The translations under genes were made by a program, and so were the position numbers. A stretch of 64,000 nt of DNA, taken from positions 1,240,001 through 1,304,000 of the forward strand of contig NZ_AP027079.1 in assembly GCF_030295385.1 (NCBI RefSeq), read 5' to 3'. Origin of the DNA: Geothrix oryzae. GTDB taxonomy: Bacteria; Acidobacteriota; Holophagae; Holophagales; Holophagaceae. Position 1 is the stretch's first letter, and the number at the start of each line of letters is the position of its first letter. This document shows, in pieces, positions 1 through 64,000 of this stretch. Under the pieces are notes generated by a model. That model worked only from the letters and a program-made list of their open reading frames with translations. It was not told where the DNA came from and searched no databases.

Positions 1-2
1 TG

Positions 3-1307
3 TGGGAGCAGATCGAAGCCGAGATCAAGCGGCTGCAGGGGCTGCTGCGCGACCTGGAGGAGCACCCGGAGGAGGTAGGCGACGCGGCCCTGGACGAGGC
101 CATCCATCAGGCCGAGAGCCTCGTCCGCGAGGCCCGGCAGCGGCTGGATGGGCGCCGCGACGAGCGCCTGGAAGTGGCCCGGAGCCGCGACGCGGCCTGG
201 GCTGAGCGCGACGGCCACGAGCGCCACCTCCAGCTGGCCCAGCGGGGCCGGTTCGATCTGGAGGCCGAGCGCCAGCGGTTGGAGGCGGAATCCGCCGACC
301 AGTCTTCGCGGGCGGAAGCCTGCGTGAAGCGCCTGGCGGAGCTGGAATCCGAATCCCAGGAGCTGCTGCGGGAGCGGGAAACCGTGCAGGCCCAGGCGCA
401 GGAGGCTCAGCCGAAGCTGGAACTGGATCAGGAGGCCCTGCGCGTGCAGGAGCGGGGCGCCCGCGAGTTCCAGGAGGCTCTGGAGAACGCCCGGGCCCAG
501 CACCAGGAAGTGCTGATCCATGGTGCCCAGGTGCAGGGCAGCCAGGAGGCGCTGGCCAAGGAGGTGGAACTGGCCCTGGGGCTGGAGATCCCCGCCTTCC
601 TCGCCGGGATCAGGGAGGCCGAGCGCGAGGCCTGGGACGAGGGCGAGCTGGTGCACCAGACCCGTCTGAACGAGCTGCACGGCCGGCGCATGGACCTGGG
701 CGGCGTGAACCCCCTGGCCATCCAGGAACTGGAAGAGGCGGAGACCCGCCTGACCTTCATGAATGAGCAGCGGGCCGATGTCACCGCCGCCATCGGGAAC
801 CTGGAATCCACCATCCAGGAGATCAATGCCACCAGCGAGGATCGGTTCCGCGAGGCCTTCGACTTCGTGAACAGCCGCTTCCAGGAAGTGTTCCGGGAGG
901 CCTTCGGCGGCGGCAACGCCCACCTCAGCCTGGAGGACCCGAAGAACCTGCTGGAGTGCGGCATCGAGATCACGGCCCAGCCCCCCGGCAAGACCGCCAA
1001 GGCGCTCACGCTGCTGAGCGGCGGTGAGAAGGCCCTCACGGCCATCTCGCTGCTCTTCGCCATCTTCCACTTCAAACCCAGCCCCTTCTGTGTCCTGGAC
1101 GAAGTGGATGCGCCCCTGGACGAGGCCAACGTGGGCCGCTTCGCCGCCATGGTGCAGAAGATGAAGGCCGACACTCAGTTCATCGTGATCACGCACCAGA
1201 AGCCCACCATGGTCGCGGCAGACACCCTCTATGGCGTCACCATGGAAGAAGCCGGCTGCTCCCGGCTGGTGAGCGTGCAGCTGCGGGAGGCCGAGGCGCT
1301 GGTGTGA
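3..1307 (+). CDS. smc: Chromosome segregation protein SMC, C-terminal part (5' end outside window)
   Basis: This is the tail of SMC, the ATPase of the bacterial condensin that compacts and segregates the chromosome. The reading frame is open from base 3, so the N-terminal head and first coiled coil lie upstream. About the first 230 residues visible are Glu/Arg/Ala-rich heptad coiled coil. The C-terminal head follows, with the ABC signature LLSGGEKALTA, a Walker B segment CVLDEVDAPLD and the switch histidine in VITHQKPT. It ends at TGA 1305-1307 and is followed by a terminator hairpin. The visible part starts inside a codon series with no start, so the true start cannot be given. The family call is very secure. 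Confidence 0.96.
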   Translation, partial: WEQIEAEIKRLQGLLRDLEEHPEEVGDAALDEAIHQAESLVREARQRLDGRRDERLEVARSRDAAWAERDGHERHLQLAQRGRFDLEAERQRLEAESADQSSRAEACVKRLAELESESQELLRERETVQAQAQEAQPKLELDQEALRVQERGAREFQEALENARAQHQEVLIHGAQVQGSQEALAKEVELALGLEIPAFLAGIREAEREAWDEGELVHQTRLNELHGRRMDLGGVNPLAIQELEEAETRLTFMNEQRADVTAAIGNLESTIQEINATSEDRFREAFDFVNSRFQEVFREAFGGGNAHLSLEDPKNLLECGIEITAQPPGKTAKALTLLSGGEKALTAISLLFAIFHFKPSPFCVLDEVDAPLDEANVGRFAAMVQKMKADTQFIVITHQKPTMVAADTLYGVTMEEAGCSRLVSVQLREAEALV

Positions 1308-1322
1308 CGAAACGCTTGTGCT

Positions 1323-1343
1323 GGGGCGCTTTCGCCCCTCTTT
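1323..1343 (+). terminator. Rho-independent terminator after smc
   Basis: GGGGCG (1323-1328), a CTTT loop, then CGCCCC (1333-1338), followed by TCTTT. It lies 15 bases after the smc stop codon and is the natural end of that transcript. Confidence 0.75.
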
Positions 1344-1629
1344 CCACGCCGCTCAAGGGCTTTTTGGCTGTCAATGCGAAAGAAAGCGAAAATGTGGAAA
1401 ACCCCGGCTCGGGATTGCTCGGCAGATTCTGCTAATGTCGTCAATATAAGTATTGAATATAAAGAAGATGAATAGATTGCAATTTCGCTTTCCGGGCTAG
1501 GGAAATCTGTCTTTCGACTGGATTTAGACCCTCCGGAAGGCCCTAATCCACAGGCTTTTCCACAGGCCCTTGAGACGGCTTCGTAACTACCTGGAAAAGC
1601 TCATGTGACAGCGGCGTGACGAAACCGGA
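1344..1629. other. Gene-free AT-rich spacer with DnaA-box-like 9-mers
   Basis: I see no gene in this spacer between two convergent genes. It holds TTTTCCACA on the minus strand (1393-1401) and on the plus strand (1556-1564), and TAATCCACA (1544-1552), one base from the TTATCCACA DnaA-box consensus. Between them, about 1430-1490 is the most AT-rich stretch seen in the window. This resembles a replication origin or a DnaA-titration site. Neither dnaA nor dnaN is in the window, so the role is open. Confidence 0.4.
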
Positions 1630-3171
1630 TCAGCCTTCCATGCCGGCCGCGAGGAATTCCGGCCTCAGCCATTCCCGCAGCGTCTCTTCCCCGACACCGA
1701 GGTTGGCGAGGTGCTCGGTGGCCATCTTCAGGCTCTGGCCTTCGTCGCTGCAGATGAGCAGGCGCTGCTTCCAGGCCTCGATGGCCCGGCCGCGCAGCTC
1801 CGGTTCGCCGTTGTCCATGCGCTTCTCGAGGACGAAGCCCAGGTTGTTGGCGGCCTTGCGGTGCTGGGGCTCGAGGGCGAGGGCCTTCTCGTAGGCCTCG
1901 GTGGCCTCCTTCCAGCGATCCGTGACTTCCAGGGCCACGCCCCGGGCGTTCCAGACATCGGAATCCTCGGGGGCCAGGGCCATGGCCTGCTCCACCATCT
2001 TCACCTGGTCCTCGCGGCGGTTGGCGAAGCGGTAGACCTCGGAGAGGCCGAGGTAGGCGCTGTACTCGCTGGGATCGAGTTCGAGGGCCTGGAGGAAGGC
2101 CTGCTCGGCGGCCGGGCCCTGCCGCGTCTCCAGGAGGGCGTAGCCCAGCTGGACCTGGAGGTCCGCGGCGTCGGGCTCGCGCATGAGGGCCTCGCGGTAA
2201 CAGCGGAGGGCATCCTCCCAGCGCGCGTCCTCGCGGGCCATGTCGCCCAGGGCAGCCCAGGGGTTCGAGGCGTCGGGATCGGTCTCCGTGGCGAGGGAGA
2301 AATAGGACAGGGCACCATCGCGGTCGCCCATGTCGCGCTTCAGCTCGCCGAGCAGCGCCTGGGCCTCGGCCATCACCGGGGCCGGCGGGGCGAGGAGCAT
2401 GAGGGTGTGCAGCTGGCCCTGAGCCAACTCCAGGTGCCCCTGCTCGCTGAAGATCTCCGCGAGGATGAAGTAGCTGGCGGGGTCGCAGACATGCAGGCTG
2501 CGGGCCCGCTGGATGCAGCGGAGGCCCTCGGCGAGGTCGCCGCGTTTGAGGAGCAGCTCACCCAGGGCATGCCAGCCCCAGTAGTAGGCGTCCTCGGCCT
2601 GGAGGGCCGCCACCAGCTGGGCCTCGGCGCCGGTCCAATCGCCCAGCTGCTCCATGGCGATGGCCAGGAGACGGAGGGTGCGCGGGTCCCGGGGCTTCAG
2701 GCTGAGGGCCTTCAGCAGCCAGCCCTTGGCCTCCGCGGGGTGGTTGCGGTGCAGCTGCACCAGCCCTGCAAGTTCGAGGGATTTGGGATCCTCGCCTTTC
2801 TGCGCGAGGGCCTGTTGCAGCGCGAGTTCGGCGCCATCGAGATCCTGGAGCAGCAGGCGCAGGTAGCCGAGGTTGCGGAGGTGGCCCGCATGGCCCGGGT
2901 GTTCGTCCCGCAGGGATTCGAGCTGGCCCAGCAGCTCGAGACCCTCTTCTTCATTGGTGTGATCGCTCAGGCAGAGGAGCCGTTCGAACCAGGCTTCGGC
3001 ATGGGAGCGGTCCTCGGCCAGGAGCTGGTCAAGGATCTCCCGGGCCTCCTCGTGGCGGGCGCGTCCGTTCAGGGCGCGGGCCAGGGCCATGCGCTCGTCG
3101 AAACCGGTCCCGATGGCGGTCTTGAGGGCCGTCAGGCCGGGGTCTAGCAGCTTGAGCCAAGGGCGTACCAT
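1630..3171 (-). CDS. Tetratricopeptide-repeat protein
   Basis: A roughly 513-residue protein made almost entirely of TPR helices, for example ALGDMAREDARWEDALRCYR, NARGVALEVTDRWKEATEAYEKAL and AANNLGFVLEKR. Such proteins act as protein-binding scaffolds; nothing shows the partner. No signal peptide or membrane segment is visible, so it is probably cytoplasmic. I chose the ATG at 3171 because a -10-like TACCCT (3194-3199) and a GAGG ribosome site lie directly upstream. An in-frame ATG at 3207 would overlap the upstream dehydrogenase stop codon and this promoter. It lies downstream of the ruvA-dehydrogenase pair but seems to have its own promoter. Confidence 0.85.
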   Translation of the reverse strand: MVRPWLKLLDPGLTALKTAIGTGFDERMALARALNGRARHEEAREILDQLLAEDRSHAEAWFERLLCLSDHTNEEEGLELLGQLESLRDEHPGHAGHLRNLGYLRLLLQDLDGAELALQQALAQKGEDPKSLELAGLVQLHRNHPAEAKGWLLKALSLKPRDPRTLRLLAIAMEQLGDWTGAEAQLVAALQAEDAYYWGWHALGELLLKRGDLAEGLRCIQRARSLHVCDPASYFILAEIFSEQGHLELAQGQLHTLMLLAPPAPVMAEAQALLGELKRDMGDRDGALSYFSLATETDPDASNPWAALGDMAREDARWEDALRCYREALMREPDAADLQVQLGYALLETRQGPAAEQAFLQALELDPSEYSAYLGLSEVYRFANRREDQVKMVEQAMALAPEDSDVWNARGVALEVTDRWKEATEAYEKALALEPQHRKAANNLGFVLEKRMDNGEPELRGRAIEAWKQRLLICSDEGQSLKMATEHLANLGVGEETLREWLRPEFLAAGMEG

Positions 3172-3193
3172 GGGATGCCTCGTGAGGGAGTCC

Positions 3194-3199
3194 AGGGTA
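3194..3199 (-). promoter_or_regulatory. -10 element of the TPR gene
   Basis: TACCCT on the minus strand, six bases before a predicted transcription start near 3187. It gives a leader of about 16 bases with a GAGG ribosome site before the ATG at 3171. No clear -35 was seen. Confidence 0.4.
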
Positions 3200-4126
3200 T
3201 CACCCAAGGGCAGCGGCGAGCCCGTCGCAAAGCTGGCGCGCCATGGCTTCGCGGGTCTCCACGGTGGCGGATCCGAGGTGGGGCAGCAGCACGGTCCTGG
3301 GTGCCGTCAGCCAGCGGGGCTGGATCTGCGGCTCGCCATCATAGACATCCAGGCCCACGCCGCCGAGGTGGCCCGACTCGAGCAGATCGATGGCGGCGTT
3401 CTCATCGAGGATCCCACCGCGCGCCGTGTTGATGACCGCGGCGCCGGCGGGCAGCTGTTCCAGTGCGGCGCGATCCAGCAGTCCGCGGGTCTGTTCGGTC
3501 AGGGGGCAGTGGAGGGACAGCACGGCGCTGCGGGGCAGCAGATCCGCCAGAGGCAGGCGCGGGGCCCGGCCCGTGCCGAAATCCACCAGGCCGCCGCGGC
3601 CGTCGCGACTCCAGAAGAGGGGCGTCATGCCCAGGGCCTGGACCCGCCGTGCGAAGGCCAGACCGATGGGACCGCTGCCGAGGATGCCGCAGTCCTTGCC
3701 CGCGAGGCCGGTACCCAGCAGCTGATCCGGGGCCCAGCCCCGCCAGGTCCCTGATCGCACCAGGGCCTCGCCTTCCGCCAGGCGGCGGGTCAAGGCTAGC
3801 AGGAGGGCCAGGGCGAGGTCGGCGGTGGCATCCGTCAGCACGCCCGGCGTGTTCGCCACGGCGATGCCGCGGGCCTGGCAGGCGGCCACCGGAAGATGGT
3901 TCACGCCCACGGAGTAGGTGCCGATCACCTTGAGTCTGGGCGCGGCTGCCAGGTCGGCCTCGGTGAGGGGTTCGGAAAGCACCACCACCAGGGCCTCGGC
4001 TTCGGGCAGGGCCGCATGCCACGCGGGCGACCGGAAGGGCGCCAGCTGAAGGCCGGGAAAGCGTGCCTGGAGTTCGGTCAGGGCGGGGCCGGCGAGGGAG
4101 GGCGTGGCGAGGAGGCGGGAACTCAT
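3200..4126 (-). CDS. D-isomer-specific 2-hydroxyacid dehydrogenase
   Basis: A 308-residue NAD(P)-dependent dehydrogenase of the D-2-hydroxyacid family (glyoxylate, hydroxypyruvate, lactate or phosphoglycerate reductases). The catalytic-domain segment KVIGTYSVGVNHLPV, the nucleotide-binding loop GILGSGPIGLAFARR, the substrate Arg segment INTARGGILDE and the catalytic His in LLPHLGSAT are all present. Length matches the family (310-330). Its ATG overlaps the ruvA stop codon as ATGA, so the two are co-translated. The sequence looks more like the glyoxylate/hydroxypyruvate reductase branch than SerA, since no ACT domain follows. The exact substrate cannot be read from sequence. Confidence 0.9.
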   Translation of the reverse strand: MSSRLLATPSLAGPALTELQARFPGLQLAPFRSPAWHAALPEAEALVVVLSEPLTEADLAAAPRLKVIGTYSVGVNHLPVAACQARGIAVANTPGVLTDATADLALALLLALTRRLAEGEALVRSGTWRGWAPDQLLGTGLAGKDCGILGSGPIGLAFARRVQALGMTPLFWSRDGRGGLVDFGTGRAPRLPLADLLPRSAVLSLHCPLTEQTRGLLDRAALEQLPAGAAVINTARGGILDENAAIDLLESGHLGGVGLDVYDGEPQIQPRWLTAPRTVLLPHLGSATVETREAMARQLCDGLAAALG

Positions 4127-4710
4127 CGCTGCAGGGCCTTGAGGGCCTGGCGGATGGCTTCGGGCAGCGCGGGCTTGGAGGCGCGGAGCTCCGCCACCAC
4201 CGGCAACACCATCTCCTCCTTGAACCCGAGGTTCGTCAAGGCCGAGCGCAGGCTCCCCTCCCAGGGATCGCCCGAGGGCGTGCCCACGAGGCCGTCCAGG
4301 CCCGTCAGGCCGCCCATCTTCTCGGACAGCTCGAAGCACATCTTCTCGGCGGTCTTCTTGCCGACGCCGGGAATGCGGGTGAGGGTCTTCACATCCCGGC
4401 CCCGCAGAGCCTGCACCAGATCCTCGAGGGACAGCGCGCCCAGGGCCGCCAGGGCCATCTTGGGGCCCACGCCATCCACCTTCACCAGCATCCGGTAGAG
4501 CTCCCGCTCCTGGGGCGAGGCGAAGCCCAGCAGCCCGATCTCGTTCTCGCGCACCAGGAGTTCGGTGTGCAGCACCACCTGGGAACCCGCCTCCGGCAGC
4601 AGCCCGTAGGTGGAGAGGCTGATGGCCGCGGCGTAGCCCACCCCCCCGCATTCCACGAGGGCCAGGTTCGGCAGCTTCTGGATGAGTTCTCCGCGCAGGC
4701 GTCCAATCAT
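4123..4710 (-). CDS. ruvA: Holliday junction branch migration protein RuvA
   Basis: RuvA binds four-way DNA junctions and loads the RuvB helicase during recombinational repair. The 195-residue protein has the N-terminal OB fold starting MIGRLRGELIQK and two helix-hairpin-helix motifs, VDGVGPKMALAAL and IPGVGKKTAEKM. A C-terminal RuvB-binding domain follows with ALTNLGFKEEM. Length is standard. The start at 4710 is set by the canonical MIGRL N-terminus. A -10-like TATGCT ends exactly six bases before the ATG, implying a leaderless mRNA. ruvB and ruvC are not adjacent; a 2-hydroxyacid dehydrogenase is coupled downstream. Confidence 0.96.
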   Translation of the reverse strand: MIGRLRGELIQKLPNLALVECGGVGYAAAISLSTYGLLPEAGSQVVLHTELLVRENEIGLLGFASPQERELYRMLVKVDGVGPKMALAALGALSLEDLVQALRGRDVKTLTRIPGVGKKTAEKMCFELSEKMGGLTGLDGLVGTPSGDPWEGSLRSALTNLGFKEEMVLPVVAELRASKPALPEAIRQALKALQR

Positions 4711-4716
4711 GTCTTC

Positions 4717-4722
4717 AGCATA
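4717..4722 (-). promoter_or_regulatory. -10 element of a probable leaderless ruvA promoter
   Basis: TATGCT on the minus strand, then six bases (GAAGAC), then the ruvA ATG. Transcription would start at or within a base of the start codon, and no Shine-Dalgarno sequence is visible. Confidence 0.5.
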
Positions 4723-4861
4723 CAAAAGGGCGACAAGCGGCGTCCGTTTGTTTGATGATGGCTTGGCGGGCTCCCCGGCTCGCGACGCGGTGCATCGACT
4801 GGCAACGGTCGGCAAGGACCCGCAGCGAGCCTCGCAGCCCAGGCCCCTCGAGGGCGAGCTC

Positions 4862-7459
4862 ATGCCTCCTGCACCTCCCACCCATCCGCCGTCCAACCTC
4901 GATCTCGACGGGTTCACCGGCCTCATCGAGGCGGAAGCGCTGCTCCGCCTGCAGCGCGCCGGGCCCAACGAGCTGCCGTCGCGCGAAAAACGGGGACTCC
5001 TGGCCATTGTCTTCGAGGTGGTGCGCGAGCCCATGTTCCTCATGCTGGCAGCGGCGGGCATCCTCTACCTGCTGATGGGAGAACCCCAGGATGCCCTGAT
5101 GCTCCTGGGTTTCGTCTTCGCGGTCATGGGCATCACCATCGTCCAGGAGCGGCGGACGGAGCACGCCCTGGAAGCCCTCCGCGATCTCTCCAGCCCGCGG
5201 GCGCTGGTGATCCGGGGGGGCCAGCAGCGCCGGATCCCCGGCCGCGAAGTGGTGTCCGGCGATATTCTGGTGGTGGTGGAAGGAGACCGGATCCCCGCGG
5301 ACGGCCTCCTGCGTGCCGGCATCAATCTGGCGGTGGACGAGTCCCTGCTCACGGGGGAATCCGTTCCCGTGCGGAAGGCCGCGTCCGTGGATGCCCAGGG
5401 CCTGGACGCTCCGGGCGGGGAGGACTCATCGTCCCTTTTCTCCGGAACGCTGGTGACGGCGGGCCAGGGGGTGGTGGAAGTCCTCGGGACCGGCTCCCGC
5501 ACGGAACTCGGGAAGATCGGCAAGGTCCTGCAGCAGGTGGAGCCGGAGGCGACCTTCCTGCAGAAGGAGACGGGCCGCCTGGTCAGGACCTTCGCCCTGG
5601 TCGGACTGAGTGCCTGCACCCTGGTGGTGATCCTCTATGGCCTCACCCGGGGCGGCAGCGCCCAGGTGTGGAAGGAGGGCCTGCTGGCGGGCATCGCCCT
5701 GGCGATGGCCATGCTCCCCGAGGAGTTCCCCGTCGTGCTGACGGTCTTCATGGCCCTCGGCGCGTGGCGCATCTCCCGCAGCCGGGTGCTGACCCGGCGC
5801 ATGCCCGCCATCGAGATGCTCGGTGCGGCCACCGTCCTCTGCGTGGACAAGACCGGAACCTTGACCCTCAATCAGATGACCCTCAAATGCCTGAGCGTGG
5901 AAGGACATGCCCAGAGCCTGGCCGGGGTCGGGTCCGAACTCCCGGAGCAGGTCCACGAGCTGATGGAATACGCCATCCTGGCCAGCAAGAAAGATCCCTT
6001 CGACCCCATGGAGCGGGCCCTCCACGCCGCGGGAAAGCAGTGGCTCATGGAGACGGAGCACCTGCACCCCGATTGGTCCCTGGCGAAGGAATACCCCCTC
6101 ACGCCGGGGCTCCTGGCCGTGACCCACGCCTGGCACTGCGGCGGGGGGCAGGTCATGGTGGCGACCAAGGGGGCCCCCGAAGCGGTGGTGGACCTCTGCC
6201 ACCTGCCCGCGGAGCGGCGGGCTGAAATCGAGGGCTGGGTCGCGGACCTGGCTTCCCGGGGCCTGCGGGTCCTGGGCGTGGCCCGCGGCCGCTACGGGGC
6301 GGCGGACCTGCCGGAAGGCCACCACGACCTCGAGCTCGCCTTCATCGGCCTGCTGGGCCTGGAGGATCCCGTGCGGCCCACCGTGCGGGCCGCGGTGGCG
6401 GAGTGCCGGACGGCGGGCATCCGCGTGGTGATGATCACCGGCGACTACCCTGCCACCGCCCAGAGCATCGCGCGGCAGGCGGGGCTCGCCCATCCGAGGA
6501 AGGTGATCACGGGGCCCGAGCTGAACGAGATGAGCGATGAGGCGCTGGCGGAGCGGGTCCGGGAGGTGGATGTGTTCGCCCGCGTGGTGCCGGAGCAAAA
6601 GCTTCGGCTGGTCACCGCCCTCAAGGCCAACCGCGAGGTGGTGGCCATGACCGGGGACGGCGTGAACGATGCCCCCGCGCTCAAGGCCGCCCACATCGGG
6701 ATCGCCATGGGGGGCCGCGGCACCGATGTGGCGCGGGAGGCCGCGTCCCTGGTGCTGCTGGACGACGATTTCTCCTCCATCGTGGCCGCCGTCAAGCTCG
6801 GGCGGCGCATCTTCGACAACATCCGCAAGGCGGTGGCCTTCATCCTCGCCGTGCACATCCCCATCGCCGGGCTGTCCATGCTGCCGGCGTTCTTTCCGGG
6901 CTGGCCGCTGCTCCTGCTGCCGGTGCACATCGTGTTCCTGGAACTGGTGATCGATCCCTCCTGCTCCCTGGTCTTCGAGGCCGAGGAGGCGGAAGCCGAT
7001 GTCATGCAACGCCCGCCCAGGGATCCCCAGGAGCGGCTGTTCAGCCTCACCTCCATCGGCCTCGCCGTGCTGCAGGGGGCCACGGCCCTGGCGGCCTGCC
7101 TGACGGTGTATCTCCTCGCCCGTCCGGGCCATGGCGACGGGGCCGCCCGCGCCCTGACCTTCGCCGCCCTGGTGGTGTCCTTCCTGGCCATCATCCTGGC
7201 CAACCGATCCTGGACACTGAGCATCCTCGGCAGCCTGCGAAACCCCAATCCCGCCCTCTGGTGGGTGATGGGGGGCACGAGTGCTTTCCTGGTCCTGGTC
7301 CTGATGTGGCCGGTGGCCCAGCGCCTGTTCCACTTCGCCCCCGCACACGGCAAGGACCTTTTGCTGGCCTGCGCGGCAGGCTTCGCCAGCATCCTCTGGT
7401 TCGAGGCGTTCAAAAGGTTCCGCCGCCGGGGGCCCTCCACCTTCCCGGCGGAAGGCTGA
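4862..7459 (+). CDS. Cation-translocating P-type ATPase (P2-like)
   Basis: An 865-residue inner-membrane pump that couples ATP hydrolysis to cation transport. Visible parts are the actuator motif LLTGESVPV, the phosphorylation motif CVDKTGTLT with Asp329, TKGAPEAVV in the nucleotide domain and the hinge MTGDGVNDAPALK. Hydrophobic pairs lie near residues 60-100, 255-310 and in the last 220 residues. The ion-site helix reads MLPEEFPVV instead of PEGLP of classic Ca2+ pumps, and DPSCS occupies the M6 site. Substrate is therefore uncertain (Ca2+, Mn2+ or another cation). The start at 4862 follows a GAGGGCGAG ribosome site; upstream in-frame codons give a non-conserved tail. It diverges from ruvA. 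Confidence 0.9.
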   Translation: MPPAPPTHPPSNLDLDGFTGLIEAEALLRLQRAGPNELPSREKRGLLAIVFEVVREPMFLMLAAAGILYLLMGEPQDALMLLGFVFAVMGITIVQERRTEHALEALRDLSSPRALVIRGGQQRRIPGREVVSGDILVVVEGDRIPADGLLRAGINLAVDESLLTGESVPVRKAASVDAQGLDAPGGEDSSSLFSGTLVTAGQGVVEVLGTGSRTELGKIGKVLQQVEPEATFLQKETGRLVRTFALVGLSACTLVVILYGLTRGGSAQVWKEGLLAGIALAMAMLPEEFPVVLTVFMALGAWRISRSRVLTRRMPAIEMLGAATVLCVDKTGTLTLNQMTLKCLSVEGHAQSLAGVGSELPEQVHELMEYAILASKKDPFDPMERALHAAGKQWLMETEHLHPDWSLAKEYPLTPGLLAVTHAWHCGGGQVMVATKGAPEAVVDLCHLPAERRAEIEGWVADLASRGLRVLGVARGRYGAADLPEGHHDLELAFIGLLGLEDPVRPTVRAAVAECRTAGIRVVMITGDYPATAQSIARQAGLAHPRKVITGPELNEMSDEALAERVREVDVFARVVPEQKLRLVTALKANREVVAMTGDGVNDAPALKAAHIGIAMGGRGTDVAREAASLVLLDDDFSSIVAAVKLGRRIFDNIRKAVAFILAVHIPIAGLSMLPAFFPGWPLLLLPVHIVFLELVIDPSCSLVFEAEEAEADVMQRPPRDPQERLFSLTSIGLAVLQGATALAACLTVYLLARPGHGDGAARALTFAALVVSFLAIILANRSWTLSILGSLRNPNPALWWVMGGTSAFLVLVLMWPVAQRLFHFAPAHGKDLLLACAAGFASILWFEAFKRFRRRGPSTFPAEG

Positions 7460-7470
7460 TCCATGTTCGG

Positions 7471-8343
7471 ATGGGGCAGGCCCTTCTTCCTGATTGGAAC
7501 GCACCCGTGAATCGACCGCAGGCCGCCGACCCCATCATTCCTGCCGGTCCAGCGTCGGATCGCACCCGGGCGGCCATCGCCGAGGTGGTGGCGAGGCTGG
7601 CCCGTTCGGGGAGGACCGGTGAGCGCTGGCTGGGCGGGTATGCGGGGCGGAAGGTCCGGATGGATCACCTCTACGAGGCGGCCCTGCCCTTGATACCTGC
7701 GGGGACGAAGGTCCTTGATCTGGGCTGCGGCGTGGGCCTCCTAGGCATGCTGCTGGAGGCGCGGGGACAGGGGAACGAAACCTTCGGCATCGAGTGGGAC
7801 CGGTCCAAAGCCCGGTTCGCCCAGCGGTTGGCCGAGGGGAAGCCTGCGGTCCGGGTGGTGTGTGGCGACCTGTGGGCAGAAGCGTGGCCCGAATGCGCCG
7901 TGATTTCGGCACTGGATGTCCTCCACTACTTCGTTCCCGAGCGGCAACGGGCGCTGCTGCTCCGCATGGGTGCGCACCTCCCGGCGGGCGGTCGGCTGCT
8001 GCTTCGCGTGATGGACGGCCGCGCCGGGGGGATGGCGAGGGTGACGAGGTTCTGCGAGCAACTGGCGGTCGGGTTCGGATGGAATCAGGCGCCGAGCGTG
8101 TACTGGCGCTCCCTGGCCGAGGTGCGCGGGGACCTGCGGGAGGCTGGCCTTTCCATCCTTCCGGTGCCTGGGGAGGGCGGTCATGGCCTGGGAAACTGCC
8201 TGGTGGCCGCCGAGAAACCGGGAACGCCTCTGGAGAGCCTCAAGGGCGTCCCAAACGCGACGGCCTGGCCTTCAGGCGCAGGGGAGGTTTCTCTCCCGCC
8301 CCTGTCCTGGGAGCGTGCCGACAGCATGCAAAAAGCCCCCTGA
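7471..8343 (+). CDS. Class I SAM-dependent methyltransferase
   Basis: A roughly 290-residue Rossmann-fold methyltransferase. Motif I is VLDLGCGVGLLGMLLEA, followed by an acidic residue in FGIEWD and the later motif ISALDVLHYF. Substrate is not evident; length and layout resemble small-molecule methyltransferases. It starts 11 bases after the ATPase stop and is probably co-transcribed with it. ATG 7471 and GTG 7507 are both possible and neither has a strong ribosome site. The last codons (SMQKAP, stop) lie within the terminator hairpin of the opposing tRNA gene, so about 35 residues after the conserved fold may be non-functional tail. Confidence 0.8.
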   Translation: MGQALLPDWNAPVNRPQAADPIIPAGPASDRTRAAIAEVVARLARSGRTGERWLGGYAGRKVRMDHLYEAALPLIPAGTKVLDLGCGVGLLGMLLEARGQGNETFGIEWDRSKARFAQRLAEGKPAVRVVCGDLWAEAWPECAVISALDVLHYFVPERQRALLLRMGAHLPAGGRLLLRVMDGRAGGMARVTRFCEQLAVGFGWNQAPSVYWRSLAEVRGDLREAGLSILPVPGEGGHGLGNCLVAAEKPGTPLESLKGVPNATAWPSGAGEVSLPPLSWERADSMQKAP

Positions 8344-8357
8344 TGTCTCAGGGGGCT
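8329..8357 (-). terminator. Rho-independent terminator of the tRNA-Ala gene
   Basis: On the minus strand a 10-bp perfect stem (AGCCCCCTGA with TCAGGGGGCT, 8334-8343 and 8348-8357) encloses a 4-base loop and is followed by TTTTT. It ends the tRNA transcript and also encodes the last residues and stop codon of the methyltransferase on the other strand. Confidence 0.9.
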
Positions 8358-8361
8358 CATT

Positions 8362-8437
8362 TGGTGGACCTGATCAGGATCGAACTGACGACCTCTGCAT
8401 TGCGAACGCAGCGCTCTCCCAGCTGAGCTACAGGCCC
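8362..8437 (-). tRNA. tRNA-Ala (anticodon CGC)
   Basis: A complete 76-base cloverleaf with an encoded CCA. Acceptor stem GGGCCTG pairs with CAGGTCC and carries the G3-U70 wobble pair, the alanine identity element. The D arm is GCTC/GAGC, the anticodon stem CTGCG/TGCAG with loop TTCGCAA (anticodon CGC, reading GCG), and the T arm GTCAG/CTGAT with TTCGATC. Confidence 0.97.
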
Positions 8438-8447
8438 ATGAACCTTT

Positions 8448-8475
8448 AGTCTAACGGGCCGGCATTGGGCGTCAA
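8448..8475 (-). promoter_or_regulatory. tRNA-Ala promoter
   Basis: On the minus strand TTGACG (8470-8475), a 16-base spacer, then TAGACT (8448-8453), ten bases before the mature tRNA 5' end. This is one of the best sigma-70-type promoters in the window. Confidence 0.8.
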
Positions 8476-8528
8476 TGGCCGACCGGCGGGGTGCCGGCCG
8501 GTCCTTGCTGCGGGGCCTACATCAGGGC

Positions 8529-9584
8529 CTACATCAGGGCCTGCATGATCTCGTTGAGGGTGGCCTCGCTGGGCTTCAGCTGGGCCTCGCCGAGGCTGTT
8601 CAGGGGCTCGTCCACCAGATTCAGCACCTGGGGCAGGGGGGGCTGGGTGGGATTGATGTAGAGCAGGCCCGTGAGGAACTCGCCCTTGGCCATGGACTCG
8701 TGGACGGCCTTCATGGCGCCGAAGCGGTCCGTGGGGTCGTAGCCCTCGTGCGTGGCCTTGATGGCGACCTTGGAGCCGTCGGGGAAGGTGACGATCTCGG
8801 TCTGCCCGGCGGGGATCTCCACATCCTCGACTTCGGAATACTGGATGAAGCCCAGGTCGTGGAGGGGGAAATCGTGGTCCTTCACATGCTTGTAGGAGCG
8901 GGTCGAAGCGTCGTGGTTGTTGAAGGTGACGCAGGGGCTGATGATGTCGAGCACCACGGTGCCTTCGTAGGCGAAGGCGGCCTTGAGGATGGTGTTCAGC
9001 TGCTTGGGGTTGCCGGAGAAGCACCGGGCCACGAAGCCGCAGCCCAGCTCGATGGCCAGGGTGCAGGGATCGATGGGCGGCAGGTCGTTCACGGCGCCGC
9101 TCTTGAGGTGGGAGCCCTTGTCGGCGGTGGCGGAGAACTGGCCCTTGGTGAGGCCGTAGACGCCGTTGTCCTCGATGATGTAGATCATCGGAATGTTGCG
9201 CCGCACCGCGTGGACGAACTGGCCCATGCCGATGGACATGGAATCGCCGTCGCCGGAGATGCCGATGTTGATGAGGTTCCGGTTGGCCAGCGAGGCGCCG
9301 GTGGCGATGGAGGGCATGCGGCCGTGGACGCTGTTGAAGCCCCAGCCCTGGTTGATGAAGTAGGCGGGCGTCTTGGAGGAGCAGCCGATGCCGGAGTATT
9401 TGGTGACGCGGTAGCCCTCGAGGTTGGACTCGAAGGCGGCGTTGATGATCTGGGCCGTGATGGCGTCGTGGCCGCAGCCCGCGCAGAGGGTGGACTTGGA
9501 GCCCACATAGTCCTGCTTGGTGAAGCCGAGCTTGTTGGTCGGAGTGGCCGGCGGGTTAGGAGCGGAAGGGGTGGCGGTGGTCAT
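8529..9584 (-). CDS. korB: 2-oxoacid:ferredoxin oxidoreductase, beta subunit
   Basis: Beta subunit of a CoA-acylating 2-oxoacid:ferredoxin oxidoreductase, most like 2-oxoglutarate synthase. It binds thiamine diphosphate and a [4Fe-4S] cluster. The 351-residue protein has the CAGCGHD motif near residue 35, GIGCSSK, the TPP-binding GDGDSMSIGMGQF followed by EDNGVYGLTKGQ, and a late cysteine in ISPCVTFNNH. Its ATG follows korA by ten bases, and the AAGGAG ribosome site overlaps the korA TAA stop, so the pair is translationally linked. The 3' end carries a 12-bp tandem repeat that duplicates the stop codon. Confidence 0.93.
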   Translation of the reverse strand: MTTATPSAPNPPATPTNKLGFTKQDYVGSKSTLCAGCGHDAITAQIINAAFESNLEGYRVTKYSGIGCSSKTPAYFINQGWGFNSVHGRMPSIATGASLANRNLINIGISGDGDSMSIGMGQFVHAVRRNIPMIYIIEDNGVYGLTKGQFSATADKGSHLKSGAVNDLPPIDPCTLAIELGCGFVARCFSGNPKQLNTILKAAFAYEGTVVLDIISPCVTFNNHDASTRSYKHVKDHDFPLHDLGFIQYSEVEDVEIPAGQTEIVTFPDGSKVAIKATHEGYDPTDRFGAMKAVHESMAKGEFLTGLLYINPTQPPLPQVLNLVDEPLNSLGEAQLKPSEATLNEIMQALM

Positions 9585-9594
9585 GGTCGGCTCC

Positions 9595-11418
9595 TTACTT
9601 CTGCTCGAAGGCGGTGATCTGATCCACGATGCACTTGGCGTCGATGGCGTGGCCGTCGTAGTGGAGGACGCTCTTGAACTTGGTGGCGTACTCGGGATAG
9701 GTCTCGCGGAAGAGGTTGGCCATCTGGCCGTCGCGGTTCTGCTCGACGATGTAGACGACCTTCTTCTCCTTCACGAAGGCATCGATCTCGGCGGTGAAGG
9801 GCAGGGCGCGCAGGCGGAGGTAGTCGGTCTTGAGACCGGCCTCGGCCAGGATGTCCTGGGCCTCGATGACGGCGGGATCGCTGGAGCCGAAGGCCAGGAC
9901 GCCTTTGTCGGACCCCAGGTTGCGGAAGACGGGGCCGGGGACATGGGTCTTCGCGGTCTCGTACTTCCGCTTCAGGCGATCCACCACGGCGAGGTAGTCC
10001 TCGGGCTTCTCGGAGTACTGGGCATAGGCGTTGTGCCCCGATCCGCGGGTGAAGTAGGCGCCCTTGCCGCCGGGCGTGCCGGGCAGGGAGCGGTAGCAGA
10101 TGCCGTCGCCGTCCACATCCTTGTAGCGGCCCCAGTCCTGCATGTCGGCGAGCTGCTGCTGGTTGAGCACCTTGCCCCGGTCATAGGGCTTGGCGGGGTA
10201 GGCGAAGGGCTTGGAGGACCAGTTCTGCATGCCGAGATCGAGGTCGGTGACGACGAAGATCGGCGTCTGGAAGCGCTCGGCCAGGTCGAAGGCATCATAG
10301 GAGAACTGGAAGCACTCCTCCATGGTCCCGGGGTAGAGGTTGATGTGCTGGGTATCCCCGTGGCTGGCCTTGGCGCAGAGCTCCACATCGGACTGCTGGG
10401 TGCGGGTGGGAAGGCCGGTGCTGGGGCCCGTGCGGGCCACATTGAAGAAGACGCCCGGGGCCTCCACATAGTAGCCCATGCCGATGAACTCGCTCATGAG
10501 CGAGATGCCGGGGCCCGCGGTGGAAGTCATGGACCGGGCGCCGGCCCATCCCGCCGAGAGCACGACGCCCGCGGAGGCGAGCTCGTCCTCCATCTGCACG
10601 ATGGCCACGGTGGACTTGCCGGTCTTGGGATCCTTGCGGTATTCCTCGGCGTATTCGATGAAGGTCTCGACCAGGCTGGAGGCGGGCGTGATGGGATACC
10701 AGCCCACCACGGTCACGCCGGCGAAGAGCGCGCCCAGGGCGCAGGCCTCGTTGCCGTCCACGATGATGAGGCCCTGGGTCTTGTTGTCGCGGATCACCTT
10801 GATGTGGTCCTGGTCCTCGAGGTTCTCCATGGCCCAGTCGTAGCCGGCCGTGCAGGCGGTCTGGTTGAGCTCGACGGCCTTGGCCTTGCCCTTCAGCTGC
10901 TTGGCGATGGCCTTCTTGACCTCCTCCATGTCGATGCCGAGCAGGCGGGCGGCCACGCCCACATAGATCATGTTCTTCACCAGCTTGTGCAGCTTGGGCT
11001 CGGGGCAGGAGGCCGTCACGAGCTTCTGGAAGGGCACGGGGATGTAGGCCAGGTCGCTGCGGAGCTTGTCGAGCTGCAGGGGCTCGTCGTAGATCACCAG
11101 CGCCCCGGGATCAGCCTTGGCGATGTCGTCCTTGGCGGTCTCGGGGTTCATCAGGATCAGCATCTCGTTGCTGGCCTTGCGGGCCACATAGCCCTTGGCG
11201 CTGGCGCGGATGGTGAACCAGGTGGGCAGGCCGGCGATGTTCGAGGGAAAGAGGTTCTTGCCGCTGACGAGCACGCCCATCTGGAAGATGGCGCGCAGCA
11301 GGACCGTGTTCGCCGTCTGTGAACCCGATCCGTTGACCGTGGCCACCTGGATGGAAAAATCATTGATCCTGGTTTTCGCTCCTCCGGAGGTGGCAGGGGC
11401 GGCGAGGGTGGCAGTCAT
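9595..11418 (-). CDS. korA: 2-oxoacid:ferredoxin oxidoreductase, fused gamma-alpha subunit
   Basis: A 607-residue fusion of the gamma domain (about 1-195) and alpha domain (about 215-607) of a 2-oxoacid:ferredoxin oxidoreductase, as in KorA. Together with KorB it would oxidise 2-oxoglutarate or a related acid and reduce ferredoxin; in reverse it supports the reductive TCA cycle. The alpha domain shows GWYPITPASSLVE, MEDELASAGVVLSAGWAG and STAGPGISLMSEF, the usual signature. In the gamma domain NGSGSQTAN stands in place of the usual GxGGQG. The start at 11418 has a clear AAAGGAG ribosome site. Reduced ferredoxin could feed the hydrogenase encoded at 57-61 kb. Confidence 0.93.
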   Translation of the reverse strand: MTATLAAPATSGGAKTRINDFSIQVATVNGSGSQTANTVLLRAIFQMGVLVSGKNLFPSNIAGLPTWFTIRASAKGYVARKASNEMLILMNPETAKDDIAKADPGALVIYDEPLQLDKLRSDLAYIPVPFQKLVTASCPEPKLHKLVKNMIYVGVAARLLGIDMEEVKKAIAKQLKGKAKAVELNQTACTAGYDWAMENLEDQDHIKVIRDNKTQGLIIVDGNEACALGALFAGVTVVGWYPITPASSLVETFIEYAEEYRKDPKTGKSTVAIVQMEDELASAGVVLSAGWAGARSMTSTAGPGISLMSEFIGMGYYVEAPGVFFNVARTGPSTGLPTRTQQSDVELCAKASHGDTQHINLYPGTMEECFQFSYDAFDLAERFQTPIFVVTDLDLGMQNWSSKPFAYPAKPYDRGKVLNQQQLADMQDWGRYKDVDGDGICYRSLPGTPGGKGAYFTRGSGHNAYAQYSEKPEDYLAVVDRLKRKYETAKTHVPGPVFRNLGSDKGVLAFGSSDPAVIEAQDILAEAGLKTDYLRLRALPFTAEIDAFVKEKKVVYIVEQNRDGQMANLFRETYPEYATKFKSVLHYDGHAIDAKCIVDQITAFEQK

Positions 11419-11574
11419 AGGACTCCTTTCTCATCGGGGCAATGGCGACGAAGAGGGCGTAAATGCTTGGCCCGCCACGCCATCGTCCAGTATGGCAGAC
11501 GCTCCCAGGGCCATCCAGGAAAGGTAATGAAAGGGAGGATCCGGCAGGTCTGAAATAAAGCGAAAAAAAAGGGA

Positions 11575-11609
11575 TTGACGACCCCGGGATCGGCTCTTAC
11601 CTTGGAGCC
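11575..11609 (+). promoter_or_regulatory. lexA promoter, probably leaderless
   Basis: TTGACG (11575-11580), a 17-base spacer, TACCTT (11598-11603), six bases, then the lexA ATG at 11610. The predicted transcription start falls on the start codon. GGAG lies only two bases before the ATG, too close to act as a normal ribosome site. I did not find a convincing LexA operator here. The rest of the 11419-11609 spacer contains nothing else I can name. Confidence 0.7.
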
Positions 11610-12263
11610 ATGAAAGCCAGTGACCTCACCAAACGACAGCAGGCCGTGCTGAAGTTCATCCGCACCTTCGTACAGGCGGAAGGACGCAGCCCCACGCTGG
11701 CGGAAATCGCCAAGGGGGTGGGTTCCAGCGCGGTGTCCACTATCCACAAGCATGTCCAGCACCTCATGGACAAGGGCTTCCTCGTCCGCAGTCACGGCAA
11801 GGGCAACAACCTCGTGGTGGCCGCGGGCACCGGGCCCGAGGGGCCTGCGCCGCGAAGCGAGCGCCCTGAGCCGGTACCCGCTATGAAGATTTTCCCCTTC
11901 TGCGGTGATGTGGCCGCCGGTTCCCCCATCCTGCCGGAGAGCCGGGCCCTGCCCATCGAGGTGCCCAACAGCATCCACCGCCAGCGGGATGAACTCTTCG
12001 TGCTGCGCGTCCGGGGCGACTCCATGGTGGACGACGCCATCCTGGACGGCGACCTGGTGGTCCTGCAGCGCAAGGGCGAGTACCGCAACGGGGATCGCGT
12101 GGTGGCCCTCATCGACCGCGAGGAAGTGACCCTCAAGGAATTCCGGAGGGACGCCAAGGGCGTGTGGCTCATCCCCCACAATCCCGAGCTCCAGCCCCGC
12201 TGCTATCCGCCCCAGCGCATCGACATCCAGGGGCTCCTCGTGGGCGTCATGCGCAGCTGCTGA
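11610..12263 (+). CDS. lexA: LexA repressor
   Basis: SOS-response repressor that cleaves itself when RecA is activated. The 217-residue protein has an N-terminal winged helix with LTKRQQAVLKFI and recognition-helix region SSAVSTIHKHVQHL. The autocleavage site is Ala103-Gly104 in FCGDVAAGSP. Ser138 in GDSMVDD and Lys176 in VTLKEF form the catalytic dyad. All essential residues are present. The recognition helix differs from the E. coli and B. subtilis versions, so its DNA target may differ. It is transcribed away from korAB. Confidence 0.95.
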   Translation: MKASDLTKRQQAVLKFIRTFVQAEGRSPTLAEIAKGVGSSAVSTIHKHVQHLMDKGFLVRSHGKGNNLVVAAGTGPEGPAPRSERPEPVPAMKIFPFCGDVAAGSPILPESRALPIEVPNSIHRQRDELFVLRVRGDSMVDDAILDGDLVVLQRKGEYRNGDRVVALIDREEVTLKEFRRDAKGVWLIPHNPELQPRCYPPQRIDIQGLLVGVMRSC

Positions 12264-12294
12264 CGAGACACTGCTGAGGAAACCTTGAGGCTGC

Positions 12295-13341
12295 CTACTG
12301 GGGTAGGCGGTCGCGGATGGCCGCGCCCATCGCCACCGTGCCCAGGTTGCCCCCGAGGTCTCGTGTCCTGGCGCCGGCTTCGAGAGCCTCCGCCACGGCC
12401 GCTTCCAGCGCGCCTGCCTCCGGCTCCCAGCCCAGATGCCGGAAGAGCAGGGCGGTACTGAGGAGCATCCCCACGGGATTGGCCAGGCCCTGCCCGGCGA
12501 GGTCGGGAGCCGAGCCGTGCACCGGCTCGGCCAGGGCGGAGCAGCGGTGGGGCCGGTGCGGGGCCCAGCTCAGGGACGGCGCCACGCCCATGCCGCCGAC
12601 GAAGGCCGCCGTGAGGTCGCTGATGAGGTCGCCCAGGTAGTTGTCCGCGGCGATCACCCCGAAGGGGCTCGGATCCTGCACCAGCGCGCAGAGCAGGGCA
12701 TCCGCATGCATGCCTTTGGCAGGCACCTCCGGGAAGGTTCTCTGCAGGTCCTGGAAGACGCGCATCCAGAGCCCATGGCCGTGCTTCAGCACATTGGCCT
12801 TGTGGGCCAGGGTCAGGGTGCAGCCGCGCGCGCGGGCGTGGTCGAAGGCGGCCTCAAGGAGGCGCCGGACGGCTGGCTCCGTGTGCACGGCCAGGTCGAT
12901 GGCGCGGCCCGGCTCCGTGGAACCCTGCAGGCAGTAGGGACCCTCCGTGTTCTCGCGGAAGACCTCGATGTCGAGGGCGGGGCCGCTCCGCGGCACCCGG
13001 GGCTTGCAGGGGCGGAAGTTCACCGTCAGGTCCAGGCCCTGGCGGAGGCGCAGCAGGATCTCCTCCGCGTGACGGCCATCCGGCACCCGCGGATCCCCCA
13101 CGGCCCCGAAGAGAATGGCGTCGCAGCCATCGCGCAGCTCTGCAAAGGCGGTGCCCGGGAGGGTCTCTCCCGTGCGGAGGAAGTGGTCCGCGCCATAGGG
13201 AAGAGGCAGGGTCTCGAGGTTCCGCCCCCGGGACCGGGCCCAGGCCAGGCAGGGAACAGCCTCGGCCATGACCTCCGGGCCGACGCCGTCGCCGGGGATG
13301 AGGGCGATGCGAATCGTCTTGTCCAAGGCCAGAACTCCCAT
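12295..13341 (-). CDS. leuB: Isocitrate/isopropylmalate-family dehydrogenase, probably 3-isopropylmalate dehydrogenase
   Basis: A 348-residue NAD-dependent beta-decarboxylating dehydrogenase. It has the N-terminal IALIPGDGVGPEV, the substrate-loop segment FRENTEGPY, the conserved Lys segment LAHKANVLKHG, the metal-site aspartates in IAADNYLGDLISDL and the cofactor motif EPVHGSAPDLAGQGLANP. The TEGPY loop and the region after HGSAPD remind me of the actinobacterial LeuB branch. Homoisocitrate or tartrate dehydrogenase activity remains possible, and no leuA, leuC or leuD is in the window. The ATG at 13341 fits the family N-terminus but has no clear ribosome site. Confidence 0.8.
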   Translation of the reverse strand: MGVLALDKTIRIALIPGDGVGPEVMAEAVPCLAWARSRGRNLETLPLPYGADHFLRTGETLPGTAFAELRDGCDAILFGAVGDPRVPDGRHAEEILLRLRQGLDLTVNFRPCKPRVPRSGPALDIEVFRENTEGPYCLQGSTEPGRAIDLAVHTEPAVRRLLEAAFDHARARGCTLTLAHKANVLKHGHGLWMRVFQDLQRTFPEVPAKGMHADALLCALVQDPSPFGVIAADNYLGDLISDLTAAFVGGMGVAPSLSWAPHRPHRCSALAEPVHGSAPDLAGQGLANPVGMLLSTALLFRHLGWEPEAGALEAAVAEALEAGARTRDLGGNLGTVAMGAAIRDRLPQ

Positions 13342-13387
13342 CGAAGAGCCGATGGTGCCACACTCCACCATCTTCCTGGAGGCTCGC

Positions 13388-13900
<513 letters not shown>

Positions 13901-13926
13901 CCACCGGAAATCCTGCATTTGCATTG

Positions 13927-13958
13927 AGCCCGGATGGATTTCCGGGCTAAACTTTTTT
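13927..13958 (+). terminator. Rho-independent terminator after the peroxiredoxin gene
   Basis: AGCCCGGA (13927-13934), a 6-base loop and TCCGGGCT (13941-13948), followed by AAAC and six T. It overlaps the -10-like TAAACT (13948-13953) that probably starts the following GTPase transcript. Confidence 0.85.
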
Positions 13959-13976
13959 CTACCAAGAGGTTCAAGA

Positions 13977-15365
13977 ATGGTGTTCTTCAACCACGCCACC
14001 CGGCAGATGACGGCGAAAATCGTCTACTACGGGCCCGGCCTGTGCGGAAAAACCACCAACCTCAACACCATCTACGGCAAGACGAGCCAGAAGGCGCGCG
14101 GCGAGATGGTGAGCCTCAACACCGAGACGGACCGCACCCTGTTCTTCGATCTGCTGCCCATGGATGTGGGCATGGTGGGCGGCTTCAAGACCAAGCTCCA
14201 GCTCTACACCGTGCCCGGGCAGGTGTTCTACAACAGCACCCGCAAGCTCGTGCTCAAGGGCGTGGATGGCATCGTCTTCGTGGTGGACAGCCAGGTGCCC
14301 ATGCTCGATGCCTGCCGGGAGAGCTGGCAGAACCTGGAGGAGAACCTCCGGGAGCTGGGCCTGAACCTGCACGACATCCCCGTGGTCTTCCAGTGGAACA
14401 AGCGAGACCTGAAGAATGTGGTCTCCGTCGAGCAGCTGGAGTCGGTCTTCAATGCCCGGGGACTCCCCAGCTTCCAGTCGGTGGCTTCGGATGGCACCGG
14501 CGTGTTCGAGACCCTGCGCGGCGTCACCAAGCTCGCCCTGTCGCACATCAAGACCCATGTGCTGGGCGAGGCCCAGGCGCCCAAGGCCCCCGCGCCGGCC
14601 TCGCTGGCCCAGCCGGGCGTGGAGGCGCTGACCTTGTCGGACCTGCCCTCCGTCACCGACCTGCTCGACATGGAGGCCGCCGCCCAGTCTTCGGCCCCCG
14701 GAAGCGTGCCGCTGCCCGATGAGGACGATGACACGGGCCTCTACATCGAGGCGCCCCACTTCCTCGACGCCCCCTCGCCGGGGGAGCCGCCCGCGGCAGA
14801 CGACAGCATCACTTTCCTGTCCGGGGACGAGGCGGATGATCTGCCTCCTTCCTCCCTGGTCCTGGATGAGGAGGGGGCGGAAGTCCTCCCCGAGATCGAG
14901 GCCCTGCCGGCTTCCGAGCCCGTTCCGCCCGCTCGCGAGATGGCTCCGGTCCCTGAAGCTCCAGCCTCTGAAGCTCTGGCCCCTGAAGCCCCGGCCCAGT
15001 CCGCCCCTGTTCCTCCGGCGGCCCATCCCACGACCCATCCCGCGGCCCGTCCCGCCCCGAAGGCGGATCCGTTGGCGGCCCTCGCCTCGCTGAAGGTGGA
15101 GGCCCGGCGCCCCGCGCCCCGACCCAAGGCGGTGGATTCCAAGGACGCCATTTCCTCCCTGATGGGCGAGCTGACGCAGGTGGGGCGCCAGGGTGCGCCT
15201 TCGGTGCTGCGGCTCGAGGTTCCACCCGAGACCGATGGCCAGGAGGTCGAGATCTTCGTGCAGGTGCGCCTCAAGGGGCAGATGGTGGCGGAAGGCCAGA
15301 TCCATCGTCCGGCTCCCGCCAAGGGCAGCACCGCCAAGCTCAGCGTCGAGCTCAAGCGGGGCTGA
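13977..15365 (+). CDS. MglA-like small GTPase with long C-terminal extension
   Basis: A 462-residue protein whose first ~195 residues are a bacterial Ras-like GTPase of the MglA family, which sets cell polarity and controls gliding or type IV pilus motility. The P-loop is GPGLCGKTT (residues 19-27), switch II is TVPGQVFYNSTR and the guanine-specificity motif is NKRD. Residues ~200-400 are Pro/Ala/Glu-rich and low complexity; the last ~65 form a compact domain rich in beta-type residues (SVLRLEVPPETDGQEVEIFVQVRL). MglA proteins are normally about 195 residues, so the tail is an unusual addition. No MglB neighbour is present. An AGAGG ribosome site precedes the ATG; lolA follows after one base. 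Confidence 0.88.
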   Translation: MVFFNHATRQMTAKIVYYGPGLCGKTTNLNTIYGKTSQKARGEMVSLNTETDRTLFFDLLPMDVGMVGGFKTKLQLYTVPGQVFYNSTRKLVLKGVDGIVFVVDSQVPMLDACRESWQNLEENLRELGLNLHDIPVVFQWNKRDLKNVVSVEQLESVFNARGLPSFQSVASDGTGVFETLRGVTKLALSHIKTHVLGEAQAPKAPAPASLAQPGVEALTLSDLPSVTDLLDMEAAAQSSAPGSVPLPDEDDDTGLYIEAPHFLDAPSPGEPPAADDSITFLSGDEADDLPPSSLVLDEEGAEVLPEIEALPASEPVPPAREMAPVPEAPASEALAPEAPAQSAPVPPAAHPTTHPAARPAPKADPLAALASLKVEARRPAPRPKAVDSKDAISSLMGELTQVGRQGAPSVLRLEVPPETDGQEVEIFVQVRLKGQMVAEGQIHRPAPAKGSTAKLSVELKRG

Positions 15366-15366
15366 G

Positions 15367-15948
15367 ATGCGTGCGTTCGCCCTCGTCGCCGTGTTGATCA
15401 CCCCGCTTTCGGCGGCCCTGCCCGCGTGGTGGACGGCCCTGCCCAAGGTGCCAATCCTCGCCAGCCGGTTCCGCCAGGAGAGCGACAGCGCGGTCTTCGG
15501 CAAGCTGGCGAGGGAAGGCGAGCTGCTGCTGGCCCGCGGCGGGAAGCTGCGCGTGGCCTACGACTCGGGCCTGAGGGTGACCTCGGACGGCCGCCACCTC
15601 GTGCAGTACGACCCCGACACCCGCACGGCCCAGCGGGTGGAGTTGGCCCGGGCCGTGCGCGATTTTCCCCTGCTGGGTCTCCTCCTGGATCCCGCCCGCA
15701 TCAACCAGCTCTACCGTGCCGAATCCATCGGGAGCGAGGCGGTGAAGCTGGTGCCCCGGGAACCGGGCCTGCCCGGCCTGAAGGCCACGGGCCGCAAGGG
15801 CCTGCTGCGCACCCTCGAATGGACCGATCCCACGGGGGCCCAGCAGCGGCTGGAGTTGCTGGATCCGAAGACGCCGGCTTCGGTCGAACCCGGTGCCTTC
15901 AAGCCCCAGGTGCCAGCGGGCACACGCTGGGCGACTCCCAACGGCTGA
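15367..15948 (+). CDS. lolA: Outer-membrane lipoprotein carrier LolA-like protein
   Basis: A 193-residue periplasmic protein with a cleavable signal peptide (MRAFALVAVLITPLSAALPA). LolA ferries lipoproteins from the LolCDE exporter to the outer membrane. The body shows the expected open-barrel pattern: ASRFRQES near the N-terminus, GELLLARGGKLRVAYDSG and LVQYDPDTRTAQRVEL. Length fits. The ATG is one base after the GTPase stop codon, so the two genes are an operon. Sequence conservation in this family is low, so an outer-membrane lipoprotein-sorting-like relative is the alternative. Confidence 0.75.
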   Translation: MRAFALVAVLITPLSAALPAWWTALPKVPILASRFRQESDSAVFGKLAREGELLLARGGKLRVAYDSGLRVTSDGRHLVQYDPDTRTAQRVELARAVRDFPLLGLLLDPARINQLYRAESIGSEAVKLVPREPGLPGLKATGRKGLLRTLEWTDPTGAQQRLELLDPKTPASVEPGAFKPQVPAGTRWATPNG

Positions 15949-15952
15949 AGGC

Positions 15953-16660
15953 CTACTCCGAGCGGCTGAAGGCGTCGAAGACCTCAGCCTGGGGGAAGCG
16001 CAGCCGCAGCCAGGCATCCAGCTCCGGCACCGTGTCGAAGAGGCGGTCCGCCCCGGCCTGCTGCAACTCCTCACGGCTGCCGTACCCCCAGCCCACGCCG
16101 ATGGCTTCGAGGCCATGGTCGTGGGCGGCGGTCATGTCCACGCCCCGGTCACCGATGAAGACCCCGCCCGGGTGGATGGTTCCGCGCTCCGCAAGGCCCG
16201 CCAGCACTTCGGTCTTGGGCTGCCACCGGCCCTTCAGGCTGCTGCCGAAGATGTCATCGAAGATCAGGTTCAGGTCGAACTGGTAGGCGATGCGGCGGGC
16301 GAAGAGGCTGGGCTTGGCGGACACGACATAGATGCGGTGGCCCTGGCGCTTCAGCCGGTGCAGGAGGTGGAAGACGCCCGGGTACAGTTCGTGCTCGAAG
16401 ACGCCGTCCTCGCGGTAGCGCTCCCAGTAGAAGTCGAGGGCGGTCTCCAGCCGCGCCGGATCCTCCAGGCCCTTCAGCGTGGCCAGGGACTCGCGCATGC
16501 CGAAGCCGATCCAGTTGCGGATCGTCGGCTCGTCCGGCATCTCGAGGTGGAAGGCCTCGCAGGTCTTCCGCAGGCAGTTGCGGACCCCGAGCAGGGGATC
16601 CACCAGGGTTCCGTCCAGATCGAAGCAGACGAGGCCCGGGGCCCCGGTCGGATCTTCCAT
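15953..16660 (-). CDS. HAD-superfamily phosphatase, phosphoglycolate-phosphatase-like
   Basis: A 235-residue haloacid-dehalogenase hydrolase. Motif I CFDLDGTLVD holds the nucleophile and acid-base aspartates; motif II is VVSAKP; motif III Lys lies in KGRWQPKTEVL; motif IV is FIGDRGVDMTAA. The helical cap after motif I resembles Gph, which removes phosphate from 2-phosphoglycolate, but the family covers many substrates. It lies six bases after the pyrophosphatase stop, so both are probably one transcript. It meets lolA tail to tail with four bases between stop codons. Confidence 0.85.
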   Translation of the reverse strand: MEDPTGAPGLVCFDLDGTLVDPLLGVRNCLRKTCEAFHLEMPDEPTIRNWIGFGMRESLATLKGLEDPARLETALDFYWERYREDGVFEHELYPGVFHLLHRLKRQGHRIYVVSAKPSLFARRIAYQFDLNLIFDDIFGSSLKGRWQPKTEVLAGLAERGTIHPGGVFIGDRGVDMTAAHDHGLEAIGVGWGYGSREELQQAGADRLFDTVPELDAWLRLRFPQAEVFDAFSRSE

Positions 16661-16666
16661 CGCCCG

Positions 16667-17194
16667 CTACTTCATCTGCTTGTTGTAGGCCTCGATGGAA
16701 GCCTGCACGAAGGCGTGGGCCTCGGCCTTGCCTCCCCACCCATCGCTGGCCACGGTCTTGCGCTCCAGATCCTTGTAGGTGAGGAAGAAGTGCTCGACCT
16801 CGAGCAGGAAGTGCGGCGGCAGGTCCGTGCGGGAGGTCACATGGGCGTAGGTGGGGTCGTCCGTGGCCACGGCCAGGACTTTGGCGTCGTGGCCCTTGTC
16901 GTCCGTCATGCGCAGCAGGGCGATGGGCCGGGCGCGGATCACCACGCCGGGATAGGTCGAGCCATTGATGAGCACCAGGATGTCGGCCGGATCGCCGTCG
17001 TCGGCCAGCGTGCCGGGAATGAAGCCGTATTCGGCGGGGTAGTGGAAGGGCGAAAAGAGCACCCGGTCCACATGCACCAGGCCCGTGTGGTGGTCGATCT
17101 CGTACTTGATGCGCGAGCCCGTGGGGATCTCGATGATGGCGTTGACGATCTCGGGCGCCTGCTTTCCAGGATCAAGGTGGACCAGGGATGACAT
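16667..17194 (-). CDS. ppa: Inorganic pyrophosphatase (family I)
   Basis: A 175-residue soluble pyrophosphatase that pulls biosynthetic reactions forward by hydrolysing PPi. It carries IEIPTGSRIKYEID, the metal-binding signature in DGDPADILVL, and KDLERKTV near the C-terminus. Length is standard. The start at 17194 gives the conserved MSSLVHLDPG N-terminus and has GGAG nine bases upstream; a longer frame exists but is not conserved. It follows the five-gene kinase cluster by 48 bases on the same strand and may be read with it. Confidence 0.95.
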   Translation of the reverse strand: MSSLVHLDPGKQAPEIVNAIIEIPTGSRIKYEIDHHTGLVHVDRVLFSPFHYPAEYGFIPGTLADDGDPADILVLINGSTYPGVVIRARPIALLRMTDDKGHDAKVLAVATDDPTYAHVTSRTDLPPHFLLEVEHFFLTYKDLERKTVASDGWGGKAEAHAFVQASIEAYNKQMK

Positions 17195-17242
17195 GGGGGC
17201 GCTCCGCGAAAGCCTTGATTTTCGCATGCCCTGTGACATCCG

Positions 17243-18328
17243 TCACGGAAGAGTGGCCGCCGCCAGCCTCAGATGGACCGTGGTACCCCGGCCCACCTGG
17301 CTCTCGATGAAGAGCAGGCCGTCATGGGCCACGACGATGCGATGGCAGACCGCGAGGCCCAGGCCCGTGCCCCCGCCGAAGGTGCTGAAGAAGGGGTCGA
17401 ACACCCGCGACAGCGTCTCCGCCGGGATGCCGCAGCCGTTGTCCATCAGGGTCAGGTGCCAGCAGTGGCGACCTTCCAAGGGCTCCTCGAAGGCGGCGAG
17501 GGTGAGCCGGGGATGTTCGATGTCCTCCAGGGCCCGGTTGGCGTTCTGGAGCAGGTTCTGGGCGACCTGGCGCAGCAGATCGGAGTCCCCCTCCCAGGTG
17601 GCGGCCTCGGGGATCTGGTTGTCCCAGGGCACGCCTTCGGCCAGCGTCGCATTCCGCAGCGCCTCCTCCCAGAAGGCGCGGAGCGGGATGGCCACGCGCT
17701 TGGGTTGGAGGTCCCGGCTGAAGGCCAGCGTGTTCCCCACCACGCGGTTCAGGCGGCCCACGCCTTCCTGCATCTTGCGGGCGAGCTCCAGGGGACCTTC
17801 CTGCTCCTGGAGATCCTCCACGAGCATCCCGGAGAAGAGGGCCAGGCTGCCCAGAGGGTTCCGGATCTCGTGGGCGAGTTCGGCGGCCATGCGCCCCATG
17901 GCGGCCAGGCGGTCCTCCCGGGTGGCCTGCTGGGCGCGGAACACGGCTTCGGTGACATCCCGCAGGGTGACGATGGCACCGCCGTGCGGGGCCGAGCGGC
18001 GCTCCTCCTCGAAGATCTGCTCCCGCCCCTCGGCCGTCTTGAAGCGCCGCTGCCCGCCCGGACTGCCGGGTTCCCAGGGCATGGGGCCCTGGAGGAAGCG
18101 GCCGTCGAGTCCCTGCGGCCGATTGGTGAAGCGGAGCGAGCCATCCTCCCCCAGCACCCAGATGGCGAAGGGGACGGCTTCCAGCACGGTCTGCAGCTCG
18201 CCCTGGAGCTGGCCCAGCTGGACCTGGAGCGCTTCGTAGCGCGCCTGGAGATGCTCCGAGGCGGCCGTGAAGGCCTCGAAGGCCTCCAGGAGCTGGCGGG
18301 GATCGGGGTGCGCCTCGAGGTGGGTCAC
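17243..18328 (-). CDS. PAS-domain sensor histidine kinase
   Basis: A 361-residue soluble kinase. A coiled-coil start leads into one PAS domain (about 47-130, PFAIWVLGEDGSLRFTN), then the dimerisation/phosphoacceptor helix AAELAHEIRNPLGS with His153. The ATP-binding domain has NLLQNANRAL, DNGCGIP and GGGTGLGLAVC. No membrane segment is visible, so it senses a cytoplasmic signal or partner. The start is GTG 18328, overlapping the HEAT-protein stop as GTGA. No response regulator is adjacent; the nearest receiver domain is in the hybrid kinase at 24-27.6 kb. It closes a five-gene overlapping operon. Confidence 0.9.
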   Translation of the reverse strand: MTHLEAHPDPRQLLEAFEAFTAASEHLQARYEALQVQLGQLQGELQTVLEAVPFAIWVLGEDGSLRFTNRPQGLDGRFLQGPMPWEPGSPGGQRRFKTAEGREQIFEEERRSAPHGGAIVTLRDVTEAVFRAQQATREDRLAAMGRMAAELAHEIRNPLGSLALFSGMLVEDLQEQEGPLELARKMQEGVGRLNRVVGNTLAFSRDLQPKRVAIPLRAFWEEALRNATLAEGVPWDNQIPEAATWEGDSDLLRQVAQNLLQNANRALEDIEHPRLTLAAFEEPLEGRHCWHLTLMDNGCGIPAETLSRVFDPFFSTFGGGTGLGLAVCHRIVVAHDGLLFIESQVGRGTTVHLRLAAATLP

Positions 18329-20625
18329 GGCGTCACCGGGTGCTTGAGGACCCCACGGAGGGCCTCCCGATCCTCGCCCCGCGGCTCGGCCTCGACCATG
18401 TGGCGGAGGAGTTCCTGCGCCTCGGCGGTTCCCAGGGCCCACAGGGCCCGGGCGGCGGCGAGGCGGATGTCGTGGGGTTCCACGCTGGCGAAAAAGCCCC
18501 GGCGCCGCACGAGGTCGGCCAGCGCTGGCTGGGCCTTGGGGGAGGCGATCTGGCCCAGGGTGGTGATGGCCTGCACCCGGAGCGGCTCGAGGATGCGCTT
18601 GTCCTGGGCGATCTCGGCAACGGGAGCCACGCTGCTTTCCGAGCGCAGCTGGCCCAGCGCGAAGAGGATCTCCTGGAGCGTCTCAGGGTCCGTGTCCTTC
18701 ATGCGGGCCACCAGGTGCGGCTCCGAGGCGGGGCCGCCCAGCTTCCAGAGGGCCCGCACCGCCGCGCGGCGGACGCGCGGTTCCGGGTGCCGGAGGATGG
18801 GTGCGATGGCGGGCACGGAGCCCGCATTCCCCAGGTCCGACAGCAGGGCGAGGGTGTTCCTCACCAGGTACCAGGCCGGGGAGCCCAGGGCCTCGGTCAG
18901 GGGGGGAAGGGACAGGGGGCCGAGGTTCCGCACGGCCTCCACCAGACGGCCGCGGCGGGTGCGCTCGTTCTCGTCGCCCAGCATGGACACGAGGTGCCGG
19001 GCCATGGGCGCGCCCACGAACTCGAGATAGGGATACACCTCCTGGACGACGCGATGCCGGTCCGGGTCGAAGATGTGGTTCGCCGCGGCCGCCAGCAGGT
19101 CGGGCTCCGCAAGGGAGCCGCGCAGGCTTTCCAGGGCCTGGTTCCGCCAGGGCTGCTGCTCCTCCAGGAAGGCACACAGGCCCTCGAGGGCCTGGATGTC
19201 GGCGATCAGGTGCCGCAGGTCCCCGCGCCGGACCAGGGCCGAGGCCATCGCCTCCAGTCCTCCGGCGGTCCAGCGGTGGACGGGGGGATCCGGCTCCCAG
19301 GCGAAGTGGGCGCGGAGGGCTTCGGCCAGCGGGCCCTCGCCGCCGGGGGGAAGGCCGGGATCCTGGACCCAGCGGGCCACGCCTGCCAGGGTCTGGGCGG
19401 CGTTCAGGCGGATCTCGGCCCGGTCGTTCCGCAGGGTCTCCAAAAGCACTTCCTGCACCCGGAGGAAGGCGTCGAAGCGGTGGAGATCCAGGAGCTCCCG
19501 CAGGAAGGCCAGGCGTTGATCGAGGGTCAGCTCGAAGAGATGGCCCTCTTCGAGGACCTTCACCAGCTTGGCCTCGAGGGAGAGGGCCTCCCAGTCCAAC
19601 CGCCGGAGGAGGGCCTCGGCCTGGCCGGCATCCAGACCCGAGCTCCGCAGGTGCGATGACAGAGCCCGCACCAGGGCCTCCCGGTCCGGCAGGGGCCGGA
19701 GAATGTCCTCCAGCGGGCCCCGGAGGTGAAGCCAGGAGGCGCCCTTCGCCAGGATGGAACTGGTGGCCACGGCCAGGATCTCGCCCGCCAGGGCCTTCAC
19801 GGCCAGGGCCAGGCCGGCGGGGTGATCCGGGAGCGAAGCCAAGCCGGCCAGGAGGCTCAGCTGCACCTCGGGTTCCATGCCCATCAGGACCTGGCGGAGG
19901 ATGCCGAGCTGGGCGGGCGTAGGGTGACCGTCCCCCAGGCCCAGCTCGTACCCCAGGGGGCCGAGTCCGCTCAGATCCGCGGCCTGGAATCCGCGGAGAA
20001 CCCCGGCCTCCCCCTCGCCGGAAGGACCGGGGCCTGCCCCCAGGCCCGCCCGGATCCCGGGCGCGCGGGGGCCGCTGGCGGGAGGGGCGAGGGCGGAGAG
20101 CAGCGCCTCGCGGATGGCCTTCATCAGGGGATCTTCGGCCGGGGTGGGCGGCGCGGGATTGAAGGCGGGGGCCTGGTCCTCCCGGGCGCCCTCCTCGCCT
20201 TCATGCACTTCCTGGTAGCGGATCTGGGAGACCCGGATGCGCAGGACGCCCGCATGGCATAGGAAGGCCTCCAGCCCGCCCGCCTCCTCGAGTTTCTGGG
20301 GTTTGGTGGCCAGGCCCTGGAGGAAGGTGAGGTATTCCTCCTTCGTCACGCCCCGCTCGAAGACGAAGCCGCCGACGCCCCGCTCCGAGACCGACCGCAC
20401 CAGGGCGGCGACATGGGGGTTGCGGGCGTCCTGTACGACGCCATCCGCGAAAGCCTTGGCGCCCGAGACGATGAACTGGAGGCGCTCCTGGGTGGTGAGC
20501 CAGCGGTCCAGCACCAGGTGGGAGGCCGCCAGGGATTCCTGGGTTCTCGGGTGGGCCGCGGTGTACATCTGCAGCGCCTTGAGGGCCAAGGTCAGGCTCT
20601 GGGCAAGCTGCAGGAAGTCATTCAT
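18325..20625 (-). CDS. HEAT-repeat protein
   Basis: A 766-residue all-helical protein. The C-terminal half contains HEAT/PBS-lyase-type repeats such as GSVPAIAPILRHPEPRVRRA, ALWKLGGPASEPHL and ALADLVRRRG. The N-terminal ~170 residues form a separate helical region, and residues ~175-235 are Pro/Gly-rich linker. HEAT proteins are scaffolds. Its position between an HD protein and a histidine kinase, overlapping both by four bases, suggests a signalling scaffold, which is inference. The start 20625 is set by the ATGA overlap with the HD gene. No signal peptide. Confidence 0.8.
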   Translation of the reverse strand: MNDFLQLAQSLTLALKALQMYTAAHPRTQESLAASHLVLDRWLTTQERLQFIVSGAKAFADGVVQDARNPHVAALVRSVSERGVGGFVFERGVTKEEYLTFLQGLATKPQKLEEAGGLEAFLCHAGVLRIRVSQIRYQEVHEGEEGAREDQAPAFNPAPPTPAEDPLMKAIREALLSALAPPASGPRAPGIRAGLGAGPGPSGEGEAGVLRGFQAADLSGLGPLGYELGLGDGHPTPAQLGILRQVLMGMEPEVQLSLLAGLASLPDHPAGLALAVKALAGEILAVATSSILAKGASWLHLRGPLEDILRPLPDREALVRALSSHLRSSGLDAGQAEALLRRLDWEALSLEAKLVKVLEEGHLFELTLDQRLAFLRELLDLHRFDAFLRVQEVLLETLRNDRAEIRLNAAQTLAGVARWVQDPGLPPGGEGPLAEALRAHFAWEPDPPVHRWTAGGLEAMASALVRRGDLRHLIADIQALEGLCAFLEEQQPWRNQALESLRGSLAEPDLLAAAANHIFDPDRHRVVQEVYPYLEFVGAPMARHLVSMLGDENERTRRGRLVEAVRNLGPLSLPPLTEALGSPAWYLVRNTLALLSDLGNAGSVPAIAPILRHPEPRVRRAAVRALWKLGGPASEPHLVARMKDTDPETLQEILFALGQLRSESSVAPVAEIAQDKRILEPLRVQAITTLGQIASPKAQPALADLVRRRGFFASVEPHDIRLAAARALWALGTAEAQELLRHMVEAEPRGEDREALRGVLKHPVTP

Positions 20626-21302
20626 GCGGGGGTCACCTTCATGGGATCGGACCATTCACGGCTGAGCTGATCGTAGTGGGCCCGGAGGAAGGCCAGTCGG
20701 CGGCGGCCCTCCTCCCGGGCGGGCTCCGTGTTGAAGCTGTCGGTGATGCCCTGCGCCAGATCGAGCCAGGCCACGCCGCGGCGCAGGATCTCCTCGGTGG
20801 TGATGGGCTGGAAGGCGCCGCTGATGCACCCGAAGTGGATCAGGCTGGCTGCGCCGATCTTGCTGAGCTTGTCGCAGTCCCACAGGCAGGCGGTCTCCAG
20901 GGGCTCGAGGCGCTTCGTGAGCTTCAGGCCCACATGGTGCTCGATGGCGTGCCGCACGGCGGGGATCTTCTCCGGCGGAAAGTCCGTGCCCGAAAGGATC
21001 TCCTCCACCCGTGCCGAGGCATCCTGGGCATGGGTGTCTTTTGCGTGGGGATCCTTCAGGCGCTTGGCCACATCATGCAGCCACGCGGCGCATTCCACCA
21101 CTTCCCCATCGGCCCCTGTCGCGGGCGCAAGCCAGCGCGCCAGGAGCACGGCCGCATAGGTATGCTCGAAGCGGTAGTTGAAGATGGGCCGGTAGGCGCC
21201 CTCCACCTCGTGGCCGATGCCCCAGAACCGGATCGCGTCCGCGTCCGAAAAGCGCCGCAGCGCTTGCTCACAGGCGGTCCGCCAGGGGGTGGGCTGGGTC
21301 AT
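20622..21302 (-). CDS. HD-domain phosphohydrolase
   Basis: A 226-residue metal-dependent phosphohydrolase. The HD ligand set is visible: His47 in FEHTYAAV, His76-Asp77 in WLHDVAK, His122-His123 in IEHHVG and Asp142/Asp144 in WDCDKLSK. Substrates of such proteins include nucleotides and cyclic dinucleotides; nothing here selects one. It lacks the HD-GYP signature, so cyclic-di-GMP hydrolysis is unlikely. The ATG overlaps the hutH stop and the TGA overlaps the HEAT-protein ATG. Confidence 0.85.
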   Translation of the reverse strand: MTQPTPWRTACEQALRRFSDADAIRFWGIGHEVEGAYRPIFNYRFEHTYAAVLLARWLAPATGADGEVVECAAWLHDVAKRLKDPHAKDTHAQDASARVEEILSGTDFPPEKIPAVRHAIEHHVGLKLTKRLEPLETACLWDCDKLSKIGAASLIHFGCISGAFQPITTEEILRRGVAWLDLAQGITDSFNTEPAREEGRRRLAFLRAHYDQLSREWSDPMKVTPA

Positions 21303-22789
21303 GGGTGGCTTTCCTGGTGGGCCCGGAGAGCCCCGAGGGTGGCGTGGATTTCCTCAAACATGGCGCGGTCGGCCCAGGGGGCGCAAGCCTTCGCCAGGCG
21401 GTCCATCAGCGGCTGGAGGCCGGCCGCCGGGGCCAGCCCGAGGATGCGGAGGCCCTCGAGGGCCATGCGGGCTTCGATGGCCAGCACCTGCTCCAGGGCA
21501 TCCACGGCGCGCAGCAGTTTGCGGGCGGCGATGGGACCCATGCTCACATGGTCCTCCTTGCCCGCGCTGGTGGGGATGGTGTCCACGCAGGCAGGGTGGG
21601 CGAGACCCTTCATCTCGCTGACCAGGGCCGCCGAGGTGACATGGGCCATCATGAAGCCGGATTCGAGGCCGCCGTTCTGGGTGAGAAAGGCGGGCAGGTC
21701 CGAATACGCCGGGTTCACGAGCCGTTCCTGTCGGCGCTCGGAGATGCTGGCGAGATCCGCCGCCGCGATGGCGAGCACATCGCAGGCGAAGGCCGGGTAC
21801 TGGCCGTGGAAGTTGCCGCCGGAGCGGGATTCCTGGGTGTCCGTGAAGATCATCGGGTTGTCGGTGGCGCTGTTGAGCTCCCGCTCCAGGATGGCGCCGG
21901 CGAAGGCCAGGGTGTCCCGCGTCACGCCGTGCACCTGGGGGATGCAGCGCAGGCTGTAGGCGTCCTGGACCCGGTGGCAGTCCCGATGGCTTTCGGCGAT
22001 GGCGCTGGTGTCGCCCAGGAGGTCGCGCATGCGCTCGGCCACGGCGATCTGCCCGGGATGGGGCCGCACGGCATGGATGCGGGGATCGAAGGCGGCGCGG
22101 GTGCCGCGCAGGGCCTCCAGGCTGAGCCCCGCGATCTCGTCGGCCAGGCCGGCGAGTCGGGTGAACTTCTCCAGCGCCAGGTTGCCCAGGGAGGTGATGA
22201 GCTGGGTGCCGTTGATGAGGGCCAGGCCCTCCTTGGCCTGCAGGGTCACCGGCTTCAGGCCGGCCTGGGCGAGGGCCTCGCCGCCGGGGATGTGCTGATC
22301 TCCCGACCAGGCCAGTCCCTCGCCCACGAGCATCAGCGCCATGTGGGCCAGAGGCGCCAGGTCGCCGCTGGCGCCCACGCTGCCCTGGCTGGGCACCACG
22401 GGCACGACATCGCGGTTCAGGCATTCGGTCAGCAGGCGGATGGGTTCGGGCCGGATGCCGCTGTGGGCCTTCAGCAGGCAGTTGATGCGGGCGGCCATGA
22501 GGGCCCGGGTCTGGTCCTTCGGCAGGGGCTCGCCCACGCCGGCCGCGTGGCTGCGGATGAGGTTGAGCTGGAGCAGCTGGAGCTGCTCCGGGGGAATGAC
22601 CACCGTGGCGAACTGGCCGAAGCCCGTGTTGATGCCGTAGACCGTGCGGCCTTCGGCCACGATGCGATCCACCACGGCCCGGTTCTCGGCCACGAGCGCC
22701 AGCGCGCCTTCGTCCAGGGACACGGCTTCGCCGGCGGCGATGCGCGCCAGCAGAGGCGCGGTGAGGGATCGTCCATTCAGCAGGATCAT
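21299..22789 (-). CDS. hutH: Histidine ammonia-lyase
   Basis: A 496-residue enzyme that deaminates L-histidine to trans-urocanate and ammonia, the first step of histidine catabolism. The self-forming MIO cofactor triad Ala140-Ser141-Gly142 lies in GSVGASGDLAPLAH; the catalytic Tyr is in YGINTGFG (residue 51) and the substrate region in YSLRCIPQVHG. Length matches HutH. It sits alone among signalling genes with no hutU, hutI or hutG in the window, so the rest of the pathway is elsewhere. Tyrosine or phenylalanine ammonia-lyase is the alternative. Starts with ATGA overlap on the MFS gene. Confidence 0.92.
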   Translation of the reverse strand: MILLNGRSLTAPLLARIAAGEAVSLDEGALALVAENRAVVDRIVAEGRTVYGINTGFGQFATVVIPPEQLQLLQLNLIRSHAAGVGEPLPKDQTRALMAARINCLLKAHSGIRPEPIRLLTECLNRDVVPVVPSQGSVGASGDLAPLAHMALMLVGEGLAWSGDQHIPGGEALAQAGLKPVTLQAKEGLALINGTQLITSLGNLALEKFTRLAGLADEIAGLSLEALRGTRAAFDPRIHAVRPHPGQIAVAERMRDLLGDTSAIAESHRDCHRVQDAYSLRCIPQVHGVTRDTLAFAGAILERELNSATDNPMIFTDTQESRSGGNFHGQYPAFACDVLAIAAADLASISERRQERLVNPAYSDLPAFLTQNGGLESGFMMAHVTSAALVSEMKGLAHPACVDTIPTSAGKEDHVSMGPIAARKLLRAVDALEQVLAIEARMALEGLRILGLAPAAGLQPLMDRLAKACAPWADRAMFEEIHATLGALRAHQESHP

Positions 22790-24054
22790 CGGGTTTCCTT
22801 GCGGGAGAGCGTGAGGGCGAGCGCCAGGGCCAGGACCAGCGTGAAGCCGGCCACCGCGTAGGTGCTGTGGCCGCCCCAGCGGGCAAAGGTGAAGGTGCCC
22901 ACGGCGGGGCCGATGATGCGGCCCAAGCCCGTCATGGCATTCATGACTCCGAAGAGGCTGCCCTGGTCCTCCGGCGGCGTCAGCTGGCTGGCGAGGGCGG
23001 AACCGGCGGTGTTGCCCATGCCGCTGCCCCAGGACAGGGGAATGAGCAGCAGCAGGAATGGCCACATCCAGTCCGCCCTGGGCATCAGGGGCAGGGCCGC
23101 GCCCATCAGCACCAGGCCCGTGATGAGCGCGGCGCGCTCGGGGACGCGCTTGGAGATGGTGCGGACCAGGCCGCCCTGGTAGATCACGAGCAGCACGCCG
23201 ATGCCGGCGAAGAGGTATCCCACCTCCCGCTGGTGGAAGTTGAAGCGCTGGTGGACCAGGAGGGCGAAGGTGCCTTCCATCATGGAGAAGCCGGCCATGG
23301 CGAGCAGCGACACGCCTAGCAGCTGGGGCATGCCGGGGCGCTTCAGGGCCTTCACGAGGGCATGGCCGCGGCTTTCGGAGGCCCGGGCCCGGGCGCGCAC
23401 TTCGGGCGTGAGGGTCTCGGGCAGCCAGAGCAGCACCATCAGGGAAGCCGCCAGGGACAGGCCGGCCGCCACGAAGAAGGGCAGGTGCCAGCCGCGGGTC
23501 TCCAGCAGGTGGTGCCCAAAGGCGCTGCCGCTGAGGACGCCCGCCAGGGCCGGGCCGAGCACGAAACCCAGGCCGAAGGCGGCCCCGATCATGCCCATGA
23601 CTTTGGAGCGTTCGCTGGGATCGGAGGTGTCCGCCATGGCCGCCTGGGCCACGGAGATGTTGCCGCCGGTGATGCCGTCGAGGATCCGGGCCGCCAGGAT
23701 CCACTCGAAGCGGCTGGTGAGGGCGAGCATCATGTAGCCGACAGCCGACCCCGCGAGGCTCATCCAGAGCACGGGTTTGCGGCCCGACACATCCGAGATC
23801 CGGCCCAGGATGGGTGAGGCGATGAACTGCATCAGGCTGAAGCTGAGGAAGGCGACGCCGGCCCAGAAGGCGCCCGGGGTCGTGCTGCCCCCGCCCAGCC
23901 CGAGGAAGTGGTTGACGCTTTCCATCCAGTGGCTGGGATGGTCGGCGATGGCCTGGGCGTACAGGGGCAGGATGGGAATGACGATGCCGAAACCCAGGAG
24001 GTCGACGAACACCGTCAGAAAGATCGCCGTCCTGGCGCGTTTGGAAGACTGCAT
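22786..24054 (-). CDS. MFS transporter, TetA/multidrug-like
   Basis: A 422-residue major-facilitator protein with 12 predicted membrane helices. The N-terminus DLLGFGIVIPILPLYA, the loop 2-3 signature GRISDVSGRKPVL and the antiporter motif GFVLGPALAGVLSG place it in the TetA-like drug:H+ antiporter branch. Drug resistance is not shown by sequence; leading an operon with hutH, an amino-acid or metabolite transport role is equally possible. It is the first gene of the five-gene overlapping operon; TACACT (24073-24078) followed by a GGAG leader is its likely promoter. Confidence 0.88.
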   Translation of the reverse strand: MQSSKRARTAIFLTVFVDLLGFGIVIPILPLYAQAIADHPSHWMESVNHFLGLGGGSTTPGAFWAGVAFLSFSLMQFIASPILGRISDVSGRKPVLWMSLAGSAVGYMMLALTSRFEWILAARILDGITGGNISVAQAAMADTSDPSERSKVMGMIGAAFGLGFVLGPALAGVLSGSAFGHHLLETRGWHLPFFVAAGLSLAASLMVLLWLPETLTPEVRARARASESRGHALVKALKRPGMPQLLGVSLLAMAGFSMMEGTFALLVHQRFNFHQREVGYLFAGIGVLLVIYQGGLVRTISKRVPERAALITGLVLMGAALPLMPRADWMWPFLLLLIPLSWGSGMGNTAGSALASQLTPPEDQGSLFGVMNAMTGLGRIIGPAVGTFTFARWGGHSTYAVAGFTLVLALALALTLSRKETR

Positions 24055-24072
24055 GGGGTTCTCCAGCCATCC

Positions 24073-24078
24073 AGTGTA
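24073..24078 (-). promoter_or_regulatory. -10 element of the MFS-hutH-HD-HEAT-kinase operon
   Basis: TACACT on the minus strand, six bases before a predicted start near 24066, giving a short leader that contains GGAG about five bases before the ATG at 24054. No clear -35. Confidence 0.4.
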
Positions 24079-24092
24079 GCTAAGACCCAGGC

Positions 24093-27617
<3,525 letters not shown>

Positions 27618-27666
27618 GGGTTCGTTATCGGCGGCCCTCCGAACGACACAAGTATCGTGCTGGCGG

Positions 27667-28725
27667 TCAGGCCCAGCGGAACCGGCGAACGGCCAGGGCG
27701 AAGGCGGCCAGGGCCCAGGCCGCCACGATGGCGAGCCCGGTTCCGTGGCCCACGAGGCTCCCCCCATCGTTGAAGACGGCCCGGAGGGCCCGGAGGAAGG
27801 GCGCGAGCGGGAGGATCGCCACGGTGTGCTGGAGCCAGGCCGGGGCCGCATCCAGCGTGAAGTAGACGCCGCTGAGCAGCATGAGGGGGAAGAACACCAG
27901 GTTCGAGATGGCGGCGTAGCCTTCGGAAGTTTCCGCGAAGCCGCTCAGGGCGAACCCGAAGGCCATGAAGCAGCCCGTGCCCAGGGTCATGATGAGCAGC
28001 AGGTCGAGGAAGGAGCCCTGGTTCTGGATGCCGAAGGCCAGGCGGCCCACCAGCAGCAGGATCGCAGCCTGGATCACGGTGACCGTGAGCCGGTGCAGCA
28101 CCTGTCCCAGCAGGAAGACCCACTTGGGCAGGGGCGTCACCGCCAGGCGTCGGAACTTGCCCTTCTCCCGGTAGGAGACATTCACCATGCCCACGCTGAA
28201 GAGGCCCATGCTGACGAGGTTCAGGCCCAGCAGGCCCGGGAGCAGGAACGAGGCGTAGTTGGTCGAGCGCTTGTGGCCGGGGCTTTCCACCTGGACCGGG
28301 ATGCGCTGGGGCTCGGGCGCCCCGCTCAGGCGGGCCTGGGCCACCAGCCAAGCCTGGTTCACGAGCCCGGCCGTGGCCCCGGCCTGGGCCATGAGGTAGC
28401 TGTTCAGCCGCAGGCGGTAGCCTTCGCCGTCCGGTTCGAGCTGGGCGGCGGTCTCCCCGCGCGTCCACCGGGCCTCGGCCTCGGCTTTCGGCAGTGTCTG
28501 GACCTTGAGCTGGAGGTCCGTGAGGGCCTGGTCCAGGGCCGCATCGTGGGCGGAGGGGTTCGGGGACTGCACCCGGACCACCGAGAGCTTCGGCCCGCCC
28601 CCATCCCGGAAGATCGTTCCGAATCCCATGAGCAGGATCACCGGGAAGGCGAAGGTCCAGAACATGGCCACGCGATCGCGGCCGTAGAGCCGCCATTCCA
28701 TGGCGAATTGCCTCCAGAGCAGCAT
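27667..28725 (-). CDS. ABC-2 type transporter permease
   Basis: A 352-residue membrane protein of the ABC-2 exporter family. One N-terminal membrane helix (MFWTFAFPVILLMGF), a soluble periplasmic stretch of about 170 residues and five or six C-terminal helices follow the usual layout. YREKGKFRRLAVTPLP is the typical cytoplasmic segment. It pairs with the ATPase encoded two bases upstream; the GGGAG ribosome site overlaps that gene's stop codon. Substrate is unknown: drugs, lipids or polysaccharides are common. Confidence 0.9.
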   Translation of the reverse strand: MLLWRQFAMEWRLYGRDRVAMFWTFAFPVILLMGFGTIFRDGGGPKLSVVRVQSPNPSAHDAALDQALTDLQLKVQTLPKAEAEARWTRGETAAQLEPDGEGYRLRLNSYLMAQAGATAGLVNQAWLVAQARLSGAPEPQRIPVQVESPGHKRSTNYASFLLPGLLGLNLVSMGLFSVGMVNVSYREKGKFRRLAVTPLPKWVFLLGQVLHRLTVTVIQAAILLLVGRLAFGIQNQGSFLDLLLIMTLGTGCFMAFGFALSGFAETSEGYAAISNLVFFPLMLLSGVYFTLDAAPAWLQHTVAILPLAPFLRALRAVFNDGGSLVGHGTGLAIVAAWALAAFALAVRRFRWA

Positions 28726-28727
28726 GG

Positions 28728-29648
28728 TCACTCCCTCAGGCTCCGGCCCGTGCGGTGCAGGAACACATCCTCCAGCGTGGCGCGGCGGATGTGGACCTGC
28801 TGGAAGGGGACGGCGGCGGCCTCGGCGGCCTCCAGCAGCCGGGGCAGCAGGGCCTTGGGATCGGGCGTGGGGATCTCCCACAGATCGACGCGGGGCTCCA
28901 CGGCCTGCCCCAGGCGCGCGGCGAAGGCCGCGGAGTCGGGGGCGGCCCCCTCGAAGGTGAGCTCCACCACGCTGGGAATGGCCAGATCCGCGATGAGCGA
29001 GGCGGGCGTGCCCGTGGCGATCACCTTCCCATGATCCATGATGGCCAGGCGGTCGCACAGGGCCTCGGCCTCGTCCATGTAGTGCGTGGTCAGCACCACG
29101 GTCCGGCCCTCGCCCTTCATGCGCCGCACCACATCCCACAGGCTGCGGCGGGCCTGGGGATCGAGGCCGGTGGTGGGCTCATCGAGGAACACCAGCTCGG
29201 GGTCGTTCACCAGGGCCAGGGCGAGGGCCAGCCGCTGCTGCTGACCGCCGCTGAGGGTGATGTGATAGGCGTCGGCCTTCTCCTGGAGCTGCACCAACTC
29301 CAGGAGATCTTCGGTGCTCCGCCGCTTGGGGTAGTAGCTGCCGTAAAGGTCGAGCGATTCCCGCGGCGTGATCTTGTTGAAGAGGCTGGTGCTCTGCAGC
29401 TGGACGCCGATGCGGGCGCGGATCTCCTGCCCCTCTTTCGCCCAGGTCAGGCCGAGGATCTCGATGTCCCCGGCATCGGCCTCGGTCAGGCCCTCGATGA
29501 TCTCCAGGGTGGTCGTCTTGCCCGCGCCGTTGGGGCCGAGGAGGCCGAAGACCTCGCCCCGGGCCACTTCCAGATCCACGCCATCCACCGCGAGGACTTT
29601 GGGGAAGGACTTTCGCAGGCCGCGGATGCGGAGGGCTGGAGCGGACAT
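28728..29648 (-). CDS. ABC transporter ATP-binding protein
   Basis: A 306-residue ATPase partner of the ABC-2 permease. Walker A GPNGAGKTT, Q-loop QLQSTSLF, signature LSGGQQQRLALA, Walker B LVFLDEPTTGLD and the switch His in VVLTTHYMDEAEAL are all intact. The C-terminal ~80 residues form the extra domain common to DrrA/CcmA-type exporters. The start 29648 has GGAGG five bases upstream. Gene order ATPase then permease is standard. Confidence 0.93.
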   Translation of the reverse strand: MSAPALRIRGLRKSFPKVLAVDGVDLEVARGEVFGLLGPNGAGKTTTLEIIEGLTEADAGDIEILGLTWAKEGQEIRARIGVQLQSTSLFNKITPRESLDLYGSYYPKRRSTEDLLELVQLQEKADAYHITLSGGQQQRLALALALVNDPELVFLDEPTTGLDPQARRSLWDVVRRMKGEGRTVVLTTHYMDEAEALCDRLAIMDHGKVIATGTPASLIADLAIPSVVELTFEGAAPDSAAFAARLGQAVEPRVDLWEIPTPDPKALLPRLLEAAEAAAVPFQQVHIRRATLEDVFLHRTGRSLRE

Positions 29649-29758
29649 GGATTCCTCCGGAACGACCATCATGCCCGGGTTCGACCTCTGTGGGCACAGC
29701 CAAAGAGACCCGGACCAGGGCGCGGCCATCCAATCCGCGGCCCTCGCGGGTGGCCGGT

Positions 29759-30595
29759 TCAGACGCGCCAGAGTCCCCAGTCGGGCCGTTCACCGGAAAT
29801 CCGCCCGGCCGCGGCATCTCGGGCCTGGACGGTGTCGTACCGGGCGGCCCAGCAGCTGCCGGAGCCGCACAGCAGCGGCTCGCCGCCGGTGTCCCGCAGG
29901 GCGTCGCGCACCTCGGCCAGGGGCGGGCAGACCCACAGGGCCGCGCCCGTGAGGTCGTTCCGCCAGGGAGGGGCGGTGCCCCCGGGTTGCGAAGCCAGGG
30001 CCTCGGGGAAGGGGTAACCGACATCCTGGAGGGCCCGGTAGACGCTCGGGGTACTCACATGCAGGCCCGGATGGGCGAGCAACAGGGGCTCCAGGGGCAC
30101 GGGGCGGAGGGGGAACACGCGCTCGCCGCGGCCCAGGCCGAGGACCGTCCCGCCAAGCAGGAACAGGGGGACATCGCTGCCGAGGCGCCCCGCCATGCGC
30201 AGCAGCTCGCCCTCCTGCAGGCCGAGGGCGAACAGTTGGTTTCCCAGCCGCAGGGCCGCCGCCGCATCGCTGCTGCCGCCGCCGAGTCCGGCGCCGTGGG
30301 GGATGCGCTTCTCCAGGCGCAGGGTGGCGGGCAGGGGGCGCTGGGCCGCCTCCTCCAGCAGGCGCCAGGCCTTGATCACCAGGTTGGACTCGTCGGCCAC
30401 CAGCCCCTCGCCCATGGGACCGGTGATGGCCAGGGTCAGCTCGGGGGCGGGTTCCCCCTCCAGCGAATCCGTCAAGTCCGCCACGCCCTCCAGCACGGTG
30501 GTGACCAGCTCCAGCTCGTGGAATCCATCGGCGCGCCGCCCGAGCACGGCGAGGAAACGGTTGAGCTTGGCGGGGGCCTGGATCGCGAGAGCCAT
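29759..30595 (-). CDS. ispE: 4-(cytidine 5'-diphospho)-2-C-methyl-D-erythritol kinase
   Basis: MEP-pathway kinase phosphorylating CDP-methylerythritol on the way to IPP and DMAPP. The 278-residue GHMP kinase has the N-terminal APAKLNRFLAVLGRR DGFHEL block, the ATP loop PHGAGLGGGSSDAA and the C-terminal CGSGSCWAA. All three conserved motifs are present. The ATG at 30595 is preceded by TACCGT and six bases, implying a leaderless mRNA. It diverges from the thioesterase gene by 38 bases. The last MEP enzyme, IspH, is encoded at 61.5 kb. Confidence 0.94.
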   Translation of the reverse strand: MALAIQAPAKLNRFLAVLGRRADGFHELELVTTVLEGVADLTDSLEGEPAPELTLAITGPMGEGLVADESNLVIKAWRLLEEAAQRPLPATLRLEKRIPHGAGLGGGSSDAAAALRLGNQLFALGLQEGELLRMAGRLGSDVPLFLLGGTVLGLGRGERVFPLRPVPLEPLLLAHPGLHVSTPSVYRALQDVGYPFPEALASQPGGTAPPWRNDLTGAALWVCPPLAEVRDALRDTGGEPLLCGSGSCWAARYDTVQARDAAAGRISGERPDWGLWRV

Positions 30596-30633
30596 GGCTC
30601 CACGGTAGCGCAACGAGCCGCTAGGCTGATCGG
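30596..30633. promoter_or_regulatory. Divergent leaderless promoters of ispE and the thioesterase
   Basis: On the minus strand TACCGT (30602-30607) ends six bases before the ispE ATG. On the plus strand TAGGCT (30622-30627) ends six bases before the thioesterase ATG. The whole intergenic space is 38 bases, so the two polymerases would compete for it. Confidence 0.55.
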
Positions 30634-31137
30634 ATGGTTCTGTTCTTCCGCACCCTCTGGAAAGCCCTCACGCTCTGGCGCCGCGCGCCCCTGGAGCCGT
30701 TGGGCGCCTCGGTGCTCCGCTTCCGCGTGTGGCCCAACGACCTGGATGTGAATGTCCACATGAACAACGGGCGTTTCCTGAGTGTCATGGATCTGGGCCG
30801 CTTCGACCTCAGCTTCCGCACCAAGCTGGGCCGGGCCATGCTGCGGAACCGCTGGAAGCCTCTCGTGGGCGCCATCACCATGCGCTACCGCCGCAGCCTC
30901 GATCCCTTCGAGCGATATGAGCTGCACACGCGGCTGCTGGGCTGGGACGAGAAGTGGGTCTTCCTAGAGCAGCGCTTCCTGAAGCGCGGCGGCGAGCTGG
31001 CGGCCGAAGGCGTGGTGAAGGCCCTCTTCCGGGGAAAGCACGGCAATATCCCCGTGGCCCAGGTCCTCGAGCAGATGGACTACGAGGGACCTCGGCCGGA
31101 TCTGCCCGACGCTGTCCGCCGGTGGGCCGAGGGCTGA
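30634..31137 (+). CDS. Hotdog-fold acyl-CoA thioesterase-like protein
   Basis: A 167-residue hotdog-fold protein similar to THEM6/4-hydroxybenzoyl-CoA-thioesterase-like enzymes, which hydrolyse acyl-CoA or acyl-ACP thioesters. The core motif WPNDLDVNVHMNNGRFL contains the conserved Asp and the HMNN turn; YRRSLDPFERYELHTRLLGW and WVFLEQRF follow the fold's strand pattern. Substrate chain length is unknown. Start 30634 is fixed by the leaderless promoter. An acetyltransferase gene follows by 26 bases. Confidence 0.8.
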   Translation: MVLFFRTLWKALTLWRRAPLEPLGASVLRFRVWPNDLDVNVHMNNGRFLSVMDLGRFDLSFRTKLGRAMLRNRWKPLVGAITMRYRRSLDPFERYELHTRLLGWDEKWVFLEQRFLKRGGELAAEGVVKALFRGKHGNIPVAQVLEQMDYEGPRPDLPDAVRRWAEG

Positions 31138-31163
31138 CGCTGAAACGATTTGGCGAGGATGTC

Positions 31164-31616
31164 ATGACCTTCCCTCCTGGAACCTACCGGATTTCCCTGG
31201 ATCCCTCCGAGCTGCAGTTCGAGGTGATCCACGGCTACCTGTCCAGGAGCTACTGGTCCCCGGGCATCCCCCGGGAGGTGGTCGAGAAGGCCGCCCGCCA
31301 CAGCCTCTGCGCGGGTGCCTACGGCCCCGGCGGCGCCCAGGTGGGCTTCGCGAGGATGGCCACTGACCACGCGACCTTCGGCTACCTCGCCGATGTCTTC
31401 GTGCTGGAGGAGCACCGTGGGCTCGGCCTCTCCCGGGCGATGGTGAAGGCCCTCATGGACCTGCCGGAAGTCCAGGGCATGCGCCGGCTGATGTTGGCCA
31501 CCCGGGATGCGCACGGCCTGTACGCCAAGCTGGGATGGACGCCCGTGACCGACCCCGCGCCCTTCATGCAGATCCAGCGGAAGAACCTCTATCAGGCACC
31601 GGAGGCCGGTGCCTGA
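31164..31616 (+). CDS. GNAT-family N-acetyltransferase
   Basis: A 150-residue acetyltransferase. The acetyl-CoA loop is VFVLEEHRGLGLSRAMV (the R-G-x-G-x-S variant of Q/RxxGxG/A), followed by MRRLMLATRDAHGLYAKLGW, the typical end of the fold. The N-terminal YLSRSYWSPGIP is characteristic of a small subfamily of uncharacterised GNATs. The start has GAGGAT upstream. The stop codon lies inside an 11-bp hairpin shared with the opposing map gene. Confidence 0.88.
   Translation: MTFPPGTYRISLDPSELQFEVIHGYLSRSYWSPGIPREVVEKAARHSLCAGAYGPGGAQVGFARMATDHATFGYLADVFVLEEHRGLGLSRAMVKALMDLPEVQGMRRLMLATRDAHGLYAKLGWTPVTDPAPFMQIQRKNLYQAPEAGA
31592..31616. terminator. Hairpin between the acetyltransferase and map genes
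   Basis: A perfect 11-bp stem, TCAGGCACCGG (31592-31602) with CCGGTGCCTGA (31606-31616), and a 3-base loop. The acetyltransferase stop codon is inside the stem. Only a short T run follows on the plus side (CTTTA), so a convergent terminator is likely but not certain. Confidence 0.5.
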
Positions 31617-31621
31617 AGGCT

Positions 31622-32419
31622 TTACAGCCCGTCTTCCAGCTCGAATTCAGGGTCCGGAATCGAGAGGATGTCCGGGCCGTCCTTGGTGATGGCGATGTCG
31701 TGCTCGAACTGCGCGGACAGGGCCCCGTCGCGGGTGCGCACGGTCCAGCCGTCGGGCTCCACCAGGCACTTGTACGACCCGATGTTCAGGATGGGTTCGA
31801 TGGTGATGGTCATGCCCGGCTCCATGCGGAAACCGGTGCCGGGGCGCTGCTCGGCGAACACCACCTGGGGGTCCTCGTGCAGGTCCCGGCCGAGGCCGTG
31901 GCCGATATATTCGCGGACCACCGAGTAGCCGCGCTCTTCCGCGAAGGTCTGGACGGCGGTGGCCATGTCACCCAGGCGCTGGCCCGGGCGGCAGTGTTCG
32001 ATCCCCACGAACATGGCGAGCTGGGCGGTCTGGATGAGGCGGCGCGCTTCCTCGGTGATCTGGCCCACGCCCACGGTCAGGCAGGTGTCGCCGTGGTAGC
32101 CGTCCAGCTTCGCCCCGCAGTCGATGGCGATGATGTCGCCTTCCTGGAGGATGTACTTGCTGGGGATGCCGTGCACCACCTTGTCGTTCACGGAGGTGCA
32201 GAGGGTGCCGGGGAAGCCGTGGTAGCCCTTGAAGCTGGGGGTGGCGCCCTGCTGGCGGATGTAGGTCTCGGCGATGCGGTCCAGCTCCAGCAGGCTCACG
32301 CCCGCCTTGGCGGAGCGGGCCGCCAGGCGCAGGGCGTTGGCCGCCACGCGGCCCGCCTCGCGAAGCTTTTCAACCTCTTTGCGGCTCTTGTATCGGATCT
32401 GTTCGCGGATCAGGACCAT
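31622..32419 (-). CDS. map: Methionine aminopeptidase, type I
   Basis: Removes the initiator methionine from new proteins. The 265-residue enzyme has all five dimetal ligands: Asp in AIDCGAKLDG, Asp in YHGDTCLT, His in YIGHGLGR, Glu in ITIEPIL and Glu in AQFEHDIAI. There is no N-terminal zinc-finger extension. Start 32419 is supported by TAGACT (32436-32441) six bases before the predicted transcription start and by a GAGGGG ribosome site. It overlaps head to head with the lipoprotein promoter. Confidence 0.95.
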   Translation of the reverse strand: MVLIREQIRYKSRKEVEKLREAGRVAANALRLAARSAKAGVSLLELDRIAETYIRQQGATPSFKGYHGFPGTLCTSVNDKVVHGIPSKYILQEGDIIAIDCGAKLDGYHGDTCLTVGVGQITEEARRLIQTAQLAMFVGIEHCRPGQRLGDMATAVQTFAEERGYSVVREYIGHGLGRDLHEDPQVVFAEQRPGTGFRMEPGMTITIEPILNIGSYKCLVEPDGWTVRTRDGALSAQFEHDIAITKDGPDILSIPDPEFELEDGL

Positions 32420-32435
32420 GTGCCCCTCGACCTCC

Positions 32436-32458
32436 AGTCTAACGGGTAGAATGTCGGC
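32436..32458. promoter_or_regulatory. Overlapping divergent -10 elements of map and the lipoprotein gene
   Basis: Minus strand TAGACT (32436-32441) serves map. Plus strand TAGAAT (32447-32452) ends exactly six bases before the lipoprotein ATG at 32459, implying a leaderless transcript. Confidence 0.5.
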
Positions 32459-32791
32459 ATGGCGCGACCTTCGCAGATCCTGGTGATGACAACCTTCTCC
32501 CTGGGGCTCCTGGTGGCCTGCCGGGGCGTCCCCGCCCGGCCCGCCGTGGTGCCCGCCGAGGCCCAGTGGGCCGGCGAGGGACGCCGGGGCGTCTTCCTCA
32601 AGGTCGGCCCCCACCAGGGCACCCTCTGGCAGCTGGAAGTCTGGGACCGGAAGGGGAAGGTCCTGGGGGCCGGATCTTTCCGCCTGCGGGGCTTCGCGAA
32701 GGCCGAGATCGTGTCCGACGAGGTGCTGGCCTGGGAGAACGGGGCCCTCCAGCTGAAGGACGGCACCTGGCTGGTGCCGGAAAAGCCCTGA
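32459..32791 (+). CDS. Small putative lipoprotein of unknown function
   Basis: A 110-residue protein with a lipoprotein signal: MARPSQILVM, a hydrophobic stretch and the lipobox LLVAC, giving Cys21 as the lipidated residue. The mature part is beta-rich (GVFLKVGPHQGTLWQLEVWD) with no family I recognise. It is probably anchored facing the periplasm. Its stop codon shares one base with the next ATG (TGATG), so it is the first gene of a run of unknown genes. Confidence 0.75.
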   Translation: MARPSQILVMTTFSLGLLVACRGVPARPAVVPAEAQWAGEGRRGVFLKVGPHQGTLWQLEVWDRKGKVLGAGSFRLRGFAKAEIVSDEVLAWENGALQLKDGTWLVPEKP

Positions 32792-33414
32792 TGCCCTATA
32801 CCCGCGAGGAAAAGGACTGGCTCGAGCGCGAGTGGGCCTTCCGGGCCTGGGGCCGCGCCGGTCTGCTGTCCACGGACGACTACCGCCAGGTGCTGGCCTG
32901 GGAGGCCGCCGGCGTGCCCATGGAGCTGGTGGTGTCGGCCCTCAACGCCTTCTTCGACCGCCGCGATCAGCGTGAAAAGCCGCGCACCTTCGTGGCCCTC
33001 AAGCACCTGGACCGCGATGTGGCCAAGGCCGTGAAGCTCCGGGAATCCCTGCTGAGGGCGGGCCCCGAGCTGGATCTGGGCAAGGGCTGGACGCAGGTGA
33101 AGGCGCCGCTGCGGGATGATCCCGCGGCCAAGGCCGCCTTCGAGACCTGGCAGCGCTTCCGGGCCGCCGCGCCCTCCCCGGAATCCGCAGGCTATCTGGC
33201 CCACCACGACCAGGAGCGGGAGGCCCGCGCGGCGCTGCTGGCGCTGGCCGAGGCGGCGCTCGGGCCCGCCGCGGAGCCGCTGCGCAGTGAGCTTCGCCAT
33301 CGGCTCGAGGCCTCCGACATGAAAGAAGGCGGCCTGGTGTGGAAGCGCGCGTGGTCCCACCACTGGGCCCGCCTCGTGGCCGCGGCCTGGGGTCTGCCGC
33401 TGGAGGGCGCATGA
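32791..33414 (+). CDS. Protein of unknown function, helical
   Basis: A 207-residue soluble protein with no signal peptide or membrane segment. It is rich in Ala, Arg, Glu and Trp and is predicted mostly helical; it begins MPYTREEKDWLEREWAFRAW and ends with a basic/Trp-rich segment (KRAWSHHWARLVAAAWG). I do not recognise a domain. It overlaps the preceding lipoprotein by one base and the following gene by four (ATGA), so the three are translationally coupled and probably act together. Confidence 0.7.
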   Translation: MPYTREEKDWLEREWAFRAWGRAGLLSTDDYRQVLAWEAAGVPMELVVSALNAFFDRRDQREKPRTFVALKHLDRDVAKAVKLRESLLRAGPELDLGKGWTQVKAPLRDDPAAKAAFETWQRFRAAAPSPESAGYLAHHDQEREARAALLALAEAALGPAAEPLRSELRHRLEASDMKEGGLVWKRAWSHHWARLVAAAWGLPLEGA

Positions 33415-34748
33415 CCGTCGAGGCCCGCTGGCAGCAGGAGCTGGAAACCCCCACGGCGGGGTTCTTCGAGGCCTTCGCGGCCCAGGCGGCTGCTCCCGAC
33501 GGCGTACGCGACGGCGTGCGCGAGGCCGTGAAGGCGCTCATTCCCCGCATCGACTGGGACGCCTACCAGCCTCATGTGCCGCACGGCATCCTGGGCTTGA
33601 GGTCCGTGCTGCGGCTGAGGCCCCTGTTGGACGAGGCGGATTTCCTCCGGGCCCTGGCCACCCAGCTGCACATGGCGGCGCACGAGGGACGGCGCTCCGC
33701 CGCGGCCACCGCGCAGGTGGCCGCGGCCAAGGGCAGCGGCAGCTGGCGGAACCTGGAGGCCTTCATCCAGGCACGGAAGCCCGGCCTGGCGTACGCCGAA
33801 ACCCAGGGCTTCGACCTGCCGGAGGCCGCGGACTTCCAGCGCCTGGGAGCGCTGGTCGAGGCGGACATGGCCAATGTGGGGCATAAGGGCATCTTCGCGT
33901 GGCACCTCGGCGATCTCCACGAGCGCCTGGAGCGTCCGCGGGCCACGGGGCGGCGCCTGTTCGGGCTGGTGGCCTGGCTGGCCGCCACGCAGGAGGACAC
34001 CTTCTGGTGCCGCCGCGCGGCCAGGCGGCTGGAGGGCGCCGAACCCCGCGTGGTTCCTGGTTCCGCGCGGAGAGCCGCCGGAGAAGGGGATGTCCGGGAA
34101 CTTGAGGCCGCCGTCCGCGAGATCTGCGATCTGGGGCTGGTGGGGCTCATGGCGGCTTTCACGGACCGGCTGAAGCGGGGTACCCCTGCGGAAGAGCTGC
34201 TGGCCGCCCTGACCCTGGCGGCTGCGGAGAAGGTGCGCGACGCCCGTCGCGACCTGGAGGGCAAGACGGCCTGGATCTTCGTGTACCTGGCCATGCTGGT
34301 CGAAACCCATGCCCAGGACCCCCGGACCTGGGCCCAGGCGGCGGCCCTGGTGAACCTCTTTCCCACCGACGAGGCGGACGAGCGCATGCAGCCCCGGCCC
34401 GCCGCCGCGCCCAGCGCCGAGGGCCTTCTCAATGCCGTGCTGGACGCGGAAGTCCCCGAGGCCATGGGCCAGGCCCAGGGCCTCTGCCGCCTGGGGCAGG
34501 CCGAGGCGACCCTCCGGGCCTTGGCGTCGGCCGCCACCTTCAACGATCCCAGCTTCAACCATGCCTCGCACCTGCTTGCCGTGGCCTCCGCCGCGGACCT
34601 GCTGCCCGCCTTGCCGGGCCAGGTCGGCGAAGCGGTGCTGGTGGCCCTGGCCAAGAGCCTCGCCAACAGCCAGGGCAGCGGCGACCTGGGCCGGCTGGCG
34701 GACCGGGCGCTCGCGGGGGGAAAGGGGTTCCGCGCCGGGACGGAATGA
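33411..34748 (+). CDS. Protein of unknown function, all-alpha
   Basis: A 445-residue soluble helical protein. Histidine-bearing segments such as YQPHVPHGILGLRSVL and ATQLHMAAHEG, and later ASAATFNDPSFNHASHLLAVA, recall helical oxidases with His-based metal sites (questin-oxidase-like), but the match is too weak to name it. It is coupled to the preceding unknown gene by an ATGA overlap. No signal peptide. Ends 55 bases before the next unknown gene. Confidence 0.7.
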   Translation: MTVEARWQQELETPTAGFFEAFAAQAAAPDGVRDGVREAVKALIPRIDWDAYQPHVPHGILGLRSVLRLRPLLDEADFLRALATQLHMAAHEGRRSAAATAQVAAAKGSGSWRNLEAFIQARKPGLAYAETQGFDLPEAADFQRLGALVEADMANVGHKGIFAWHLGDLHERLERPRATGRRLFGLVAWLAATQEDTFWCRRAARRLEGAEPRVVPGSARRAAGEGDVRELEAAVREICDLGLVGLMAAFTDRLKRGTPAEELLAALTLAAAEKVRDARRDLEGKTAWIFVYLAMLVETHAQDPRTWAQAAALVNLFPTDEADERMQPRPAAAPSAEGLLNAVLDAEVPEAMGQAQGLCRLGQAEATLRALASAATFNDPSFNHASHLLAVASAADLLPALPGQVGEAVLVALAKSLANSQGSGDLGRLADRALAGGKGFRAGTE

Positions 34749-34780
34749 TTTCCCAGGCTCCAGAGCGGGTCGCTATCCTC

Positions 34781-34803
34781 ATCGGGATTCCCCGGGAGCT
34801 TTG
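34781..34803 (+). promoter_or_regulatory. Probable promoter and ribosome site of the 34.8 kb gene
   Basis: TATCCT at about 34774-34779 precedes a predicted start near 34786; the leader carries CCGGGAGCTTTG immediately before the ATG at 34804. Confidence 0.35.
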
Positions 34804-36132
34804 ATGCGTTCGACCCTCGGCCTGGCTTTCGTCGGTTGCGGTGCGGTCCTGTCGGCGCAGGTTCCGTCCTCCGGGGGCCCCACGGCGCAGGTGCTGGACC
34901 GGCGGCTGCGCGAGATCAAGGGGGGGCTGCTGGTGGTGGTGGACGGTCCCAAGGGGGAATGGAAAGCCAAGGTCGATGCCCTGAACGCCGATCCGGATTG
35001 GCTCGAGCTGGACCTCGGCCTGGCCTACTACGGATCGAAGGCGGCGGAGGTGGAGGCGCTCCTGCGGCAGAAGTACCTGGCGGGGCCCCGTCCCCAGTGG
35101 GTGCTGTTCGGTGCGGGGCCGCGGGTGGTGGCCACGGGGGGAGGCGTTCCCGAGGCCAAGGCGCTGGCCAAGGCCGTCGAGGAGAGCGGCATCCGCTCCA
35201 CCATCCAGATCCTGAGGGAGTTCGCGCGGCGCAATCCGGAGCACCTCGAGGCGCGGCAGGCCCTGTGCGCAGAGCTGCGATCCAGGGCCGCGAGGCGGAC
35301 GCTGGTGCGCACCGGAGGGAAGGTGGATCCTCTTCGGTCGGCGGATGAGCCGTTCGACTTTGCCCAGTTCCAGCGGGAGCGGGATGCGAAGGAGGAGGCC
35401 AAGGCGCAGGATCCGCAGGAAGAGAAACCGCCGGTTCAGCTGGAGCCGGAGGAGGACCAGGCTATCTGGGGGGAGTTGGCCGACCTGCTAGGGAGGACCT
35501 TCCGCAGCGGAGACTGGCTCGAAATGGTGAACTGGTCCATCGTGCCCGATGAGACGGCGGTCCACAGCCCCCTCATGCGGGCCATGAGCCGGGCTGCGGT
35601 TCCCGAAGTGGAGCGGGCCCTGGCGCGCAACCCGGGGACCTGGAACCTCTGGCAGATCTGGCTGGGACTGACGCGGACCGATGGGGGAAAGCCGATCCGC
35701 CCCCTCCTGGACACCCTGGTTCCGCTGCCCACCTACTCTCCCCTGGCGTGGCCGCCCTATCCCGTGCGCGACGCCTATGTGAAGGATGCCCGCCAGCGGA
35801 AGGACTGGATGGCCATCCGGGATCTGCTGCTGCCCCAGATCGAATCCAACAAGGTCTGGGAGGCGGCGCAGGGAAAGACGGAATTCGTGTTCAAGAAGGA
35901 CGGCAAAATCCAGGAGGTCACGGAGACCGGGGACTATTGGCGCGGCACCCTGGAGCCGCTGGTGGAGGCCCTGGTCCGGCTTGGGGACACGGGGCTGGCC
36001 GATGACCTGGTGCGCAGCCGGTTCTCCGAACATCCCTGGGCGGGCCTGCCGAAGCGGGCGGAGACTCTGGCCCTGCGGTGCGGTCAGCCCCACCTGGCGG
36101 CCCAGTGGGGCGCCCTGGGGCAGGGGCGATAG
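34804..36132 (+). CDS. Secreted protein of unknown function
   Basis: A 442-residue protein with an N-terminal signal peptide (MRSTLGLAFVGCGAVLSAQ), so probably periplasmic. The first third has a thioredoxin-like or nucleotide-like alternating pattern (GGLLVVVDGPKGEWKAKV, WVLFGAGPRVVATGGG). A charged Lys/Glu-rich linker (about 185-215) leads to a helical second half with repeat-like segments. I do not recognise a family. It may be part of the same functional group as the three genes upstream, though it has its own ribosome site. Confidence 0.7.
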   Translation: MRSTLGLAFVGCGAVLSAQVPSSGGPTAQVLDRRLREIKGGLLVVVDGPKGEWKAKVDALNADPDWLELDLGLAYYGSKAAEVEALLRQKYLAGPRPQWVLFGAGPRVVATGGGVPEAKALAKAVEESGIRSTIQILREFARRNPEHLEARQALCAELRSRAARRTLVRTGGKVDPLRSADEPFDFAQFQRERDAKEEAKAQDPQEEKPPVQLEPEEDQAIWGELADLLGRTFRSGDWLEMVNWSIVPDETAVHSPLMRAMSRAAVPEVERALARNPGTWNLWQIWLGLTRTDGGKPIRPLLDTLVPLPTYSPLAWPPYPVRDAYVKDARQRKDWMAIRDLLLPQIESNKVWEAAQGKTEFVFKKDGKIQEVTETGDYWRGTLEPLVEALVRLGDTGLADDLVRSRFSEHPWAGLPKRAETLALRCGQPHLAAQWGALGQGR

Positions 36133-36140
36133 GGACCGGA

Positions 36141-36692
36141 ATGGGAAAAACCTTCGCCTTCCTCCGCGCCATCAATGTGGGGGGCCACACGGTCACCATG
36201 GCGAAGCTGCGGGATCTGTTCGAGGGCTTCGGGCTCCGGGGCGTCGAGACCTTCATCGCCAGCGGAAACCTGTTTTTCGAAGCGGGCCGGGAAGGGGAGG
36301 CTGCCCTCACCAGGCGCCTGGAAGCGGGCCTGGAGGAGGCCCTGGGGTACGAGGTGATCGTCTTCCTGCGTTCCGAGGGCGAGCTGGCGTCCCTGGTGGA
36401 AGGCTGCCCCTTCGGAAAAACCGACCAGGCCGCGGCGAAGGCGATGAATGTGGCCTTCCTCAAGGCACCGTTGGGGCCGAAGGAAACCGCGGCCCTCGCG
36501 GCCTTGCGGACGCCGGTGGACGACTTCCAGGTCCGCGGCCGTGAGGTCTGGTGGCTCTGCCGGATGAAGCAGAGCGAATCCACCTTCTCGAACGCCGTCT
36601 TCGAGCGGGCCCTCGGAGTGCGGGCCACCTTCCGCGGGTTCAATACCTTGCATCGGTTGGCGGAAAAGGCGGGGGTCAGAAGCGCCAGGTGA
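36141..36692 (+). CDS. DUF1697 domain protein
   Basis: A 183-residue protein matching the DUF1697 family by its N-terminus, AFLRAINVGGHTVTMAKLRDLFEGFG, followed by ETFIASGNLFFEAG and the late segment SESTFSNAVFERALGVRATFRGFNTLHRL. The family is widespread and has no firmly assigned function. It is eight bases after the secreted unknown gene. Its 3' end overlaps the opposing DUF3187 gene by 17 bases. Confidence 0.9.
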   Translation: MGKTFAFLRAINVGGHTVTMAKLRDLFEGFGLRGVETFIASGNLFFEAGREGEAALTRRLEAGLEEALGYEVIVFLRSEGELASLVEGCPFGKTDQAAAKAMNVAFLKAPLGPKETAALAALRTPVDDFQVRGREVWWLCRMKQSESTFSNAVFERALGVRATFRGFNTLHRLAEKAGVRSAR

Positions 36693-37746
36693 GGCTGCCC
36701 GCGAAGGAGGCGTCGTCCGTGTTCTCGTGGTGGGTGATGTTGTTGATGTAGCGGAAGGTCAGGGTGGCGCGCCGGTCGAGGTGGACATGCACGCCCAGGT
36801 CGTGCTGAAGGCTGCCCTCATGGAGCTTGGCGAAGGGCCGGGGGGTGCTGAACCCGCTCAGGAAGTAGAGCTGGACGAAGGGCTGCACGGCCCGGTTCCG
36901 CCGCCCCTGCCAGGTGAGGTGGGCCCCCAGGTCCGAGGTGTAATCCAGATCGTTGTAGGCCTCGTTGCCGCGCCCCCGGTGGGTGTAGGCAGCCCCGGCA
37001 TAGAGGGTCTGCGTGGGGGCGAAGTCCCACCAGCCGCTCAGGCCGCCCTCGAGGTCCCATCCGGCCTTGTAGGATCCGTAGGTGGTCACCAGCGGCGGCT
37101 TGACGGTGAAGGTGGCGCTCAGACCCGTGGCCTCGCCCTGGTGGATCTGGTGGATGACACCGAGGAGCGGGTCCTGAAGGCGGGTCGGCTGTGAGCCCTC
37201 CCGCACGAAATCCAACCGCCCGTGGCGGATGGTGGCCACCACGGCCTGGTTGCGGGCCACTTCCGTGCGGCCCCACTGGGCGAAACCCAAGGCTTTGTGG
37301 AAGGCCTCGATGGGGCTGTCCAGGTCCCCGCCCCCATGGCGTTCCGCCGGCAGTTCGATCCAGACATCCGTGCGATCCGTGAGGCCATGCCGGACCTGGA
37401 GGGTCGTCCGGGCGATCTCCTCGTCGAAATAGAACACGAAAGGGGCATTGGGATACTCGGCGGCCAGGGCTTCCAGGGAGGCGCGGTCCATGCGGTGACG
37501 GCCCTGGAACCAGGAGGGGGGCCGCTCCTTGATCAGGTCCGAGAACTCGAAGACATTGGCCCGCACATGGGTGAGGGTCGCCTGCCAGCGCCCGGCGCCG
37601 ATGGGGCGGGGCGCCTGGGGCTGGTAGGTCATGGGGGCCTGGAGGAGGGTGAACATGTTGCGGGTGGGCAGGGGGCCCATCTCGGGGTAGGCCGTGTCCT
37701 GGGCCTGGAGGGACAGGCCGAGGGCCAGCGCGAGCGCGGCGCGCAT
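36676..37746 (-). CDS. DUF3187-type outer-membrane beta-barrel protein
   Basis: A 356-residue protein with a short signal peptide (MRAALALALGLSLQAQ), many amphipathic strands with aromatic girdles and a C-terminal phenylalanine (SLTWRF), the signal for BAM-mediated insertion. The segment GRWQATLTHVRANVFEFSD fits the DUF3187 family as I know it. Role is unknown; passive transport is the usual guess. It has an AAGGAG ribosome site and faces the HxlR gene across a spacer rich in inverted repeats. Confidence 0.75.
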   Translation of the reverse strand: MRAALALALGLSLQAQDTAYPEMGPLPTRNMFTLLQAPMTYQPQAPRPIGAGRWQATLTHVRANVFEFSDLIKERPPSWFQGRHRMDRASLEALAAEYPNAPFVFYFDEEIARTTLQVRHGLTDRTDVWIELPAERHGGGDLDSPIEAFHKALGFAQWGRTEVARNQAVVATIRHGRLDFVREGSQPTRLQDPLLGVIHQIHQGEATGLSATFTVKPPLVTTYGSYKAGWDLEGGLSGWWDFAPTQTLYAGAAYTHRGRGNEAYNDLDYTSDLGAHLTWQGRRNRAVQPFVQLYFLSGFSTPRPFAKLHEGSLQHDLGVHVHLDRRATLTFRYINNITHHENTDDASFAGSLTWRF

Positions 37747-37840
37747 GGAGAACTCCTTGGGGATGACGAGCGGGCGGACCCACCCCTGCCGGACCGGGGT
37801 CCGGGCAGTGACTGAACTTGGAAGCCGGAGGCGCCCGGCA

Positions 37841-37881
37841 ATTGCTTTCTTTTGGGAAGCCTATTTCCCTATGAAAGCAAT
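37841..37881. repeat. Nested inverted repeat upstream of the HxlR and DUF3187 genes
   Basis: ATTGCTTTC (37841-37849) pairs with GAAAGCAAT (37873-37881). Inside, GGGAA (37854-37858) pairs with TTCCC (37865-37869). It could be a regulator-binding site for either divergent gene or a cruciform. Confidence 0.6.
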
Positions 37882-37901
37882 GGTGGCGGTCGAGCTTCCC
37901 C

Positions 37902-37951
37902 TTGTCAAGCCACTTTCTTTGGGATAGCTTTTAGGAGACCCACCCTGGGTC
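37902..37951 (+). promoter_or_regulatory. HxlR-gene promoter with palindrome at the start site
   Basis: TTGTCA (37902-37907), 17 bases, TAGCTT (37925-37930). At the predicted start lies the perfect palindrome GACCCA-CCC-TGGGTC (37937-37951), a good candidate for an autoregulatory operator. Confidence 0.6.
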
Positions 37952-37962
37952 GTGGACTGTCC

Positions 37963-38298
37963 ATGGACCTCCCCGAGACCGACCGCTGCCGCTGTTTCCG
38001 CATGGCCATCGATGTGCTGGCCAAGCCCTGGACGGGGCAGATCCTGTGGATCCTCCAGGAGGGGCCGCTGCGCTTCAACGAACTGGTCACCCGGGTGCAG
38101 GGCATCGGCGAGAAGGTGCTTTCGGCCCGGTTGAAGGAACTGGAGTGCCAGGGGCTGCTGGTGCGCCGCGTCCTTCCCACCACTCCGGTGAGGGTGGAAT
38201 ACGAGCTCACCTGCAAGGGGGAGGGCTTCCGTCAGGTCGTGGAGGCCGTCACCCAATGGGGGACCGAGATCGCCGATCCGGACGCTCAGGCCCGGTAG
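37963..38298 (+). CDS. HxlR-family winged-helix transcriptional regulator
   Basis: A 111-residue regulator with the HxlR layout: a Cys pair near the N-terminus (DRCRCF), then FNELVTRVQGIGEKVLSARLKEL as the recognition region and VEYELTCKGEGFRQVVEAV as the wing and C-terminal helix. HxlR proteins often respond to oxidants or electrophiles through cysteines; the CRC pair may do so here. It likely controls itself and perhaps the divergent DUF3187 gene. No good ribosome site precedes the ATG. The 3' end overlaps the opposing Lrp gene by 13 bases. Confidence 0.88.
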   Translation: MDLPETDRCRCFRMAIDVLAKPWTGQILWILQEGPLRFNELVTRVQGIGEKVLSARLKELECQGLLVRRVLPTTPVRVEYELTCKGEGFRQVVEAVTQWGTEIADPDAQAR

Positions 38299-38750
38299 TT
38301 CGGCATCACCTGACCCTTGGCCCACTCGAAGATGAGGCTGGTCTGGATGTGGGCCACCTCGGGCCGCGTGGTGAAGGCATCCAGCGCCAGGTCCCGCAGG
38401 TGATGGGCGTCCCGCACGGCCACATGCACCTGGAAGTCGTGCGTGCCGGCCACATGGAAGACCGCCAGCACCTCCGGAAGCCCCAGGACATGCTTCCAGA
38501 AGGCCTTCACCTGGGTCCGGCTGTGCTGGCGCAGCTGCACGGCGATGAGGGCCTGGAGGCCGACGCCGAGCGCCTCGGGGTCCACCTCGGCGTGGGCGCC
38601 CCGGAGGACGCCCTCGGAGCGCAGATGCTGCACGCGGGCCAGGCAGGAGGAGGGCGCCAGACCCACGGCGGCAGCCAGTTCCTTGTTGGATAGCCGAGCA
38701 TCCTTCTGTAAAAGTCGAAGAATTTCGCAGTCGATTCGATCAAGGTTCAT
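38286..38750 (-). CDS. Lrp/AsnC-family transcriptional regulator
   Basis: A 154-residue regulator. The N-terminal helix-turn-helix is LDRIDCEILRLLQKDARLSNKELAAAVGLAPSS; the C-terminal ligand-binding RAM domain begins GVGLQALIAVQL and contains VFHVAGTHDFQVHVAV. Amino acids are the usual effectors. It is divergent from the PLP lyase gene with 77 bases between starts, so it is a natural candidate regulator of that gene. ATG 38750 is the usual family start; ATG 38759 would add three residues. Confidence 0.9.
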   Translation of the reverse strand: MNLDRIDCEILRLLQKDARLSNKELAAAVGLAPSSCLARVQHLRSEGVLRGAHAEVDPEALGVGLQALIAVQLRQHSRTQVKAFWKHVLGLPEVLAVFHVAGTHDFQVHVAVRDAHHLRDLALDAFTTRPEVAHIQTSLIFEWAKGQVMPNYRA

Positions 38751-38803
38751 GAATGACATCATTCCACGAAATAAATTCGAGAGATTGCCGAATTCGTGAA
38801 ACC

Positions 38804-38820
38804 TACATTGGGGACAGGAG
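38804..38820 (+). promoter_or_regulatory. Promoter and ribosome site of the PLP lyase gene
   Basis: TACATT (38804-38809), six bases, then a 12-base leader beginning with AGGAG before the ATG at 38828. The AT-rich stretch just upstream (38750-38800) is the probable Lrp binding region. Confidence 0.5.
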
Positions 38821-38827
38821 CATCCCC

Positions 38828-40042
38828 ATGTCCAAGCCCACCGCCTCGACCTCACTGGAAACCCAGGCCGTCCATGCCGGCCGCGAAGTGCTCCATGAGC
38901 AGGGCATCCACGCCATGCCCATCGACCTCAGCAGCACCTACCCGGTGCAGAACCTCGATGAGGGCGGTCGCAGCCTCGAGGCCATGGCCATGGGGGGCCT
39001 GCCCATCGGCAGCCCCGTCTATTCGCGCCTCTACAATCCCACCGTCGCCCGCTATGAGCAGGGCCTAGCCCAGCTCGAAGGCGCGGCGGAGTGCGTGGCC
39101 TTCGGTTCCGGCATGGCCGCGGTGACGGCCTGCCTCATGGCCGCCAAGCAGCGGGGCGGCCATATCGTGGCCGTGCGACCCCTCTACGGCGGCACGGATC
39201 ACCTGCTGGCCTCGGGCATGCTGGGCCTGGAAGTGAGCTGGGCCGAGGCCGACGGCATCGCCGCCGCCATCCGCCCCGACACCGCCATGGTGATCGTGGA
39301 AACCCCCGCCAACCCCACCCTGGCCATGGTGGACCTGGAGGATGTGGTCCGACAGGCGGGCAAGGTGCCCGTGCTGGTGGACAACACCTTCGCCACCCCC
39401 ATCCTGCAGAACCCCATCAAGCACGGCGCGACGCTGGTTCTCCACAGCGCCACCAAGTTCCTGGGCGGCCACGGCGACGTGCTGGCGGGCCTCGTGGCCA
39501 CCAACAACGACTGGGCCACGGAGCTGCGCAAGGTGCGCGTCATCACGGGCAATGTGCTGCACCCGCTGGCCGCCTATCTGCTGCATCGCAGCCTCCCCAC
39601 GCTGCCCCTGCGGGTGCGTGCCCAGCAGGACGGCGCCAAGATCATCGCGGAGCGGCTGGCCAAGCACCCCGCCGTTTCCGCCGTGCACTTCCCGGGCCTC
39701 CAGGGGCAGGACCCCAAGGGCCTCCTGGGCCGCCAGATGAAAGGGCCCGGCTCCCTCATGGCCTTCGAGGTGAAGGGCGGCTTCGAGGCCGCCGCCATCG
39801 TGATGGCCGAGGTGAAGCTCATGACGCCCGCCGTCTCCCTGGGGAGTGTCGACACGCTGATCCAGCACCCGGCGGCGCTCACCCACCGCGTGGTGGACGC
39901 GGAGGCCCGGGAGCACAGCGGCGTCTCCCAGTCGCTCATGCGGCTGTCCGTGGGGCTGGAAGGTCCCGAGGACCTCTGGGCCGATCTGGAGCAGGCCCTG
40001 GCCAAAGCCATGGCCGGGATGGCCGTAGGTACCTCCCGGTAA
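38828..40042 (+). CDS. Cys/Met-metabolism PLP-dependent enzyme (gamma-lyase/synthase type)
   Basis: A 404-residue fold-type I PLP enzyme of the trans-sulfuration family. Residues include the tyrosine/arginine segment SPVYSRLYNPTV, FGSGMAAVTA, the cofactor Asp in LVDNTFATP and the Schiff-base Lys210 in LHSATKFLGGHGD. Candidates are methionine gamma-lyase, cystathionine gamma-synthase or gamma-lyase; sequence alone does not decide. The divergent Lrp regulator suggests amino-acid-responsive control. Clear AGGAG ribosome site. Confidence 0.9.
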   Translation: MSKPTASTSLETQAVHAGREVLHEQGIHAMPIDLSSTYPVQNLDEGGRSLEAMAMGGLPIGSPVYSRLYNPTVARYEQGLAQLEGAAECVAFGSGMAAVTACLMAAKQRGGHIVAVRPLYGGTDHLLASGMLGLEVSWAEADGIAAAIRPDTAMVIVETPANPTLAMVDLEDVVRQAGKVPVLVDNTFATPILQNPIKHGATLVLHSATKFLGGHGDVLAGLVATNNDWATELRKVRVITGNVLHPLAAYLLHRSLPTLPLRVRAQQDGAKIIAERLAKHPAVSAVHFPGLQGQDPKGLLGRQMKGPGSLMAFEVKGGFEAAAIVMAEVKLMTPAVSLGSVDTLIQHPAALTHRVVDAEAREHSGVSQSLMRLSVGLEGPEDLWADLEQALAKAMAGMAVGTSR

Positions 40043-40119
40043 TGTGAAAAAGAAGATAAAAATGCAGGATTGATCCAGTAGGTCCGGGTCGTATGCTGGG
40101 TTTCATCCCGGAGCAACCC

Positions 40120-40167
40120 ATGGTGGATCTGACGGCGGCGGACGCGTGGCATCCCACGAAGGTCTGA
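40120..40167 (+). other. Possible 15-codon upstream reading frame before the DUF1835 gene
   Basis: ATG 40120 is preceded by an ideal GGAGCAACCC ribosome site and by TATGCT (40092-40097). It reads only 15 codons (MVDLTAADAWHPTKV) to TGA 40165-40167 and overlaps the GTG start at 40146 in another frame. It may couple translation, or signal a frameshift in the sequence. Confidence 0.35.
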
Positions 40168-40856
40168 TCCATCTCCATTGCGGGGATGTCTCCGCCGCCG
40201 TGCATCGGCGCTCCGGCCTGCCGGGAGCCCTCCAGGTGTGGCGGGACTCCCCCGCCGTGGGTCCCTGGACCTCGGACCCCGCGCACCTTCCGGTCCTCCG
40301 GGCGGCCTGGTGGGGCGTCACCGGACCGGAGACGCGGGGGCTCGGCGCGCCCCAGAATCCGGCCCGCGCCCCCGAGCCCGTGCTCTGGTTCGGTCCCGAT
40401 CCCTGGGAGCAGGCCTGCCTGCTCTGGGTGCTGGCGGAGCTGCCCGGCGACACCCTCCCGGACCTGGTGCTGCTGGATCGCAGCGTGGGCCAGCTGCCGC
40501 CCACGGCCCTGCCGCCCCTGTTCGCCCAGCGGATCCTCATGGACGGGGAAGTCATCGAGGCCGCCCGGGACCTCTGGATCCGCTTCCTCGAAGGAGGATG
40601 GGGGGCCCTGGGCGGCTGCCGGATTCCCAGCCTTCCCCACCTGGCCCCGGCGCTGGCGCGCCTCGCGGAAGACCACCCGGCGGTGGGTCCTGGGCGCACC
40701 CGGCGGCAGCTCCAGGGTCTGGTGGCTCAGGGCGTGCGGGACCTGCCCAGCCTCCTGGCGGAACTCCGGAAGCTGGAGGACCCGCGCCACGGCGCCTGGT
40801 ACGGCGATCTCGTCGTCGCGAAGATGGTGGATGCGATGGGGGTACGGCTAGGCTGA
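40146..40856 (+). CDS. DUF1835-like protein
   Basis: A 236-residue soluble protein. The N-terminus LIHLHCGDVSAAVHRRSGLPGALQVWRDSPAVGP matches in pattern the DUF1835 family start (HIVNGD...L...VLVWRD...GP). The C-terminal half is helical, like DUF3658 that often follows. Function is unknown. The GTG at 40146 is the only plausible in-frame start and has no ribosome site of its own; a short upstream frame overlaps it. Confidence 0.65.
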   Translation: MASHEGLIHLHCGDVSAAVHRRSGLPGALQVWRDSPAVGPWTSDPAHLPVLRAAWWGVTGPETRGLGAPQNPARAPEPVLWFGPDPWEQACLLWVLAELPGDTLPDLVLLDRSVGQLPPTALPPLFAQRILMDGEVIEAARDLWIRFLEGGWGALGGCRIPSLPHLAPALARLAEDHPAVGPGRTRRQLQGLVAQGVRDLPSLLAELRKLEDPRHGAWYGDLVVAKMVDAMGVRLG

Positions 40857-40863
40857 ACCTTCC

Positions 40864-42951
40864 GTGATGTCGCTTGCTCCCCTCCCACTGTCGTCCAAGG
40901 TCACGGTCCTCCGGGGCCTGGGACCGGCGCGGGCGGCGGCGCTGCAGGAGGCCGGCATCGACAGCCTCCGCGACCTGCTGTGGAGCCTGCCCTACCGCTA
41001 TGTGGACCGCGGCAGCCTGCGGCCCCTGGGCAGCCTCGAGATGCGGGGCTTCGAAGCGGCGGATCCCGGCCTGGTGACGGTGCTCGGCACCGTGCGCGAC
41101 CTGCGGCAGAGCACCACACGGGTGCAGCGCATGGCCCTCACCGAGGCGCTGCTCGACGATGGGACGGGCACCCTGCGCCTGATCTGGTTCAACCAGCCCT
41201 ACCTGGCCCGTGCGCTCAAGGTGGGAGACCGCGTGCTGGCCTTCGGCTCGCTCTTCGTGGGGCGCCACGGCCTGGAGATGCGCGGACCGCAGTTCGAGCA
41301 GATGGGCCGGGAGGAGGACATCGGCTGGGTCCGGCGATACCTCCCCCTGTACCGGAAGCTGGGGCCGCTCACGGGGCGGGTCCGGCAGAAGCTGGCCCAG
41401 GAGGCTCTGGGGCGGGCCCATCCGCCGGAAGAATGGCTGCCGCTGGAGCTGTCCAGGGACCTTCCCGAGCCCCTGGCTGCCTTCCGCCTGCTGCATGATC
41501 CGCCCGACGACAGCGATCCCGCCCTGCTGGAATCCGGCGACTCGCCGGCCCATCAGCGGCTGGCTGCCGAGGAGCTCTTTGCCTTCTCGCTGGGCGTGGC
41601 CCTGCGCCGGGCCGGTCGCCTCAAGCGCCACGGCCTGGTGGTGCCCACCTCGCCCGAGCTGCGCGAGCGTCTCAGGTCGTTTCTTCCCTTCCGCCTGACC
41701 GGGGCCCAGCGGCGGGCCTTCAAGGACATCGTGGCCGACCTCACCTCGGGCCGCGTCATGAACCGCCTACTTCAGGGCGATGTGGGCAGCGGCAAGACGC
41801 TGGTGGCGCTGCTGTCGATGGCGATGGTCGCGGAGACCGGGGGACAGGGGGCCCTGCTGGTGCCGACGGAGGTGCTGGCCCGCCAGCACGCGGCCAGCTT
41901 CCGGCGCTACCTGGGCGATCAGGCCGATTCCCTCCAGCTGCTGCTGGGCGGCATGAAGGCGGGTGAAAAACGGGCTGCGCTCGCCCGCATCGCCAGCGGC
42001 GAGGCCCGCTATGTGATCGGCACCCACGCGCTGTTCCAGGAGGCCGTCGCCTTCCACCGGCTGCAGCTGGTGGTGGTGGACGAGCAGCATCGCTTCGGGG
42101 TGAAGCAGCGGGAGGCCCTGAAGGAGAAGGGCGGCGACCCCCACTGGCTGGTGATGAGCGCCACGCCCATCCCGCGCTCGCTTGCCCTGGCCGTGTTTGG
42201 CGACCTGGACCAGAGTGTCCTGGACGAGCTGCCACCGGGTCGGCAGCCCATCACCACCAAGCTGCACAAACCGGACGCCGCCGAGCGGGCCTGGGAGCAG
42301 GTGCGGCGGGAGCTGGCCGAGGGACGCCAGGCCTTCGTGGTGAGCCCCAGCATCGATCCCTCGGACGAGGGCAAGGTGCAGCTGCGCGACATCCAGGCCA
42401 TGGAAGCGCTGCTGCGGAGCATCTTCCCCGACGAGGGGATCGAGGTGGTCCACGGCCGCCTGAAGGCTGATGAGATGGCGGCCCGCATGGGGCGTTTCGT
42501 GGCGGGCGGGGCGAAGATTCTCCTGGCCACCACGGTCATCGAGGTGGGGGTGGATGTGCCCAACGCCACGGTGATGGTGGTGGACCACGCCGAACGCTTC
42601 GGCCTGAGCCAACTCCACCAGCTGCGGGGCCGCGTGGGGCGCGGCGCCCACCGCAGCCACTTCCTCATGATCAGCGGTTCCGAAACGGAACGGTTGCAGA
42701 CGCTGGTGGAGACCCAGGACGGCTTCCGCATCGCCCAGCGCGACCTGGAGCTGCGGGGACCCGGGGAGTTCTTCGGTGTGCGTCAGGCAGGGCTTCCCCA
42801 GTTCCAGGTGGCCGATCTGGTGCGGGACCGCCACCTCCTGGCCCGCTGCCGGGAAGCCGCCGACCGCACCCTGACCCTGGGCCTCAGCGAAGCGCAGGCG
42901 GCCTGGCTGAAGCGGGAGCAGGTGCGGCTGAGGCTGGCGGAGATCAGCTGA
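40864..42951 (+). CDS. recG: ATP-dependent DNA helicase RecG
   Basis: RecG regresses stalled replication forks and migrates branched DNA. The 695-residue protein has the N-terminal wedge/OB domain (GLGPARAAALQEAGIDSLRDLL), Walker A GDVGSGKT, motif II VVDEQHRFG, motif III MSATPIPRSL, and motifs IV-VI including TTVIEVGVDVPNA and QLRGRVGRG. Length is typical. GTG 40864 and ATG 40867 are adjacent possible starts. TAGGCT (40849-40854) lies just upstream, inside the DUF1835 gene end, and would give a leader of only a few bases. Confidence 0.96.
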   Translation: MMSLAPLPLSSKVTVLRGLGPARAAALQEAGIDSLRDLLWSLPYRYVDRGSLRPLGSLEMRGFEAADPGLVTVLGTVRDLRQSTTRVQRMALTEALLDDGTGTLRLIWFNQPYLARALKVGDRVLAFGSLFVGRHGLEMRGPQFEQMGREEDIGWVRRYLPLYRKLGPLTGRVRQKLAQEALGRAHPPEEWLPLELSRDLPEPLAAFRLLHDPPDDSDPALLESGDSPAHQRLAAEELFAFSLGVALRRAGRLKRHGLVVPTSPELRERLRSFLPFRLTGAQRRAFKDIVADLTSGRVMNRLLQGDVGSGKTLVALLSMAMVAETGGQGALLVPTEVLARQHAASFRRYLGDQADSLQLLLGGMKAGEKRAALARIASGEARYVIGTHALFQEAVAFHRLQLVVVDEQHRFGVKQREALKEKGGDPHWLVMSATPIPRSLALAVFGDLDQSVLDELPPGRQPITTKLHKPDAAERAWEQVRRELAEGRQAFVVSPSIDPSDEGKVQLRDIQAMEALLRSIFPDEGIEVVHGRLKADEMAARMGRFVAGGAKILLATTVIEVGVDVPNATVMVVDHAERFGLSQLHQLRGRVGRGAHRSHFLMISGSETERLQTLVETQDGFRIAQRDLELRGPGEFFGVRQAGLPQFQVADLVRDRHLLARCREAADRTLTLGLSEAQAAWLKREQVRLRLAEIS

Positions 42952-43229
42952 AGGCGTCCCCCCCCAGGAGGGTGGTGCCGTTAATTCACAGGGGGGGGCT
43001 TCCGCCCGGTTCCATAAAGCCTAAATTAAGTTTCAATGCCACCTGAAGCCGGTTCAGGCCTCGGATTAGAGGGATTCCACCATGTCGTACGGTTGATTTA
43101 AACATTGATATGAATTGTATTAATAGAACCGTCAATAGACAGCCTCTACCGATCCAGGTCGCAGCCTCGACCCTCGAACAGTTCCCGCCAAGCCATCCAG
43201 CGACATCAGCCGTGTTCAAAGGAGGTCGT
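42952..43229 (+). other. Leader region of the decaheme cytochrome gene
   Basis: No gene is seen. It holds C- and G-runs at 42958-43010, an inverted repeat CCTGAA-N5-TTCAGG (43042-43058) and an AT-rich stretch (43090-43130) with TTGATT and TGTATT 17 bases apart, a plausible promoter. A perfect AAAGGAGGT ribosome site ends it. Confidence 0.4.
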
Positions 43230-46007
43230 ATGAAACTCGTCACACGCAAGGGGTTCTGGGCGCTGGCCGTGGCGGCCTCCCTGACCTTGGCGATCGCCGG
43301 CTGCCGGGGATCGGCCGGACAGAACGGCCTCAACGGAACGAACGGGACCAACGGCACCAACGGGTCCGACGGCTCCAACGGCGCGCCGGGCGCGGGATAC
43401 GCCATCGATGCCACCACCTACACCCCCGACGAGTGGGGCGCCCTGACCCTCAAGGCCACCGTCACCAGTATGCAGATCAGCTCCCCGCCGGTGGTGACCT
43501 TCACGGTCACCGACGGCCACAATGTGCCGGTCAAGGGCCTCGGCTTCAAGAGCCAGGCCTCTTCGGCGGCCTTCGCCAGCTACGCCAACATGGCCTTCGG
43601 GCTCGCCAAGCTGGTGCCTGGTGCTAACGGAAGCCCGAGCATCTGGGTCAATTACATCGTGACGGCCAACCCGACGGCCGCGGCCCCCGCGACCTGGGTT
43701 CCCACTCGGCCCACCACGGACAACATCGGGACCCTGGTTGACAACGGTGACGGCTCCTACCGCTACACCTTCCGCCGGGATATCACCCAGACCCAGGCCC
43801 TGCTGGATGCCGCGACCTACACGGGCGCCAACATCAAGGCCGACCTGGGCGATGTGAGCTACAACCCCAACCTGACGCACCGCCTGACCGTGTTCGTCGG
43901 CGGCACCGCCCGGGGCACGGGCACCAACACCCCGGATGCCTCCAACAGCGGCGTCGTCTCGGTACCCATCCTGAATCCGGCCAACGCGGCCTATGACTTC
44001 ATCCCCGCCACGGGCGCCACGGTCACGGCGGCCAATGAGCAGCGGGAGATCGTCGATGTGTCCTCCTGCTTCAGCTGCCATGCCAAGTTCGAGTTCCACG
44101 GCAGCGGCCGCCAGGACACCCGCTACTGCGTGATCTGCCACAACGATCAGCGCAAGTACGGGCGGGCCGAAGCCACGGTGACCGCCACCACGGTGACTGG
44201 TGAGACGGGCAAGCTCAACGGCCATGCCTCGGGCGACTTCCCCTCCTTCATCCACCGGATCCACATGGGGGAGGAACTGACCAAGACCGGCTATGCCTAT
44301 GGCGGCATCGGATTCAACGAGGTCACCTATCCCCAGGATCACCGCAACTGCGTGAAGTGCCACAGCGCCAGCGCGACTACGCCCCAGGGCGACAACTGGT
44401 TCAACAATCCCAGCCGCTTCGCCTGCGGCGGGTGCCATGACCGCGTGGATTGGACGACCGGCGCCAACCATGCCGGAGGCGCGGCCACCTCGGATGTCAA
44501 CTGCTCCAGCTGCCACGGGGCCGCGGGCGTCAAGCTCAACCACCTGCCCGTGGTGCCGCCGGATCCCGCCAACATCTGGAATACGGGCGGAACCAACAAC
44601 AACACCAACGCCTCCTTCGTCGGGGCCTTCACCAACAACCTGCCTCCCGGGGCCAGCAAGGTGACCTGGGATCTGAAGAGCGTGACCCTCAACGCCTCCG
44701 CCAAGCCGGTCTTCACCTTCCGGTTCCTCAAGGATGGCGTGCCCGTGGTCTTCAATACCTATGCCGCGGGCTCCGTCACGGAGTTGATGGACAACTTCGT
44801 GGGAGGGCCCAGCTTCTACATCGCCTTCTCCGTGCCCCAGGACGGCATCGCCAATCCGGCGGACTGGAACGCCACCGCCAGCACCTACCTCAAGAACATC
44901 TGGCGCGGCGACAACCTGGACATGGGCGGGGCGGCCCTGGCGGCCTCCGCCCAGGGCACCCTGAGCGCCACGCCGGACGCGAGCGGCTACTACACGCTGA
45001 CCATGACCGGCGTGAACATCCCCACCAGCGCCGGGATGGTCACGGGCGGCATAGGCTACACCTACGCCCTGACGCTCACCCAGCCCCTGACCCAGACCAA
45101 TGTGCCCGGATACCCCTACATCCCGCGGGTCGCGGGCTCGCCGGGAACAGGGCAGGGCGGCCTCAGCGTGCCGGCCCCCAATGTCTCGAAAGTCATCAGC
45201 GGGACCCTGCCCGCCGGCTTCCCGCTCAACGCCGGAAGTACGACCACGGGGCCCGCGAACACCGCCCGCCGCACCATCGTGGCGAACGCGAAGTGCCTGG
45301 ACTGCCACGGCGCCATGGGCGTGTTCACCACCAAGGCCTTCCATGCGGGCCAGCGCAACGATCCCCAGACCTGCGAGTTCTGCCACAACGGCCAGCGGGT
45401 GAACAACGGCTGGGGCGTGAACATGAAGGATTTCGTCCACGCCATCCACGGCGCGGGCAAGCGGCAGGCCAAATTCTCCTGGGAAGCCTCCGCGGGCGAC
45501 ACCTACTGGAAGACCACCTATCCGGGCGTCCTGAACAACTGCGAGGCCTGCCACCTTCCCGGCACCTATGATTTCGGCCTCTCCACCAACGCGGGCGAGC
45601 TGCCCGACCTGCTCTGGACCACCGTCGCCACCGGCACGGTCCCCACGCCGGTGAATGTGGTCGTCACGGGCAGCGAGCCGATCCCCGGCGTCTACTGGTC
45701 CCCCTATGCGGCCGCCTTCGGTTCCGGCTTCGCCTTCGGGACCGGCTTCAGCTACAACGCCAATACCGGCGCCACCACCACGGCTGCGGGCACCACCCTG
45801 GTGAACTCGCCGTATGTGGCCGCCTGCTCCAACTGCCACGACAGCTCCCTGGCCATCTCGCACATGCAGACCAACGGCGGCACCTTCTACGGCAGCCGGG
45901 CCAGCGTTACGGCGGGGGGCAAGTTCGTGCGGCAGGAGCAGTGCTTCCTCTGCCACTCCGCCGGCAAGATCGCCGATGTGCGGGTGGTCCACATGACCTT
46001 CAAGTGA
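43230..46007 (+). CDS. Decaheme outer-membrane c-type cytochrome lipoprotein (OmcA/MtrC family)
   Basis: A 925-residue lipoprotein that probably carries electrons on the cell surface for extracellular respiration. The signal ends in a lipobox (LAIAGC), followed by a Gly/Asn/Thr repeat (NGTNGTNGTNGSDGSNG). Ten CxxCH heme sites are present in two groups of five: near residues 280, 301, 374, 399, 425 and 690, 715, 771, 867, 905, matching the two pentaheme domains of OmcA/MtrC. The start is set by AAAGGAGGT six bases before ATG 43230. No MtrA/MtrB-like porin-cytochrome genes are adjacent, so its electron conduit is elsewhere. Confidence 0.92.
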   Translation: MKLVTRKGFWALAVAASLTLAIAGCRGSAGQNGLNGTNGTNGTNGSDGSNGAPGAGYAIDATTYTPDEWGALTLKATVTSMQISSPPVVTFTVTDGHNVPVKGLGFKSQASSAAFASYANMAFGLAKLVPGANGSPSIWVNYIVTANPTAAAPATWVPTRPTTDNIGTLVDNGDGSYRYTFRRDITQTQALLDAATYTGANIKADLGDVSYNPNLTHRLTVFVGGTARGTGTNTPDASNSGVVSVPILNPANAAYDFIPATGATVTAANEQREIVDVSSCFSCHAKFEFHGSGRQDTRYCVICHNDQRKYGRAEATVTATTVTGETGKLNGHASGDFPSFIHRIHMGEELTKTGYAYGGIGFNEVTYPQDHRNCVKCHSASATTPQGDNWFNNPSRFACGGCHDRVDWTTGANHAGGAATSDVNCSSCHGAAGVKLNHLPVVPPDPANIWNTGGTNNNTNASFVGAFTNNLPPGASKVTWDLKSVTLNASAKPVFTFRFLKDGVPVVFNTYAAGSVTELMDNFVGGPSFYIAFSVPQDGIANPADWNATASTYLKNIWRGDNLDMGGAALAASAQGTLSATPDASGYYTLTMTGVNIPTSAGMVTGGIGYTYALTLTQPLTQTNVPGYPYIPRVAGSPGTGQGGLSVPAPNVSKVISGTLPAGFPLNAGSTTTGPANTARRTIVANAKCLDCHGAMGVFTTKAFHAGQRNDPQTCEFCHNGQRVNNGWGVNMKDFVHAIHGAGKRQAKFSWEASAGDTYWKTTYPGVLNNCEACHLPGTYDFGLSTNAGELPDLLWTTVATGTVPTPVNVVVTGSEPIPGVYWSPYAAAFGSGFAFGTGFSYNANTGATTTAAGTTLVNSPYVAACSNCHDSSLAISHMQTNGGTFYGSRASVTAGGKFVRQEQCFLCHSAGKIADVRVVHMTFK

Positions 46008-46013
46008 GGATGC

Positions 46014-46044
46014 CCGAGGGGGCGGCCCCAGGCTGCCCCCTCGG
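46014..46044. terminator. Bidirectional terminator between the cytochrome and coaD genes
   Basis: CCGAGGGGGC (46014-46023) and GCCCCCTCGG (46035-46044) form a perfect 10-bp stem with an 11-base loop between convergent genes. T runs are poor on both sides. Confidence 0.65.
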
Positions 46045-46045
46045 T

Positions 46046-46528
46046 CTACCCCTTGAGGAGCCGCTCTGAGATGCGGGTCCGCAGGATCTCGGGCACCAGC
46101 TCGGACAGGTTGCCGCCCATGCTGCCGATCTCGCGGACGAAGCGGCTGCTCACGGCGCTGTACTTCTCCTTGGGCATGAGGAAGACGGTTTCCAGCTCCG
46201 GGGCCAGCTTCCGGTTCATGAGGGCCATCTGGAACTCGTACTCGAAATCGCTGAAGGCCCGCACGCCCCGGATGATGAACTGGGCATTCTGCGCCTTGGC
46301 GAAGTCCACCAGCAGGCCGTGGAAGGTGGTCACCTCCACCTGGGGCAGGGTGGCCGTCAGTTCCTTCAGCATGGCGACCCGCTCATCCACGCTGAAGGCG
46401 GGGGATTTGGCAGGGTTGTGGAGGACGGCCACCACGAGCCGGTCCACGAGCTTCGCCGCCCGCTGGATGAGATCCCAGTGACCGAGGGTCACGGGATCAA
46501 AGGAGCCTGGATAAATGGCCGACCGCAC
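46046..46528 (-). CDS. coaD: Phosphopantetheine adenylyltransferase
   Basis: Transfers AMP to 4'-phosphopantetheine in coenzyme A synthesis. The 160-residue enzyme shows AIYPGSFDPVTLGHWDLIQRA with the HxGH-type TLGH nucleotide motif, a Lys in NPAKSPAFS and RGVRAFSDFEYEFQM. ISSRFVRE-like VSSRFVREI closes the fold. GTG 46528 was chosen: GGAG lies five bases upstream, while GTG 46534 would overlap the ribosome site. TAGGCT (46555-46560) lies six bases before the predicted transcript start. Confidence 0.95.
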   Translation of the reverse strand: MRSAIYPGSFDPVTLGHWDLIQRAAKLVDRLVVAVLHNPAKSPAFSVDERVAMLKELTATLPQVEVTTFHGLLVDFAKAQNAQFIIRGVRAFSDFEYEFQMALMNRKLAPELETVFLMPKEKYSAVSSRFVREIGSMGGNLSELVPEILRTRISERLLKG

Positions 46529-46554
46529 GGTCACTCCGACAAGGATGGGGAATC

Positions 46555-46560
46555 AGCCTA
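46555..46560 (-). promoter_or_regulatory. -10 element of coaD
   Basis: TAGGCT on the minus strand followed by GATTCC, the same 12 bases found upstream of the crcB riboswitch. Predicted start near 46548. Confidence 0.5.
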
Positions 46561-46605
46561 GCGCATCCGGGCTGGCCCCAGGATCAAAGGTCCCTCCGGG
46601 GCGCC

Positions 46606-47118
46606 TCAGCGCTTGAGGATCCAGGTGCGGAAGCGGCCCGCGCCCTCGGTCTCGCACCAGCAGGGAAGTCCCTCCTGCCGGAACTGCTCCAGCAGCGGTT
46701 CGGGGCGGAAAGGGCTCAGGAGCTGCAGCGCCTCGCCGGGCGCCAAGGTCAGCAGGGCCCGGCGGGTGCGGGCCAGGGGGTGCTCGCCCGCCGCCAGCAG
46801 CCCATCGGCATCCAGGGTGGAGCGCACGGAGGCGGGTTGCGCCCAGTCAGGCCTGGGGTCCTCGACCGGCGCCCCGTCGGCCCGGCCGGGGGTTGCAGTG
46901 GTTTCGCCGGTCAGCTCCCGGAGGAAGCGCACGAGCTCCGCCGCGGGGAGGCCCGCGACGCGGGCCGCCTGCTCCACGGTGGCCAGCTTCGCCACCGTCC
47001 TGCGCAGGATGGGGTTCCGCAGCTTGGCGAACTCGGGGACCCGCGCGATGAGAGCCTCCTGCAGCTCGGGGTGGGCTTCAAGGAAGGCGCCGATCTTCGT
47101 TTCAGGCGTGATGTTCAT
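46606..47118 (-). CDS. DUF1858 plus DUF2249 domain protein
   Basis: A 170-residue two-domain soluble protein. Residues 1-75 (MNITPETKIGAFLEAHPEL through AARVAGL) match DUF1858, a small helical domain. The C-terminal 70 residues (LTLAPGEALQLLSPFRPEPLLEQFRQEG) match DUF2249, a TusA-like fold. These domains often accompany hemerythrin/DUF438 proteins and nitrogen-oxide metabolism. It is seven bases after the DUF438 gene, so the two are an operon. Exact function unknown. Confidence 0.85.
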   Translation of the reverse strand: MNITPETKIGAFLEAHPELQEALIARVPEFAKLRNPILRRTVAKLATVEQAARVAGLPAAELVRFLRELTGETTATPGRADGAPVEDPRPDWAQPASVRSTLDADGLLAAGEHPLARTRRALLTLAPGEALQLLSPFRPEPLLEQFRQEGLPCWCETEGAGRFRTWILKR

Positions 47119-47125
47119 GGGAACC

Positions 47126-48376
47126 TCAGGCCTGGGCCGGCGCGTCGTATTCGAGCAGACGGCGATCGCCCTCCAGGGCCCGCAGGCGCGTGAGGTCCTG
47201 GGTCACTTCGAGGGTGCCCAGGTAGGCCCCGGCTTCGTCGCGCACGGCGAAATAGCGGATGTGGACAAACTTCCCCTGCATCTGGATCCAGAACTCCGCC
47301 ACGGTCTGGCGGCCGGCCTTGAAGTCGTTCAGGATGCGCTCGACCACATCCACGCTCTTGGGCGGGTGGCAGTGCTTCACCTCCCGGCCCAGGATGGTGC
47401 GGCTGCGGGCGAAAACCCGGTCGGGGCCCTCGCTGAAGAAGGCCACGCGGTCGTCCGCGTCCACGAAGGTGATGTCCACGGGCAGCGAGGAGAAGATGCC
47501 GATGAGCTGCTGGAAGCTGAGGGAGCCGCTGGGGAAGGCCACGGCCGAGGCCTCGGGCAGGCGGATGGGGTCCTCGGGCAGGGTGGCCACGGGCGGCGCG
47601 TAGCCCGCGGCGGGCTCCACCAGGCACCAGCCGTAGCGGGGGCTGTCCCGCCAGACCTCGCCCCACTCCTCCTCGGTGAAGAGGCCCAGGCACATGGGCA
47701 GGAGGATGGTCTCCTCCTTGTAGATCATGGATTCCAGCGCGGCCAGGGCCGGGCGCAGCACCGTGGGGACCAGGATCTTCAGCTCGGCGCCGCTGAGGCT
47801 CTCCTCCCGCAGCACTTCGATGGCCCCTTTGAGCAGGTCGCGCACCTCGTCGTCCTTGGCCCACATGACCTTGGAGGGCCCCGTGTTGCCATGGCGCTCC
47901 AGGACGGAGAAGACCAGGTGCTCTTTGCGCTGGTAGTGCTTGTCCACATCCATGAGGGCGTTGAAGGCCCCCAGCACGGCCAGGCGCTCGGTGGTCGGGT
48001 AGGCCTGGTCGGCCACGGACTCCAGGGCCGCGACCCGCTCCCGGGCGCTGCCGAGGGCGCTTTCCACGGCCCGGTTCTCCCGGCGGAAGGTGTCCACGGG
48101 ATGACCGGGCGGCACTTCCCGGGGGGCGATGGGCTTGGCCACGGCGTCCTGGAGCACCTCCGCGTGGAGGTCGCACATGGACTTCACCTCCTCCGGGCTC
48201 ATGCCGTCGGCCATGAGGGACTGCTCCATGGCCGCGATCTCGGTGGCATCCACCTCGCCCACCATGTGCGCCAGCCGCGCCTTCACCTGCTCGGGAGCCT
48301 CGCCCCGGTGCAGGTGCAGGATGATCTCTTTGAGGGTGGCGATCCGGTGTTCCCGGTTGTTGAGGAGTTCGCTCAT
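47126..48376 (-). CDS. DUF438, hemerythrin-like and PAS domain protein
   Basis: A 416-residue soluble protein. Residues ~1-80 match DUF438, ~90-240 a hemerythrin-like region with His and Glu residues (DVDKHYQRKEHLVF, MIYKEETILLP), and ~290-405 a PAS domain with LPVDITFVDADDRV. CHPPKSVDVVERIL belongs to the PAS-type segment typical of this family. Such proteins are thought to sense or handle O2, NO or iron; that role is inference. The start 48376 has a GGGAAGA ribosome site that is buried in a leader hairpin. The DUF1858/DUF2249 gene follows. Confidence 0.88.
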   Translation of the reverse strand: MSELLNNREHRIATLKEIILHLHRGEAPEQVKARLAHMVGEVDATEIAAMEQSLMADGMSPEEVKSMCDLHAEVLQDAVAKPIAPREVPPGHPVDTFRRENRAVESALGSARERVAALESVADQAYPTTERLAVLGAFNALMDVDKHYQRKEHLVFSVLERHGNTGPSKVMWAKDDEVRDLLKGAIEVLREESLSGAELKILVPTVLRPALAALESMIYKEETILLPMCLGLFTEEEWGEVWRDSPRYGWCLVEPAAGYAPPVATLPEDPIRLPEASAVAFPSGSLSFQQLIGIFSSLPVDITFVDADDRVAFFSEGPDRVFARSRTILGREVKHCHPPKSVDVVERILNDFKAGRQTVAEFWIQMQGKFVHIRYFAVRDEAGAYLGTLEVTQDLTRLRALEGDRRLLEYDAPAQA

Positions 48377-48381
48377 GGTGT

Positions 48382-48445
48382 CTTCCCGTGGGGGGCCATC
48401 CCCGGGAAGAAGAAATAACATAGTAAATGAATCAACAATTCTCAA
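48382..48445 (-). promoter_or_regulatory. DUF438-gene promoter and leader hairpin
   Basis: On the minus strand TTGAGA (48440-48445), 17 bases, TATGTT (48417-48422), start near 48410. The ~34-base leader folds into CTTCCCG (48403-48409) paired with CGGGAAG (48382-48388), which includes the ribosome site. Confidence 0.65.
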
Positions 48446-48504
48446 ATGTGATCTGCGTCGTCCAGACCTGGATTCCCGGCCGGAGAGGGGCCGTGACCGA
48501 GTGC

Positions 48505-48510
48505 TAAAGT
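48505..48510 (+). promoter_or_regulatory. -10 element of a probable leaderless ddl promoter
   Basis: TAAAGT, then six bases (GGGACC), then the ddl ATG at 48517. Confidence 0.5.
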
Positions 48511-48516
48511 GGGACC

Positions 48517-49614
48517 ATGAGCGAGAAACTGAGCGTCGGCCTTCTCTTCGGCGGGGAATCCCCTGAACACGAAGTCTCCATCGTCACGGCGCGGGCCATC
48601 GCCGAACATCTGGATTCGGTGCGGTTCCAGGTGCGGCCCATGGGCATCGCTCGCAACGGCGTGTGGGCCGTCCTCGGCGATCCCTTTGCGCGGCTGGCGG
48701 CGGGCGAGCTGCCGGAGCGGAGCGACCACCCCTTCCTCCCCTTGGAGAAGGGCGCGGAGGCCACGCCGCTGCCGGATGTCTTCTTCAATGCCCTGCACGG
48801 CGCGGGAGGCGAGGATGGCCAGATCCAGGGCTACCTGGAGCTGCTGCACCGGCCCTACACGGGGGCGGGGCTGCTGGCCATGGCCGCGGGCATGGACAAG
48901 TGGATCACCAAGCGCCTCTGGGAATCGGAAGGCCTGCCGGTGGTGCCCTATGTGGGGCTCACGGAGGAGCGGTGGCGGCGCGAAGCCGCGGTCTGCCTCG
49001 CGGAATGCGCCAAACTCGGGCTGCCCCTCTTCGTGAAGCCCGCCAACCTGGGCAGCAGCATCGGCGTGGAGAAGGTGAAGCGCGCCGAAGACCTGCCGGC
49101 GGCCCTGGACCGGGCCTTCACCTTCGATCGGCGGGTGCTGGTGGAGCAGGGGCTCGATGTGCGCGAGATCGAGGTGGCGGTGCTGGGGGGCGACGAGCCC
49201 CAGGTGTCCCAGCCGGGCGAAGTGATCGTGGCCGACGAGTTCTACACCTTCGAGGACAAGTACCTCCACGGCAAGAGCCGCACGGAGATCCCCGCGAACA
49301 TCCCCGAGGAGCTGGCCGACCTGGTGCGCAAGCTGGCGGCCAGGGCCTTCGCGGCCTCGGACGGCTACGGCATGGCGCGGGTGGATTTCTTCCTGGAGCG
49401 GCTCACGGGGCGGGTCTTCCTCAACGAGCTGAACTTCATCCCGGGCTTCACCAGCATCTCCATGTATCCCAAGATGATGGCGGCCAGCGGCGTGCCCTAT
49501 GCGGACCTGCTGACCCGGCTCATCGACCTGGCCCTGGCCCGGCATGCCCAGATCGTGGTCAAGCAGAAGGGGTTCCAGTCCGGCAGCGACTGGTTCCGGG
49601 GCGCTCAAGGTTAG
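48517..49614 (+). CDS. ddl: D-alanine--D-alanine ligase
   Basis: Joins two D-alanines for peptidoglycan precursors. The 365-residue ATP-grasp enzyme begins with LLFGGESPEHEVS, has the substrate Glu and LHGAGGEDGQIQGYLE, the ATP-grasp core PLFVKPANLGSSIGV, and the C-terminal NELNFIPGFTSISMYPKM with metal-binding Asn and Glu. The family motif usually reads NTxPGxT; FIPGFT is a normal variant. Start is set by the leaderless promoter and conserved N-terminus. Other cell-wall genes are not adjacent. Confidence 0.95.
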   Translation: MSEKLSVGLLFGGESPEHEVSIVTARAIAEHLDSVRFQVRPMGIARNGVWAVLGDPFARLAAGELPERSDHPFLPLEKGAEATPLPDVFFNALHGAGGEDGQIQGYLELLHRPYTGAGLLAMAAGMDKWITKRLWESEGLPVVPYVGLTEERWRREAAVCLAECAKLGLPLFVKPANLGSSIGVEKVKRAEDLPAALDRAFTFDRRVLVEQGLDVREIEVAVLGGDEPQVSQPGEVIVADEFYTFEDKYLHGKSRTEIPANIPEELADLVRKLAARAFAASDGYGMARVDFFLERLTGRVFLNELNFIPGFTSISMYPKMMAASGVPYADLLTRLIDLALARHAQIVVKQKGFQSGSDWFRGAQG

Positions 49615-49639
49615 GCCGGGTCTGGCCGATACCAGCTCC

Positions 49640-49957
49640 ATGGATGGATTCGGCATCGCCCTCTCGGGACTGCGCGCGGCCAGCGCGGGGTTGGCCGTGC
49701 AGGCGAACAATGTGGCCAACCTCCAGTCCGATGGCTTCCGGGCGAAGCGCGTGGCGTTCGTGGCCGAACCCGGTGGCGGCGTCCGGGCGCAGGGGGCGCC
49801 CGAGGATCCGGCCCCGGGGGTCCCCGGTGCCTCGAATGTGGATCTGGCCTCGGAAGCGGTGCAGGGCATGGGTTTCGACCTCATGTACAAGGCCAACCTC
49901 AAGGTCCTGAAAGCCGAGGACGAGCGCCTGAAGGCCACCCTCGATCTGAAGGCGTAG
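49640..49957 (+). CDS. Small flagellar basal-body rod-like protein
   Basis: A 105-residue protein built only from the two terminal segments that flagellar rod and hook proteins share. The N-terminal LSGLRAASAGLAVQANNVANLQSDGFRAKRV is the flagella_bb_rod motif; the C-terminal DLASEAVQGMGFDLMYKANLKVLKAEDERL matches the rod C-terminal helix (usually ending ...T-x-D). The middle is short and Pro/Gly-rich. No other flagellar gene is in the window. It may be a reduced FlgC-like relative or a vestige. The gene is between ddl and the S41-like gene. Confidence 0.75.
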   Translation: MDGFGIALSGLRAASAGLAVQANNVANLQSDGFRAKRVAFVAEPGGGVRAQGAPEDPAPGVPGASNVDLASEAVQGMGFDLMYKANLKVLKAEDERLKATLDLKA

Positions 49958-49978
49958 CCGCCGGGCGGAATAAGCCCC

Positions 49979-49984
49979 TACACT
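49979..49984 (+). promoter_or_regulatory. -10 element of a probable leaderless promoter (S41-like gene)
   Basis: TACACT, then six bases (GAGGCC), then ATG 49991. Confidence 0.45.
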
Positions 49985-49990
49985 GAGGCC

Positions 49991-51172
49991 ATGCACGCCC
50001 GCACCTGGCTCTCCGTCTTCTCGCTTCCCCTCGTGACTGCGTTCACCTTGCCGGTGCTCCAGCAGGGCACGCCGCCCAAAGCGGCGGCCAAGCCCGGGGG
50101 CAGGCCCGTGCCGCAGGATCCGCTCGCGGGCCTGTCCGACATCCAGGATGTGCTGGCCCTGGTGCAGCAGAACTATGTGGATGCCCCGGACATGGAGAAG
50201 GTCGTCTCCGGCGGCGTCCAGGCCGTGCTGGAGCGATCCCATCCCCTGAACGCCTACCTGTCGGCGGAGGATCTGCGCCTGCCGGATCCCGGCCCTGCCG
50301 AGGCCGGGCTCACGGTGATGAAGCGCGGCAACCTCTACGCCACGGTGTTGGCGGTGGTGCCCGGTGGGCCCGCGGCCAAGGCCGGCATCCAGGCGGGGGA
50401 TGTGATCCGCAAGGTCGATGGGGATTCGGTGGGCCGACTCAGTTCTTGGGCGCTGGAACGCCGCCTGCGTGGAGAGGAGGGCTCGACGCTGGATCTCTAC
50501 CGCTACTCCAACGCCACGGGCGACCTGGCCAAGACCACGCTCCATCGGCAGCGCCTCGCCGCGGCCCCCGCGACCCTCAAGCAGGGCGTCGGCGCGACGC
50601 TGCTGACCCTGCCCGACCTGGCCCCCGGCCGCGCCGAAGAGCTGAAGAAGCTGCTGGCTTCCGTGGACCGCAGCCACACGCTGGTTCTGGACCTGCGCCA
50701 GTGCGCCAAGGGATCGATGGAGGAAGCCGCGGCCGTGGCCGGCCTCCTGGGGGCCAAGGAGACCTTCGGCACCCTCCAGGAGGCGGGTAAGCCCGACCGT
50801 CCGGTGGCGGTGATCGGCTCCGGCACGCCCTTCGCGCGTCTGGCGCTGCTGATGGGCCGCTCCTCGCTCGGAGCTTCCGAGGTCCTTGCCACCTGCCTGA
50901 AGAAGGGCGGGGCGAAGGTCTTCGGCGAGAAGACCCTGGGCCTGGGCGTCGAGCGGAGCCGCTTCCCGCTGAAGCAGGGCGGGGCCGTGGAACTGGTCTC
51001 CCGCCGCTGGCTCGGCGCGGGCGGCGAAAAACTCGACCGCCAGGGCGTGGCGCCGGATCAGGTGTTGCGGCTCGCGGACGCGGACGATGCGCTCACCAAA
51101 GTGCTGGCTGCGCTCCAGGCGCCGCCGCCCGCTGCGAAGCCCGACGCGAAGCCCGTGGCGAAGGCCTCCTAG
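49991..51172 (+). CDS. S41/CtpA-like PDZ protein, probably catalytically inactive
   Basis: A 393-residue exported protein with an N-terminal signal (WLSVFSLPLVTAFTLP), a PDZ domain (about 100-165, VVPGGPAAKAGIQAGDVIRKV) and a C-terminal processing-peptidase fold. In active enzymes the Ser of SASASE and a Lys 25 residues later (FGKG) form the dyad. Here the matching segments read SSLGASE and LGLG, with Gly294 and Leu318 at those positions. It therefore looks like a pseudoprotease, perhaps a periplasmic scaffold. The TTG start of the YibQ gene follows directly, so both are one operon. Confidence 0.8.
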   Translation: MHARTWLSVFSLPLVTAFTLPVLQQGTPPKAAAKPGGRPVPQDPLAGLSDIQDVLALVQQNYVDAPDMEKVVSGGVQAVLERSHPLNAYLSAEDLRLPDPGPAEAGLTVMKRGNLYATVLAVVPGGPAAKAGIQAGDVIRKVDGDSVGRLSSWALERRLRGEEGSTLDLYRYSNATGDLAKTTLHRQRLAAAPATLKQGVGATLLTLPDLAPGRAEELKKLLASVDRSHTLVLDLRQCAKGSMEEAAAVAGLLGAKETFGTLQEAGKPDRPVAVIGSGTPFARLALLMGRSSLGASEVLATCLKKGGAKVFGEKTLGLGVERSRFPLKQGGAVELVSRRWLGAGGEKLDRQGVAPDQVLRLADADDALTKVLAALQAPPPAAKPDAKPVAKAS

Positions 51173-52087
51173 TTGGCCCGAGGGAAGGGGAAGCGCACCT
51201 CCACCCTGGCCCTGGTGGCCTGGGGGGCCTTCACGCTGCTGCTGGGCCTGGGCGTGGGCCTGCTGCTGGGCCAGCAGGGGTGCGGCAAGCGGGAGGCACC
51301 GGTCAAGCGGGAGGCCCCGAAGCCCGAGCCCAGGAAGCCCGAGAAGAAAAGCGCCGAACCGAAGGTGGCCCCCGCTCCGGAAGCCGCCAAGCCCCCGAGC
51401 CCGGAGCCCGCGCGTCCCCTCCCGGTGCTGGCCCTGGTGATCGACGACCTCGGCTATGTGCAGCCGGAGCTGGTGACGCGGCTGTGCAGCCTGCCCGTGG
51501 CCTTCAGCGTGGCGGTCCTGCCCTACCAGGAGCACACGCGGGTGAGCGCCGACATCGCCTACCGCCTGGGCAAAGAGGTGATGCTGCACCTGCCCATGGA
51601 GCCCATCGGCTACCCCGGCCCCAGCCGGGATCCCGGGCCCAACGCCATCCTCTACAACCTGCCCGAAGCGGAGGTCCGCCGCCGGGTGCGCATGGCTCTG
51701 GAGGAAGTCCCCCACCGCGTGGGCGTGAACAACCACATGGGCAGCCGCATCACGCCGGACCGCCTGCGCATGGGCTGGGTGCTCCAGGAGATCAAGGCCC
51801 GGAAGTACTTCTTCGTGGACAGCCGCACGGAGAAGGACAGCGTGGCCTTTGATGTGGCGGAGAAGCTGGGCATCCCCACGGTCCAGCGACGGGTCTTCCT
51901 GGATGACGACAAGGCCTTCCCCGAGATGGAGAAGCAGTGGGACCGGGCCATCAAGCTGGCGGAGAAGGACGGATCGGTCCTCATCATCGGCCACATCTAC
52001 CCCGAGACCGTGGAGGCCCTCGAGAAGCTCGTGGCGCGCAGCAAGGGGCTGGTGCGCTTCGTGAAGGCAGGCGACCTGGCCAAGTGA
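51173..52087 (+). CDS. Divergent polysaccharide deacetylase (YibQ family)
   Basis: A 304-residue protein with an N-terminal membrane anchor (LALVAWGAFTLLLGLGVGLLLG), a Pro/Lys/Glu-rich linker to about residue 80, then a NodB-like domain with LALVIDDLGYV, HLPMEPIGYPGP, NNHMGSRIT and VLIIGHIYPETVEAL. This is the divergent deacetylase branch whose substrate and activity are unproven. TTG at 51173 comes immediately after the TAG of the S41-like gene. E. coli has a YibQ next to the EnvC peptidoglycan factor and a CtpA-like pairing is common in other bacteria, suggesting cell-envelope work. Confidence 0.85.
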   Translation: MARGKGKRTSTLALVAWGAFTLLLGLGVGLLLGQQGCGKREAPVKREAPKPEPRKPEKKSAEPKVAPAPEAAKPPSPEPARPLPVLALVIDDLGYVQPELVTRLCSLPVAFSVAVLPYQEHTRVSADIAYRLGKEVMLHLPMEPIGYPGPSRDPGPNAILYNLPEAEVRRRVRMALEEVPHRVGVNNHMGSRITPDRLRMGWVLQEIKARKYFFVDSRTEKDSVAFDVAEKLGIPTVQRRVFLDDDKAFPEMEKQWDRAIKLAEKDGSVLIIGHIYPETVEALEKLVARSKGLVRFVKAGDLAK

Positions 52088-52093
52088 TAGGCT
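52088..52093 (+). promoter_or_regulatory. -10 element of the fluoride riboswitch-crcB operon
   Basis: TAGGCT, followed by GATTCC, so that position 52100, the first base of the aptamer, is the predicted transcript start. No clear -35. It overlaps the YibQ stop codon region. Confidence 0.55.
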
Positions 52094-52099
52094 GATTCC

Positions 52100-52167
52100 G
52101 GCGATGGCGTCCGCCCCATAACCGCCTGGATGGCTGATGACGCCTGTGGATCCTGGAGGACACAGGC
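52100..52167 (+). ncRNA. Fluoride riboswitch (crcB motif) with ribosome-site hairpin
   Basis: The fluoride aptamer is recognisable: GGCGATGG (52100-52107), GGCGTC (52106-52111) pairing with GACGCC (52139-52144), a pseudoknot GGCG (52100-52103) with CGCC (52112-52115), an inner stem GCC/GGC (52124-52126 with 52132-52134), and the conserved GCTGATGACGCC end. Just downstream GCCTGTG (52142-52148) can pair with CACAGGC (52161-52167), looping out the TGGAGGA ribosome site. The aptamer stem and this hairpin share bases 52142-52144, so fluoride binding should favour an open ribosome site and CrcB synthesis. Confidence 0.92.
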
Positions 52168-52554
52168 ATGGGCGTTCATTCTTTTCTCGCGGTCGGCGTG
52201 GGCGCGGCGCTGGGGGCCTGGTTGCGCTGGGGCCTTGGCGCGCTGCTGAATCCCCTGGTACCGACCCTTCCCCTGGGTACGGTGGCGGCGAACCTGCTGG
52301 GGGGCTACCTTGTGGGCGTGGCCGTCGCCGTGTTCGCCCAGCACCCGGGCTTGGCGCCCGAAGCAAGGCTCCTCATCATCACGGGGTTTCTGGGGGGGCT
52401 CACGACCTTCTCGACCTTCTCCGCCGAGGCGGTACACCTCCTGACACGCGGGGAATACGCCTGGGCCGCCGGTCACATGGCGATCCACCTGGCGGGTTCC
52501 CTGTCCATGACGCTGCTGGGCCTGCTGACGGTGAAGGTCTTCGTGAAAGCCTGA
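52168..52554 (+). CDS. crcB: Fluoride exporter CrcB/Fluc
   Basis: A dual-topology fluoride channel. The 128-residue protein has four membrane helices, the N-terminal [13 protein letters not shown], the conserved asparagine motif [14 protein letters not shown] and the pore signature [13 protein letters not shown] with the phenylalanine pair. Length is typical of homodimeric Fluc. It is controlled by the fluoride riboswitch directly upstream and followed by a DUF190 gene. Confidence 0.96.
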
Positions 52555-52563
52555 GGAGGCGTC

Positions 52564-52893
52564 ATGAGAGGCACCTTTCTGATCTTCTATGTCCAGGAGG
52601 ACCGCACCCGGCACGGGATCCTGGTCTACGAGTGGCTGTTGAAGCACGCCCGCGGGCTGGGGCTGAAGGGGGGCTCGGCCGTGAAGGCCATTGCGGGATT
52701 CGGTCGCCACGGCCTCATCCACGCGGACCACTTCATCGAGCTGGCGGGGGACCTGCCGGTGGAAGTCTCGTTCATGGCCTCGGACGAGGAGGCGGATCGC
52801 CTGCTGGCCTCCATCGGGAGCGAGGGCCTCTCCGTGTTCTATGTCCGGATTCCCGCCGAGTGCGGCGTGCTCAATCCGGAGGCCCATCCATAG
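52564..52893 (+). CDS. DUF190 protein
   Basis: A 109-residue soluble protein of the DUF190 family, commonly next to crcB. It has the PII-like ferredoxin fold pattern: LIFYVQEDRTRHGILVYEWLLKHARGLGLKG, then GFGRHGLIHADHFIELAGDLPVEVSFMA. It starts nine bases after crcB in the same riboswitch-controlled transcript and may modulate or bind the exporter, which is inference. Confidence 0.92.
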   Translation: MRGTFLIFYVQEDRTRHGILVYEWLLKHARGLGLKGGSAVKAIAGFGRHGLIHADHFIELAGDLPVEVSFMASDEEADRLLASIGSEGLSVFYVRIPAECGVLNPEAHP

Positions 52894-52899
52894 CCACCG

Positions 52900-53535
52900 T
52901 CAGTGCCCGCAGCCGCAGCCGCCGGTGAAGGCCGCGCTCCGGGCGGCGCGGATCATGCCGAGGCCCTCTTTCCCGATGAGCCCCGCCAGGCCCAGCGCCG
53001 CGGCGGCATCCACCCACCAGAGGGCCGGCAGGAGCAGGAACAGCAGGCTGCCGGCGAAGAGCACCACGGACAGTTGGATGCAGGCCAGGCTGCAGGCCGC
53101 GTCGGCCTCCACGGTGGCGCTGTCCGGGGCCCGGGCCACGCGGAGCTTCGCACGCCACAGGAAGACCATGAAGGTCAGGGACAGGGCCGAGATGATCAGG
53201 CCCGGCAGGGTGGTGGGCGGATGGACGCGGGCCGTGAGCTGGAGAAGGGCCCCCCCGGCGATGCCCAGGGCCAGGGCCAGGAACAGCCAGCCGATGCTCC
53301 GGGTGGCCTTGCGCTCGCGCTCAAGGTTGCCGTGATCCAGCAGCTTCCACAGCACCAGCAGGGCCGAGGCCACCTCGATGAAGCTGTCGGCGCCGAAGCC
53401 GAAGAGGGCCACGGAATCGTCCGCCCAGCCGAAGGCCATGGAAACGAGCCCTTCCGCCAGGTTGTACCCGATGGTCAGGGCGGATAGCCAGAGGGCCCGG
53501 CGGCGCCAGTCCACCTGGTTCACGCCCGAATTCAC
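52900..53535 (-). CDS. Cation-diffusion-facilitator-like transporter
   Basis: A 211-residue membrane protein with about six helices (NLAEGLVSMAFGWADDSVALFGFGADSFIEV, LFLALALGIAGGALL, FAGSLLFLLLPALWWVDAAAALGLAGL). The HxxxD-like metal motif is degenerate, but the order resembles CDF/cation-efflux proteins. It lacks the large cytoplasmic C-domain and instead ends GGCGCGH, a likely metal-binding tail. Substrate unknown. The GTG start at 53535 overlaps the preceding stop codon (GTGA). Confidence 0.75.
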   Translation of the reverse strand: MNSGVNQVDWRRRALWLSALTIGYNLAEGLVSMAFGWADDSVALFGFGADSFIEVASALLVLWKLLDHGNLERERKATRSIGWLFLALALGIAGGALLQLTARVHPPTTLPGLIISALSLTFMVFLWRAKLRVARAPDSATVEADAACSLACIQLSVVLFAGSLLFLLLPALWWVDAAAALGLAGLIGKEGLGMIRAARSAAFTGGCGCGH

Positions 53536-53972
53536 GGATGGGGCTCGCGGACTTTGCGGGCCTTCACCAGCACCAGGGTCGATCCCTGCGGATGGCGCTC
53601 CATGTGCACCTCGTCCATGACCTGCCGCATGAAGAAGACGCCTCGGCCGCCGGGCTTGAGCAGGTTCTCGGGCAGGTTCGGGTCGGGCAGGGCCTCCAGG
53701 TCCACGCCCGGGCCGCGATCCTCGATCCGGATCTCGAAACGGTCCACCTTGGGCGTGAAGGTCACCTTCACGGGCTTGTCCTTGACCAGCTTGTTCCCGT
53801 GGCGCATGGCGTTGGCGATGCCCTCCTGGATCGCCAGCCAGAGGCGCTCGCCATCCTCCTGGCTGAAGCTGAGGTGCTTCAAGAATTCCGCACCCACCAC
53901 CTGAATGAGGTCGATGAATCGCAGGTCCGTGTTGCAGGTGAGGACGACGGGCAGAAGGGCGGGATGGGCCAT
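53532..53972 (-). CDS. Anti-sigma-factor-type ATP-binding protein (RsbW-like HATPase)
   Basis: A 146-residue single-domain GHKL ATPase of the serine-kinase/anti-sigma type. The N-box is LAIQEGIANAMRHGNK, the G1 box IEDRGPGVD and the G2 box PGGRGVFFMRQVMDEV. Such proteins bind sigma factors or phosphorylate anti-anti-sigma partners. No STAS-domain partner is adjacent. It overlaps the transporter gene by four bases, linking them on one transcript. Confidence 0.88.
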   Translation of the reverse strand: MAHPALLPVVLTCNTDLRFIDLIQVVGAEFLKHLSFSQEDGERLWLAIQEGIANAMRHGNKLVKDKPVKVTFTPKVDRFEIRIEDRGPGVDLEALPDPNLPENLLKPGGRGVFFMRQVMDEVHMERHPQGSTLVLVKARKVREPHP

Positions 53973-54096
53973 GGGCTAGAAATCCCTTTCAGAGATCAGG
54001 GGAACCAAAGCCAAGGTACTTGGAATCCCGGCCCCGGGGCCAGAGGTTTTGCCAGGGCCCGACGGGCGCCCAGGCTGGAAGGCGCGTGTCCGAGAT

Positions 54097-54136
54097 CACA
54101 ATTAAGAATACATGGTCCTAAATATGGAAAATTGTG
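54097..54136. promoter_or_regulatory. Inverted repeat upstream of the NO reductase gene
   Basis: CACAATT (54097-54103) and AATTGTG (54130-54136) face each other with 26 bases between, in an AT-rich stretch. Half-site spacing of about three helical turns suggests a regulator-binding region; the regulator is unknown. Confidence 0.4.
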
Positions 54137-54181
54137 GAACACTGCTTCCCGGCGCCCGGTGAGCGCGCGATGGAGGCTTCG

Positions 54182-56413
54182 ATGAAGGCAAGGTGGTGGC
54201 TGGTGTTGCTGGTGCTCCTCGCGGGCTTTGGCGTGTTGGGCCTGGGAGGGCGGCAGATCGCCCAGAATGCTCCACCCATCCCGCAGCGCGTGGTGGCCGA
54301 GGACGGCACCCAGCTGGTAGGTCCGGGGCAGATTCTCAAAGGCCAGGTCAGCTACCTGGGACACGGCGGCCAGCACATCGGATCCATCTGGGGCCACGGC
54401 GCTTACCTTGCACCTGACTGGTCGGCCAAGGCCTTGCACCAGTGGGCCGCGCACACCCTCGAGGGGGTGAAGGTCCAGGGCACTTCCGTGGCCGATGCCA
54501 AGGCCAGCACCATTTCTATATTTCAGAGCAACAGGTATGAATCATCCACCGGCACGCTGACGCTGAACGCGGCGCAGGCCAAGGCCTATCTCCAGGCCCG
54601 CGCTGAACTGGCGAAGGTCGCGGTGGAGGGCGACAAGGGCGCCGCCATTCCCGCCCGCTGGATCCCCACCCTGGAGGAAGGCGAGCGCGTGGCCGACTTC
54701 TGGCTGTGGACCGCCTGGGCGGCCGCGGCCCGGCGTCCCGGCGCGGATCACAGCTACACCCAGAACTGGCCGCAGGAGCCCCTGGTGGGCAACGCCATCA
54801 CGCCCATCAGCCACCTCTGGAGCATCCTGTCGATCATCCTGCTGATCCTGGGGGTGGGCCTCATGGTGTGGCACCACGCGCACCAGCCCGCCGAGGCGTT
54901 TCCGGACCCCAAGCCCATCCCGCCCGCCCCGGCCACGCCCAGCCAGCGCTGGTCCGCCCTCTACTTCGCGGTGGCCATGGCCCTGTTCCTGGTGCAGATC
55001 GGCATGGGCGTCATGACGGCCCACGATGCGGTGGAAGGCAATGGCCTCTACGGTCTGGATCTGTCGCGCATCCTGCCCTATGCGGCCTCGCGCACCTGGC
55101 ACCTCCAGCTGGCCGTCTTCTGGATCGCCACCTGCTGGCTGGCCACGGGCCTCTACCTGGGCCCCAAGCTCAGCGCGAAGGAGCCCAAGGGTCAGTGGCT
55201 CGGCGTCGCCGGCCTGCTCGGCGCCCTCGTGGTGGTGGTGGTCGGCGCGCTGGCCGGCGCCCACCAGGCCATCCTGGGCAAGCTGTCCGGCTCGTTCATG
55301 CTGGGCCACCAGGGCTATGAATATGTGGAATTGGGCCGCCTCTGGCAGATCCTGCTGACCGCGGGCATGGTCATCTGGCTAGTGCTGGTCCTCCGGTCCC
55401 TGCTGCCCGCGCTGAAGGGGGAGAAGGGCCGCCTGGGCCTGCTCAAGCTCTTCGTGCTGTCGGCCATCGCCATCCCGCTCTTCTACTCCGCGGGCTTCAT
55501 GTACACCCGCGAGACCCACATCGCCATGGCCGAGTACTGGCGCTGGTGGGTGGTCCACCTCTGGGTGGAGGGCTTCTTCGAGGTCTTCGCCACCGTCGCC
55601 ATCGCGCTGCTCTCCACCCGCATGGGCCTGCTGCGCGAAGGTACCGCGCTCCGCGCCGTGAGCCTCTCCATGGGCCTGTTCCTGGGCAGCGGCGTCATCG
55701 GCACCTTCCACCACCTCTACTACACGGGCTCCCCGGCTTCCATCGCGGCCCTGGGTTCCGTGTTCAGCGCCCTGGAGATCGTGCCCCTCACCATCGTGGG
55801 CTTCGAGATCGCCATGAGCCTGAAGGCCGGCCGCGCCCTGGGCAGCGGCTACGAGTGGCCGTTCAAGTACTTCGCGGCGGTCTGCTTCTGGAACCTGCTG
55901 GGGGCCGGTGTCTTCGGCATGCTCATCAACCCGCCCTCGGTGCTCTACTTCGGCCAGGGGCTCAACACCACGCCCATCCACAGCCATGCCGCGCTCTTCG
56001 GCGTCTACGGCTTCCTCGCCATCTCGCTCATGCTCTTCGCCCTGCGCGGCATGACGCCGGACAAGGCCTGGGATGAGAAGTGGCTGAAGTACGGCTTCTG
56101 GGGCCTGAACCTGGGCCTGGTCATGATGCTGGCGTTCTCGCTGGTGCCCAGCGGCTTCTACCAGATGGCGCAGAGCCTCGAGCACGGCACCTGGTACGCC
56201 CGCAGTGCCGAGGTCGTGCAGAGCCCCCTCATGCGCGCGTTCACCTGGATGCGCGTCCCCGGGGACACCCTCTTCGGCCTCGGTGCTCTCGCCGTGATCA
56301 TCTTCACCTTCAAGGCCGTCATCGGCGCCTGGGGTTGGAGGACGGCGGAGGAAACCCAGCCAACCCGCGAGGCCACGGACGCGGCCCCCGCGTTCGCGGT
56401 GGCCGAGGACTGA
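54182..56413 (+). CDS. norZ: Quinol-dependent nitric oxide reductase (qNOR)
   Basis: Reduces NO to N2O using quinol. The 743-residue membrane protein starts with an anchor helix and a fused periplasmic domain, as in single-subunit qNOR. Typical features are HSYTQNWPQEPLVGN, GVMTAHDAVEGNGLYG, heme His in SRTWHLQLAVFW, HLWVEGFFEVFAT with the HxxxE metal site, TFHHLYYTGSP, and HSHAALFGVYG. It protects from or respires NO. The start 54182 has GGAGG five bases upstream. Confidence 0.95.
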   Translation: MKARWWLVLLVLLAGFGVLGLGGRQIAQNAPPIPQRVVAEDGTQLVGPGQILKGQVSYLGHGGQHIGSIWGHGAYLAPDWSAKALHQWAAHTLEGVKVQGTSVADAKASTISIFQSNRYESSTGTLTLNAAQAKAYLQARAELAKVAVEGDKGAAIPARWIPTLEEGERVADFWLWTAWAAAARRPGADHSYTQNWPQEPLVGNAITPISHLWSILSIILLILGVGLMVWHHAHQPAEAFPDPKPIPPAPATPSQRWSALYFAVAMALFLVQIGMGVMTAHDAVEGNGLYGLDLSRILPYAASRTWHLQLAVFWIATCWLATGLYLGPKLSAKEPKGQWLGVAGLLGALVVVVVGALAGAHQAILGKLSGSFMLGHQGYEYVELGRLWQILLTAGMVIWLVLVLRSLLPALKGEKGRLGLLKLFVLSAIAIPLFYSAGFMYTRETHIAMAEYWRWWVVHLWVEGFFEVFATVAIALLSTRMGLLREGTALRAVSLSMGLFLGSGVIGTFHHLYYTGSPASIAALGSVFSALEIVPLTIVGFEIAMSLKAGRALGSGYEWPFKYFAAVCFWNLLGAGVFGMLINPPSVLYFGQGLNTTPIHSHAALFGVYGFLAISLMLFALRGMTPDKAWDEKWLKYGFWGLNLGLVMMLAFSLVPSGFYQMAQSLEHGTWYARSAEVVQSPLMRAFTWMRVPGDTLFGLGALAVIIFTFKAVIGAWGWRTAEETQPTREATDAAPAFAVAED

Positions 56414-56441
56414 TCCGACGCCCCACCCGCGCTGCACGAGC

Positions 56442-56471
56442 CGAGGCCCCTTCCGAAAGGTGGGGGCCTCG
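56442..56471 (+). terminator. Hairpin after the NO reductase gene
   Basis: CGAGGCCCC (56442-56450) pairs with GGGGCCTCG (56463-56471), with an inner CCTT/AAGG stem. No T run follows. Confidence 0.5.
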
Positions 56472-56547
56472 CCGCGCGTAGTGCCGGATGCGCCCGGCGG
56501 GCGACACCAAGCAGGCCTGTTAACCTGACTCGCCTTGGAGGTGCACT

Positions 56548-57459
56548 GTGGTTCTCATCGCCGTCCTGCTGCTCGTGGTTGGTGTCCTGGCCTGGCGGTG
56601 GAAGACCAAGGTGGAATTCCCCCTGTCGGCCCGGCTGGCCATCCTGCAGTGGATCGGCCTGGGGCTCGGGGCGGTCCTGTTCCTGGCCTCCATGGCCGTG
56701 GTGGTCCCCCCGGGGCAGGCGGGCATCCAGGTGCTGTTCGGCAAGGTGAACGCCGAGCCGCTGCCCTCGGGCCTCCACTTCATCAACCCGTTCGCCCAGG
56801 TGGTGGAGATGGAGGTCCGCACCCGGAACTACACGATGTCGACCGTGTCGGACGAGGGACAGCATAAGGGTGACGATTCCATCTCCGTCATCAGCAGCGA
56901 CGGCCTCACCGTGAAGCTGGACGCCACCATCTTCTACTCGCTGCAGCAGGCCCGCCTGCCCGAGATCTACCGGACCATCGGACCGGATGTGGAGGCGCGC
57001 ATCGTGCGCAGCGAGATCCGGGCCAGCCTGCGGGATGCCGCCGCCAGCCTCTCCGCCACGGAGTTGTACACCTCCAAGCGCCAGTCCTTCGTGGATCAGG
57101 TGTCCAAGACCCTCCGGGCCGCCTTCGAAGGCCGGGGCATCACCCTGGAGCAGATGCTGCTCCGCAATGTCATCCTGCCGGACCAGATCACCAAGTCCAT
57201 CAACGACAAGATCAGCGCTGACCAGGATGCCCAGAAGATGGCCTTCGTCCTGCAGAAGGAGAAGCAGGAGGCGGAGCGCAAGCGCATCGAAGCCGAAGGC
57301 CAGGCCCGGGCCCAGCAGATCGTGAGCCAGAGCCTGACGCCCCAGATCATCGAGTACCAGCGCATCCAGGCCCTCCGGGATATCGGCGCGAAGGGCAACC
57401 TGATCATCACCCCCATGGGGGGCGCCACGCCCATGATCCAGGTGTCCGCCAAGAAATAG
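56548..57459 (+). CDS. SPFH/prohibitin-family membrane protein
   Basis: A 303-residue protein with two N-terminal membrane helices (VLIAVLLLVVGVLAW and LGLGAVLFLASMAVV) and an SPFH domain (VPPGQAGIQVLFGKV through GITLEQMLLRNVILPDQI). A Glu/Lys/Gln-rich coiled coil follows. Such proteins form oligomeric rings on membranes and modulate proteases or membrane domains. The GTG start has GGAGG upstream. It meets hydA tail to tail with 11 bases between stop codons. Confidence 0.88.
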   Translation: MVLIAVLLLVVGVLAWRWKTKVEFPLSARLAILQWIGLGLGAVLFLASMAVVVPPGQAGIQVLFGKVNAEPLPSGLHFINPFAQVVEMEVRTRNYTMSTVSDEGQHKGDDSISVISSDGLTVKLDATIFYSLQQARLPEIYRTIGPDVEARIVRSEIRASLRDAAASLSATELYTSKRQSFVDQVSKTLRAAFEGRGITLEQMLLRNVILPDQITKSINDKISADQDAQKMAFVLQKEKQEAERKRIEAEGQARAQQIVSQSLTPQIIEYQRIQALRDIGAKGNLIITPMGGATPMIQVSAKK

Positions 57460-57470
57460 GGGCCCCGGTT

Positions 57471-59393
57471 CTATTCGATGTATTTCCCCCGCTCCGTATA
57501 GTGCGTGTGGAGCAGGCGGTGGCTTCTGGCACCGCAGGGGCCTTCCTTCAGGAACTCGGAATAGATCCTCAGGACATCCGGGTTCTCATGGGATTTGCGG
57601 ATTGGATAGGCCGAATCCTCGGCGTAGATGGCCTTGGCCCGGGCTTCCCGGATCTCGGGCGAGGTGGGAATGGGCTGGCCGCCCCCGCCGACGCACCCGC
57701 CCGGACATCCCATGAACTCGATGAAATGGCACTGGCTGAAGGGACCGCCCGCCTTGATGTCCTCCATGACCTTCTTCGCGTTGGCCGTGCCGTGGGCCAC
57801 CGCGACCTTCAGCGTGGCTCCCCGGAGGAACTCCCAGCTCGAGAAATGGTCCGCGAGGATCGTCGGGACGGGCCCCACCTCCGGAACCGGGATCTCCGCA
57901 TAGCGGATGCCCTCGAAACCCCGGACGGGCTTGATGTCGGCATGGGCGAAGAGGTCCTCCACCTTGACGCCGGACACCAGCTCGAGGACCGAGCGGAGCG
58001 CCGCCTCCATGACGCCTCCGGTGGCGCCGAAGATCACGCCGGAGCCGGTGGCGGTTCCGAAGGGTGCGTCGAATCCCGTCTTCGGCATGTCCGGCAGCCG
58101 GATGCCGGACTCGCGGATCATCTTGGCCAGTTCGCGGGTGGTGAGGCCGTAGTCCACATCCTTGAAGCCGCTGGCATCCATCTCGGGCCGGTTGCACTCG
58201 AACTTCTTGGCCGAGCAGGGCATCAGGGCCACGGTGACGATGTCCTCGGCGGGGATGTGATGGGTCCGTGCGTAGTAGGTCTTGATGATGGCGCCGAACA
58301 TCTGCTGCGGACTCTTGGCGGTGGAGAGGTTCGGGATGTACTCGGGGTAGAAGTGCTCGAGGTATTTCACCCAGCCGGGGCTGCAGCTCGTGAACTGGGG
58401 CAGGGCGACGGATTCCCCCAGCATCAGGGCCTTCTTCAGCCGGATCAGGAGTTCCGTGCCCTCCTCGAGGATCGTGAGGTCCGCCGTGAAGTTGGTGTCG
58501 AAGACCCGGTCGAACCCGGCGCGCTTCAGGGCCGTGTTGAGCTCGAAGGTGAGGGCGTGCCCTGCGGGGAGACCGAAGCATTCTCCGATGGCGGCGCGCG
58601 GGCTGGGCGCGGTCTGGATCACCACATGCTTGCCCGGGTCGTCGATGGCGGCCCAGACCTCGTCGGTGTAGTCCTGGGCATGGAGTGCGCCGGTGGGGCA
58701 GCGGTTGATGCACTGTCCGCAATTGATGCAGACGACATCTCCCAGGGGCTTGCCGAGGTACGGGGCGATGTGGCTGTGGTCCGACCGTCCCAGCACCTCG
58801 ATGGCGCCCACTTCCTGGAGGTCGATGCAGGTGCGGACGCATCGGCGGCACATCACGCACTTGTTGTTGTCGCGGACCACGGAGTAGCTCGATCCGTCGA
58901 TCTCATGGCGGGGCCGCTCGGGGTGCCCGAAGCGGAACATGTCCACGCCGTATTCCCTGGCCAGATCCTGGAGTTCGCAGTTGTTGTTCCGGCGGCAGGC
59001 GTAGCAGTCGCCGTAGTGGTCGCTCAGCAGCAGGTCGACGATGTGGCGCCGGGCCAGCCGGACCTTCTTGGAATGGGTCCTGACCTGGATGGGGGCCGTC
59101 ACCGGGAAAGTGCAGGCCGCCTGGAGCGCGCGCAGCCCCTCGACCTCGACGGAGCAGATCCGGCAGACGCCGGCCACGCAGAGATCCGGGTGATGGCACA
59201 GGGTGGGGATGTGGGTCCCCAGCTTCCGCGCCGCCTCGAGGATGGTGGTCCCGACGGGCACCTTCACCTCCTGCCCGTCGAGCGTGAGGGCGACTTCAGC
59301 TTCGGCGCCCAGGGGGCCGAGGGGCGGGGCGTTCTGGTTCCGCTGGCTGGCCGGCGCCCGGCGGGGACGATCGATGGCGGTGGCTTCGGTCAT
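57471..59393 (-). CDS. hydA: [FeFe] hydrogenase catalytic subunit HydA
   Basis: A 640-residue [FeFe] hydrogenase. An N-terminal [2Fe-2S] domain (CHHPDLCVAGVCRIC), a His/Cys [4Fe-4S] site (HYGDCYACRRNNNC) and two ferredoxin-type clusters (CVMCRRCVRTC, CINCGQCINRCP) lead to the H-cluster domain. Its loops are L1 TSCSPGW (about residue 337), L2 MPCSAKKFE (about 393) and L3 EFMGCPGGCVGGGGQP (about 565). The second L1 cysteine is Ser, a variant I recall from NAD-linked trimeric enzymes. With NuoE- and NuoF-like partners it would form a soluble NAD(H)/ferredoxin-linked hydrogenase. Maturases HydEFG are not in the window. Confidence 0.93.
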   Translation of the reverse strand: MTEATAIDRPRRAPASQRNQNAPPLGPLGAEAEVALTLDGQEVKVPVGTTILEAARKLGTHIPTLCHHPDLCVAGVCRICSVEVEGLRALQAACTFPVTAPIQVRTHSKKVRLARRHIVDLLLSDHYGDCYACRRNNNCELQDLAREYGVDMFRFGHPERPRHEIDGSSYSVVRDNNKCVMCRRCVRTCIDLQEVGAIEVLGRSDHSHIAPYLGKPLGDVVCINCGQCINRCPTGALHAQDYTDEVWAAIDDPGKHVVIQTAPSPRAAIGECFGLPAGHALTFELNTALKRAGFDRVFDTNFTADLTILEEGTELLIRLKKALMLGESVALPQFTSCSPGWVKYLEHFYPEYIPNLSTAKSPQQMFGAIIKTYYARTHHIPAEDIVTVALMPCSAKKFECNRPEMDASGFKDVDYGLTTRELAKMIRESGIRLPDMPKTGFDAPFGTATGSGVIFGATGGVMEAALRSVLELVSGVKVEDLFAHADIKPVRGFEGIRYAEIPVPEVGPVPTILADHFSSWEFLRGATLKVAVAHGTANAKKVMEDIKAGGPFSQCHFIEFMGCPGGCVGGGGQPIPTSPEIREARAKAIYAEDSAYPIRKSHENPDVLRIYSEFLKEGPCGARSHRLLHTHYTERGKYIE

Positions 59394-59422
59394 GGTCGGT
59401 TCCCCTTCACTCAGGCGTGCAC

Positions 59423-60604
59423 TCAGGCGTGGACCAGGGGGTGGGCGCGGCCCATGAGCTCCTCCCGGAAATTGCGGACCACGGACAGGAAGGCGCAGGG
59501 ACTGCTCTGCCCGAGCCCGCATTTGGAGGCGATCATCATGGTCTCGCCCAGGGCGCACAGCTCATTGAGGTAGGCCATGGAGCAGGTGCCCGCCTTGAGC
59601 ATCTTCACGCCCTCCAGCAGCTTCCGGTTCCCGAGACGGCAGGGCGTGCACTGGCCGCAGGACTCGTCGGCGAAGAAGCCGAGGAAGTTCTCGATGACAT
59701 CCAGCATGTCCCGCTGGGGGCCGAAGATGATCACGGACCCGCCCGTCGGGATGTCCTCGAAGGCGATGGCCCGGTCGAACTGCGAGGCCGGGATGCACTG
59801 GCCCGAGGCCCCTCCGATCTGGACGGCCCGGGCGTTCTCCCCGCCCACATTCCGGAGCAGCTCCCTGACGGTGATGCCCATGGGGAACTCGAAGACGCCC
59901 GGTCGCTCGCAGTCGCCCGAGATGCTGAAGATCTTGATGCCCGTGCTCATCTCGGTTCCGACCTTCCGGAACCACGCCGCCCCCTTCTGCAGGATGCAGG
60001 CCGCCCAGGCCAGGGTCTCCACATTGTTGACGACCGAGGGACGATCCAGGAAGCCCTGGTGGACGGGGTAGGGCGGCCGGTTCCTCGGCTCGCCGCGGAA
60101 CCCTTCGAGGCACTCGATCAGCCCGGTCTCCTCGCCGCAGATGTAGGCACCGGCCCCCATGAAGATGCGGATGTCGAACCCCGGCTGGAAGCCCAGGATG
60201 TCCTCCCCCAGCAGGTGCCGGCTCCGGCGCTGCTGCAGGACGGCCTCGAGGTGGGCGCGCAGGTAGGTGTACTCGCCCCGGAGGAAGAGGATCCCCTCCT
60301 TCGCGCCGACGGCGAGTGCCGCGATGGTCATGCCCTCGAAGACCAGGTCCGCGTGCTCCTGGAGGATCACGCGATCCTTGAAGGTCCCCGGTTCGCCTTC
60401 GTCCGCGTTGCAGAGGATGAACTTCTGGTCGGAGGGCGCTTCGGCGGCCAGGGCCCACTTGGTGCCGGTGGAGAACCCGGCGCCGCCTCGACCCTTCAAT
60501 CCAGAGGCGGTGATCTCCTGGACGATCTCCGCCGGCGTCCGTTCCAGGGCCCGCTGCAGGCCGATGTCGGCGGGCATGTGGCTGAAGGTCGGAATCTGGC
60601 TCAT
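59423..60604 (-). CDS. hydB: NAD-linked hydrogenase subunit, NuoF/HydB-like
   Basis: A 393-residue diaphorase-type flavoprotein with the FMN/NAD sites GLKGRGGAGFSTGTKW and GAGAYICGEETGLIECL and a C-terminal [4Fe-4S] site CGQCTPCRLGNRKLLEGV. It links the hydrogenase to NAD(H). It is shorter than many HydB proteins, lacking the N-terminal [2Fe-2S] and C-terminal ferredoxin domains. The ATG overlaps the hydC stop as ATGA, and hydA follows after 29 bases. Confidence 0.93.
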   Translation of the reverse strand: MSQIPTFSHMPADIGLQRALERTPAEIVQEITASGLKGRGGAGFSTGTKWALAAEAPSDQKFILCNADEGEPGTFKDRVILQEHADLVFEGMTIAALAVGAKEGILFLRGEYTYLRAHLEAVLQQRRSRHLLGEDILGFQPGFDIRIFMGAGAYICGEETGLIECLEGFRGEPRNRPPYPVHQGFLDRPSVVNNVETLAWAACILQKGAAWFRKVGTEMSTGIKIFSISGDCERPGVFEFPMGITVRELLRNVGGENARAVQIGGASGQCIPASQFDRAIAFEDIPTGGSVIIFGPQRDMLDVIENFLGFFADESCGQCTPCRLGNRKLLEGVKMLKAGTCSMAYLNELCALGETMMIASKCGLGQSSPCAFLSVVRNFREELMGRAHPLVHA

Positions 60605-61122
60605 GCGAGGTGAACCTCCTTCCGTTCCGTGGCGTGCTGTCCGAAGGCCCGGCGGCACTCCTCGAGGATGGCGTGCACGGATTCCGGGGTGACGCGGGTG
60701 AAGACGCGCTCGTTCACCAGCAGGGCGGGCCCCTGGTCGCACATGCCGATGCAGTTGGCCCATTCCAGGGTGAATTTCCCGTCCGGCGTCGTCTGGCCGA
60801 AGGAGATGCCCAGATCGTTCTCGAGCTGCCGCATGACCCGGGCCTTCCCCGCCATGTCGCAGGAGATGGTGCGGCAGAGGCGGATCACATAGCGGCCCTG
60901 GGGGCGGTCGCCGAGGAAGGCATAGAAGGACACAACGCTGTTCACTTCCACCGGATGGATGCCGAGCAGGTCGGCCGTGACCTGCATGGCATAGCTGTCG
61001 ATCTTGTGGTACTTGCGCTTCACCTCCTGGAGGATGGGCACCAGGGAGGTGCGCTGGCGGCCGTACTTGTCCACCAGGTTCTGGATTTCCGCCGCCAGGA
61101 ATTCACGCTCCGTCATCAGCAT
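60601..61122 (-). CDS. hydC: NAD-linked hydrogenase subunit, NuoE/HydC-like
   Basis: A 173-residue thioredoxin-like [2Fe-2S] protein. The cluster ligands lie in RLCRTISCDMAG (Cys pair) and in ANCIGMCDQGPALLV. Together with HydB it forms the NAD-reactive module. The start 61122 has AAGGAG seven bases upstream; the alternative ATG 61116 does not. It is the first gene of the operon. Confidence 0.93.
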   Translation of the reverse strand: MLMTEREFLAAEIQNLVDKYGRQRTSLVPILQEVKRKYHKIDSYAMQVTADLLGIHPVEVNSVVSFYAFLGDRPQGRYVIRLCRTISCDMAGKARVMRQLENDLGISFGQTTPDGKFTLEWANCIGMCDQGPALLVNERVFTRVTPESVHAILEECRRAFGQHATERKEVHLA

Positions 61123-61417
61123 GTGGGTTCTCCTTGGCCTGGGCTTGGCTTGGGGCATGCGCGGCCGACCCGCCGCCAGGCGGGGGCTGGTTCGCAGGGG
61201 GGATGCATGGGCGGGTGGTCACGGCCCTCCCGGACAGGCGGAGGACCGCCGGCCTGCCTGTTCGTCGAGAGGAATCCGCATCCATCCGGACCACCACAGG
61301 AACCGACGAGACTCTACCCCCAGATGCACCGGGGTTCCAGCCAATGATGATGTATAGGTAATAAATTATTTCCGGGGCGGGAAACCTGAGATGGAGCCCT
61401 TGTTCCCGCCTCTGCGC
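61123..61417 (-). other. Upstream region of the hydrogenase operon
   Basis: No gene is seen. The part nearest hydC is GC-rich with hairpin-forming repeats, such as ACAGGC/GCCTGT around 61225-61260. An AT-rich patch at 61345-61375 holds TATACA on the minus strand (61351-61356), a possible -10, which would give a leader of over 200 bases. Confidence 0.35.
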
Positions 61418-61446
61418 TATGATGAATAACTTGACCAATGTGGTCA
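61418..61446 (+). promoter_or_regulatory. ispH-fusion promoter with palindromic site
   Basis: TATGAT (61418-61423) is followed six bases later by the predicted start near 61430. The perfect palindrome TGACCA-ATG-TGGTCA (61432-61446) lies directly downstream, where a bound repressor would block transcription. Confidence 0.5.
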
Positions 61447-61462
61447 GGATTGTGGGGCTGCC

Positions 61463-63187
61463 ATGAAGGTGATCGTCGCCAAGACCGCGGGCTTCTGCTG
61501 GGGCGTGAAGCGCGCCATGGACGCGGTGCTGGAAGCCTCAGTCCGCAACGACGGCCGCGCCGTCCAGACCCTGGGGCCGCTCATCCACAACCCGCAGGCC
61601 CTGGACCTCATCGGCAAGCGGGGCGTGGCCGTGGCCGAAACCCCCGACAAAGTGCAGAACGGCACGGTGGTGATCCGGGCCCACGGCATTCCCATCCAGG
61701 ACCTGCGGGGGCTCAAGGAGCGCCAGGCGCGGGGCGAGGTGAAGATCGTCAACGCCACCTGTCCCGAGGTGGCCAAGGTCCACCACAAGATCAAGAAGTG
61801 GAGCCCCAAGGGCTACTTCACGGTGATCCTGGGCAGCCACGGGCATGCCGAGAGCGTGGCGCACCGCAGCTTCGCGGAGAGCGGCTCCGTCATCGTCGCG
61901 AACATGGCCGAGGCCGAGGCGCTGACGGACGACCAGCTGAAGAAGGTGCTGGTGGTGGCCCAGACGACCTTCACGGTGAAGGACTATCACGCGATCTCGG
62001 ATTACATCCGCACCCGCGCGGGCGATGCGGTCTTCGAGAACACCATCTGCGAAGACACCTGGATGCGGCAGGACGAGGCCAAGGAACTGGCCCGCACTGT
62101 GGACACGGTGATCGTCGTGGGCGGCAAGGCCTCCAGCAACACGAAGCATCTGGCCGAACTGGCCCACCACTACGGCAAGCCCGTGCAGTATGTGGAGACC
62201 GCCGCGGAGCTGGACCTCAGCGCCTTCGCGGGCCGCGAGACCGTGGGCGTGCTGGCGGGCGCCTCGACCCCCACCTGGCTGGTGGACGAGGTGGTGGATG
62301 TTCTGGAGCAGCTGGGGGATGGTCCCAGCCGCTGGCGCAGCTTCGCCCAGGCTGCCTTTGGCAGCTCGTCGCTGCTGGCGATGGGGGCGGGTCTCATGAC
62401 CCTGGGCGTGCACAAGTGGCTGGGCCTGCCCCTGGGCTGGCGCTACCCGGTGCTGGCCGCGACCTATGTGCTGGCCATGTACCTCCTCACCCCGTTTCTG
62501 GATCCATTGGGCCTCGGCGCCAAAGGACCGGCTAGGGCGAGATTCCTCCAGCGGAACCGGATCGTCCTGCTGGCCTCGGCCGGGGTGGCCCTGGTCGCGA
62601 CCCTTGGCCTGGCGGCCAGCCAGGGGCTGAAGGCCCTGGCCGTGGCGGCAGGGGCCTCGCTGGTGGGCGCCGCCTACAAGCAGCGGTTCCAGGTCGGCAA
62701 GCGGATCCTGAGCCTGCGGAACATTCCGGGTTCCAAGGATGTGGTGGTGGCCCTGGCCCTGGCCACGGTCGCGGTCGTCATGCCGGTCTGGCAGGAGGGG
62801 CGCGCCTGGGACCTCCGTGCCTTCGCGGCGGTCTTCCTGGTGGGCGTGCTGGCCTTCGTCCGTACGGTGATCTACGAGATCCGGGACATGCAGAACGATC
62901 AGATCGTGGGCAAGGAGACCCTGCCGATCCTCATGGGCAAGATGGCCACGAAGGTCGTGCTGGTGGGCCTCCTCGGCTCGTTGCTGGCCGGCACGCTCTG
63001 GCTCACCTTCGACAGCCGTCAGCAGGGGGGGCATCCCCTGGCCGTGGCGGTGGTGCTGGTGATCTGCGCGGCCTATCCGGTGCTGTACCTGTGGCTCTAT
63101 CACGAGCGCTTCACGACCGGGAAACACCGCTTCGAGCTGAGCGTCGATCTGAGCTTCTACCTCGTCGGATTGCTGGCGCTGGTGTAG
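61463..63187 (+). CDS. ispH: IspH fused to a UbiA-like prenyltransferase domain
   Basis: A 574-residue fusion. Residues 1-285 are IspH (HMBPP reductase, last MEP-pathway step making IPP and DMAPP), with the three cluster cysteines in AGFCWGVKRA, NATCPEVAK and ENTICEDTW and the conserved SHGHAES. Residues ~300-574 hold eight or so membrane helices and a UbiA-like pattern; the second Asp-rich motif IRDMQNDQIVGKETLP (about 472-488) is intact, but the first (NDxxD) is degenerate (TPFLDPLGLGAKG). The fusion would place the isoprenoid-making enzyme on the membrane with a prenyl-using domain. Whether the UbiA part is active is uncertain. Confidence 0.85.
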   Translation: MKVIVAKTAGFCWGVKRAMDAVLEASVRNDGRAVQTLGPLIHNPQALDLIGKRGVAVAETPDKVQNGTVVIRAHGIPIQDLRGLKERQARGEVKIVNATCPEVAKVHHKIKKWSPKGYFTVILGSHGHAESVAHRSFAESGSVIVANMAEAEALTDDQLKKVLVVAQTTFTVKDYHAISDYIRTRAGDAVFENTICEDTWMRQDEAKELARTVDTVIVVGGKASSNTKHLAELAHHYGKPVQYVETAAELDLSAFAGRETVGVLAGASTPTWLVDEVVDVLEQLGDGPSRWRSFAQAAFGSSSLLAMGAGLMTLGVHKWLGLPLGWRYPVLAATYVLAMYLLTPFLDPLGLGAKGPARARFLQRNRIVLLASAGVALVATLGLAASQGLKALAVAAGASLVGAAYKQRFQVGKRILSLRNIPGSKDVVVALALATVAVVMPVWQEGRAWDLRAFAAVFLVGVLAFVRTVIYEIRDMQNDQIVGKETLPILMGKMATKVVLVGLLGSLLAGTLWLTFDSRQQGGHPLAVAVVLVICAAYPVLYLWLYHERFTTGKHRFELSVDLSFYLVGLLALV

Positions 63188-63246
63188 TGCTTGTCATCCT
63201 TGGAGAGACTGCTAGCCTTGGGGCACCATTTCCAAAGGAGAGCCCC

Positions 63247-63549
63247 ATGCGCATGAAGTCGCTTGTCGTCCTGTCGGCCACGGCCGTGCTCGGCGCCGCC
63301 CTCGGCTGGGCCGCCGCCGCCGCCAGCTACCAGAAGACCGGCACGGTGAAGGAAGTCGCTGCCGACAGCTTCACCCTGGACCTCGGCAAGGAGGAATGGC
63401 GTTTCTACACCGATGGCAGCACGGCCGGGAAGGATGCCCTCAAGGCCGGCGACAAGGTGACCGTCACCTACAAGCAGGTGGCCACCAAAATCGAGAGCAA
63501 GGGCGGCGCGAAGAAGGAAGCGGCCAAGGCTCCGGCCAAGAAGAAGTAG
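63247..63549 (+). CDS. Small secreted protein of unknown function
   Basis: A 100-residue exported protein with a signal peptide (SLVVLSATAVLGAALGWAAAAA). The ~50-residue mature core has an OB-like strand pattern (YQKTGTVKEVAADSFTLDLGKEEWRFYTD, AGDKVTVTYKQVATKI), like small periplasmic DUF5666-type or NirD-like domains, and a Lys/Ala-rich tail (AAKAPAKKK). Strong AAAGGAG ribosome site. The gene is 59 bases after the IspH fusion and probably has its own transcript. Confidence 0.75.
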   Translation: MRMKSLVVLSATAVLGAALGWAAAAASYQKTGTVKEVAADSFTLDLGKEEWRFYTDGSTAGKDALKAGDKVTVTYKQVATKIESKGGAKKEAAKAPAKKK

Positions 63550-63647
63550 GCCACGAGGTTGGACGATGCCCCGGCGGTCCCGGGCATGGTCGCAGGCCGT
63601 CCCGAGAAGAAGAACCCGAGAAGAAGAAATAGTCCCGCCGGAGGCGG

Positions 63648-63689
63648 TACCTGCAGAACGGGGCGCGCTCGCGCCCCGTTCTGCAGGTA
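63648..63689. repeat. 42-bp nearly perfect palindrome
   Basis: A perfect 20-bp inverted repeat around a 2-base centre: left arm 63648-63667 beginning TACCTGCAG, right arm 63670-63689. As RNA it would be a very stable hairpin that could end either transcript, but no T run follows on either side. It ends right at the first in-frame ATG of the next gene. Confidence 0.85.
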
Positions 63690-63706
63690 TGTGGAAAGAT
63701 GAATGG

Positions 63707-64000
63707 ATGCGGAACTGGGTTCTCATCACAGGGTGTTCGACGGGCATCGGGCGGGCCCTGGTGCCGCTCTGCCGTGGGGCGGGCTGGGGCGTGGTGGCCA
63801 CGGCCCGGAGGCCGGAGTCGCTGGCGGATCTGCCGCCTGGCGAGGATCTGCGCGTCCTTCCCCTGGATGTCACCGAGGACGCGAGCGTCGCGCGGGCGGC
63901 TGCGACCTGCGCCGACCTGCGCCTGAAGGCCCTCGTGAACAACGCCGGCTACGGCCAGGTGGGCCCCCTGGAGCTCCTCCGCCCCGAGGAACTCCGGGCG
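63707..64000 (+). CDS. Short-chain dehydrogenase/reductase, N-terminal part (3' end outside window)
   Basis: The first 98 codons of an SDR oxidoreductase, open to the window end. The NAD(P)-binding motif is LITGCSTGIGRAL, an Arg after the second strand (ATARRPESL) suggests NADP preference, LDVTEDASV carries the conserved Asp, and NNAGYGQVGPLE is the structural motif. The catalytic Ser-Tyr-Lys lie beyond the window. ATG 63707 gives the normal short N-terminus; ATG 63689, inside the end of the palindrome, would add six residues. Substrate unknown. Confidence 0.9.
   Translation, partial: MRNWVLITGCSTGIGRALVPLCRGAGWGVVATARRPESLADLPPGEDLRVLPLDVTEDASVARAAATCADLRLKALVNNAGYGQVGPLELLRPEELRA

Follow-up and report, generated by a model that had tools for sequence, protein, structure and literature searches.

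A lone OmcA/MtrC-type decaheme lipoprotein gene between recG and coaD in Geothrix oryzae, and a porin-cytochrome cluster elsewhere in the genome

A gene for a decaheme cytochrome that stands alone between recG and coaD raises the question of where such a protein would obtain its electrons and how its gene came to occupy this site. The genome of Geothrix oryzae is a single contig (C1) of 3,265,981 bases, of which we analyzed a stretch of 64,000 nucleotides (C1:1240001-1304000), hereafter called the window; positions refer to the window unless a contig is named. In whole-contig coordinates, the gene lies at C1:1283230-1286007. The locus contains the following features.

40864..42951, + strand: recG, upstream neighbor (context, no operon link shown)
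43093..43125, + strand: AT-rich upstream stretch, partly conserved in 6 orthologues; candidate promoter or operator
43220..43226, + strand: AGGAGGT ribosome-binding site
43230..46007 (stop codon included), + strand: decaheme CDS for a 925-aa OmcA/MtrC-family lipoprotein (by ORF, profile, motifs and fold)
43230..43304, + strand: signal peptide and lipobox, LAIAG-Cys25
43308..43397, + strand: ten Gly-X-Y (collagen-like) triplets, predicted disordered, a family-wide feature
43398..44024, + strand: N-terminal beta domain (domain I-like), approximate bounds from the model; match to MtrC domains I-II (9eov), Z 23.8
44058..44543, + strand: first five-heme domain (domain II-like), residues 277-438, with CxxCH at 280, 300, 374, 399 and 425
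44544..45254, + strand: second beta domain (domain III-like), zero cysteines, approximate bounds
45279..45995, + strand: second five-heme domain (domain IV-like), residues 684-922, with CxxCH at 689, 715, 771, 866 and 905
46014..46044, no strand assigned: strong hairpin of 14 pairs in the gap where the decaheme and coaD genes converge (RNA fold of the + strand, z -5.8)
46046..46534, - strand: coaD, downstream neighbor (context)

The decaheme gene and its product

The initial annotation had read this gene as an OmcA/MtrC-type decaheme lipoprotein from ten CxxCH sites in a five-plus-five layout and a lipobox, and both the motifs and the assignment proved correct. A motif scan of the ORF placed the ten CxxCH in two groups of five, spanning residues 280-429 and 689-909, and apart from Cys25 of the lipobox (LAIAGC) the remaining 20 cysteines are all heme cysteines. 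Shuffling the protein 5000 times gave at most two CxxCH, and no other stop-to-stop frame of at least 40 codons in the whole window held more than one. An antisense ORF of 928 aa over the decaheme gene was set aside as a shadow frame of GC-rich DNA.

On the NCBIfam profile TIGR03507 (OmcA/MtrC; cut-off 209.3), the protein scored 465 bits over profile positions 4-672 of 672, and Pfam PF22113 (MtrC/MtrF domain II/IV) matched three stretches (164 bits). The OmcA N-terminal domain PF22112 reached 20.3 bits, under its cut-off of 27; a search of the whole genome with PF22112 returned no match, with the control likewise silent. When the PDB was searched with a profile built from 84 relatives, only MtrF, UndA, OmcA and MtrC entries were found at E-values up to 0.001. 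The AlphaFold model (pLDDT 87.6, pTM 0.83) displays the alternating beta and five-heme domains that characterize the family. In VIA-align, it matched OmcA (4lmh; Z 25.8, 5.3 A over 587 residues), MtrC of S. baltica (6qyc; Z 24.5, 4.4 A over 541 residues), UndA (3ucp; Z 23.5) and MtrF (3pmq; Z 20.5) over nearly the full length, and the first unrelated fold followed at Z 5.9. The likeness to these Shewanella proteins thus extends to the 5+5 CxxCH layout, the lipobox and a near-full-length multidomain fold (Z 20.5-25.8), whereas identity over the structural alignments is only ~19-26% and the chain is longer (925 aa versus 593-800 for full-length solved chains).

The heme-binding residues are strongly conserved. 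All ten CxxCH and exactly ten further histidines (H217, 290, 342, 345, 414, 705, 737, 740, 878 and 921) were invariant in 15/15 aligned proteins with identity down to 28%. In the alignment of 84 sequences, all ten CxxCH columns were listed as invariant, with 2/84 rows having nine exact motifs; seven of the ten extra histidines were invariant, H217 and H414 were conserved at ≥90%, and H290 was not listed as near-invariant. Judging from the alignments, the ten extra histidines are candidate distal ligands, as bis-histidine hemes would require. Shewanella MtrC and OmcA carry a disulfide in domain III that is not general to the family. This disulfide cannot form in the lone decaheme because the protein has no cysteine beyond the hemes and the lipobox, a trait found in 15 of the 84 aligned sequences, the lone decaheme included.

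The mature protein begins with ten Gly-X-Y triplets (G27 to G54), and no run of nine or more arose when the mature sequence was shuffled 2000 times. Residues 1-55, i.e., the signal peptide and the Gly-X-Y stretch, were modeled with pLDDT <50. The collagen-like repeat proposed earlier as a flexible tether is therefore present, and its predicted disorder is compatible with such a role but does not show it; nor is the repeat special, since a run of at least six was found in 74/84 aligned relatives (a loose lipobox pattern in 75/84). Across 56 decahemes from the genus and class, at least eight triplets occur in 53 and two or fewer in the other three, and the class relatives G038, G040 and G048 display no such repeat in the alignment or in their start sequences. 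On these comparisons, the repeat is a family trait and no peculiarity of the lone gene.

As a protein, the lone decaheme is thus ordinary for the OmcA/MtrC family, a new member of an established type, and by family and fold probably an outer-surface electron carrier. It would be a lipid-anchored ten-heme cytochrome on the outer surface, with electrons passing along its two five-heme chains. For a type II secretion route to the surface, the best GspD-like match scores 180 bits, below the curated cut-off of 351.

The gene lies 278 bases downstream of recG on the same strand, and the end of coaD lies 38 bases beyond it on the opposite strand. Of the upstream signals, GGAGGTC is conserved in 6/6 orthologues. 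A scan for sigma-70-like promoters upstream of the gene found no match, the promoter/terminator scan found a single terminator-like site, within chance, and an Rfam search over window 40000-50000 returned zero matches. The hairpin at 46014..46044, which lacks a T run, is possibly a terminator shared by the decaheme and coaD genes. Beyond coaD follow a DUF1858/DUF2249 protein and a DUF438/hemerythrin/PAS protein (46606-48445, - strand), and ORFs with the same start sequences lie beside coaD in close relatives.

A porin-cytochrome cluster at a distance

No cytochrome, porin or MtrA/MtrB-like genes were found adjoining the lone decaheme. The earlier claim that no porin-cytochrome module adjoins the gene accordingly holds, with recG and coaD as flanks, but it is true only locally: elsewhere in the genome, a barrel, five-heme and decaheme cluster occupies C1:350158-362484, ~0.93 Mb away. 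The genome search for MtrAB or other conduits that the initial annotation had suggested thus yielded a conduit cluster but no MtrA-like decaheme. Specifically, a TIGR03507 search of the genome gave three further members (C1:352.9-362.5 kb), which are 62, 56 and 51% identical to the lone decaheme in their best segments. Upstream of these three paralogues lie genes for a protein of 463 aa and for two lipoproteins, each containing five CxxCH, and downstream lie ResB and cytochrome c assembly domains (PF01578). The cluster decahemes (L037:10864, L037:14095 and L038:1902) and their orthologues share a near-constant signal peptide with a PLKQLCGL core that is absent from the lone gene.

For the 463-aa protein, Pfam gives no match; over 19 orthologues it gave weak, scattered matches only, and a PDB sequence search with the barrel profile found none. 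The orthologue in G. fermentans was modeled with 22 strands, though with a pLDDT of only 73.4, and this model matched outer-membrane porins with Z up to 17.0 and MtrB (6r2q_B) with Z 14.3. The distant cluster thus combines a predicted outer-membrane barrel with a pentaheme lipoprotein, an Ext-type layout.

Evidence for an Mtr-type module was also sought. On the MtrA profile TIGR03508 (cut-off 192.2), the genome scored 21.5 bits at best, compared with 185 bits for an MtrA-like protein from a class relative, and no dense MtrA-type CxxCH locus occurred among 16 groups of 36 pattern matches in the genome. MtrB (PF11854) was likewise unmatched, but this profile equally misses the barrels beside MtrA-like genes in 3/3 class relatives. 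In those relatives (G038, G040 and G048; loci L086, L087 and L088), the decaheme gene is accompanied by genes for a ten-heme MtrA-like protein and a barrel-like protein of ~640 aa that PF11854 does not recognize. The distant module is a porin-cytochrome cluster, not clearly of the Mtr type.

Other multiheme ORFs were seen in passing. The second five-heme lipoprotein (L037:10038-10688, + strand) has, by eye, a sixth site of the CX5CH type near its C-terminus, and its counterpart in G023 (L085:3177-4373) contains ten CxxCH. A very large lipoprotein-like ORF (L040:5280-8957, - strand; G000:C1:3095280-3098957) hosts 22 CxxCH plus longer-spaced C..CH motifs, and its N-terminal part resembles the second five-heme lipoprotein by eye.

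Several described systems invite comparison. In Geobacter, ExtE has 21 transmembrane segments and ExtF is a pentaheme lipoprotein, and the outer-surface lipoprotein of Ext clusters is often replaced while the rest is kept (PMC6148476). Compared by description only, the Geothrix cluster resembles ExtEFG/ExtABCD in that it too joins a barrel to small five-heme lipoproteins, but it has OmcA/MtrC decahemes as its outer-surface components and showed no dodecaheme (ExtA/ExtG). ExtB/E-, extEFG- and mtrF-like genes are reported in Holophaga (PMC7399161, PMC11748539), and in the latter also for Geothrix. In some Desulfobacterota genomes, mtrC lies in an operon apart from mtrAB (PMC12133095); there the conduit is MtrAB, whereas in Geothrix it is a barrel and two five-heme lipoproteins with decahemes of their own. 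Compared with Shewanella OmcA and MtrC, the conduit partner of the lone decaheme is neither adjacent nor clearly MtrAB. Geothrix MAGs have been described as encoding putative new PCC types and outer-surface multiheme cytochromes outside such clusters (PMC6344600); the accessible part of that source gives no gene-level description of the present locus, and we found no paper naming it in the open-licence literature, as far as its accessible text goes.

The absence of adjoining conduit genes could also mean a stand-alone surface cytochrome that works with secreted shuttles or stores electrons and can do without a trans-membrane conduit. For G. fermentans, redox shuttles have been reported (cited in PMC5732950), but respiratory electrons still have to cross the outer membrane and a candidate conduit is encoded in the genome; we regard this reading as improbable.

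Distribution, selection and ancestry

We next consider the distribution of the gene in 41 Geothrix genomes, including its own and one of the same species. Some relative of the lone decaheme occurs in 37/41 and the barrel in 34/41, but an orthologue of the lone gene itself (86-99% identity) was found in only six (G000, G060, G002, G015, G008 and G025), among them Geothrix fermentans DSM 14018 (G008), Geothrix campi SG10 (G025) and the MAG Geothrix sp. BP11 (G060). In all six, the gene sits between recG and coaD with its ten heme motifs intact. The barrel accompanies the lone gene in all 5 carriers of at least 97% completeness; the sixth carrier, G060 (64% complete), gave no barrel match.

The lone gene was not found in the other 35 genomes, some of which are incomplete. 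Of the recG loci (recG was found in 41/41 genomes, with loci given for 30), four have a junction without insert (G063, G007, G003 and G023), coaD ending 16-114 bases past recG, and G018, G026 and G006 have another gene pair at the site. In 18 non-carrier stretches read further, no CxxCH was found in the listed ORFs downstream of recG. Across the genus, the recG-coaD junction (window 42952-46045; relatives L121-L144) varies in content: it is empty or holds the decaheme or unrelated genes (by eye kinase-like, ACT-domain-like and others).

The gene is dispensable, given that it was not found in 35/41 genomes and that five close relatives of the same recG clade lack it at the junction. A redundant copy on its way out would fit this absence and the three paralogues that remain, but dN/dS was 0.043-0.170 in 15/15 orthologue pairs, the heme motifs are intact in 6/6 carriers and the ribosome-binding site is kept, leaving this already disfavored reading barely credible. 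The same dN/dS values rejected a pseudogene, and the lone protein is therefore kept for its function.

The ancestry of the gene was examined in two midpoint-rooted trees, whose deeper forks are weak. In the first, built from 56 decahemes, the six lone genes formed one clade (support 100). Its sister group (100) was made up of cluster decahemes from G020 and G029, not of the resident cluster genes. In the second, to which 17 loci were added and from which some long or duplicate sequences were removed, the group of lone genes (99) also included L148, L149 and L150. In these nearest relatives (L148, L149, L150, G020 and G029), the decaheme has barrel and/or five-heme genes as neighbors, and G020 and G029 have only one decaheme beside the conduit. 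We rejected a recent duplication from a cluster gene of the same genome, as the lone clade (100) adjoins decahemes of other genomes and not the resident paralogues. In the recG tree, the six carriers fall inside an eleven-genome clade (100/99) together with five non-carriers, and G020 and G029 lie elsewhere. This pattern fits one arrival or retention in the carrier clade, followed by losses. On the tree topologies, the lone gene was likely transferred from another lineage, with an ancient duplicate as the alternative. A tblastn search of plasmids found no match. Separately, three contigs binned as betaproteobacteria (L152:3703-6498, L153:7800-10595 and L157:7947-10748) carry genes for decahemes that share 56-59% identity with the Geothrix protein and form their own clade, which hints at an old transfer between phyla or at misbinning.

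A proposed role for the detached copy

We consider it reasonably probable that the lone gene encodes an outer-surface decaheme that is a detached fourth copy, fed in trans by the resident conduit and maintained by selection. It would be of the terminal-reductase type that is otherwise encoded beside the barrel, the two five-heme lipoproteins and the three decahemes, and would hand electrons to acceptors outside the cell, e.g., Fe(III), humics or electrodes. The shared distant conduit would most likely feed it in trans; this conduit is the likeliest electron source because genes of its type adjoin the decahemes most closely related to the lone one, and because the barrel is present in the five carriers of ≥97% completeness. 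The cytochrome c assembly genes beside the cluster also favor the model, whereas the differing signal peptide of the lone gene, its dispensability and the missing barrel match in G060 count against it. The gene may have entered the site between recG and coaD, or been retained there, in a single Geothrix lineage, where purifying selection maintains it. The computations establish family, fold, heme motifs, lipobox, genomic context, distribution and selection. Heme loading, surface exposure, the direction of electron flow and the use of the distant conduit are parts of this model that we infer, and the protein is probably a spare or specialized tip for the shared conduit.

Shewanella OmcA is thought to receive electrons from MtrC. 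The main rival, which we rate as rather unlikely, is that the lone decaheme takes its electrons on the surface from a cluster decaheme and does not dock on the barrel conduit. Three decahemes are already supplied by the cluster, and the structure that aligns best is OmcA (Z 25.8), with MtrC not far behind (24.5); the nearest relatives, by contrast, are encoded beside a conduit and in G020 and G029 are the sole decaheme there, which favors direct docking.

Multiheme surface proteins can run in either direction, so the protein might take up electrons, e.g., from Fe(II) or a partner cell, and not release them. It has been proposed that ferrous iron supplies Holophaga and Geothrix with electrons, which they then pass on to cable bacteria (PMC11748539). 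This would agree with uptake, but the genus is known to reduce Fe(III) (PMC3669403) and no sequence feature favors uptake, making this direction very improbable for the lone decaheme.

Under the preferred reading of a decaheme fed in trans, the decaheme tip itself may be exchangeable. We tentatively suggest, as a possibility, that a copy from another Holophagaceae lineage settled at recG-coaD and plugs in trans into a non-MtrAB conduit (a 22-strand barrel and two five-heme lipoproteins), providing an alternative extracellular reductase. If this is true, Geothrix would reduce Fe(III) through a conduit other than Mtr, fitted with interchangeable OmcA/MtrC tips. In G. fermentans and its relatives, the lone gene would then offer a clean single-gene test of a surface decaheme using a far-encoded conduit. 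Of greater interest than the protein itself is that OmcA/MtrC-type decahemes would here be paired with a non-MtrAB conduit, for which the detached copy would serve as a test.
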